Assembly: GCF_004103825.1 (NCBI RefSeq)
Contig: NZ_RYFI01000014.1
Coordinates: 77,374-109,530, forward strand
Length of the DNA: 32,157 nucleotides
Reading direction: 5' to 3'
DNA from: Hansschlegelia zhihuaiae
Lineage (GTDB): Bacteria; Pseudomonadota; Alphaproteobacteria; Rhizobiales; Methylopilaceae
Shown here: positions 1 to 32,157 of the stretch, piece by piece
Position numbering within the stretch: position 1 is the first letter of the stretch
How the letters are laid out: each line of letters starts with the position of its first letter
Translations under genes and position numbers: made by a program
Notes under the pieces: generated by a model
What the model was told of the DNA's origin: nothing
Database searches by the model: none
Seen by the model: only the letters and a program-made list of their open reading frames with translations

Positions 1-2
1 TC

Positions 3-236
3 ACTCGGTCGCTCGGCTCGGCCTTTGGCGTCGCGATCCTCGGCGCGATCGTGCTGGGCGCGGGGTTCGGCGCCGAGGCGGGACAGGCGCTCGCGGCCGT
101 CTCGCTTGACGAGGCCAGCTTCCGCATCGCGTTCCTGGCCGCAGCCGCCTCCACGGCCGTCGCGCTCGCGCTTCTCTGGGCGATGCCCGAGCGTCCGCTC
201 AGGGACTCGTTCGAGCCCGTCCCCGCCCGGGGCTGA
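3..236 (+). CDS. MFS transporter, C-terminal fragment
   Basis: Only the last 77 codons are in the window; the reading frame is open from the left edge to a TGA at 234-236. The residues are hydrophobic and include a glycine-rich helix (LGSAFGVAILGAIVLGAGFG) followed by a second helix (FRIAFLAAAASTAVALALLWAMP) and a short charged tail. This is the pattern of the last two membrane segments of a 14-helix DHA2-type drug/proton antiporter, where a GxAFGVAILGA helix is typical. Substrate cannot be told. It runs in the same direction as the DAHP synthase gene, 126 nt away, and is probably a separate unit. Family call is moderate because most of the protein is missing. Confidence 0.6.
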   Translation, partial: TRSLGSAFGVAILGAIVLGAGFGAEAGQALAAVSLDEASFRIAFLAAAASTAVALALLWAMPERPLRDSFEPVPARG

Positions 237-282
237 AAGGTGGCGTCCCCGTGTTCCCGGTGCTAGAAGCCGGCTGAACGAG

Positions 283-299
283 CGGCCATATGATGGCCG
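283..299. promoter_or_regulatory. Inverted repeat upstream of DAHP synthase
   Basis: A perfect 7-bp inverted repeat, CGGCCAT-ATG-ATGGCCG, lies 64 bp before the DAHP synthase start codon. It could be an operator or part of the end of the upstream transporter transcript. There is no T-tract, so a terminator role is weak. No factor can be named. Confidence 0.25.
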
Positions 300-362
300 G
301 GCGACGTATCGTCGTTTCCCGAAAGAAGGGCTCGCAAGCGACGGGTCTGGAGCTGGAAGGTC

Positions 363-1748
363 ATGACGGAGCGTTGGAGCCCCTCGAGCTGGCGCAAGCT
401 GCCGATCGAGCAGTCGCCGGTCTATCCCGATCCCGCGGCGCTCGCCGCGGCGGAGGCGCAGCTCGCGTCCTTCCCGCCCCTGGTCTTCGCCGGAGAGGCG
501 CGGAAGCTCAGGCGGCAGCTCGCCAAGGTCGCCGAAGGCCAGGCCTTCCTGCTGCAGGGCGGCGACTGCGCCGAGAGCTTCGCCGAGCATTCGGCCGACA
601 ACATCCGCGACTTCTTCCGCGTCTTCCTGCAGATGGCGGTGGTCATGACCTATGCGGCCGCCTCGCCGGTGGTGAAGGTCGGCCGCATCGCGGGGCAGTT
701 CGCGAAGCCGCGCTCGTCGCCGACCGAAATCGTCGACGGCGTCGAGCTGCCGATCTACCGCGGCGACATCATCAACGGCACCGACGCGACCCCGGAGTCG
801 CGTATCCCCGACCCGCGCCGCCAGCTCGAGGCCTACCGCCAGTCGGCCGCGACCCTCAATCTGCTGCGCGCCTTCGCGTCCGGCGGCTACGCCAATCTCG
901 ACTTCGTGCATCAGTGGATGCTCGGCTTCGTCAAGGAGAGCCCGCAATCCGGCCGCTACCAGGAGGTCGCCGACCGGATCGCCGAGGCGCTCGACTTCAT
1001 GCGCGCCTGCGGCGTCGACCCCGAGAATCATCCGGAGCTCAGGACCACCGATTTCTTCACGAGCCACGAGGCGCTGCTGCTCGGCTATGAGCAGGCGTTG
1101 ACGCGCGTCGACTCCACCACCGGGGATTGGTACGCGACCTCCGGCCACATGATCTGGATCGGCGACCGCACCCGCCAGCTCGACCACGCCCATGTCGAAT
1201 ATTTCCGCGGCGTGAAGAACCCGGTCGGCCTGAAATGCGGGCCGTCGCTCAAGCCCGACGAGCTGATGAAGCTGATCGACGCGCTCGACCCGGACAACGA
1301 GCCGGGGCGGCTGACGCTGATCATGCGCTTCGGCGCCGACAAGGTCTTCGACCATCTGCCGGGCCTCGTGCGCGCCGTGAAGACCGGCGGCCGCAAGGTC
1401 GTGATCGCCTGCGACCCGATGCACGGCAACACGATCAAGTCGCCCTCGGGCTACAAGACGCGGCCGTTCGAGCGCATCCTGCAGGAGGTCGAGGCCTTCT
1501 TCGAGGTCTGCCGGACCGAGGGCGTTCACGCCGGCGGCGTGCATGTCGAGATGACGGGCAAGAACGTCACCGAATGCACCGGCGGCGCGCGCGCGATATC
1601 CGACGCCGACCTTCGCGACCGCTATCACACCCATTGCGACCCGCGGCTCAACGCCGAGCAGGCGATCGAGCTCGCTTTCCTGGTGGCCGAGGAGCTGAAG
1701 CGCGAACGCGCGGCGCGTGGCCCCCGGCAGGTGGCGGCGGCGGAGTAG
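363..1748 (+). CDS. aroG: Class II 3-deoxy-7-phosphoheptulonate (DAHP) synthase
   Basis: This 461-aa enzyme condenses phosphoenolpyruvate and erythrose 4-phosphate, the first step of the shikimate pathway to aromatic amino acids, in the cytoplasm. Length and sequence fit the class II (plant/AroA-II type) family along the whole chain: GGDCAE near residue 66 (metal-ligand Cys), [14 protein letters not shown], a GLKCGPS block, the DPMHGNT block, and [15 protein letters not shown] near the C terminus. All catalytic blocks look intact. The ATG at 363 is preceded by a good ribosome site (GGAAGG). It stands alone, with a transporter upstream and a cyclase downstream. Class II enzymes are often feedback-controlled through N-terminal extensions; none is obvious here. 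The symbol follows common usage for alphaproteobacterial class II enzymes and could equally be aroF or aroH. Confidence 0.95.
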
Positions 1749-1834
1749 AGCGACCACGGCGGAATAGGTCCGGCCGAAAGTCGCGCACCTCTCTTGCGTC
1801 GCGTTTACGGCTAAGTAGCGTATTTCGAGTGACA

Positions 1835-1869
1835 ACCACGGGCGGTAGCAAAGTCTTACCGCCCGTGGT
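1835..1869. promoter_or_regulatory. Perfect 13-bp hairpin abutting the diguanylate cyclase start
   Basis: Arms ACCACGGGCGGTA (1835-1847) and TACCGCCCGTGGT (1857-1869) are perfectly complementary, with a 9-nt loop. The second arm ends two bases before the ATG at 1872, so the place where a ribosome site should be is wholly inside the stem. There is no T-run after it, so it is not a classic terminator for the upstream aro gene. A role in blocking translation or binding a dimeric protein is possible. Confidence 0.5.
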
Positions 1870-1871
1870 CG

Positions 1872-3125
1872 ATGGCTGTTTTCGCCGCCCTTTGGAGCTC
1901 CGCCGATCCGGCGCCTGAGCGCGAGCTTCCTGATCGTGAGCTCGCCGACCAGATCGTCGCGCTCACGAAGGTGCGGACGCGCGAGCTCAGGCTGCCGCCC
2001 GAAATCCTGTCGCTCTATCTCCACGACACCTGGCGGAGCCGCAGGAAGATCAACCAGGGCTGGATGATCTGGGCGGCGGCCGTGAACGCGGCCTGCATCG
2101 TCTTCGACCCGTTCATCGCGCCGCCGGAGCTCGTGCCCTACGCGGTCGCGGCCCGTGCGTCGGTCTCGGTCGCGCTCGTGGCCGCCGCGTTCGCGATGAG
2201 CTTCGCATCGCGGCCCGGGATCGAGGGCAAGCTGACGATCGCGGTATGCGTCTTCGCCTATGCGATCGCGGGCCTGTCCTGCCTCACGGCTGGCCCGGAG
2301 CTCCTCGAGAGATACGTGATCCAGGCGATTTTCCTCGGGGGCACGGCCGTCATGGCCTCGCGCATCGCGTGGCGTGACACCGTCGCGCTGACCGCCGTGG
2401 CGCTTCTGATGCAGACCATCTTCCTCGCGCTGCCTCCCGCCTCCGTGCTTTCGACGGCCGAGAAGCTCCAGGCCATCGTGTTCTTCGACATCGGGCTGAT
2501 CGGGCTGGCGCTCGCCAAGGGCATCACGGAGCAGTTGCACTACCGCGTCTTCGTGCTCGGGATGAGCGACCGGCTCCAGCTCCGGGCGATCGCCGAGATC
2601 AACGGGCGGCTTCACGCGACCGCCCGCACCGACCCGCTGACGGGCGTCGCGAACCGCCGTCATTTCGAGGAGGCGCTGGAGGAGCTGCGGCGCCTCGGCG
2701 GGCCAGTCGGCCTGGTGATGTTCGACATCGACCACTTCAAGCTGCTGAACGACGCGCTCGGCCATCGCGCCGGCGACCGCTGCCTCACCGCGGTGGCGGG
2801 CCTGCTGAAATCCGGTTTGCGCGAGGGGCTCGACCTGCTCGCCCGCATCGGCGGCGAGGAGTTCGTGGCCCTGCTGCCCGGCGTGTCGAGCGCCGAGGCG
2901 CTGCAGGTCGCGGAGCGCATCCGCGCCGCGGTCGAAGCCCGCGCGCTGCCGAATCCGGGCGGCATCGACGGGGTCGTGACCGTGAGCGCCGGCGTTTCCG
3001 CGCTCGACGCCGATCGGCTCGACCGACTGCTCGGCCGCGCGGACGCCGCGCTCTACGAGGCGAAATCGGCGGGCCGCAATCAGGTCCGCCTCGCCCGGAG
3101 CGCGCCGGGCCGACGCGCGGCCTGA
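1872..3125 (+). CDS. Membrane-bound diguanylate cyclase (GGDEF)
   Basis: The 417-aa protein has about 65 soluble residues, then a hydrophobic region with five or six membrane segments (about 60-220), then a GGDEF domain (about 245-405). Core motifs are DPLTGVANRRHFE, MFDIDHFKLLND and the active-site GGEEF, all intact, so synthesis of cyclic di-GMP from two GTP is expected. The RxxD inhibitory site that normally precedes the active site is absent (EGLD), suggesting no allosteric product inhibition. ATG 1872 is the most upstream start in frame (a stop lies at 1830) but has no ribosome site because a hairpin covers it. A GTG at 1971 is an alternative start. The membrane part resembles no sensor I can name, so its signal is unknown. 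Confidence 0.88.
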   Translation: MAVFAALWSSADPAPERELPDRELADQIVALTKVRTRELRLPPEILSLYLHDTWRSRRKINQGWMIWAAAVNAACIVFDPFIAPPELVPYAVAARASVSVALVAAAFAMSFASRPGIEGKLTIAVCVFAYAIAGLSCLTAGPELLERYVIQAIFLGGTAVMASRIAWRDTVALTAVALLMQTIFLALPPASVLSTAEKLQAIVFFDIGLIGLALAKGITEQLHYRVFVLGMSDRLQLRAIAEINGRLHATARTDPLTGVANRRHFEEALEELRRLGGPVGLVMFDIDHFKLLNDALGHRAGDRCLTAVAGLLKSGLREGLDLLARIGGEEFVALLPGVSSAEALQVAERIRAAVEARALPNPGGIDGVVTVSAGVSALDADRLDRLLGRADAALYEAKSAGRNQVRLARSAPGRRAA

Positions 3126-3198
3126 GGCAGAGCCTCAGCTCGATTGCCGGCCGCGCCGCGTCACGCTAGACGAGCGCCATGCTTCCGGACGGCCCGAC

Positions 3199-4533
3199 AT
3201 GACAGTCCTGCGTTTCGCGCCGTCGCCGACCGGCTTCCTGCATCTCGGCAACGCCCGCACGCTGCTGCTGAACGCCATCATCGCGCGAAAGACCGGCGGT
3301 CGCTTCGTGCTGCGGATCGACGACACCGACGCGGAACGGGTCGAGGAACGCTTCGTCGAGGCGATCCGTCAGGACGTCGCCTGGCTTGGATTGACGCCTG
3401 ACTTCGAGGTGAGGCAGTCCGAGCGGCTTGCGCTCTACGAGGCGGCGTTGGAGCGGCTCGGCGAGCGCGTCTATCCGGCCTATGAAACCGAGGAGGAGCT
3501 CGATCGGGCGCGCCGTCTCGCGCGCGCCTCGGGCCGCCCACCGGTCTATGACCGTGCGGCGCTCAGGCTGACGCCCGAGAAGAGCGCGCTCTACGAGGCG
3601 GAGGGACGGCGGCCGCACTGGCGCTTCCGGCTGACCGGCGGGCGGGTCGGGTGGTCGGACGGCGTCAGGGGCCAGCAGGAGATCGACCTGTCGAGCCTCT
3701 CGGATCCCGTCATCCGCCGAGAGGACGGCGCCTTTCTCTACGTCTTCACCAGCGTCGTCGACGACGTCGACCTCGGGGTCACCGACATCGTCCGCGGGGA
3801 AGACCATGTCGCGAACTCGGCCGTCCAGCTCGACATGTTCGCGGCGCTGGGCGCCGAGCCGCCCGCGCTCGCGCACCACAATCTGCTGACCACGGCCGAC
3901 GGCGCTGGGCTGTCGAAGCGTCAGGGAAGCCTGTCGCTCCGGACCTTCCGCGAAGAGGGGATCGAGCCGCTCGCGGTTGCGGCCTATGCGACGCTGGTGG
4001 GCTCTTCCGAGGCGGTCCACCCCGTGCAGAGCCTGGACGAGCTCGCCGGTCTCGTGGAGCTGAAAAAGCTGTCGCGCGCGCCGGCGCGGGTCGATCGGGA
4101 GGAGCTTGCGGCGTTGTCGACGAAGGTGACGCACGGCCTTCCCTATGAGGCTGTGGCGGAGCGCCTGGCGGCGCTCGACGTCGGGGGCGGGGAGGCGTTC
4201 TGGGCGACCGTCAGGGGGAACCTGAGGGTCGTTCGGGAGGCCGCCGACTGGTGGCGGATCGCGACGGGCGACATCGCCGTTCCGCGGCTGTCCGGCGAAG
4301 ACGCCGCCCTGATCCGGCAGGCCGCCGACCTGCTTCCGCCGGCCCCGTGGGACGACGCGACGTGGCGCGCCTGGACGACGGCCGTGTCGGCCGTGACGGG
4401 CGCCAAGGGACGGGCGCTGTTCGCGCCGCTCCGCCTTGCCCTGACGGGGCAGTCCGGCGGCCCGGAGCTCGCGCGGCTGCTGCCCTTCATCGGACGTGAG
4501 CGGGCGCTGGAACGGCTGAAGGACGTCCGGTGA
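3199..4533 (+). CDS. gltX: Glutamate-tRNA ligase (second GltX type)
   Basis: This 444-aa class Ic aminoacyl-tRNA synthetase charges tRNA with glutamate using ATP. The HIGH-like motif is FLHLGNART (residues 13-21), the KMSKS-like motif is GLSKR (237-241), and DDTD and GEDHVANSAVQ lie between them. A helical anticodon-binding half follows. The zinc-binding cysteines of some bacterial enzymes are missing, as is usual in alphaproteobacteria. These bacteria often carry two gltX genes and make Gln-tRNA by GatCAB amidation, so this copy may be the one specialised for tRNA-Gln; that is inference. It is full-length, so it is not the short GluQ-RS. The stop is only 4 bp from the stop of the convergent flavoprotein gene. 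Confidence 0.9.
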   Translation: MTVLRFAPSPTGFLHLGNARTLLLNAIIARKTGGRFVLRIDDTDAERVEERFVEAIRQDVAWLGLTPDFEVRQSERLALYEAALERLGERVYPAYETEEELDRARRLARASGRPPVYDRAALRLTPEKSALYEAEGRRPHWRFRLTGGRVGWSDGVRGQQEIDLSSLSDPVIRREDGAFLYVFTSVVDDVDLGVTDIVRGEDHVANSAVQLDMFAALGAEPPALAHHNLLTTADGAGLSKRQGSLSLRTFREEGIEPLAVAAYATLVGSSEAVHPVQSLDELAGLVELKKLSRAPARVDREELAALSTKVTHGLPYEAVAERLAALDVGGGEAFWATVRGNLRVVREAADWWRIATGDIAVPRLSGEDAALIRQAADLLPPAPWDDATWRAWTTAVSAVTGAKGRALFAPLRLALTGQSGGPELARLLPFIGRERALERLKDVR

Positions 4534-4537
4534 CCGC

Positions 4538-5758
4538 TCAGGCGGCCGCGCGCGCCGCGAGCCACCGGGCGGCGGCGTCGCCCGCCGCGCGGCCGGTGGC
4601 GAAACAGGCCTGCAGCAGGTAGCCGCCCGTCGGGGCCTCCCAGTCGAGCATTTCGCCCGCGAGGAACACGCCGGGCCTCCGGCGCAGCATGAAGCCCTCG
4701 TCGAGCTCGGCGAACTCCACCCCGCCCGCCGTGGATATGGCGCGCTCGACAGGCTTTGGAGCGGTGAGCCGCAGCGGCAGGGCTTTGATGCGCCGGCTAA
4801 TCTCCACCGGCCCTGGGGGGTGGGTGCCAGCCTCTCTCAGCAGCGCGACGGCGACGGGCGGAAGGCTGGCGGTCTTGGAGAGATGGGTCGAGAACGAACG
4901 CTTTCCGCGCGGGCGCGACAGGCGCTCGGCGAGCGCGTCGATGTCGAGGTCCGGCCTGAGGTCGAGCGAAGCGACCGCCTCGCCGTCGCGCTCGATCGCG
5001 TCGCGCAAGGCGGCCGCGAGTGCGTAGATCAGTCCGCCCTCGATCCCGTCGGCCGTGACGACGGCCTCGCCCCGCACGGTCTCGCCTTCGAAGGAGAGCG
5101 CCGCGCGCTTGAGCGGGGCCCCGGCGAAGCGTTGCGCGAAAACCGAAGACCAGCGGGTGAAGAAGCCGCAATTGGCCGGCTTGAGCGGCTTCACCGAGAC
5201 CCCTGCCTCCGCGAGCGGCGAGACCCAGCCGCCGTCGCCGCCGAGCCGCGGCCAGCTGGCGCCGCCGAGCGCCAGGACCACGACGTCCGCGCCCACGGCT
5301 TCCGGACCGGAGGGCGTCTCGAACAGAAGGCGGCCATCATCGGTGAACCCTGTCCAGCGCCGCCGCGTCTCGATTCGGACGCCGAGCCCTCCGAGCCGGG
5401 CGAGCCATGCCCGGAGCAAGGGCGAGGCCTTCAGGCTTTTCGGAAAGATGCGTCCGCTCGATCCAACGAAAGTCTCGACCCCGAGCCCCGCGCACCAGTC
5501 GCGCAGCGCCTCGGCGGGAAAGGCGCCGATCGGCGCGGCGAGCCGTCCGGCGGCCTCGCCATAGCGCGCGAGCAGCCGGTCGGTCGGCTCGGAATGGGTG
5601 AGGTTGAGGCCGCCGCGGCCCGCGAGCAGGAACTTCCGCCCAACGCTCGGCATGCGCTCGAAGGCGCGGACCGAGACGCCCGCCTCGGCGAGACGCTCGG
5701 CCGCCATCAGGCCCGCCGGCCCGCACCCGATCACCACGGCGCGCGAGCGGTCAGACAC
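4538..5758 (-). CDS. HI0933-like FAD/NAD(P)-binding flavoprotein (TIGR03862 type)
   Basis: The 406-aa protein starts with a Rossmann dinucleotide-binding motif, VVIGCGPAGLMAAE (residues 8-21). It contains the family signature GRGGLNLTHSE near 48-58, a middle domain with LALGGASWP, and a C-terminal FAD motif, GVFLAGEMLDWEAPTGGYLLQACFATGRAAG. This is the HI0933/YhiN flavoprotein family, in the subgroup often annotated TIGR03862. Its substrate is unknown; an oxidoreductase role is assumed from the cofactor folds. The gene faces gltX with a 4-bp gap and no terminator between them, so the two transcripts probably overlap at their ends. Its start is 203 bp from the divergent REC-GGDEF-EAL gene. Confidence 0.88.
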   Translation of the reverse strand: MSDRSRAVVIGCGPAGLMAAERLAEAGVSVRAFERMPSVGRKFLLAGRGGLNLTHSEPTDRLLARYGEAAGRLAAPIGAFPAEALRDWCAGLGVETFVGSSGRIFPKSLKASPLLRAWLARLGGLGVRIETRRRWTGFTDDGRLLFETPSGPEAVGADVVVLALGGASWPRLGGDGGWVSPLAEAGVSVKPLKPANCGFFTRWSSVFAQRFAGAPLKRAALSFEGETVRGEAVVTADGIEGGLIYALAAALRDAIERDGEAVASLDLRPDLDIDALAERLSRPRGKRSFSTHLSKTASLPPVAVALLREAGTHPPGPVEISRRIKALPLRLTAPKPVERAISTAGGVEFAELDEGFMLRRRPGVFLAGEMLDWEAPTGGYLLQACFATGRAAGDAAARWLAARAAA

Positions 5759-5961
5759 GCGTCGAGGTCCGGGGCGAGGTCAGAAACCAATGAATTTCTT
5801 GCGAGATGTTCATCCGTAGGAAAACCAAGATTCGCGTTTCCTTAAGCTGCGCTTGCTACAGGGGAGGGACCAAGGATCGGCCAACCGCGCCCGGTTCAAC
5901 CTGACCGCGATCACCGGGTGGGACGGCGGCGCCTGCGACTGAGCAAGGTTCGACGAGGAAC

Positions 5962-8109
5962 ATGGCGCTCATCTGCATCCTCGACGACCGCGTCACGAAC
6001 CGGAACATCTTCGCGAAACTCGCCGCGACGATCGAACCGGACGTCACCGTCCGCACCTTCGCCAATCCGGTCGAAGCGCTGGCCTGGATGACGGACAACA
6101 CGCCGGATCTGGTCGTCACCGACTACAAGATGCCGGATCTCGACGGCGCCGAATTCACCCGCCGCTTCCGGCTGCTTCCCGGCTGCGCGGACGTGCCGGT
6201 CGTCGTGCTCACCGTCTATGAGGAGCGCTCCTTCCGCCTGAGCGCGCTCGAGGCCGGCGCGACCGACTTCCTGCAGTCGCCTGTCGACCATCACGAATTC
6301 CTGACGCGCGCCCGCAATCTGCTGAAGATGCGGCGCCAGCAGCTCGTCATAGCGAGCCGCGCCGTCAAGCTCGAGGACGAGCTCCGGACCAGCGAGCGCT
6401 CGCGCGCGCAGGCGCTCCGGGACTCAACCGAGCGGCTCGCCCAGGTGATCGACACCGTGCCGGCGCTGATCAGCGCGGCGGATCGGCAGGGACGCTGCAT
6501 CTTCGTCAACGCCCATCAGGCCGCGATCAAGGGCGTGGGGCCCGCCGACCTGCTCGGCCGCACCGCCATCGACCTGTTCGGACCGGAGCGCGGGAGCCGC
6601 AGCGTCGCGCTCGACAAGCTGATCTGCGAGAGCGGAGCCGCCCTGCCGAGTTTCGAGGAGGAGATCGTCGGAGACGACGGCGAGCGCCGCCACGTGCTGA
6701 CGACCAAGGCGCCGCTGCGCGACGCGACCGGCGAGATCGTCGCGGTGCTCACCACCTCGCTCGACATCACGGACCGCAAGCGCGCGGAACGCCATTTGCG
6801 CCACCTCGCGCATCATGACGCGCTGACCGACCTGCCGAACCGCTCCTTGCTGCACGAGCGCGTCCGGCAAGCGATCGCCCAGGCGCGCCGCACCGACCGC
6901 AAGTTCGCCCTGCATTTGTTCGACCTCGACCGCTTCAAGGGCATCAACGACGTCCTCGGCCACCATTTCGGCGATCGCCTGCTGCGGGCCGTGGCCGACC
7001 GGCTCCGCGCCACCGTCCGCGAATCCGACACCGTGGCGCGGCTCGGCGGCGATGAGTTCGCGATCCTGCAGGACAACGTCACGAGCGTCGAAGACACACG
7101 CGACCTCGCCCGGCGCATCCGCGAGTCGCTCGCCGCTCCGTTCCGCTTCGACGGCGAGGAGGTGTCGACCTCGGCCTCGATCGGCATCGCGGTCTTTCCC
7201 GACAACGGCTTCGACGTCGACGAACTGCTCAAGAACGCCGACCTCGCGATGTATCGCGCCAAGGCGGACGGCCGCGACGGCTTCAAGGCCTTCGCCGCCG
7301 ACATGGACACCACGGCGCGCGCCATCACCGTGCTTGAGAGCGACCTGCGCCGGGCGCTGGCGCGCGGCGAATTCGAGCTTCACTTCCAGCCGCAGGTCGC
7401 GCTGGGCACGGGACGCATCGTCGGCGCCGAGACGCTGATCCGGTGGCGGCGCGAGAACGGCGACATCATCGCGCCGGGCGAGTTCCTGCCGCGGGCCGAG
7501 GAGAACGGCCTCATCGTCCCGATCAACAACTGGGTGCTGCGCGAGGCCTGCGCTCAGGCGGCCGCCTGGACCCGGCAGGGGCTCCCGCCCTTGCGCATCG
7601 CCGTCAATCTGTCGGGCGTCCAGTTCCGCAAGGTGGACATCGAGAATCTCGTGGCGGAGGCGCTCGAGCAGTCCGGCCTCGAACCCGGCCGGCTCGAGCT
7701 CGAGCTCACCGAGACGATCCTGCTGCAGGACACCGGCACTGTCGTGAAGCAGCTCGAGGCGCTGCGCGCCAAGGGCGTGACCTTCTCGATCGACGACTTC
7801 GGGACCGGCTATTCGTCGCTCGCCTATGTGAAGCACTTCCCCGTCGACCGGCTGAAGATCGACCGGAGCTTCATCGGCAACCTCAAGAGCGACGCCAACG
7901 ACGCCGCGATCGTGCGCGCCATCGTCAATCTCGGGCACAGCCTCGACCTCGAGGTCATCGCCGAAGGCGTCGAGACGGCCGCGCAGGTCGCGCATCTCAG
8001 GGCGGAGGGCTGCGACGAGGTCCAGGGCTTCTACTTCGGCCGCCCCATGCCGTCCGACATGTTCGTCGACCTTGTGCGTCGCGAGACGCTCCTGATGAGG
8101 ACTGCGTGA
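5962..8109 (+). CDS. Response regulator with PAS, GGDEF and EAL domains; RpfG-position output protein
   Basis: The 715-aa protein has a receiver (1-130, phospho-acceptor D54 in VVTDYKMPD), a PAS domain (about 155-275), GGDEF (about 285-445) and EAL (about 465-705). The cyclase site is intact (GGDEF 362-366) and carries an RxxD inhibitory site (353-356). The EAL motif reads ETL (490-492) but keeps the catalytic Glu, and DDFGTGYSS (611-619) and the LKID lysine are present, so both cyclic di-GMP synthesis and breakdown are possible. The receiver has S106 where a conserved Lys is expected (FLQSPVD). The receiver end (HEFLTRARNLLKMRRQQ) strongly recalls RpfG. Its stop overlaps the GTG start of the RpfC-like kinase, so the two are translationally coupled and probably form a phosphorelay pair. 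In xanthomonads this role belongs to the HD-GYP protein RpfG. Confidence 0.92.
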   Translation: MALICILDDRVTNRNIFAKLAATIEPDVTVRTFANPVEALAWMTDNTPDLVVTDYKMPDLDGAEFTRRFRLLPGCADVPVVVLTVYEERSFRLSALEAGATDFLQSPVDHHEFLTRARNLLKMRRQQLVIASRAVKLEDELRTSERSRAQALRDSTERLAQVIDTVPALISAADRQGRCIFVNAHQAAIKGVGPADLLGRTAIDLFGPERGSRSVALDKLICESGAALPSFEEEIVGDDGERRHVLTTKAPLRDATGEIVAVLTTSLDITDRKRAERHLRHLAHHDALTDLPNRSLLHERVRQAIAQARRTDRKFALHLFDLDRFKGINDVLGHHFGDRLLRAVADRLRATVRESDTVARLGGDEFAILQDNVTSVEDTRDLARRIRESLAAPFRFDGEEVSTSASIGIAVFPDNGFDVDELLKNADLAMYRAKADGRDGFKAFAADMDTTARAITVLESDLRRALARGEFELHFQPQVALGTGRIVGAETLIRWRRENGDIIAPGEFLPRAEENGLIVPINNWVLREACAQAAAWTRQGLPPLRIAVNLSGVQFRKVDIENLVAEALEQSGLEPGRLELELTETILLQDTGTVVKQLEALRAKGVTFSIDDFGTGYSSLAYVKHFPVDRLKIDRSFIGNLKSDANDAAIVRAIVNLGHSLDLEVIAEGVETAAQVAHLRAEGCDEVQGFYFGRPMPSDMFVDLVRRETLLMRTA

Positions 8110-10691
8110 GCGCGGTCGAGACCGCGGCTGACAAGGGCACACGCAGCCGGTGGCGGTTGCGGCCGATCGCTTTCGTGCGCGCGCGCCTCAAAAACAGGCC
8201 GGACGGCGAGCATGAGATGATTCTGAACAGGCTCGCGATCTGCAGCCTGTTGATCCCCTACCTCCTGATCTCCGGCCTCTTCGACCCGGCCGGCCACGGC
8301 GCGCCTTTCGTCGTGGCGGTCATCTTCACCCTCTTCGCTGTCGGCTTCTTCGCCCACGTCCTCTGGCGTCCGGGCCTCTGCGTGACCCGCCGGGTGATGC
8401 AGATGGTCACGGACATCACGGCGCTGTCCTTCGGGCTTCATTACGGCGGCGAGATCACGTCGATCCTTTATCCGGCCTATCTCTGGATCATCTTCGGCAA
8501 CGGGTTCCGGTTCGGCGTTCCGGCGCTGTTCACGGCGGCGGCGCTCTCGCTCGCCGGCTTCGGGCTGGTCATCCCGACGACCGACTACTGGGCGGAGAAC
8601 GCCCGCCTGTCCTACGGCCTGCTACTCGGCCTGCTGGTGCTTCCCGCCTACGCCGCGACACTGATCAAGAAGCTCGAGCGCGCCCGCCTCGCGGCCGAGG
8701 AGGCGAACCGCGCCAAGAGCCTGTTCCTGGCGAGCGTGAGCCACGAACTTCGGACGCCGCTCAACGCCGTCATCGGCATGACGGACCTCCTCGAGTCGAC
8801 CGACCTCGACGCCGAGCAGCGCGACATGGCCCGGACCGCCGGCGCGTCCGGTCGTTCGCTCCTCGAACTGATCGACGCGCTGCTCAATTTCAGCCGACTC
8901 GAAGCCGGCAAGATGCCGGTCCAGATCACCGACTTCGATCTTCATGACCTGCTTGCGTCGTCCCGCGGCATGCTGGCCGCGCAGGCGCGCGGCAAACACC
9001 TCAGGCTCGGCCTGCACGTCACCCCCCGCACGCCCTATCGGCTGCGCGGCGAGGCGCGGCACATCCGCGACGTGCTCGTCAATCTGATCGGGAACGCGGT
9101 GAAGTTCACCGAGACCGGAGGCGTGGTCGCGAGCGTCGACCTCGTGGGCGGGACGCCGACGCGTCCGCGGCTTCGTTTCGAGGTCGCGGACACCGGCATC
9201 GGAATCGCGACCGAGGCCCGCGTCCGGATCTTCGAGAGCTTCACGCAGGCCGACGAGACCATCATCAACAGCCATGGCGGCACCGGGCTTGGGCTCGCCA
9301 TCTGCAAGCAACTGGTCGAGCTGAACGGCGGCCGGATCGGCGTCGACAGCGAGCCGGGCGTGGGCAGCACGTTCTGGTTCGAGCTCGATCTGGAGCTCGC
9401 CTCCGAAGGCTTCGTGGCGGTCGAACCGGCGCCGCCGCTGATGGTGGCGCTCGCGGCCTCCGAAGAGCGCGCATTTGCGCTTGCGGCCGAGCTCGCCGCG
9501 ATCGGCAGCGCGGCGGAAGCCGCCGTCGATCTCCGCTCCGCCCTGCGGCTGCTCCGCTCCGATATGGCCGGCGGCCGGCGCGTCGTGGTGATCGACGCCA
9601 CAGGTTCCGCTGCGGACGGCGAGGCGATGGCGGGCGCGGTGCGCGCGGTCGACGAAGACCACAGCATCGAGATCGCCTTGATCGACCCCGCGCTCGGCGC
9701 CGGTCTTCCGGACAGCGACGTCAGGCTGCTCTGCGCCTCGAGCGCCGCCGCGCCGGACCGCGCGACCCTGGGAGCGATGGTGCGGATCGCGAGCGTCGGC
9801 GCCGTCGGCCGGACCGCGGCGCCCGTCCGGGCGGCGGCCGACGCGCCGTCGAGACGCCTCTCGATCCTGGTCGCGGAGGACAACCGCACCAATCAGAAAG
9901 TCATTACGAAGGTGCTGGAGCGCGCCGGCCATGAGGTGCAGATCGCCGAAAACGGCGAATTCGCTCTCGACGCACTGACCGAGCGCGCCTTCGACCTGGT
10001 GCTGATGGACGTCAACATGCCGGTGCTCGACGGCGTCGAATGCACCAAGCTCTACCGGTTCGCGTCGATCGGAAAGCCGCGCACACCGATCGTGGCGCTG
10101 ACCGCCGACGCCACCTCGGACGCCCGCGAACGCTGCCTCGAGGCGGGCATGGACGCCTGCCTCACCAAGCCGATCGAGCCCGAGAAACTGCTGTCGATGA
10201 TCGAGGAGATCTGTCGCGGCGCAGCCGGCGTCGCGGTCGCGGAGGCCGAGCGGGCGGCCGTCGAGAGCGGCAAGGTCGACGACGAGATCGTCGCCAACAT
10301 CGCCCGGCACCCGGGCTATCGTCCGGCCAAGCGGGCGGTGGTCGACCGCAACACGCTGGCGGAGCTCGAACAGCTCGGCGGCTCTGATTTCGTCGCCGAA
10401 CTCGTCGAGGAGTTCATCGGGGACGCCGCCGCGGTCCTGCGCTCTCTGCACGAAGCCGTCGAGTCCCGGCAGCCGAGCGTGTTCCGGGAGCAGGCCCACG
10501 CGCTGAGAAGCGGCGCCGCCAATATCGGCGCGCGCGGCATGTACGAGATCTGTCTGTCCTACCGCAACGCCGACGCCCACGACCTCGCGGCTCACGGCGC
10601 CGAGCATCTGCGCCGGCTGGAGAGCGAGTTCGAACGGGTTCGCAAGACCCTGCGACGGCGGTTTCCGGACCGGCGCATCGCCAAGCGCTGA
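8106..10691 (+). CDS. rpfC: RpfC-like hybrid sensor histidine kinase (DSF receptor)
   Basis: The 861-aa inner-membrane kinase has a short cytoplasmic N terminus, five membrane segments (about 38-195), HisKA with phospho-acceptor H213 ([11 protein letters not shown]), HATPase ([26 protein letters not shown]), a degenerate receiver-like spacer, a full receiver with D635 ([11 protein letters not shown]), and an HPt domain with H798 ([13 protein letters not shown]). This matches Xanthomonas RpfC in order and sequence, including [17 protein letters not shown] before the kinase. The start is set at GTG 8106, which overlaps the previous stop (GTGA). The region before the first helix ([11 protein letters not shown]) still resembles RpfC, where this segment senses the fatty-acid signal, so the ATG at 8217 would cut off a conserved part. 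It likely senses a DSF-type cis-2-unsaturated fatty acid and signals to the upstream REC-PAS-GGDEF-EAL protein. Confidence 0.88.
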
Positions 10692-10719
10692 CGTCGGAAG
10701 TCTGCTTCCTCGAAACGTT

Positions 10720-10755
10720 CTGAGGCGCCCGGGCGCGAACGCCCGGACGCCTCAG
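10720..10755. terminator. Bidirectional hairpin between rpfC and rpfF
   Basis: Arms CTGAGGCGCCCGGGCG (10720-10735) and CGCCCGGACGCCTCAG (10740-10755) pair over 16 positions with one mismatch around a CGAA tetraloop. It sits between two convergent genes, 28 bp from the kinase stop and 26 bp from the rpfF stop, so it can serve both. There is no long T-tract on either side. Confidence 0.75.
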
Positions 10756-10781
10756 CTCACGCCCGGCAGGGCTCGGAGAGG

Positions 10782-11774
10782 TCAGACCGCGGACAGCACG
10801 GCGTTGGCGATCAGGCGCTTGTCCTGGGCGACGGTGAGGCGCTCCATCTTCCGAAGGTCGGCCTCGTCGAGGCTGAGCGCGGCGTCGACCCAGATCTCGG
10901 TCACGTCGCGCAACTCCTCATAGGGCAGGGGGGCGACGCGCCGTCCGGCGCGGAACAGGGCCGAAAGGCCGTTGTGGCGCCGCAGGTTCCGGGCGAGCAG
11001 CCGATGCGTCTCGGCGACGCCCTCGCCGGGCTCCGCCAGCACCTGGACGAGCCCGAGCGCGTGAAGCTCCTCGGCCGTGTAGAGCTTCCCGCTCGCGATC
11101 ATGCGCTCGGCCTGCAGTCCGCCGAGCCGGCGGGCCAGCATGCTGTAGGCCCCCATGCCCGGGAACAGGTTGAACAGGATCTCGGGCAGGCCGAACTTTG
11201 CGCCGCGTTCGGCGACGATGACGTCGCAGGAGAGCGCCGCCTCGAAGCCGCCGCCGAGCGCGTCTCCCTGCACGAGGGCGACGGTGATCACCGGCAGATC
11301 GAACGCGACCGCGTTCTCATGGAGCACGTCGATGCAGGCTTTGGCGTAGGCCAGCAGGCCGTCGCGGTCTCGGGAACGGATCCAGCCCGCGAACAAATCG
11401 AGGTCGCCGCCGAGATTGTAGATGCCGGGCAGCCGCGACGCGAACACGGCCTGCTTGATCGGGGCGGCGGCGCCGGCGGGCGTTGCGTCGAAGGCGCGCC
11501 TTATCGTGCGTTGATGCGCCGACAGGTCGCGAAGCAGGCCGGGCGTGAAGCTCGGCGCGCCGACCGGCGACATCCAGCACCAGGAGGTCTCCTGGGCGGC
11601 GTCGAGCTCGATCTCGATCTCTTCGTAGCGCGGAGCCGAGATCATCTCGACGGGGGACAGCGAGTGGTCAGTCTCTGCGGCCCTCGGCGCCGCGAGAGCG
11701 GTCCGGAATTTCTCGCGGGCCGCTTCCAACTGCCTGAAGGGTCGGAACTCCGGCACACTCATCGTCATCGCCAT
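10782..11774 (-). CDS. rpfF: RpfF-like DSF synthase (crotonase family)
   Basis: This 330-aa crotonase-fold enzyme should convert a 3-hydroxyacyl-ACP to a cis-2-enoyl fatty acid and release it, giving a diffusible signal factor. The match to Xanthomonas RpfF is strong: YNLGGDLDLFAGWIR, VALVQGDALGGGFEAALS with E178, GLPEILFNLFPGMGAYS with E198, LYTAEELHALGLV, and EIWVDAAL. The two catalytic glutamates are 20 residues apart, as in RpfF (E141/E161), which separates it from ordinary enoyl-CoA hydratases. The start is set at ATG 11774, with GGAG 7 nt upstream; the frame is open further, to 11852, but that stretch resembles nothing. It converges on rpfC, and the upstream region is unusually AT-rich and holds repeats that may control it. 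Confidence 0.9.
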   Translation of the reverse strand: MAMTMSVPEFRPFRQLEAAREKFRTALAAPRAAETDHSLSPVEMISAPRYEEIEIELDAAQETSWCWMSPVGAPSFTPGLLRDLSAHQRTIRRAFDATPAGAAAPIKQAVFASRLPGIYNLGGDLDLFAGWIRSRDRDGLLAYAKACIDVLHENAVAFDLPVITVALVQGDALGGGFEAALSCDVIVAERGAKFGLPEILFNLFPGMGAYSMLARRLGGLQAERMIASGKLYTAEELHALGLVQVLAEPGEGVAETHRLLARNLRRHNGLSALFRAGRRVAPLPYEELRDVTEIWVDAALSLDEADLRKMERLTVAQDKRLIANAVLSAV

Positions 11775-12326
11775 TTCGACGCTCCGCTCGACGTCACGTT
11801 GATGCGATCCCGATCCCCGCCAGCAGATTAATGTTTTGTTTACCTCTTTCAACTGGCCATGACGGCAAGCAACTGCGTTCAGGCGACGTTAACTTTAATT
11901 TCAAACTTGGCCATCGGCAGATAATCGCCAAATAGTTTTGTCCCAATGCGGGAACATTGGCCAGAAAATCAGAAGACTAGAGAATTTAATTTTCGATCGT
12001 CTTATCATTGAGGTAGGGCGTCGGTGGACGCCGGTCCGAACGAGACAAAAATGATGATTTGCAGTGCGGATTTCATGCGATCACTACGCCACAATATTGC
12101 CCAACAAGGCGGCGGATCGCCAACCTGCCGTCGACGCGGCGGGCCTACACCAGCGACGGCTAGAGGGTTCTTGAAAGGGACGCCGTTCCTATCATGCGGC
12201 GTTTTGTCGCGAAATGCGGTCGGCCCCTCAGGGTTTCCGCCGTAGGCCCGCCCACGCGACAAGCCGGACCGAAGGCGGTAGGAATGCGCCGAGGCGCCCT
12301 TGGCGCCGCGACGAGGAGCCGACACG
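11775..12326. other. 552-bp intergenic region between rpfF and the PhyH-like gene
   Basis: No convincing gene is seen. The part nearest rpfF (about 11830-12020) is clearly lower in GC than the rest of the window, as expected for promoters of the divergent genes. It contains three TGGCCA elements (11854, 11908 and 11958), the first two in a shared context (AACTGGCCATGACGGCA and AACTTGGCCATCGGCA). It also contains a perfect inverted repeat, CCAATG-N6-CATTGG (11943-11960). Closer to the PhyH-like gene is a GGCGCC-CTT-GGCGCC hairpin (12293-12307). A 73-codon frame at 12024-12245 has no ribosome site or recognisable motif and was not called. Confidence 0.6.
11943..11960. promoter_or_regulatory. 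Inverted repeat CCAATG-N6-CATTGG upstream of rpfF
   Basis: Perfect 6-bp arms with a 6-bp centre lie about 170 bp before the rpfF start, within the AT-rich patch. The right arm overlaps one of three TGGCCA elements. It is a plausible binding site for a dimeric regulator; none can be named. Confidence 0.35.
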
Positions 12327-13367
12327 ATGGCGAACGCCTTGCGCTGGCTGATGGCGCCGATCTGGGCCGCGCAGATCTTCACCGGCGCGAAGTCCTTCTG
12401 CGACAACCGGATCCTTGGGAGCGCGCGGCTCAATGAGCGCGGGCTCCATGTCTGGCGCGTGAAGCTGGCCAACCGCCTGGCGGAGGCGCGCCGCGCGAAG
12501 CTCGGGAAGCGTCTGTCGGCCGCGGACCGCGAGGCCTTCGCGCGCGACGGCTTCATCCTGAAGCGTGATTTCCTGCCCGAGGCCCAGTTCCGGGCGCTGG
12601 TCGCGGAGATCGAGCGGACGCAGGTTCCGGCGCGCGAGATGAAGCAGGGCGACGCCGTCACGCGCCGCATCTCGCTCGACCCTGAGAATCTGAAGAAGCT
12701 CCCGGCCTGCGCGGCCGCCGTCGGCGATCCGGCGTTCCAGCATCTGACGCGCTATGTCTCGACCTATGACGCCGAGCCGATCGTCTACATCCAGACGATC
12801 TTCGCGCAGGTCGACAAGTCGGCGACCGACCCGCAGACCTCGGTCCACGCCGACACCTTCCATCCGACCATGAAGGCCTGGCTCTTCCTGCACGACGTCG
12901 AGGAGGATCTCGGTCCCTTCGTCTATGTGCCGGGCTCGCACCGGCCGACCAAGCGGCGGCTCGCCTGGGAGCGGCGGATGAGCGTCAACGCCTCCAGGCT
13001 CGACCGGCTGTCCTCGCGCGGCTCGTTCCGCGTCGGCCCGCGCGACCTCAAACGCATGGGCCTGCCGCAGCCGCAGAAATTCGCGGTGCCGGCCAACACG
13101 CTGGTGGTCGCCGACACCTCCGGCTTCCACGCCCGCGGCGCGAGCGCGCGGCCCTCGACGCGCGTCGAGATCTGGGCCTACGCCCGGCGGAACCCGTTCC
13201 TGCCCTTCGTCGGGCTCGACCCCTGGTCGCTGTCGCCGCTCAAGGGCCGTCAGGCGCCGATCTTCTGGCGGCTGCTCGACGGGCTGGAGAAGGCCGGGCT
13301 CGGCAAGAGCGCCTGGCGCGACGCCGGCGTGGTCACGGCCGCGTCGCCGCCGGCCGCCAGGGGCTGA
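12327..13367 (+). CDS. Phytanoyl-CoA dioxygenase family protein
   Basis: This 346-aa protein is a probable Fe(II)/2-oxoglutarate-dependent oxygenase. After about 55 residues comes the typical opening FARDGFILKRDFL. The metal-binding HxD is in SVHADTFHP, followed by DLGPFVYVPGSH, a distal His in SGFHARGAS, and a conserved Arg in TRVEIWAYAR that would hold 2-oxoglutarate, so the active site looks complete. The substrate is unknown; the family hydroxylates many small molecules and lipids. The start is set at ATG 12327 because GAGGAG lies 8 nt before it; an upstream in-frame TTG at 12300 lacks a site. It stands alone, 553 bp from the divergent rpfF. A link to fatty-acid signalling is only positional. 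Confidence 0.85.
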   Translation: MANALRWLMAPIWAAQIFTGAKSFCDNRILGSARLNERGLHVWRVKLANRLAEARRAKLGKRLSAADREAFARDGFILKRDFLPEAQFRALVAEIERTQVPAREMKQGDAVTRRISLDPENLKKLPACAAAVGDPAFQHLTRYVSTYDAEPIVYIQTIFAQVDKSATDPQTSVHADTFHPTMKAWLFLHDVEEDLGPFVYVPGSHRPTKRRLAWERRMSVNASRLDRLSSRGSFRVGPRDLKRMGLPQPQKFAVPANTLVVADTSGFHARGASARPSTRVEIWAYARRNPFLPFVGLDPWSLSPLKGRQAPIFWRLLDGLEKAGLGKSAWRDAGVVTAASPPAARG

Positions 13368-13635
13368 GCCGCAGAGAGGCGGTTTACTCAGCCGTCTGAA
13401 ATTCGATTCTCACCGCGCCCGTCGCGTCATCGCTGCGCAGCTGCGGCCGTTTCAACCCGCCGAGCAGCCCTTCGGCGGAAAAGACGATGCACAGTCTCGT
13501 TTCGGACAGCCATCGAGGCGAGGCGACCGCCGCACTGCGCCATCCGCGAGCGCGAACGACGCGCAGGGCGCGACGAAGACATGGTTCGTCGCGAGCTTTC
13601 TCAAGAGCAACGAACGACGTGAACAGGTCGCCCGT

Positions 13636-14055
13636 TCACCACTTGCCCGTATTCCCCATCGACTTCCACGGCTCGGCCGGCTCCTTGGCGCCGCCTTTCT
13701 GCAGGAGCTCGATCGAGATGTTGTCGGGCGAGCGGACGAAAGCCATGCGGCCGTCGCGGGGAGGGCGATTGATGGTCACGCCCTGGCTCATGAGCCGGTC
13801 GCACAGCGCGTAGATGTCGTCGACCTCATAGGCGAGATGGCCAAAATTGCGGCCCTCGCCATAGGTCTCCGGGTCCCAGTTGTGGGTCAGCTCGATCTGC
13901 GCGTCCGGCTGGCCGGGCGGCGCGAGGAAGATCAGCGTGAAGCGGCCCTGCTCGTTGTCCATGCGCCGGACCTCTTCCAGCCCGAGCTTGTCGCAATAGA
14001 AATCGAGCGAGGCGTCGACGTCGCTGACGCGGACCATGGTGTGCAGATATTTCAT
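13636..14055 (-). CDS. gloA: Lactoylglutathione lyase (glyoxalase I)
   Basis: The 139-aa enzyme isomerises the hemithioacetal of methylglyoxal and glutathione to S-lactoylglutathione, a cytoplasmic detoxification step. It aligns well with E. coli GloA. The metal ligands are H5 (KYLHTMVRV), Glu in QIELTHNW, His in [11 protein letters not shown], and Glu in ISIELLQKG. The start is set at ATG 14055, which has GGAG 7 nt upstream; the frame remains open to 14310 but that part overlaps the divergent sirtuin gene and is not conserved. Only 37 bp separate the two divergent start codons, so their promoters must overlap the neighbouring gene or each other. Confidence 0.95.
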
Positions 14056-14092
14056 CTCACGTCTCCGGCTGGCGTGGTCGCGGAGGGAAGCT

Positions 14093-14854
14093 ATGGAGCA
14101 GGACGACGATCGCAAGATCGCGGCGTTCAGAGCGCTGCTCGGTGACGCGCGCTCTGCGGTGGCGTTCAGCGGGGCCGGCATCTCGACAGGCTCGGGCATT
14201 CCAGACTTCCGCAGCCCCGGCGGGCTCTGGACCGAGAACCGGCCGATCGACTTCGACGCTTTCGTGTCATCGCCCGACATGCGCCGCGAGGCGTGGCGGC
14301 GGAAGTTCACGATAGACGACGCGACGCGCGGCGCGCGGCCGAACGCGGCTCATCTCGCCGTGGCGCGTCTCGTCGAGCAGGGCAGGGTGGCGGCCGTCGT
14401 CACGCAGAACATCGACGGGCTGCACGCGGCCTCGGGCGTGCCGGCCGACCGCCTGATCGAACTCCATGGCAACGGGACCTACGCCACATGTCTCGATTGC
14501 GGCCTGCGCCACCAGCTCGACGACATCCGTCTCGCCTTTGAGGCGACGGGCGATCCGCCGGCCTGCCGGGGCTGCAACGGCATGGTGAAGTCCGCCACCA
14601 TCTCGTTCGGGCAGGCCATGCCGGTCGAGGCGATGGAGCGCGCCTATGCGGCCGCAGAGGAGGCGGATCTCTTTCTCGTGCTCGGCTCTTCGCTCGTGGT
14701 CTATCCGGCGGCGACCTTGCCGGTCGCGGCCAAGCGGGCCGGGGCTCAGCTCGTCATCGCCAACCGCGAGCCGACCGATCTCGACACTTATGCCGACCTC
14801 GTCCTGCGCGGCGACCTCGTCGAATTGCTTCGTCCCTATGCGGGACTGGCTTAA
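14093..14854 (+). CDS. cobB: NAD-dependent protein deacylase (sirtuin)
   Basis: The 253-aa Sir2-family protein removes acyl groups from lysines using NAD. Motifs in order are [21 protein letters not shown] (NAD binding, from residue 24), TQNIDGLH, the catalytic H125 in ELHGNG, a four-Cys zinc site (C133, C136, C158, C161), and [13 protein letters not shown]. All key residues are present. The start is set at ATG 14093, with GGAGG about 6 nt upstream; an earlier ATG at 14036 would run into the divergent glyoxalase gene. Whether it removes acetyl, succinyl or other groups cannot be read with certainty. Confidence 0.93.
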
Positions 14855-14992
14855 CGCGGCTTTCGCCTTAATTCTCTGCCGCATGCCTTGATAGGGCCAT
14901 TTTTCGCTTCCCCCCGACGGCTCGGATGCTATCGTCCCCGACGATCGAGTCGAGCGTCGGCTCTCCGTCGGTTCTGTGTTCGGGCGGTTCGT

Positions 14993-15580
14993 ATGAGTGA
15001 TGAGCGGGCGAAGGGCGCGGTTCCCGATACGAATCGGGGCGGCGCGGCGGGGACGGAGCCGGTCGAGCTCTACGAGGTCTCCGGTTCGATCAAGTGGTTC
15101 GACGTCGCTAAGGGCTACGGCTTCATCGTCCCCGACAATGGCGGCCCGGACGTGCTGCTTCACGTCACCTGCATGCGCCGCGACGGCTTCCAGACAGCGG
15201 CCGAAGGCGCGCGGATCGTCTGCGAGGCGCAGATGCGGCCCAAGGGCGCGCAGGCCTTCCGGGTGATCTCGCTCGACGAGAGCGCCGCGCGCCATCCCGG
15301 CGAATTGCCGCCTCCCCGCACCCATGTCACCGTCACGCCGACCAGCAAGCTCGAGCTCGTCGAGGTGAAGTGGTTCAACCGGCTGCGCGGCTTCGGCTTC
15401 CTCACGCGCAATGACGGCTCCCCCGACATCTTCGTCCACATGGAGACGCTGCGGCGCTTCGGCATCATGGAGCTGAGGCCCGGCCAGAAGGTCTACGCCC
15501 GCTTCGGCCCCGGCCCGAAGGGCCTGATGGCCGCGGAGGTCCGACCCGAAGGGCAGGGCGGCGCCCCGTCCTCGCACTGA
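14993..15580 (+). CDS. Dual cold-shock-domain protein
   Basis: The 195-aa protein carries two nucleic-acid-binding cold-shock domains. The first, near residues 24-90, has [17 protein letters not shown] and VLLHV; the second, near 120-190, has [17 protein letters not shown] and IFVHM. These are the RNP1 and RNP2 motifs. Two-domain cold-shock proteins of this size are common in Hyphomicrobiales and bind single-stranded RNA or DNA. The start is set at ATG 14993 (MSDERAKG), after a TTG-initiated extension that looks non-coding. It is followed 11 bp later by a DUF192 gene, the usual neighbour in this group, so the two are probably co-transcribed. Confidence 0.9.
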
Positions 15581-15591
15581 GCCGCTCGTCG

Positions 15592-16065
15592 ATGCGCGGT
15601 TCCGCCCGAACGACGCCGCCGCTGCGATACGCGGCCGCCGCCTTCGTGCTCGCCATTTCGGTCGCAGCCTCGGCCTTCGCGGCCGCGATGCTCGAGAAGC
15701 TCACTTTCGAGACGGCGGACGGCCCCCGCGTCTTCCAGATCGAGGTCGCGCTGACGCCCGAGCAGCGGCAGACCGGACTGATGTACCGCCGGACGCTTCC
15801 CGAGGATCACGGGATGCTGTTCGATTTCGGGAGTCCGCAGGAAATCACCATGTGGATGCAGAACACCTATGTGTCGCTCGACATGGTGTTTGTCTCCGAG
15901 GACGGGCGGGTGACCCGGATCGCCGAACGCACCGAGCCGCTGTCCACTCGCATCATCTCGTCCGGCGCGCCGGCACGCTATGTCGTCGAAGTGCTTGGAG
16001 GCACCGCTAAGCGCATCGGTCTGAAACCGGGCGACCGAGTGGTCCATCCGCGCGTCGGCGCGTAA
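15592..16065 (+). CDS. Secreted DUF192 family protein
   Basis: The 157-aa protein begins with a signal peptide (basic start, then a helix ending at ASAFAA near residue 31). The DUF192 body follows: GPRVFQIEVALTPEQRQTGLMYR, LPEDHGMLFDFG, MWMQNTYVSLDMVFV and YVVEVLGGTAKRIGLKPGD. It is probably periplasmic. The family is widespread and no reaction is established. It sits 11 bp behind the dual cold-shock gene in what looks like an operon. Confidence 0.9.
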   Translation: MRGSARTTPPLRYAAAAFVLAISVAASAFAAAMLEKLTFETADGPRVFQIEVALTPEQRQTGLMYRRTLPEDHGMLFDFGSPQEITMWMQNTYVSLDMVFVSEDGRVTRIAERTEPLSTRIISSGAPARYVVEVLGGTAKRIGLKPGDRVVHPRVGA

Positions 16066-16089
16066 AGCTCCTCGACACGAATCTCCAGA

Positions 16090-16108
16090 GCGGCCGCTCC
16101 GCGGCCGC
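16090..16108. terminator. Hairpin between convergent DUF192 and small-ORF genes
   Basis: GCGGCCGC-TCC-GCGGCCGC gives an 8-bp GC-only stem with a 3-nt loop, followed by TTCTCTC on the plus strand. It lies in the short gap between two convergent genes, so a shared terminator is likely. Confidence 0.5.
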
Positions 16109-16155
16109 GTTCTCTCGACGGGTCGCGGCTTCGCGCGGCGGCTCGGATCAGGCGT

Positions 16156-16389
16156 TCAGATCTGTTTGACGCCGCCGGGCGGCACGCCGAGGCGCTCGAG
16201 ATCCTCGGCGGAAAGCGGCTGCAGCGGCGCGCTCGGCACCGAGGCGCCGTAGGGGATCGCCTTGCGGGCGGCGGCGCGGTCCGGGATCGCGGCCGCCCAT
16301 GTGCCGCCCCGCGCGCGGTCCGCACCCTTGAGATTGGCGAGCGGCAGAGTGAGCCGCCAGCCGGCGGGCGTGATCGTCTCGTTCGACAT
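16156..16389 (-). CDS. Hypothetical small protein paired with BrnA-like antitoxin
   Basis: The 77-aa product is not recognised. It begins SNETITPAGWRLTLPLANLKG and ends in a Leu/Pro-rich segment (LSAEDLERLGVPPGGVKQI). There is no signal peptide or membrane helix. The start is set at ATG 16389, with AAGGA 8 nt before it; a TTG at 16410 would overlap the upstream stop. It follows the BrnA-like gene by 17 bp and is surely in the same transcript. It does not look like the BrnT toxin, which normally lies before BrnA. Confidence 0.55.
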   Translation of the reverse strand: MSNETITPAGWRLTLPLANLKGADRARGGTWAAAIPDRAAARKAIPYGASVPSAPLQPLSAEDLERLGVPPGGVKQI

Positions 16390-16406
16390 CGACTTCGTCC
16401 TTTCGC

Positions 16407-16700
16407 TCAACCAGCGCCGTCGTCATTCTCGCCGGTCAGTTCTTCGACGGGGATCGAGCCATGGCCGGACGCCGCGGCGAGACGGCCGCTCACCGCTTCT
16501 CGAAGCGTCGCGTTGATGCGGTCCTGCCAGCCAGGGCCGTCCTCCTGGAAGATCTCGAGCACGTCCTGGTCGATGCGTAGCGTCACCTGTTCGCGCGCGC
16601 CGGGAAGCGCGGTCGCGCGCGGGGCGGGCGAGGGCGCGGCCGGGCGCTTCGCGAAAGCGGCCTCGGCGGCGGCGCGGGGATCCGACGGGCGTCTCGACAT
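16407..16700 (-). CDS. BrnA-like antitoxin (DUF4415-type) protein
   Basis: The 97-aa protein has a disordered Ala/Pro-rich first half, then a ribbon-helix-helix-like segment: EQVTLRIDQDVLEIFQEDG and GWQDRINATLREAV. GWQxRINxxLRE is the hallmark of BrnA/DUF4415 antitoxins, which bind DNA as dimers and repress their own operon. The usual toxin BrnT is not upstream; instead there is a promoter region and then the divergent RTX gene. The start is set at ATG 16700, with GAGGAG 8 nt upstream. It may be an orphan antitoxin turned regulator, or part of a pair with the small protein behind it. Confidence 0.7.
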   Translation of the reverse strand: MSRRPSDPRAAAEAAFAKRPAAPSPAPRATALPGAREQVTLRIDQDVLEIFQEDGPGWQDRINATLREAVSGRLAAASGHGSIPVEELTGENDDGAG

Positions 16701-16742
16701 GGATGGTTCTCCTCTTTCCTGCACGACCCGCCCGGTGACAGG

Positions 16743-16780
16743 TTAACCAGCGCTAAACAAATAGGTATTTCTACTCATTA
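16743..16780. promoter_or_regulatory. AT-rich control region upstream of RTX gene 1
   Basis: This AT-rich patch lies between the divergent BrnA-like and RTX genes. It holds TTAA-N7-TAAA at 16743-16757, one mismatch from the CtrA consensus TTAA-N7-TTAA. It also holds GTATTTCTAC at 16765-16774, 117 bp before the RTX start. A near-identical GTATTCCTAC (17799-17808) occurs 103 bp before the second RTX gene, so a shared control element is possible. Confidence 0.3.
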
Positions 16781-16881
16781 AATTGTCCACGCCATCGCTG
16801 CTAGCGTTTTCCTTCGCCACGCCGCGTTCGTCTGCGGCGCCGCGTGGCCCTTTTGGCGTTCCCGCAGCCCGAGCGTAGATC

Positions 16882-17673
16882 ATGGCGAGCCTTGAGACAG
16901 ACGTCGCGTTTTCACTTGACCTGCTTCTCTTCCAGGTGTTCGGCGAGAGCGCCTTTTTCTACAATGACGGCGCGCCCAAGAATGAGGGCGCCTTCTATGT
17001 CGCCGGCGAACGTCAGAACGGGGGCCTCGTCACGCCTTTGATCTCGGCTTTCGGTGAGGACTTCGCCTATGAGGGCGGCGGTCCCAATGGCGACGTCGCC
17101 GTCGGCGGCGAGATCGCGAACCTGCAGTTCGGCGCCTTCGTCGGACCTCAATATGAGTTCGGCTTCGAGGTGACGGGCCTCGAGCTTTCGGCTGCCGAAT
17201 TCGCCGACGTCGTGATCTCCGAGACGCTGAAGGACGATAAGGCGCTCATCGCGAAGGTCTTCTCGGGGGACGATGAGTTCACCGGCAGCAGCAAGCGCGA
17301 CGTGCTCGACGGGCTGGCGGGCAAGGACACGCTCGAGGGCGGCGGCGGCAACGACGTTTTCCGGCTCTCGCAGAAGGCCGGCGGCGCCAACGCCGACGAG
17401 ATTCTCGACTTCAAGGTCGGCAAGGACGTCATCGAGCTGTCGAAGGTCGCCTTCGCCAAGGTCAAGTTCGACGGCAAGGGCGACCTCGCCAAGGGCTCCT
17501 TCGTGGTCGGCGAGGAGGCGGGCGATCTGAACGACCGCATCATCTATGACGACGAGACTGGCGACCTGTTCTACGACAAGAATGGCAGCGAGCGCGGCGG
17601 CCAGAAGCTGATCGCGACGCTCGACGACCATCTCGACCTGACGCGCGCCGACTTTGATCTGTTCATCCCCTGA
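16882..17673 (+). CDS. RTX-type calcium-binding secreted protein 1
   Basis: The 263-aa acidic protein has a beta-rich N-terminal half that I do not recognise. A short run of calcium-binding nonapeptide repeats follows near residues 132-158 (SSKRDVLDGLAGKDTLEGGGGNDVF), and then the hemolysin-type C-terminal module (DEILDFKVGKDVIELS, DRIIYDDETGDLFYD). The end, LTRADFDLFIP, resembles the uncleaved C-terminal signal of type I secretion substrates, so export by an ABC/MFP/TolC system is expected; no such transporter is in the window. It is small and has no evident catalytic domain. The neighbour at 17902 is a paralogue with the same layout and a similar end. No clear ribosome site precedes the ATG. 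Confidence 0.8.
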   Translation: MASLETDVAFSLDLLLFQVFGESAFFYNDGAPKNEGAFYVAGERQNGGLVTPLISAFGEDFAYEGGGPNGDVAVGGEIANLQFGAFVGPQYEFGFEVTGLELSAAEFADVVISETLKDDKALIAKVFSGDDEFTGSSKRDVLDGLAGKDTLEGGGGNDVFRLSQKAGGANADEILDFKVGKDVIELSKVAFAKVKFDGKGDLAKGSFVVGEEAGDLNDRIIYDDETGDLFYDKNGSERGGQKLIATLDDHLDLTRADFDLFIP

Positions 17674-17698
17674 GGAGGGCGCTCGCGGCCAGCGCGGC

Positions 17699-17721
17699 GC
17701 CGCCCGTTCTTTCAGGGCGGC
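17699..17721. terminator. Possible hairpin after RTX gene 1
   Basis: GCCGCCC (17699-17705) pairs with GGGCGGC (17715-17721) around a 9-nt loop, 25 bp after the stop of RTX gene 1. There is no T-tract after it, so this is a weak call. Confidence 0.35.
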
Positions 17722-17798
17722 CCCACGCCACGCGGGCGATACTGACTGGGGATGCTCGGCGAAAGTGAGAATAGTCGATCGATCACTTCAGTTCATAA

Positions 17799-17830
17799 GT
17801 ATTCCTACCTAATGGCTTGCCCGATCGGGC
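17799..17830. promoter_or_regulatory. Control elements upstream of RTX gene 2
   Basis: GTATTCCTAC (17799-17808) matches the element upstream of RTX gene 1 at 9 of 10 bases and lies at a similar distance from the start codon. Eleven bases later is the perfect 12-bp palindrome GCCCGATCGGGC (17819-17830). Both sit in the lower-GC gap before the gene. Confidence 0.3.
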
Positions 17831-17901
17831 GCTGATACCACCAAGGGGGTTACGAGCGAGGACCGAGGGCTGCGCGTAGCGCGTCCGTCCGTCGCCAAGC
17901 C

Positions 17902-18942
17902 ATGGTGAACAAAATGGCGAAACTCACGGCAAACATAGCGATTGATCCGGACGATCTCGATTTCGAGCAGTTCGACGAGGGCACGTTTTCGAACAATGAC
18001 GCCACGCAGGACGTCACGTTCCAGATTCAAGGCGACGCTGGCGGCATACCGATCACCGTCACGGTGACGGGCGAGGGTTTCGAATATCAGAACATCCCCG
18101 GGGTCGGCGAAGTGCCGACGACCGGATTCATCGACTCGATCAGCGTTGGCACCTTTCTCGGCACGGCATTCTCGCTGACCGACATCAGTCGCGACGCCGA
18201 CGACGCGGGAGGGGCGTTCAAGCTTTCCGTCGAACAGGTTCTCGCCGTCGCCTCGACCGACCGGACGACCGACGACCTCGCGCTCATCCGCAAGATCTTC
18301 GCCGGCGACGACGAGCTGCGCGGCAGCGGCGGCGGCGACGTGCTTGCGGGCTTCGGCGGCTCCGACCTGCTGATCGGCGGCGCGGACGGCGACGTCCTGA
18401 ACGGCGGCGCGGGCAACGACACCGCGTCCTACGCCAACGCCGACGGTCCGGTCACCGTCAACCTCGCCAACCCGCTCGCGAACGCCGGCCACGCGCAGGG
18501 CGACACGCTGATCGACATCGAGAACATTTTCGGCGGCAAGAAGGGCGACACCTTCGTGGGCGCCGGCGACGACGACCGCTTCAATGGCGGCCTCGGCAAG
18601 GACACGATGGATGGCGGCGGCGGCGAGGACATCTTCGAGTTCACCGGCAAGCTGACGAAGAAGAACGTCGACACGATCAACAACTTCGACAGCGGCGACG
18701 ACACGCTGTTCCTCTCGAAGACGATCTTCAAGGACGTCAACGAGGATTCGGTCGGCATCGGCAAGAAGACCTTCGCGCTCGGCACGGCGGCGACCGACGC
18801 GGACGATCGCATCATCTACGACGAAAACAGCGGCAAGCTGTGGTACGACCGCGATGGTTCGGGAGGCGATTTCGCCAAGAAGCTGGTCGCGATCGTGCAT
18901 TCCGACGACGGTCTGGTCCGCGGCGACTTCGAGCTGTTCTGA
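17902..18942 (+). CDS. RTX-type calcium-binding secreted protein 2
   Basis: The 346-aa acidic protein has a beta-rich N-terminal half (residues 1-130), then two blocks of calcium-binding repeats: GSGGGDVLAGFGGSDLLIGG with GDVLNGGAGNDTASY, and GAGDDDRFNGGLGKDTMDGGGGEDIF. The hemolysin-type C-terminal module follows (DTINNFDSGDDTLFLS, DRIIYDENSGKLWYD). The end, VRGDFELF, fits a type I secretion signal. It is paralogous to the gene 229 bp upstream, sharing the DDLALIRKIFAGDDEL-like linker before the repeats. No enzyme domain is seen; a matrix or surface role is possible. There is no clear ribosome site at ATG 17902 or at the in-frame ATG 17914, so the exact start is uncertain. Confidence 0.82.
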   Translation: MVNKMAKLTANIAIDPDDLDFEQFDEGTFSNNDATQDVTFQIQGDAGGIPITVTVTGEGFEYQNIPGVGEVPTTGFIDSISVGTFLGTAFSLTDISRDADDAGGAFKLSVEQVLAVASTDRTTDDLALIRKIFAGDDELRGSGGGDVLAGFGGSDLLIGGADGDVLNGGAGNDTASYANADGPVTVNLANPLANAGHAQGDTLIDIENIFGGKKGDTFVGAGDDDRFNGGLGKDTMDGGGGEDIFEFTGKLTKKNVDTINNFDSGDDTLFLSKTIFKDVNEDSVGIGKKTFALGTAATDADDRIIYDENSGKLWYDRDGSGGDFAKKLVAIVHSDDGLVRGDFELF

Positions 18943-18975
18943 CCCGCGGAGCTTGCGGCGACGCTCAGGATGACC

Positions 18976-19010
18976 GGCCCGCTCGATCGTCGAGCGGGCC
19001 ATTCTTTTCT
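18976..19010 (+). terminator. Rho-independent terminator after RTX gene 2
   Basis: GGCCCGCTCGA-TCG-TCGAGCGGGCC forms a perfect 11-bp stem with a 3-nt loop, followed directly by ATTCTTTTCT. It ends the RTX gene 2 transcript 34 bp after its stop. Confidence 0.9.
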
Positions 19011-19133
19011 CTCTGGCGCGGCGCGTCGACGGTCGATCGCGCCGCGGCTCCGCCGCTTTCTCGGTGGGAGGGGCGCGCCGGCCATTGTCGGCGGCGCGGG
19101 AACCGGGCATAAGGCGCTGAACGCTGGCGGCTT

Positions 19134-19210
19134 CGGGGCGTAGCTCAGCCTGGTAGAGCGCCTGCTTTGGGAGCAGGGGGTCGCATGTTCGAATCATGTC
19201 GCCCCGACCA
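19134..19210 (+). tRNA. tRNA-Pro(TGG)
   Basis: A full cloverleaf: acceptor CGGGGCG pairs with CGCCCCG (19200-19206), then discriminator A and an encoded CCA. The anticodon stem is CCTGC/GCAGG with loop TTTGGGA, so the anticodon TGG is at 19168-19170. The D arm (TAGCTCAGCCTGGTAGAGC) and T loop (GTTCGAATC) are typical. Confidence 0.97.
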
Positions 19211-19243
19211 GCGTCGCCCTTGTCCGCCATACGAGGCCTCTGG

Positions 19244-19552
19244 ATGACGACGGCGCGGATCTACAAGCCCTCCCGCAACGCGATGCAGTCCGGCGTCGCG
19301 AAGACGAAGCGCTGGGTGCTGGAGTACGACCAGGCCGAGGCCCGTCGCGTCGAGCCGCTGATGGGCTGGACCTCGTCGGGCGACATGCGCCAGCAGGTCA
19401 GGCTGTTCTTCGCGACCAAGGAGGACGCGGTGGCTTACGCGACCCGCGAGGGCCTCGCCTTCAGGGTCGAAGAGCCCAAGGCCAAGACCACGCGGACCAT
19501 GGCCTATTCGGACAATTTCCGCGCAAGTCTGCCTGAGCCTTGGACCCACTAG
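19244..19552 (+). CDS. NDUFS4-type accessory subunit of respiratory complex I
   Basis: The 102-aa protein is homologous to the 18-kDa NDUFS4/AQDQ subunit (ETC complex I subunit, PF04800 family). It has the start ARIYKPSRNAMQSG, the centre WVLEYDQ and PLMGWTSSGDM, and the end YSDNFRASLPEPWTH. This supernumerary subunit of NADH:quinone oxidoreductase is found in alphaproteobacteria and mitochondria and helps stabilise the NADH-binding arm. The start is set at ATG 19244 with GAGG upstream. The gene lies alone between two tRNA genes, far from any nuo operon, as is usual. Confidence 0.93.
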   Translation: MTTARIYKPSRNAMQSGVAKTKRWVLEYDQAEARRVEPLMGWTSSGDMRQQVRLFFATKEDAVAYATREGLAFRVEEPKAKTTRTMAYSDNFRASLPEPWTH

Positions 19553-19566
19553 GCTCCGGCCCGTTC

Positions 19567-19643
19567 GGCCCCGTAGCTCAGTTGGATAGAGCGTCAGCCT
19601 TCTAAGCTGAATGTCGCTGGTTCGAATCCAGCCGGGGTCGCCA
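19567..19643 (+). tRNA. tRNA-Arg(TCT), probable prophage attachment site
   Basis: A full cloverleaf: acceptor GGCCCCG pairs with CGGGGTC (one G-T pair), discriminator G, encoded CCA. The anticodon stem TCAGC/GCTGA encloses loop CTTCTAA, giving anticodon TCT at 19601-19603. A phage integrase gene begins 65 bp beyond its 3' end and points toward it, the normal layout when a prophage uses the 3' half of a tRNA gene as attB. Confidence 0.97.
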
Positions 19644-19707
19644 AGGTCTTCTAAGGCTTCCCGTCGTCAGACGTTGCACGCGTTACACGCGCGTTGCACG
19701 CGGGCGT

Positions 19708-21015
19708 TCAGGACCCGTTCTTGGCGTTGGCCTCCCGCATGGCGGCCCGTAGCCGCGCGACCTTGCGGGCGGCCTCGAGCTGGTCGCGGTCGTAGACGCG
19801 GGCCGTGAAGTTCGGGTCTGAATGCGCCGCCTGCTTGGCGAGATCCGCGAAGTCGGCGCCGGCGAGCCGTCCTTCCGTGATGCCGCCCGACCTGCTGTCG
19901 CGGTTCCACACCGCGCGCGGCACGCCGGCGGCGTCCGCGACCTTGCGCCAGAGCTTGCCGAAGGCGTGCTCGACATAAGGTCTGCCGGTCCGCTCGTCGA
20001 CGATCAGCGGCCCCATGCGCCGCTCGGCCGGCACGCGATCGATCTCGGCCTGCGCGAGCGGACAGAGCCCGAGGTCGATCTCGACGCCGCGCCCGCGCTT
20101 CGTGGTCTCGAAGCGGATGACGCCGTCCTCCCCGATGTGACGCCAGCAGAGCCCATCCTCCCAGACGCGGCCGTTCTGCAGGAGCCGGCCGTTCGGCTCC
20201 TCGCTGCGGTCGAGCGGACGCCAGAGGCCGACGACGTTCGACTGGCGGAACATGCCGTCGAACTGCAGCGCCTGGGCGAAGGCGATCGAATGCGCGCCGA
20301 GCTCATGCGCCTTGGCGATGATCGCGACCGCCTGGTCGTAGGTCGGCCGGTCCTTGCGGACGCGCGGGGTCTGGAACCGCATCTTCGACAGCACGAGGTC
20401 GAGCCGCTCGCAATGCGGCGCGTCGATCGAAACGCCATAGGCGACGACGACGCGCAGCATCTTCATCAGTCCATGGGCGGATCGCACCCGCGGCGGGCCG
20501 AAGACCGGAGGGATGTCCGGCTCCTCGCCGGGTTTCGGGGGCAGCGGTTTCGGCGCGAGCGCCGCGGCGTGCCAGCGGTGGATGTCGGCGCGCTTGACGC
20601 TTTCGAGCCGCCGCGCGCCCATGCCCTTCACCAGGCGACCGCAATCGTGGTCGTAGAGCCTACGCGTGTTCCACTTCACGGCCCGGTAGGGGCTCTCCTC
20701 GTCGGTCTGGTAGCGCCGCACGAGTCCCGCAAGCGTGCCGTCGAAGGGCGCGGGGTTCTGCTGCGCGTCGCGCCAGCGCAACGCGTCGGTCTGCAGCCGC
20801 TGCGCCTCATGGGCGATGGCGGCGCGTCCGACATCGGTCGCGTCGTCGCCGGCGACGGGGCAGAGCGCCGGCAGGTAGCCCGCCGCGACGTCGCGCTTCG
20901 GCGCGCGCCAGTAATAGCGCCGGGAGCCGTCCGCATTGGCGCGGCTGGTCAGTCCCGGCGCCGAGACGGGGGGCGGTCTTCGGTCTTGATCGTTTCGGTC
21001 TTGCTCAGAGGGCAT
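19708..21015 (-). CDS. int: Phage tyrosine recombinase (integrase)
   Basis: The 435-aa protein has an N-terminal arm/core-binding region (PFDGTLAGLVRRYQTDEESPY onward) and a C-terminal catalytic domain. Likely active-site residues are Arg in FDGMFRQSN, R375 in RDSRSGG (replacing the common HxxR), H398 in AAHSDPNF, and the nucleophile Y408 in ARVYDRD. The diverged HxxR box is seen in many alphaproteobacterial phage integrases. It catalyses site-specific integration and, with excisionase, excision. It is the last gene of the leftward operon and sits next to tRNA-Arg. The start at ATG 21015 has GAGGAG 7 nt upstream and overlaps the previous gene by 11 nt. Confidence 0.88.
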   Translation of the reverse strand: MPSEQDRNDQDRRPPPVSAPGLTSRANADGSRRYYWRAPKRDVAAGYLPALCPVAGDDATDVGRAAIAHEAQRLQTDALRWRDAQQNPAPFDGTLAGLVRRYQTDEESPYRAVKWNTRRLYDHDCGRLVKGMGARRLESVKRADIHRWHAAALAPKPLPPKPGEEPDIPPVFGPPRVRSAHGLMKMLRVVVAYGVSIDAPHCERLDLVLSKMRFQTPRVRKDRPTYDQAVAIIAKAHELGAHSIAFAQALQFDGMFRQSNVVGLWRPLDRSEEPNGRLLQNGRVWEDGLCWRHIGEDGVIRFETTKRGRGVEIDLGLCPLAQAEIDRVPAERRMGPLIVDERTGRPYVEHAFGKLWRKVADAAGVPRAVWNRDSRSGGITEGRLAGADFADLAKQAAHSDPNFTARVYDRDQLEAARKVARLRAAMREANAKNGS

Positions 21016-21295
21016 CGAGGTTCTCCTCGCCGTCGATCATTGACGGCGAGGTCAGGCTAGCGAGGCCGTAGCGGCGATGCCAGAAGGCGACGACGGCCGG
21101 CCAGTAGCGGCGGCCGATCAGCGCGTCGCGCGGCGGGAAACCGTTCTTTTCGAGCGCGCCCACGATGCTGCGGAACTTGTCGGCACCGATCGACAGCCGC
21201 CTCGCGATCTCGGCGTCGCAGGGAAACAGGCCCTGGCGCTCGAGTGTGGCGCGGGCAGGGTCGACGGTCGGTAGAGCGCGCAGCGCGGCGGCCAT
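21005..21295 (-). CDS. Probable excisionase / small DNA-binding protein
   Basis: The 96-aa protein has a helix-turn-helix-like segment, CDAEIARRLSIGADKFRSIVGALEKNGFPPRD, followed by RYWPAVVAFWHRRYGL. That is the usual shape of AlpA/MerR-like phage excisionases, in which a short winged helix precedes an aromatic motif. Its place directly before int, with an 11-nt overlap, supports a role in controlling recombination direction. The exact family is not certain. Confidence 0.6.
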   Translation of the reverse strand: MAAALRALPTVDPARATLERQGLFPCDAEIARRLSIGADKFRSIVGALEKNGFPPRDALIGRRYWPAVVAFWHRRYGLASLTSPSMIDGEENLDAL

Positions 21296-21296
21296 A

Positions 21297-21716
21297 TCAG
21301 CCCTCGCTCCGCTTGTTCGAAAGGCCGAAGGGCAACGGCGCCGTCAGGACCCAGAGGTGAAACATGTCGGCGCCGTCGATGATCTCGTCGCGCGGCGGAT
21401 AAATCTCGATCGCCGTTGCGGCTTCGCCCGCAAGCTCGTCCTTGATGCGCTGCGCCTCCCACCAGCTGGGCCGGACGCCGGACAGCGACGAGATCCCGAA
21501 ATGGCGGACGCCGCTCGTCAGCTGGCGCTCGAGCACCGCGAAGGCGCCGTTGCGATGCGCCTTCCGGAATTCGGCCGCAAAGCCGTGGCCGGCCGCGCCG
21601 TAGGGAATCTCGGTGGAGACCCATGGCCCCCAGTCTCCCGAGCGCCGGACCCGCGCCTCGGCGTCGAGCAGCTGGCGGCGCTTCTGGCGTGGCAGGAGCG
21701 CGAGGATGGCGGCCAT
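21297..21716 (-). CDS. DUF7694-like phage protein
   Basis: The 139-aa protein has an N-terminal region I do not recognise and a core with FAAEFRKAHRNGAFAVLERQL, HFGISSLSG, PSWWEAQRIKDEL and the C-terminal FHLWVLTAPLPFGLS. The last motif and the RIKDEL/PP..E..D layout are typical of the DUF7694 family of phage and prophage proteins. The function is unknown. It starts 3 bp after the stop of the Ntn-hydrolase-like gene. Confidence 0.65.
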   Translation of the reverse strand: MAAILALLPRQKRRQLLDAEARVRRSGDWGPWVSTEIPYGAAGHGFAAEFRKAHRNGAFAVLERQLTSGVRHFGISSLSGVRPSWWEAQRIKDELAGEAATAIEIYPPRDEIIDGADMFHLWVLTAPLPFGLSNKRSEG

Positions 21717-21719
21717 CGC

Positions 21720-22259
21720 TCAGACCTCGACGAAGTCGAACGGCGCTCGGACGCCGGCGTTGAATGTCTCGGCGGCTTTCAGCGCCCGCTCGATCCGATT
21801 CCGTGCGGCGCCGCCGTCGCTCGTGAGAAGCGAGCCGAGCGCGACCTGCGCGCCGCTGCCGCAGGCGTCGAAGCCGTGCGAGCTCTCGCCGACCTGATAG
21901 TCGTCAGCGATGTGGAATAGCCGGCCCTCATAGCCGACCAGGAAGGATCCCCCGGCCTCCTGCTCTTTCTCTTTCAGCGCGTAGCCTGCGGCCTTGAAGG
22001 CGGCGCGGACGGCGTCGACAAACTCCGTCACCATGAACCGCATCACGTCCGTCTCGGGCCGCCGCGCCGGCGGCGTGAAGCCATAGGCGAGCACTTGGCC
22101 CATGCGGAACGACGTCGTGAAGCCCATGGCGAAGGGGCCGTTGACGAAGACTTTGCGATCCTCCCGGACCGTGAGGCTGTAGTTGCCGGTGTCGACGCCG
22201 GCTCGATCGCCGCCGATGATCACCCGGCCCGCATGCCGGAGTCCCACGATGCAGGTCAT
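21720..22259 (-). CDS. Proteasome/HslV-like Ntn hydrolase of phage origin
   Basis: The 179-aa protein starts TCIVGLRHAGRVIIGGDRAG after Met. This is the beta-subunit pattern of HslV: Thr as first residue after Met removal, a hydrophobic strand, then D17 (GGDRAG), with a nearby Lys in EDRKVF (K35). Further family marks are FAMGFTTSFRMGQ and ACGSGAQVALGSLL, the GSG-A-G loop of proteasome subunits. It is about the length of HslV, so an N-terminal-threonine peptidase, or at least that fold, is likely. The start is fixed at ATG 22259 by homology; earlier ATGs would hide the Thr. The ATGA overlap with the upstream small gene agrees. No ATPase partner is seen next to it. Confidence 0.75.
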   Translation of the reverse strand: MTCIVGLRHAGRVIIGGDRAGVDTGNYSLTVREDRKVFVNGPFAMGFTTSFRMGQVLAYGFTPPARRPETDVMRFMVTEFVDAVRAAFKAAGYALKEKEQEAGGSFLVGYEGRLFHIADDYQVGESSHGFDACGSGAQVALGSLLTSDGGAARNRIERALKAAETFNAGVRAPFDFVEV

Positions 22260-22441
22260 CGCCGGGCGCTCCTCGGTTCGCGGCAGCGCCATTGGCCGGC
22301 CGCCCTCGCCGGGTCGCCGTCGGCCCATTCGCTGACGATCGTCGGGGCCTCGGCGAGGCACTGGAACAGGCTCGCGGTCGGGGTCGCGATGATCTCCGTG
22401 CGGCAGACGCCGAGCGCGCAGACGAGGACGACGATCTGCAT
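22256..22441 (-). CDS. Small phage protein with N-terminal hydrophobic segment
   Basis: The 61-aa product is not recognised. It opens with QIVVLVCALGVCRTEIIATP, which could be a signal peptide or membrane anchor, then a Trp/Arg-containing tail. It overlaps the next gene by 4 nt (ATGA). The start ATG 22441 gives tight spacing to the gene before it; the frame continues to 22465. Confidence 0.5.
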   Translation of the reverse strand: MQIVVLVCALGVCRTEIIATPTASLFQCLAEAPTIVSEWADGDPARAAGQWRCREPRSARR

Positions 22442-22445
22442 GGCT

Positions 22446-22781
22446 TCAGCCCCGCTCCTCGCCATAGACGGCCGCGCGGAAGCCGCCGAAGAACCCCGTG
22501 GCGCGCGACGTCGCGAGCCCGATATGGACGTCGTAGGAGAACTGCTCGATCTCGGCGTCGAGCCGCCGCAGGACCTTCAGATCGCTCGGCTTGACGTCGT
22601 CGGACGGGAACAGCGGCGCGCTCGCCAATCGATAGAAGCTCGCCGCCCCGGCGTAGAAGGCCCAGCGCGCCTCGCACTGCCGCGCGACGGGCGCGTCGTC
22701 CGGCAGGACTTTCCGCCGGAACTCGTCCCAGGCGTCGTCGAGCGGCCCGGGAACCGGAGAGCGCAGCGCGACCGCGGTCAC
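22446..22781 (-). CDS. Hypothetical phage protein
   Basis: The 111-aa protein begins at a GTG that overlaps the stop of the repeat-protein gene (GTGA). It is mostly helical, with DDAWDEFRRKVLPDDAP, CEARWAFYAGAASFYRL and LRRLDAEIEQFSYDVH. It resembles small early phage proteins of Rhizobiales, but no function is known. Confidence 0.65.
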   Translation of the reverse strand: MTAVALRSPVPGPLDDAWDEFRRKVLPDDAPVARQCEARWAFYAGAASFYRLASAPLFPSDDVKPSDLKVLRRLDAEIEQFSYDVHIGLATSRATGFFGGFRAAVYGEERG

Positions 22782-24682
22782 GTGCGCACCGCCTCGCGGT
22801 AGCGCTTCGGCGCGATGCCGTAGCTGTTGGCGATCGCCTCATGCGGCGTCTCGCCCGGCATGGCGCCGAGGATGAAGCGCCGCCTCGTCCCGTCGGGCTC
22901 GAGCGAGCCGTTCAGCACCTCGACGACGCGGATCTCCTCGCCGCCCACATCGGCGCTCATCAGCCGGCGGAGATGGCCGTTGCCGTCGTGGTCCTCGGCG
23001 AGGGTCAGGGCGTTGCGCTCGTGGAAATAGCGGTCGAAGCCGTAGACCTCGAGCATGATGCGGCGGAGCTCGGCGTTCGGCTCGGCGTCGATCACGTCGG
23101 GGCTGAGCCTCGCCCTGTCGGCGATGATCCACTCATGGCTCACCGGCAGGCGGTAGCCGTGCCAGTGATAGATCCGGAAGCCGTCGGCCCAAAGATGCGA
23201 CGGACCGTCGTCGCAATGCGGCCGGCGCGCCTCGTCGACCTTCAGGACGCGCGGCCGGTCCGAGACGATGCAGAAATCGGGATGCACCCAGCGGAAGCCG
23301 CCATGGATCGCGGACGCCTCATAGTGCCGCCACTTGTCGTAGATGGGCAGGTCGAGCTTCGCGACATGGCGGAAGAAGGACAGATAGGCGCAATAGGCCG
23401 ACCACATATTGCCGCCCTGGTAGAAGCGCCAGGCGCTCTGCGCGCAGCTCAGCATCAGCGGCGCGAGGCTCGGATTGATCTGGCGCGCGAGCGCCACAGC
23501 CCAACTCGCCGCGTAGGTCGCCGCGTAGGTCGCCGCGCTGGTCGCCTCGATGGTCGCCGCGCTGGTCGCCGCGTCGGTCGCCGCGCTGGTCGCCGCGTCG
23601 GTCGCCGCGCTGGTCGCCTCGATGGTCGCCGCGCTGGTCGCCGCGTAGGTCGCCGCGCTGGTCGCCGCGCTGGTCGCCGCGTGGGTCGCCGCGTCGGTCG
23701 CCGCGTAGGTCGCCGCGCTGGTCGCCGCGTCGGTCGCCGCGTCGGTCGCCGCGCTGGTCGCCGCGTAGGTCGCCGCGCTGGTCGCCGCGTAGGTCGCCGC
23801 GCTGGTCGCCGCGTCGGTCGCCGCGCTGGTCGCCGCGTCGGTCGCCGCGCTGGTCGCCGCGTCGGTCGCCGCGCTGGTCGCCGCGTCGGTCGCCGCGCTG
23901 GTCGCCGCGTCGGTCGCCGCGCTGGTCGCCGCGTCGGTCGCCGCGCTGGTCGCCGCGTCGGTCGCCGCGCTGGTCGCCGCGTCGGTCGCCGCGCTGGTCG
24001 CCGCGTCGGTCGCCGCGCTGGTCGCCGCGTCGGTCGCCGCGCTGGTCGCCGCGTCGGTCGCCGCGCTGGTCGCCGCGTCGGTCGCCGCGCTGGTCGCCGC
24101 GTCGGTCGCCGCGCTGGTCGCCGCGTCGGTCGCCGCGCTGGTCGCCGCGTCGGTCGCCGCGCTGGTCGCCGCGTCGGTCGCCGCGCTGGTCGCCGCGTCG
24201 GTCGCCGCGCTGGTCGCCGCGTCGGTCGCCGCGCTGGTCGCCGCGTCGGTCGCCGCGCTGGTCGCCGCGTCGGTCGCCGCGCTGGTCGCCGCGTCGGTCG
24301 CCGCGCTGGTCGCCGCGTCGGTCGCCGCGCTGGTCGCCGCGTCGGTCGCCGCGCTGGTCGCCGCGTCGGTCGCCGCGCTGGTCGCCGCGTCGGTCGCCGC
24401 GCTGGTCGCCGCGTCGGTCGCCGCGTAGGTCTTGCGATCGTGCCAGATCGCGGCCGCGAAGCCGGCTGCGATCTGGCCGACCAACGGCGACGGCACAAAG
24501 ACGATGTTCCTGGGCGGCGCGAGGTCGGCCGCCTGATACATCCCGACGATCGCCGCGCGCATCTCGGCGCGGTCCTCGTCGTCCATCGGCTTGGTGGACA
24601 TCGCGTTGGCGATCCAGCGCTGCGCCCAAGGGCCGAGCTGCGCCCGATGCTCGTCTGTCAGTCTGTAAAGCTCTCTCGTCAT
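22778..24682 (-). CDS. DUF6745-type protein with 77 tandem AATx repeats
   Basis: The 634-aa protein has three parts. Residues 1-85 form a helical N-terminal domain (QLGPWAQRWIANAMSTKPM, NIVFVPSPLVGQIAAGFAAAIWHD). Residues 86-393 are 77 four-residue units of the form xAAT, with x mostly Asp or Ser in strict alternation; the C-terminal third also has Tyr, His and Ile-Glu variants. Residues 394-634 are a DUF6745-like domain: WRFYQGGNMWSAYCAYLSF, IHGGFRWVHPDFCIVSDRP, HCDDGPSHLWADGFRIYHWHGYRLP. Function is unknown. The start at ATG 24682 has AGGAGG just upstream; the open frame to 24841 overlaps the neighbour and was not used. If helical, the repeat would be a very long rod. Confidence 0.8.
   Translation of the reverse strand: MTRELYRLTDEHRAQLGPWAQRWIANAMSTKPMDDEDRAEMRAAIVGMYQAADLAPPRNIVFVPSPLVGQIAAGFAAAIWHDRKTYAATDAATSAATDAATSAATDAATSAATDAATSAATDAATSAATDAATSAATDAATSAATDAATSAATDAATSAATDAATSAATDAATSAATDAATSAATDAATSAATDAATSAATDAATSAATDAATSAATDAATSAATDAATSAATDAATSAATDAATSAATDAATSAATDAATSAATDAATSAATDAATSAATDAATSAATDAATSAATYAATSAATYAATSAATDAATDAATSAATYAATDAATHAATSAATSAATYAATSAATIEATSAATDAATSAATDAATSAATIEATSAATYAATYAASWAVALARQINPSLAPLMLSCAQSAWRFYQGGNMWSAYCAYLSFFRHVAKLDLPIYDKWRHYEASAIHGGFRWVHPDFCIVSDRPRVLKVDEARRPHCDDGPSHLWADGFRIYHWHGYRLPVSHEWIIADRARLSPDVIDAEPNAELRRIMLEVYGFDRYFHERNALTLAEDHDGNGHLRRLMSADVGGEEIRVVEVLNGSLEPDGTRRRFILGAMPGETPHEAIANSYGIAPKRYREAVRT
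23504..24427 (-). repeat. Tandem 12-nt/24-nt coding repeat, 77 units
   Basis: The basic unit is 12 nt (coding strand GAC/AGC/TAC then GCGGCGACC). From 23798 to about 24415 it forms 26 identical copies of the 24-nt double unit coding DAATSAAT, with the same codons in each. Units toward the C-terminal end of the protein vary in the first codon. The period keeps all frames open, which creates long false ORFs on both strands. Confidence 0.95.
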
Positions 24683-24743
24683 CACGGCCTCCTGTCGGGT
24701 CTCCTCCGCTGCCGGCCCGCATCGGGGCCGGCAGAAGAAGAGA

Positions 24744-25247
24744 TCAGTCGGCGACCCGGCGCTCTTCCGCGCCCGCGCTCTCGACCTGGCGGCCGATATA
24801 ATAGGAGCCGACCGGCAGCCGGACGCCGTCATGCTCTTCATGGGTGACGGTCATCGGTCCGTGCTCGACCACGAGGAAGCCGACGCAGAGGTCGGAGCGG
24901 GTGAGCACGCCCTTGCGCACCATGGCGTCGGCCGCGGCGCGGTCGCGATACATGCGCGCGGTCGGAACAGCGATGCGGCCGGCGAGCGCGTCGGCCATCA
25001 GGCCTTCGGCGACCTTGCTGGTGCGCATCGAAGGGCGGGTCGCCGCCTCGCCCTCGGGGCGCTCCATGAGCGCGATCGCGTGGTGATGGCCGGTGACCTC
25101 GCCCTCCTGCAGGATGATGCGGCCGGCGACGGGCGCGATCTCGTCGGTCCGCGCGATCGCGATCCCGGCCGGCACCGGGACAATCGCGACGTCGCCCTGG
25201 AAGGCCTGTCCGGCCGACGGATCGAAGTCTCGGATCTTGGGGGTCAT
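24744..25247 (-). CDS. Conserved phage protein next to DUF2303
   Basis: The 167-aa protein begins TPKIRDFDPSAGQAFQGDVAIVPVPAG. It has ILQEGEVTGHHHAIAL in the middle and FLVVEHGPMTVTHEEHDGVRLPVGSYYIGRQVE at the end. This beta-rich, His-containing layout is common to a family found directly beside DUF2303 genes in tailed phages and prophages; no function is known. The cupin-like HHH and HEEH clusters could bind a metal. The start is set at ATG 25247, which has AAAGGA 7 nt upstream. Confidence 0.7.
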   Translation of the reverse strand: MTPKIRDFDPSAGQAFQGDVAIVPVPAGIAIARTDEIAPVAGRIILQEGEVTGHHHAIALMERPEGEAATRPSMRTSKVAEGLMADALAGRIAVPTARMYRDRAAADAMVRKGVLTRSDLCVGFLVVEHGPMTVTHEEHDGVRLPVGSYYIGRQVESAGAEERRVAD

Positions 25248-25300
25248 GACAGTGTCCTTTGATGGGTTGGGGGCGATCGACGGCGGCGCCGGCGGCCGCG

Positions 25301-26257
25301 CTAGAGCCCGCCTTCGCGGTTTCCGGCCTCGTCGACGCCCTCGAAGGCCGGCAGGCCGGTGCCGCCCACGACCTTCTCGAGGTCGTTCTGGACCTGCTCG
25401 CGCAGCCAGAACTCCCAGCGATAGAGCTGGTAGAACCAGAGGATGTCGCTGCCCTTCACGCGGTAGCGGAGCCGGGCGGGGATGCGGACCTTCTCGCCGT
25501 CGACGAAGGCCTGGACCGACACGATGAAGGCGCCGGGGATGACCACCTTCTTGCCCTTGGCGTCGGTGTGTTCCTCGACGAACTCGATGCTCTGCTCGCC
25601 GGACTGCAGGCGGGTCTTGTTCTTGACCTTCTGCCCGACGAAGATCTCGAGCTCGCGGGACAGCGAGATGATGTCGGTCGGCGATCCGACCTTCTCCTTG
25701 AACAGCAGCTCGTATTCCTGCGACTCGCCCTCGAAGGGCGAGGCGAGCTCCGCGGCGTGCTCCTCGAGGAAAGCGGCGAACTCGGCCTGCGGCATCGCCA
25801 TGCCGCTGTTCGCGATCCACGCCGTCATCTCGTCGGTGATCGGGAACTGATACCGGACGCGGTGACGGCCATGCGCCGGCTCGTGGTTCAGCCCGTGATA
25901 GTCCACGACGCCGGTCAGCTTCAGGTTCGGCCATTTGGTCTGGGCGAAGATCGCGCTGTCGTCGCCCTTGTGGCGGTTCATCAGCTCGATGAAGGAGGCG
26001 AGCGTGGTGACGGTCGCGACGCCCTGGCGGGCGTGGGGCTGCTGGCGGAACTCCTCGATCGAGGATTTCAGCGAGACGACCGCGCCGCTGCGGGAGTTGA
26101 ACAGCACCGGCACGGCCGGAGGCAGGCCGTCTCCGAGGCCCCCGGTCGGGATGCTCAGCACCTGCGCCTCCGCGGCCTTGCGGGCGAGATCGGCGATAGC
26201 TTCGACCGCCGAGGCGGTCTTCGGGAGGTCGTCGGGCAGTTCCGAGCGCTGCGCCAT
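25301..26257 (-). CDS. DUF2303 (YfdQ-like) phage protein
   Basis: The 318-aa protein matches the DUF2303 family along its length: SLKSSIEEFRQQPHARQGVATVTTLASFIELMNRHK, NLKLTGVVDYHG, RVRYQFPITDEMTAWIANSG, FAAFLEEHAAEL, and a C-terminal FVDGEKVRIPARLRYRVKGSDILWFYQLYR. Members are found in early regions of phages and in the E. coli CPS-53 prophage (YfdQ). The function is unknown, though the genes often lie near recombination genes. It is followed by its usual neighbour at 24744. Confidence 0.85.
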   Translation of the reverse strand: MAQRSELPDDLPKTASAVEAIADLARKAAEAQVLSIPTGGLGDGLPPAVPVLFNSRSGAVVSLKSSIEEFRQQPHARQGVATVTTLASFIELMNRHKGDDSAIFAQTKWPNLKLTGVVDYHGLNHEPAHGRHRVRYQFPITDEMTAWIANSGMAMPQAEFAAFLEEHAAELASPFEGESQEYELLFKEKVGSPTDIISLSRELEIFVGQKVKNKTRLQSGEQSIEFVEEHTDAKGKKVVIPGAFIVSVQAFVDGEKVRIPARLRYRVKGSDILWFYQLYRWEFWLREQVQNDLEKVVGGTGLPAFEGVDEAGNREGGL

Positions 26258-26298
26258 CTGGCGGTCCTTTCGGCTTCGGGAGGGAAGAGACGCGCCGG

Positions 26299-26652
26299 TC
26301 AGGCGCGGTCGGTCGCAGGCTCGGAGCGCGCAGGGCGGACCTCGCGCGGCTCGAGCATGTCCAGCTGGTTCGGGTGCTGGGTCGAGAGGCCGTCCTCGAC
26401 GATCCAGAACGGCGTCGAGCCGAAGCTCTGCCCCTCGGGCAGCTTCGACGCGATCTTCGGCGTGACGTTGGTCAGGCCTTTCTTGGACACGATCTCCAGG
26501 GTGATCGTGATCGTGGCTTTGCCCTCGCCCTTGGGCTGGTCGGACAGGGTCTGGAGGCTCTTGGTCAGATGCTCGTTGCAGGCGTGGGCGAAATCGCCCC
26601 GCTCGATAAGCCCGAGCAGTTGCAGCAGATTGTGGATCGGACGGGCGGACAT
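26299..26652 (-). CDS. Conserved phage protein upstream of DUF2303
   Basis: The 117-aa protein has a helical start (ARPIHNLLQLLGLIERGDFAHACNEHLTKSL), then a beta segment, KATITITLEIVSKKGLTNVTPKIASKLPEG, and TPFWIVEDGLSTQHPNQ. The same kind of protein commonly precedes DUF2303 genes in phages, which suggests they act together. No catalytic motif is visible. Confidence 0.65.
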   Translation of the reverse strand: MSARPIHNLLQLLGLIERGDFAHACNEHLTKSLQTLSDQPKGEGKATITITLEIVSKKGLTNVTPKIASKLPEGQSFGSTPFWIVEDGLSTQHPNQLDMLEPREVRPARSEPATDRA

Positions 26653-26655
26653 TGG

Positions 26656-26907
26656 TCAGGCTCCGTGGCTGTGGAAGCGCGCTCGCGCTTCGGTGAAGGC
26701 CGCGGCCGCCGCGGCGGGCGAAAGGCCGAGCCGGGCGAACAGCGCCTCGGCCTCGAAAGGATGGTCGCGCGCCCAGCCGCGGATGAGCGGGCTGCAGTCG
26801 GGGGCGGGAGGCCGCCGCGGCTCTCCTGTCCGCCAGCCTCCCTGCGCCAGCGGCCGGCTGGGCCTTCCGCCGGCGTCCTCGCAGACGAACAGAGCGAGCG
26901 CGCTCAT
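26656..26907 (-). CDS. Hypothetical small phage protein
   Basis: The 83-aa product has a Pro/Arg-rich first half and a helical second half (RDHPFEAEALFARLGLSPAAAAAAFTEARARF). It is not recognised. Its start overlaps the stop of the cupin gene by 4 nt (ATGA), and its stop is 3 bp before the next gene, so it is a genuine operon member. Confidence 0.6.
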   Translation of the reverse strand: MSALALFVCEDAGGRPSRPLAQGGWRTGEPRRPPAPDCSPLIRGWARDHPFEAEALFARLGLSPAAAAAAFTEARARFHSHGA

Positions 26908-27443
26908 GGCCGGACCTCCTGATCCTCGCCGCAGCCCTGCGTCAGGCCGAGCTCGTCACGGGCGTTGAAGTTGGTGTGGGGAATCCAGCCGCGCGGGCAG
27001 TGAAAGCCCCAGAGCCGGGTGATCCGTCCGGTGACGAACAGCGTCCAGCACGGCCGCGGATCGAGGATCTCGAGTCGGTGCGCGGCGGTCGCGCCGCGCA
27101 GCACGACGTCGCCGGGCCGCCGTTCGGCCGGCGGTTGGCCGTGGCGGTGCTCGAGATAGCCGCCCGCCAGCACGATCGACATGTTGGCCCACGGATGGTC
27201 GTGCAGCGCGCGGTCGTCGTCGGAGCGGTGGATCGTGTGCAGATAGACGTTGAACCAGCGGTTCCGCGGGATCACCCACCAGCGCTCGAGATAGGGCTCC
27301 TCGCCCGCCGGCAGACGCGAGCCGGGCCTGGCGTAGTCGGTCGCGGTGCGCACGCCGATCGTGACGTCCGGCCGTCGCCGCGCGGCGACGCTGCCGATCA
27401 GCGCGTCGCAAAGCCAGCCGACGATGAAGCGAGGCAGCCTCAC
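26904..27443 (-). CDS. Cupin-like phage protein
   Basis: The 179-aa protein has a cupin-type beta barrel. Motif 1 is RALHDHPWANMSIVLAGGYLEHR, motif 2 is RRPGDVVLRGATAAHRLEI, and FVTGRITRLWGFHCPRGWIPHTNF follows. Three or more His residues could bind a metal. The substrate is unknown. The start is set at GTG 27443, which overlaps the upstream stop (GTGA); the frame is open further, to 27575, but that part is in a shadow of the previous gene. Confidence 0.7.
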   Translation of the reverse strand: MRLPRFIVGWLCDALIGSVAARRRPDVTIGVRTATDYARPGSRLPAGEEPYLERWWVIPRNRWFNVYLHTIHRSDDDRALHDHPWANMSIVLAGGYLEHRHGQPPAERRPGDVVLRGATAAHRLEILDPRPCWTLFVTGRITRLWGFHCPRGWIPHTNFNARDELGLTQGCGEDQEVRP

Positions 27444-27682
27444 GACGCGCGCTCCATGCCGGTCTCGCCGCTGGGCTGGCGCTCGCCGCCCAACTCCTTC
27501 CCGCCAAAGTAGCCGGCGACGCCGGCGTGCCGCTCCGTGCCCTCGCAACAGGAGACCACGCCGATCCCGCGGCATTCGTCGCAGACCAGCCAGGACGCGA
27601 CCCCGACCACGCCCTGAGCGACGCGGATCGGAGTCGCCGGGATCATCACGCGGCCGGTCCCGGCGCAGGGCTCACAGCGCAT
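27440..27682 (-). CDS. Small zinc-finger-like phage protein
   Basis: The 80-aa product has CEPCAGTGRV near the start and CDECRGIGVVSC about 30 residues later. This pair of CxxC-xG-xG knuckles resembles half of a DnaJ-type zinc finger. GGAGG lies 6 nt before ATG 27682. It overlaps the previous gene by 11 nt. Similar small finger proteins are frequent in phage early regions and may bind nucleic acid or another protein. Confidence 0.65.
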   Translation of the reverse strand: MRCEPCAGTGRVMIPATPIRVAQGVVGVASWLVCDECRGIGVVSCCEGTERHAGVAGYFGGKELGGERQPSGETGMERAS

Positions 27683-27920
27683 GGGCGGCCTCCGGGGTCG
27701 CAAGATCGGCCTCGTGCGGCAGGCCGAGCGCGTCCTCGACGATCCGCACCTGGGCGGCGATGAAGCGCCGGAAACGCGGATGCGGGTCGCGCAGCGCCTG
27801 GTCGAGGCCGATCAGCAGGCGGATGGCGGCGGCCCGCTCGCCATGGCGCGCCAGCACGACGGCCGCGACGCGCGCCTCGGAGACCAGCGCGACCTTGGAG
27901 AGCAAGGAGCGGCCGGCCAT
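27672..27920 (-). CDS. Hypothetical small phage protein
   Basis: The 82-aa helical product (LLIGLDQALRDPHPRFRRFIAAQVRIVEDALGLP) is not recognised. It is 3 bp downstream of the first gene of the leftward operon and overlaps the next by 11 nt. There are no membrane segments or metal motifs. Confidence 0.6.
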   Translation of the reverse strand: MAGRSLLSKVALVSEARVAAVVLARHGERAAAIRLLIGLDQALRDPHPRFRRFIAAQVRIVEDALGLPHEADLATPEAAHAL

Positions 27921-27923
27921 GGC

Positions 27924-28136
27924 TCAGTGCGCCTGGGCGTGCTCGAGGCGGCGCACGCGGGCGCGGGCCTCCTCGCCATGGGCGGCGAGCTCGGCGGAGG
28001 TGAAGCCCTCGCGCTTGAGGTCGTCCTCGGTGACGCAGTCCTGCCGGGCGCGCAGCCCTCGCAGGGACTCGGTCATGGCGTCCAGCGTCGAGACCTGGCG
28101 GACGCGGCGGCGGGGAGTACGGGTCGTGCAGAGCAT
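27924..28136 (-). CDS. First gene of leftward operon, hypothetical
   Basis: The 70-aa charged protein (MTESLRGLRARQDCVTEDDLKREGFTSAELAAHGEEARARVR) has a possible small helix-turn-helix core, with DDLKREGFTSAEL as the turn. It is the first gene after the leftward promoter at 28164-28192 and so an immediate-early gene controlled by the repressor. The ribosome site GGAGG, 5 nt before ATG 28136, lies in a short inverted repeat. Confidence 0.6.
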   Translation of the reverse strand: MLCTTRTPRRRVRQVSTLDAMTESLRGLRARQDCVTEDDLKREGFTSAELAAHGEEARARVRRLEHAQAH

Positions 28137-28140
28137 GTCG

Positions 28141-28161
28141 GCCTCCGTGGGTGACGGAGGC
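28141..28161. repeat. 8-bp inverted repeat over the ribosome site of the first leftward gene
   Basis: GCCTCCGT (28141-28148) and ACGGAGGC (28154-28161) are perfect complements with a 5-nt loop. On the minus strand the second arm contains the GGAGG ribosome site. The predicted transcription start falls near 28157, inside the first arm, so the full hairpin may not exist in the RNA. Confidence 0.45.
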
Positions 28162-28163
28162 AG

Positions 28164-28192
28164 AGGCTAAGTCGGAGATTTCCGACTGTCAA
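28164..28192 (-). promoter_or_regulatory. Leftward early promoter PL
   Basis: On the minus strand, a perfect -35 TTGACA (28187-28192), a 17-bp spacer and -10 TAGCCT (28164-28169). The spacer is filled almost exactly by repressor operator 1. The predicted start is near 28157, about 20 nt before the first leftward gene. Confidence 0.75.
28170..28187. promoter_or_regulatory. Repressor operator 1 (OL, in PL spacer)
   Basis: AGTCGGAGATTTCCGACT: 7-bp arms around a 4-bp centre. It occupies the spacer of PL, so a bound repressor would exclude RNA polymerase. It is the exact reverse complement of operator 5 at 29322-29339. Confidence 0.85.
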
Positions 28193-28199
28193 TCCATTT

Positions 28200-28215
28200 G
28201 TCGGAGATTTCCGAC
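28200..28215. promoter_or_regulatory. Repressor operator 2 (OL, upstream of PL)
   Basis: GTCGGAGATTTCCGAC is identical to the 16-bp core of operator 1, 29 bp away, and lies just upstream of the PL -35 box. It overlaps the last base of the membrane zinc-ribbon gene stop codon. Confidence 0.85.
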
Positions 28216-28535
28216 TAGCGGTCTTCCCAGAGCGCCTTGGCGCGCGGCGCCTGCGTTGGGGGAAGGGCCGGCGGCGGCAAGTCTCGGCCGCAATGTTTGC
28301 AGACGATCGCTTCGGGGCGGATGAACTCGGCGCAGAAGGGGCAGCGGCGCAGGCCCTCCCGCTCGCGCTCGGCGTCGATCATCTCCCGGTTCGGCCGCAT
28401 GATCAGCGCGTGCGGGAGGGCGACGATCAGGATCATCGCACCGTAGAACCACCAGAGGCCAAAACTCCGGCCCTTCGACCGTGCGATCGCCGCCGGGATG
28501 AGCCCGAGCAGCGCGGCAAGGATCAGGAGCTCCAT
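28215..28535 (-). CDS. Small membrane zinc-ribbon protein in the lysogeny operon
   Basis: The 106-aa protein has two N-terminal membrane segments (ELLILAALLGLIPAAIA and LWWFYGAMILIVALPHALIM). A basic linker follows, then a zinc ribbon, CPFCAEFIRPEAIVCKHCGRDL (two CxxC pairs). Such proteins occur widely in bacteria and prophages without a known role. It starts 3 bp after the repressor gene and is therefore expressed in the lysogen, which suggests superinfection exclusion or lysogenic conversion; that is inference. Confidence 0.75.
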   Translation of the reverse strand: MELLILAALLGLIPAAIARSKGRSFGLWWFYGAMILIVALPHALIMRPNREMIDAEREREGLRRCPFCAEFIRPEAIVCKHCGRDLPPPALPPTQAPRAKALWEDR

Positions 28536-28538
28536 CGC

Positions 28539-29264
28539 TCAGCCTTTCGAGAACGGCAGCGCGCCCATGCCGGCCGTCCTCTTGGCGAAGTCCCGCTGTC
28601 GGCGCGCCGCCGCGGCGCGCAGCGCGCGTTCATGCTCCAGCACCTGCTTGCCCGGCACGATCAGATAGATCTCGCCGATCCAGTCGAGCCGCGCGGCCTC
28701 GATCGTGCGGGCGTTGTGACTCTCGAGATTGTAGGTTCCCGGTGTTGGTCCGCGGAGCAGGGTCTTGACGTAGCGCTTGCCGTCGCGCGTGCGGACCACG
28801 ACCTCTTCGCCGAGATAGGCCTTGGCGTCCATCCGCTGATCCTTCCAGACCAGCAGCACGTCGCGGTCGCGAAAGCGGGGCAGCATCGAGTCGCCACGGA
28901 CCTGCAGGCCCACGACGCCGTCCGGCACCGCGAAGGCGAGCTCGACCTGGTCCAGCCCCTCGGGCGGCACCTGCTCGTGCTCGGGCATGACCTCCGACCC
29001 GGCGCCCACATAGCCCATGATCGGCACGATCGCGTGCGGGATCTCGGGCGTGACCTTTTCGCCCTCGCCGGTGGCGAGCCAGCCAGCCGTCGTCTCCAGG
29101 CCGATCGCGAGTTTTTCGAGGTTCGCGCCGCGGACCGACTGCTTCTTGCCATTCAGGATGTCGTTGATGAAGTTGCGCTCAAGGCCGCCGACTCTCGCGG
29201 CCTCAAAAGGGTTGAGTCCGGTTTCAGCGAGGCGCTGCGCGACACGGTCGGGGAAGCTCGACAT
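28539..29264 (-). CDS. Phage repressor, LexA/CI-like (HTH plus S24 peptidase)
   Basis: The 241-aa protein has an N-terminal helix-turn-helix (about residues 8-65, AARVGGLERNFINDILNGKKQSV) and a C-terminal S24 self-cleavage domain. The cleavage bond is probably A88-G89 (GYVGAGSEV). The catalytic pair is S126 (VRGDSMLPRF) and K167 (RYVKTLL). It should repress both early operons and cut itself when RecA is activated by DNA damage, releasing the prophage. The start is set at ATG 29264; the open frame continues to 29843 but runs through the operators. No ribosome site precedes the ATG: operator 3 abuts it, which points to a leaderless mRNA as for lambda cI. Confidence 0.9.
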   Translation of the reverse strand: MSSFPDRVAQRLAETGLNPFEAARVGGLERNFINDILNGKKQSVRGANLEKLAIGLETTAGWLATGEGEKVTPEIPHAIVPIMGYVGAGSEVMPEHEQVPPEGLDQVELAFAVPDGVVGLQVRGDSMLPRFRDRDVLLVWKDQRMDAKAYLGEEVVVRTRDGKRYVKTLLRGPTPGTYNLESHNARTIEAARLDWIGEIYLIVPGKQVLEHERALRAAAARRQRDFAKRTAGMGALPFSKG

Positions 29265-29280
29265 GTCGGAATAATCCGAC
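29265..29280. promoter_or_regulatory. Repressor operator 3 (OR, at repressor start)
   Basis: GTCGGA-ATAA-TCCGAC directly abuts the repressor ATG. On the minus strand it contains GATTAT (29271-29276), at the right distance to be the -10 box of a promoter whose transcript begins at the ATG. Occupancy would shut off the repressor gene, like lambda OR3. Confidence 0.8.
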
Positions 29281-29299
29281 GGCCGGCTTTCCGACGCGA

Positions 29300-29315
29300 G
29301 ACGGAGGTTTCCGAT
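29300..29315. promoter_or_regulatory. Repressor operator 4 (OR, degenerate)
   Basis: GACGGA-GGTT-TCCGAT has one mismatch in each arm against the consensus GTCGGA-N4-TCCGAC. It lies between operators 3 and 5 (35 bp and 23 bp apart, start to start) and touches the PR -35 box. Confidence 0.6.
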
Positions 29316-29344
29316 TGACGCAGTCGGAAATCTCCGACTAACCT
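29315..29344 (+). promoter_or_regulatory. Rightward early promoter PR
   Basis: -35 TTGACG (29315-29320), an 18-bp spacer and -10 TAACCT (29339-29344). Operator 5 fills the spacer. The predicted start is at about 29351, next to the ATG at 29352, so the first gene would have almost no leader. Confidence 0.65.
29322..29339. promoter_or_regulatory. Repressor operator 5 (OR, in PR spacer)
   Basis: AGTCGGAAATCTCCGACT is the exact reverse complement of operator 1 and sits in the same place relative to its promoter, between the -35 and -10 boxes of PR. Confidence 0.85.
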
Positions 29345-29351
29345 CGGCGCC

Positions 29352-29633
29352 ATGGAAGCCGATCTGAGCGCTCATCTGAGGACATGCGCCTCCGCTTTCG
29401 CGGAGGCCAAGGGCGTCGAGCTGGTCACCGTGGCGCGCCGCGCCTGCGGCGACTGGCGGTTTTTCGACCGGCTCGAAACGGGCGCGAGCTTCACGATCCG
29501 CAAATATGACGACGCGATGGCGTGGTTCTCGGACAACTGGCCCGAGGGTCTTGCCTGGCCCGTCGGCGTGCCGCGGCCCGCCAGGGCGGCGCCGCAGCCT
29601 GACGAAGCCGCCGAAGCCGAGGCCGCGGCGTGA
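29352..29633 (+). CDS. Probable Cro-like early regulator
   Basis: The 93-aa protein is the first gene from PR. Its core, HLRTCASAFAEAKGVELVTVARRACGDWRFFDRLETGASFTIRKYDDAMAWFSDNWP, has the size and helix pattern of a small DNA-binding protein, with VARRACGDWRFFDRL as the recognition region. Similar proteins are found opposite the repressor gene in Rhizobiales prophages. That position suggests a Cro role. No ribosome site is visible, in line with a leaderless transcript. Confidence 0.65.
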   Translation: MEADLSAHLRTCASAFAEAKGVELVTVARRACGDWRFFDRLETGASFTIRKYDDAMAWFSDNWPEGLAWPVGVPRPARAAPQPDEAAEAEAAA

Positions 29634-30055
29634 TCCCCCGCGCGCAGCTCGCCGCGGAGCGGCGCATGCTGGCGGGCTTCCTGCCGGCGGCCGAGTTCCG
29701 TGATCCGCCCGAGGCGCCGCTCGTCCGCGCGCGGCGGATGTGGCGGGAGCGGCGCTCGATCGCGCTGATCGCGGTCTGCACGGGGCTCGAGCCCCACGAG
29801 ATCCGGGAGGCGTGCCGCGACATCGCGCGGCCCGCCATCCCAAACCGCTTGGACGGCCGCGTCCGGCTGTCCGAGGCGCCGCAAGGCGCAGCGCATGCCC
29901 TCCTGGGCGTTTCCTCCCTCACTTGCGGGCGGGGCTCCGGCCCCGCCCGTCCTTTCCCCGACCGTCACCCGCGCATCCCCCTCGACGTCACGCCGCCGGT
30001 TCTGGCGCCGGGCGCCGCGCGCGTCACTGAGCAAGCCGGGGGCGTTTGCGCATGA
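29630..30055 (+). CDS. Hypothetical phage protein
   Basis: The 141-aa product starts at a GTG overlapping the previous stop (GTGA). The first 75 residues look structured (AERRMLAGFLPAAEF, RRMWRERRSIALIAVCTGLEPHEIREACRDIA), with a possible helix-turn-helix in ALIAVCTGLEPHEI. The rest is Pro/Arg-rich and probably disordered. No family is recognised. Confidence 0.6.
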   Translation: MIPRAQLAAERRMLAGFLPAAEFRDPPEAPLVRARRMWRERRSIALIAVCTGLEPHEIREACRDIARPAIPNRLDGRVRLSEAPQGAAHALLGVSSLTCGRGSGPARPFPDRHPRIPLDVTPPVLAPGAARVTEQAGGVCA

Positions 30056-30522
30056 GCGCGGCGCGCCAGCTCCCGGAACGGGACTATCTCGCGCTGAAGG
30101 CCGCGACCCGCGAGCTCGTCAAGCGCTGCGGCGGGCAGGAGGCGGCGGCGCGCGCGACCCGGGTCAACCACCAGTCGCTGTCGCGCTACGGCTCGCTTGA
30201 GGACGCGCAGAACTTCTCGCCCGTCGACGTGATCGCCGACCTCGAGGCCGAGATCGGCGAGCCGATCGTGACGCGCGAGCTCGCGAGCCTGGCGGGCCGC
30301 ACGCTGGCCGACGTCGCGTCCGGAGACGCGATGGCGCCGGCGCTCCGCCTGGTCCGGCTGATCAAGGAGACCGGCGAGGTGAAGTCGGCGCTGGCCGAGG
30401 CACTGGCCGACGGCCGGATCGACGAGGCCGAGCGCCTGACGATTCGGCGCGAGGCCCGCGAGGCGATCGCCGAGCTCGAGCGGCTGATCCACGCGCTCGG
30501 CGCGGAGGAGGGGCGGCCATGA
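30052..30522 (+). CDS. CII-like phage regulatory protein
   Basis: The 156-aa protein begins LPERDYLALKAATRELVKRCGGQEAAARATRVNHQSLSRYGS, which contains a helix-turn-helix (QEAAARATRVNHQSLSRY). A segment typical of CII-type regulators follows (FSPVDVIADLEAEIGEPIVTRELA), then a helical tail. It probably controls the lysis-lysogeny choice or early transcription. The start is set at ATG 30052, overlapping the previous stop by 4 nt (ATGA). Confidence 0.65.
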   Translation: MSAARQLPERDYLALKAATRELVKRCGGQEAAARATRVNHQSLSRYGSLEDAQNFSPVDVIADLEAEIGEPIVTRELASLAGRTLADVASGDAMAPALRLVRLIKETGEVKSALAEALADGRIDEAERLTIRREAREAIAELERLIHALGAEEGRP

Positions 30523-30968
30523 GCGGGTTTCCGGAACGCGGGCCGCGCCTTCCGAAGGCGCTCGCCGACCTGCTCGGGCGGGAGCATGCTACGGGGAAGG
30601 GCTTCGAAGGGTTCAGCGCCGTCGTCGCCCGCCTCGCGGACGAGGACGTGCTGGCCGCCCTGACGCCGCATCAGGCCAGCCATATTCGGATGATGCGCCT
30701 CGTCCTTGTCGCCTTCGTCGAGGGCGGCAACGCCGAAGTGTCCGACCACGGGCGCACTCCCCTCGAGGCTCTTGTGGCGGTCTGCGACGCCGTTGCGACC
30801 GGTCTCGCCTCGCTGATCTCCGAACTCTCCGCCGACGGGGACGGACGGATCAACGCCAAGGCCATGCGCGAGCTGCGCAAGATCGCCGAGGGCCGGATTT
30901 CCGAGACGCTTCGACTCAATCTCCGAGAGTTTCAGCGGTCCTGCGACGCGACGGAGGTCCTGCAGTGA
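30519..30968 (+). CDS. Hypothetical phage protein
   Basis: The 149-aa helical protein starts at ATG 30519, overlapping the previous stop (ATGA). Visible segments are LPKALADLLGREHATGKGFEG, HQASHIRMMRLVLVAFVEGG and INAKAMRELRKIAEGRISETLRLNLREF. No known family is recognised. Its position between two probable DNA-binding proteins suggests an early regulatory or replication accessory role. Confidence 0.6.
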   Translation: MSGFPERGPRLPKALADLLGREHATGKGFEGFSAVVARLADEDVLAALTPHQASHIRMMRLVLVAFVEGGNAEVSDHGRTPLEALVAVCDAVATGLASLISELSADGDGRINAKAMRELRKIAEGRISETLRLNLREFQRSCDATEVLQ

Positions 30969-31525
30969 ACCCGCGGCCCGCCCGTCGCAGCTGCGGCGAC
31001 CGCGGCCCCGAGGCCAGCCGCCTCGCGGCGGCGTTGCGGGAGCGGTTCCCGACCCATCTCGCGCTGCGCGACTTCGGCGTGACGTCGGGCGTCGGCTACA
31101 CGGTCGCGGAGCGCGCGCTCGAAGGCAGGCCGATCGCCGCGCTCGACCATCTGCGCATCTGCGCGGCGCTCGGGCTCGACCCGGCGACGCTGGAGCCGCC
31201 GTCCGCCGACGCGCCGCGCTTCGGCGGCGCGATCCTGTGGGTCACGTTCGGGGCGGCGCTGACCGTCGCGCGACATCTGAAGGGCCACGACCAGCGGACG
31301 GCCGCCATGGAGGCCAGCGTCTCGCTCGCCACGGTGAGCCGCGCCGAGCACGGCCGCGCGCTCGGGGCCGCGATCTATCTGCGGCTCTGCGCCTATGCCG
31401 GCAAACATCCGCATTTCTGGACCGTGACGCCCGAGAGGGCCGAGGCCGTGGCGCGGCTGGCGACGTCGGCTCCGGCCCCTGAGCCTGCTGCGGCGCGCGA
31501 TTGTTTCACGGGGGACATGCCGTGA
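30965..31525 (+). CDS. Helix-turn-helix phage protein
   Basis: The 186-aa protein starts at a GTG overlapping the previous stop (GTGA). It seems to contain two related DNA-binding segments: RDFGVTSGVGYTVAERALEGRPIAALDHLRICAALGL near residues 36-75, and RTAAMEASVSLATVSRAEHGRALGAAIYLRLCAYAG near 113-150. The second is a good XRE-type match (SLATVSRAEHG). It could bind DNA as a pseudo-dimer. The target is unknown. Confidence 0.7.
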   Translation: MNPRPARRSCGDRGPEASRLAAALRERFPTHLALRDFGVTSGVGYTVAERALEGRPIAALDHLRICAALGLDPATLEPPSADAPRFGGAILWVTFGAALTVARHLKGHDQRTAAMEASVSLATVSRAEHGRALGAAIYLRLCAYAGKHPHFWTVTPERAEAVARLATSAPAPEPAAARDCFTGDMP

Positions 31526-32157
31526 AACATGTTGATCCAAAACAGGTTTTGGCTTCGGCCGTGCCGGGCGTACGCGCCCCGGCCTTCATCACCTTCACGG
31601 GCGTCGACGCCAAGACGTCCATCGACGGCATGGCCGACCTCGCGCGGCGTTATCCGGTCGAGTTCGGCGTCCTGCTCAGCCCGCGCCGGCAGGGGCGGGA
31701 GGCGCGATATCCCGACGGCGAGACGCTGTCGCGCCTGTGGTGGAGCGGCCTGAGGCTCTCGGCGCATCTCTGCGGCGACCATTCGCGGGACGTGATGGCG
31801 GGCCGCGACGCGGGGCTTCCCGTCGATCTCGGCTTCTGCCGGCGTTTCCAGGTGAACAGCGCCGAGCCCGACGCGGACCGCATCGTCTATTTCGCGGATG
31901 GCTGGGGCGTTCGCCCGATCGCGCAGGCGCGTGGCGAGGCCTTCCCGGCCGACGACCGGCTCGACTGGCTTTACGACCCGCGCGGCGGCCGCGGGGCGCG
32001 GCCCGAGCGCTGGCCGCCGCATCCCGGGGGCGACCGCATGGTCGGCTACGCCGGCGGGATTGGTCCGGACAATGTCGCGGCGATCCTCACCGAGATCGGC
32101 GCGACGGGACCCTACTGGATCGACATGGAGTCGGGCGTCCGCAGCGGCGGGGGGGGC
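31522..32157 (+). CDS. Phage-encoded phosphoribosylanthranilate-isomerase-like TIM barrel, partial
   Basis: The frame begins at a GTG overlapping the previous stop (GTGA) and is open for 212 codons to the window edge. It reads FITFTGVDAKTSIDGMADLARRYPVEFGVLLSPRRQG, LRLSAHLCGDHSRDVMAG, FCRRFQVNSAEP, LDWLYDPRGGRGARP and GYAGGIGPDNVAAILTEIG, ending with YWIDMESGVRSGGGG. The strand endings, the phosphate-type GYAGGIGPDNV loop and the D-ESGVR block recall TrpF. However, a CGD-type active site replaces the usual TrpF start, so the reaction may differ. It appears to be a family found in Rhizobiales prophages. It was easy to miss because it has neither ATG nor an in-window stop. Confidence 0.75.
   Translation, partial: MKHVDPKQVLASAVPGVRAPAFITFTGVDAKTSIDGMADLARRYPVEFGVLLSPRRQGREARYPDGETLSRLWWSGLRLSAHLCGDHSRDVMAGRDAGLPVDLGFCRRFQVNSAEPDADRIVYFADGWGVRPIAQARGEAFPADDRLDWLYDPRGGRGARPERWPPHPGGDRMVGYAGGIGPDNVAAILTEIGATGPYWIDMESGVRSGGGG

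Follow-up and report, generated by a model that had tools for sequence, protein, structure and literature searches.

The window, i.e., the whole stretch of 32,157 nucleotides of Hansschlegelia zhihuaiae that was analysed, includes a locus of three genes; the host is a relative of Methylopila and its genome is 97.5% complete. A regulator of 715 amino acids with the arrangement REC-PAS-GGDEF-EAL, RpfG-like with a replaced output, is encoded at 5962..8109 on the forward strand. The gene of an RpfC-type hybrid kinase (8106..10691, forward strand; 861 amino acids) lies downstream of this response-regulator gene, and that of an RpfF-type crotonase (10782..11774, reverse strand; 330 amino acids) stands tail to tail with the kinase gene, with 90 bases between them. 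The coordinates and domain content given for the three genes in the first-pass annotation were borne out by a coordinate check and by Pfam. The GTGA that had been read as coupling the kinase to the regulator was also present, the kinase start codon lying over the regulator stop codon at 8106..8109 (forward strand); a 4-base overlap with an in-frame start was possible in 30 of 75 distinct regulator-kinase pairs, that of the window included.

Distribution of the locus

When the same three-gene set was looked for across the order, as had been proposed, the trio proved recurrent in many genera (16 of the 38 rpfF neighbourhoods fetched from the order, and 59 of the 80 named ones), and a chance neighbourhood was rejected on this ground. 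The gene order, rpfG-rpfC><rpfF, and the strands were the same in nine REC-HD-GYP loci outside the class and in one gammaproteobacterial MAG (L144). Among 385 sampled genomes of the class, 24 had RpfF and 26 had the REC-PAS module; the two occurred together in 22, four genomes having the module without RpfF and two having RpfF without the module. These counts are unadjusted for relatedness. The kinase-regulator pair was located apart from rpfF in three genomes of the same genus. Related receivers were also carried on a PAS-histidine kinase (REC-PAS-HK) or on PAS alone (REC-PAS). A TM-PAS(PAS_7)-GGDEF-EAL protein was encoded beside rpfF in 13 of the 38 loci of the order and on a plasmid of Methylobacterium radiotolerans (L178), and one further GGDEF-EAL frame beside rpfF among these 38 loci was cut by the contig end.

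The RpfF-type synthase

The crotonase was assigned to ECH_1 in Pfam. Its glutamates E178 and E198, 20 residues apart, were invariant in 18 aligned RpfF-type proteins, and both stretches aligned with the RpfF of PDB 3m6m. The RpfF-type synthase that had been recognised from this pair was thus confirmed. We take the pair to be catalytic; two catalytic glutamates are described in PMC4504480.

The name RpfF-type was preferred because the NCBIfam RpfF equivalog NF053515 was not reached (216.9 bits against a cut-off of 550). This result, together with the passing of the broader NCBIfam crotonase model NF006452, could be taken to mean that the protein serves metabolism and that the trio is no signal system. 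Such a reading is highly improbable, since the four best solved relatives (E values of 1.5e-55 to 1.8e-51) include the Xanthomonas-type RpfF 3m6m and the RpfF 6dgn, whereas other crotonases begin at 2e-17, and since linkage to an RpfC-type kinase is recurrent. In the RpfF tree, sequences of the trio were intermixed with those of the membrane-type loci, and therefore RpfF alone does not track the type of partner.

The RpfC-type kinase

Pfam placed HisKA at residues 203-268, HATPase_c at 316-430, Response_reg at 587-700 and Hpt at 765-846, and a membrane input domain occupied about residues 1-195, i.e., the RpfC layout of membrane input, HisKA, HATPase, REC and HPt. The relay residues His213 (HisKA), Asp635 (REC) and His798 (HPt) were each found in all 75 kinases. 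Of the RpfC-type kinase described in the first-pass annotation, HisKA, REC and HPt were recovered by Pfam, and the five transmembrane segments are plausible, the hydropathy scan giving four segments above threshold. Xanthomonas RpfC has segments TM1 to TM5 according to PMC5391125.

Profile comparison indicated that the input domain is homologous to RpfC-type input domains outside the class (probability 100, E 1.6e-54, 182 columns). Codons 31-38 (RPDGEHEM; 8196..8219, forward strand) lined up with the DSF-binding segment of RpfC, Arg15-Gln22. The counterparts of the five DSF-binding residues Arg15, Asp17, Ser18, Glu19 and Gln22 were R31, D33, G34, E35 and M38, so that three of five were kept, Ser18 being replaced by Gly and Gln22 by Met; the kinase is called RpfC-type rather than RpfC because of these two differences. 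Across the set, Arg15 was kept in 48 and Asp17 in 57 of the 75 kinases.

The regulator and the origin of its receiver

The regulator consisted of Response_reg (4-116), PAS_4 (164-274), GGDEF (283-439) and EAL (461-695) in Pfam, and the structural model predicted a long helix at 110-164, between REC and PAS_4. The matches listed in a fold comparison of the modelled REC-PAS part were receivers. The likely phospho-acceptor Asp54 (codon 6121..6123, forward strand) was conserved in 74 of the 75 distinct relatives, the remaining one having a gap there; Asp8 and Asp9 were likewise retained in 74, each with one gap, and Thr84 was present in all 75. Ser106 (codon 6277..6279, forward strand) stood where receivers have their conserved Lys (Ser in 69, Thr in five and Ala in one of 75). 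As this Lys was replaced in all 75 proteins, activation by phosphate may be unusual. The GGDEF motif (residues 362-366; 7045..7059, forward strand) was directly preceded by an RxxD (353-356) that was poorly conserved among the relatives (Arg in 37 and Asp in 49 of 75), and the EAL motif was ETL in the window regulator, with Ala in 73 of 75 relatives. As judged from the residues, the GGDEF-EAL pair is one whose motifs are kept.

The receiver was compared with 29 receivers of the same genome, taken from the best 30 of 68 PF00072 matches. In the receiver tree, a starred branch (100/99) separated 93 receivers of Rpf loci from the 29 same-genome receivers and 12 RpfC receivers. When 15 receivers of standalone REC-HD-GYP proteins were included, the 46 Rpf-locus receivers of that tree grouped together at 84/83.6, an unstarred value whose bootstrap was unsettled, and six of the 15 joined a wider group around them. 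In BLAST searches, the window receiver matched the RpfG-type receiver of L156 with 50% identity and 139 bits and the other eight RpfG-type receivers with 37-42% identity and 97-110 bits. The 29 same-genome receivers gave at most 63 bits, in short stretches of at most 40% identity over 80 residues, and in a search of the whole genome the window receiver itself scored 273 bits and the next receiver 51.5 (36% identity). An origin of the receiver in a different regulator of this genome was therefore not favoured (51.5 and 63 bits against 139 for L156), and kinship of the window receiver with RpfG-type receivers is supported by the trees and these alignments. The earlier proposal of an RpfG-like receiver on PAS-GGDEF-EAL, with HD-GYP absent from the protein, agreed with this kinship and with Pfam.

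The accompanying expectation that no RpfG-type HD-GYP protein occurs elsewhere held in that RpfG was not found in this genome (97.5% complete), with the limit that one HD-GYP protein (L001), the only one of the genome, is present and has no recognised receiver. Three of 17 carriers of the trio had a separate REC-HD-GYP protein bearing an Rpf-like receiver.

Position H+4 of HPt was Ser in all 75 kinases of the trio set and Gly in all seven counted kinases of the HD-GYP set. This alignment count of HPt and sensor leaves out three kinases of the HD-GYP set in which the input domain is doubled; for these, a pattern count gave Gly at HPt H+4 and Gln in the sensor. The receiver Lys, HPt H+4 and the sensor Gln22 changed together along the split between the HD-GYP and GGDEF-EAL sets; this may represent one event on the tree and hence is no proof of co-evolution. 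In the histidine-kinase sets, the sensor Gln was kept in seven of seven and HPt H+4 was Ser in four and Gly in three, and so the sensor and HPt do not change together there.

Relationship with RpfR

The first-pass annotation had regarded the locus as a combination of the RpfC and RpfR designs. In the GGDEF-EAL tree, however, the window regulator lay outside the starred RpfR group (six rows, one of them Burkholderia cenocepacia). Its residues 1-164 were receiver and helix, where RpfR has an N-terminal RpfF-binding domain, which we take to be the one named FI (PDB 6dga, 6dgn). The N-terminal region of Burkholderia RpfR matched 6dga; compared with the PAS region of the regulators, it gave no match. 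A fusion of RpfR with a receiver was thus not favoured, on the tree and the N-terminal domain, and by its sequence the locus reads as an RpfC/RpfG relay with a replaced HD-GYP output and not as a merger with RpfR. The tree weakly supports a single origin of the GGDEF-EAL part of the regulators (76/79, with 25 of 75 regulators used).

It could still be proposed that the regulator has a dual input, i.e., the RpfC phosphorelay and direct binding of a fatty acid by PAS as in RpfR. PAS is retained in the REC-PAS-GGDEF-EAL, REC-PAS-HK and REC-PAS versions, and that of the window is PAS_4. PAS_4 is a very broad family, which counts against the proposal. Binding of DSF by the PAS_4 of RpfS, a Xanthomonas kinase, is reported in PMC5391125, which cites another paper. 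However, the PAS profile of the regulators matched that of RpfR (probability 95.4) no better than it matched a second PAS set found next to rpfF (95.5), and the receiver replaces the N-terminal domain of RpfR. We therefore consider the dual input unlikely.

Discussion

PMC4504480 and PMC13220807 divide DSF signalling into two core routes, RpfC/RpfG with HD-GYP and RpfR with PAS-GGDEF-EAL. The taxa named for DSF in the portions of the literature available are xanthomonads, Burkholderia and relatives, enterobacteria, Pseudomonas, Leptospirillum and a few others, Alphaproteobacteria not being among them. No description of the present arrangement was found in the literature searched, whose coverage was partial.

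Based on the results of this study, the locus probably encodes a signalling system for a DSF-family fatty acid, built like RpfC/RpfG but with the RpfG output exchanged. A fatty-acid signal would be sensed by the membrane input domain of the kinase, and phosphate would pass from His213 to Asp635, then to His798 of HPt and finally to Asp54 of the separate receiver, a route deduced from residue conservation, common ancestry and the linkage of the genes. Through the long helix and PAS, the receiver could then act on the GGDEF-EAL pair and change the turnover of cyclic di-GMP. By analogy with both known DSF routes, we lean towards more breakdown of cyclic di-GMP when the signal is present. In Alphaproteobacteria, PAS and GGDEF-EAL would have taken the place of the ancestral HD-GYP, as PAS and a histidine kinase, or PAS alone, would have done in some lineages; this polarity, with HD-GYP first, follows from where the standalone REC-HD-GYP receivers join the tree.

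The replacement of the receiver Lys in every regulator, and the Ser at HPt H+4 in place of the Gly of the HD-GYP set, could also suggest coupling independent of phosphate, in which the receiver would mainly dock the kinase or RpfF, the kinase would control RpfF through its own receiver, and the regulator would have another input. The crystal entry 3m6m, with chains of both RpfF and the RpfC receiver, would fit such contacts. However, the conservation of Asp8, Asp9, Asp54, Thr84 and the HPt His suggests that selection keeps the relay working, and this explanation appears quite improbable.

With the receiver Lys, HPt H+4 and two of the five DSF-binding residues altered, both ligand and switching may be new. 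A tentative and less probable view than that of an exchanged RpfG output is a separate, widespread alphaproteobacterial branch, in which an RpfC line with altered sensor and HPt would be combined with a Lys-less receiver of the RpfG type, acting as an exchangeable REC-PAS module (bearing cyclic di-GMP enzymes, a second histidine kinase or nothing), and would respond to a fatty acid other than the known DSFs. With a third arrangement present in many genera of Alphaproteobacteria, fatty-acid signalling would reach into bacteria of soil, plants and the sea, and this arrangement could serve as a natural experiment in which the output of a phosphorelay was swapped and the receiver kept.

Comparison with known systems

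Some standalone REC-HD-GYP proteins have related receivers but branch outside those of the Rpf loci (84/83.6). The TM-PAS(PAS_7)-GGDEF-EAL loci are alike in that rpfF adjoins a gene for a GGDEF-EAL protein, but that protein is predicted to be membrane-bound and lacks a receiver and an adjoining RpfC. The RpfF/RpfR system of Burkholderia and Cronobacter likewise has a PAS-GGDEF-EAL protein adjoining a convergent rpfF, whereas the present locus has a receiver where that system has the RpfF-binding domain, includes a hybrid kinase and has a GGDEF-EAL part that lies outside the RpfR group. The RpfF/RpfC/RpfG system of Xanthomonas resembles the locus in gene order, strands, RpfF-type synthase, RpfC-type kinase and a receiver akin to that of RpfG, a likeness drawn via the REC-HD-GYP sets outside the class. 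It differs in that PAS-GGDEF-EAL is found here in place of HD-GYP with loss of the receiver Lys, and in that the kinase has Ser at HPt H+4 and does not keep the DSF-binding Ser18 and Gln22 of RpfC.

Genes of the locus

The locus (5962-11774) begins with a REC-PAS-GGDEF-EAL regulator of 715 residues (5962-8109, forward strand), followed by a hybrid kinase of 861 residues (8106-10691, forward strand), whose GTG start overlaps the regulator stop (GTGA, 8106-8109), and by a convergent crotonase of 330 residues (10782-11774, reverse strand). All domains claimed for this trio in the first-pass annotation were recovered in a Pfam scan. The four closest solved relatives of the crotonase (E 1.5e-55 to 1.8e-51) were 3m6m and 6dgn, which are RpfF, 7zq7, named crotonase, and 5fus, named putative enoyl-CoA hydratase; the next crotonase followed only at E 2e-17. 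Because it scored below the NCBIfam RpfF cut-off (216.9 vs. 550 bits), the protein is termed RpfF-type. The kinase's own receiver matched the RpfC receiver in 3m6m (E 2.4e-22) and was matched better by the receiver of another kinase (E 9.7e-28). In the predicted REC-PAS model, of good per-residue confidence (mean pLDDT 91.9, pTM 0.60), the receiver would be followed by a 55-residue helix (110-164) and the PAS domain. Helices of this kind are a usual route for passing signals between domains.

Distribution and linkage

RpfF-type genes were present in 41 of the 297 genomes of the order, the window genome counted, and 38 neighbourhoods were fetched, its own genome and two partial hits being excluded. 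The trio occurred in 16 of these, rpfF next to a GGDEF-EAL protein without RpfC in 14 (13 of membrane type, one cut by a contig end), and RpfC with a REC-(PAS)-histidine kinase in two. The remaining six had none of these partners; three (L032, L033, L035) come from genomes that carry the kinase-regulator pair at another place, L042 has a regulator about 7 kb off, cut by the stretch end, and L050 lies near a contig end. Within the genus of the window genome, the kinase input domain was found in 9 of 13 genomes.

A second, named set comprised the best 80 of 503 confirmed loci, selected by likeness to the query and sharing loci with the order set (e.g., L038 and L071). It held 59 trios, five REC-PAS-histidine kinase loci, two with REC-PAS alone, one REC-HD-GYP, one membrane type and 12 with none (7 near a contig end). 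Trio carriers among these 80 include Methylopila turkensis, Breoghania, Propylenella, Stappia, Pseudovibrio, Aureimonas, Kaistia, Ancylobacter, Microvirga, Gluconacetobacter, Roseomonas, Acidocella and Inquilinus.

Kinase and regulator lay on the same strand in all 75 distinct pairs, with an in-frame 4-base start overlap possible in 30, and rpfF was found in 72 of the 75 pair-bearing stretches (67 tail to tail, 4 divergent, 1 same strand). Among 385 genomes sampled from the class, 24 had RpfF (E <= 1e-60), 26 had the REC-PAS module (E < 1e-70, hand-picked from 39 genomes at 1e-30) and 22 had both, leaving four with the module only and two with RpfF only; these are raw counts that ignore kinship, and the REC-PAS profile also catches regulators bearing other outputs.

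In one Crenalkalicoccus and one Roseomonas locus (L117:11416-12276 and L148:11250-12014), the regulator beside RpfC and RpfF is REC-PAS only, without an output domain. Inquilinus-type loci (L079:4142-5053, L082:11752-13469, L088:11701-13693) have, between kinase and regulator, one or two additional RpfC-like frames that are truncated to the input domain and the HisKA start (276-453 aa) and recall RpfH of Xanthomonas. L082, titled Mycobacterium sp. KBS0706, holds a whole Inquilinus-like set and, like L094 (a Terriglobia MAG), an alphaproteobacterial-like rpfF; wrong naming or binning could possibly account for both titles. Two E. coli plasmids (NZ_CP060058.1 and NZ_CP060062.1, 22448-23035) encode an RpfF-like crotonase with 39.7% identity across 60% of the query.

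The regulator had been proposed to stand in place of RpfG. The window genome encodes one HD-GYP protein, in which neither Pfam nor the Rpf-receiver profile found a receiver. Ten of 17 carriers, the window genome included in the count, had no HD-GYP match, and three (G010, G027, G277) had a REC-HD-GYP protein whose receiver reached 122-141 bits with the Rpf-receiver profile, compared with at most 82 bits for the unrelated receivers tested.

Relationship to RpfC/RpfG

In the phylum sample, rpfF was present in 63 of 398 genomes, and 23 neighbourhoods were taken. Nine showed REC-HD-GYP, RpfC and convergent RpfF in the same order as the window; their genomes, of the same phylum but a different class, are presumably xanthomonad-like. 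The others were three with RpfC and no recognised regulator, five with rpfF and a GGDEF-EAL protein (RpfR-type), one membrane type, one PAS-GGDEF-EAL, one trio (L150) and three with none. Three REC-HD-GYP sets from one genus (L159, L160, L174) have an RpfC-type frame with two tandem input-domain copies.

The 90 kinase input domains of trio and related sets matched 11 from outside the class (probability 100, E 1.6e-54), with RPDxEHE and YLWxxxGNGFRFG segments common to both groups. The receiver tree (n = 134) held 93 Rpf-locus receivers (75 GGDEF-EAL, 7 histidine kinase, 2 REC-PAS, 9 HD-GYP), 29 others of the window genome, being the best-scoring part of its 68 PF00072 matches, and 12 RpfC receivers. 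A branch starred in the tree (100/99) parted the 93 from the 29 and the 12, and the 84 non-HD-GYP receivers were starred inside the 93 (100/97). When 15 standalone REC-HD-GYP receivers were added in a second tree, 6 fell in the wider group, and 46 Rpf-locus receivers held together at 84/83.6, not starred, the bootstrap not having settled. As REC-HD-GYP is the nearest outgroup, the HD-GYP output is likely the ancestral state, older than its replacements.

Conserved residues

Receiver Asp8, Asp9 and Asp54 were each present in 74 of the 75 distinct regulators (one gap each) and Thr84 in all. The Lys site is Ser in 69, Thr in 5 and Ala in 1; it is Ser in 5, Thr in 1 and Leu in 1 of seven REC-(PAS)-histidine kinases, and Ser in two REC-PAS, whereas of ten REC-HD-GYP receivers eight have Lys and two have Arg (L144, from a gammaproteobacterial MAG, and L156). 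The GGDEF motif was found in 72 regulators and SGDEF in 3, the EAL-motif Glu in all 75, other EAL positions that we take to be catalytic in 73-75, and the RxxD inhibition-site residues in only 37 and 49.

All 75 trio kinases retain the HisKA His, receiver Asp and HPt His. HPt H+4 is Ser in all of them vs. Gly in 7/7 counted HD-GYP-set kinases; histidine-kinase sets have 4 Ser and 3 Gly. According to one study, DSF binding by Xanthomonas RpfC requires Arg15, Asp17, Ser18, Glu19 and Gln22 (PMC5391125); at these sites the window kinase has Arg, Asp, Gly, Glu and Met. Across the 75, Arg15 is Arg in 48, Asp17 is Asp in 57 and Glu19 is Glu in 73; the Ser18 site is Ser (27), Gly (25), Thr (12) or Arg (9), and the Gln22 site Met (55), Ile (15), Leu (3) or, once, Gln, which is kept in 7/7 HD-GYP-set and 7/7 histidine-kinase-set kinases. 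Given these altered residues, the ligand of the trio kinase, or its contact with the ligand, has probably changed.

Comparison with known systems

The first-pass annotation had seen the locus as a combination of RpfC and RpfR designs. In the GGDEF-EAL tree, a Burkholderia cenocepacia protein, parts of which match RpfR entries 6dga and 6dgg, formed a starred group with five other rpfF-adjoining proteins, and 25 trio-type regulators clustered at 76/79. An RpfR identity of the trio regulator is not favoured, as this six-row group was starred apart from the 25. For the regulator's PAS region, the probability of a match was 95.4 with that of RpfR, 95.5 with the membrane-type PAS and 100 with its counterpart in REC-PAS-kinase regulators. 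RpfF trees did not separate trio from membrane-type loci; a joint group of the HD-GYP loci and the six RpfR ones lay apart from both (86/85).

Membrane-type loci without RpfC (L051-L055, L059-L063, L066-L068, L145, L175, L178) encode, next to RpfF, a protein with a predicted membrane domain of about 210 residues, PAS, GGDEF and EAL, with PAS_7 in all four scanned, and perhaps represent a third, membrane-bound, RpfR-like route. Beyond this gene, L067 (11395-12099) and L068 (11563-12264) have a second, shorter crotonase frame, so that it is flanked by two crotonases.

Two DSF routes, RpfCG and RpfR, are set out in reviews from 2015 and 2026 (PMC4504480, PMC13220807). Neither the trio arrangement nor alphaproteobacterial DSF systems of such kind were found among the papers listed in a literature search by title and abstract opening, with subscription journals mostly outside it, and the novelty of the arrangement is provisional. 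A putative fatty-acid signal would pass by phosphorelay from kinase to regulator, and cyclic di-GMP would then change, with breakdown the somewhat likelier outcome. In its genes, domains, linkage, residues and kinship (at the support stated), the trio is a real, widespread variant of the RpfC/RpfG relay with a swapped output.
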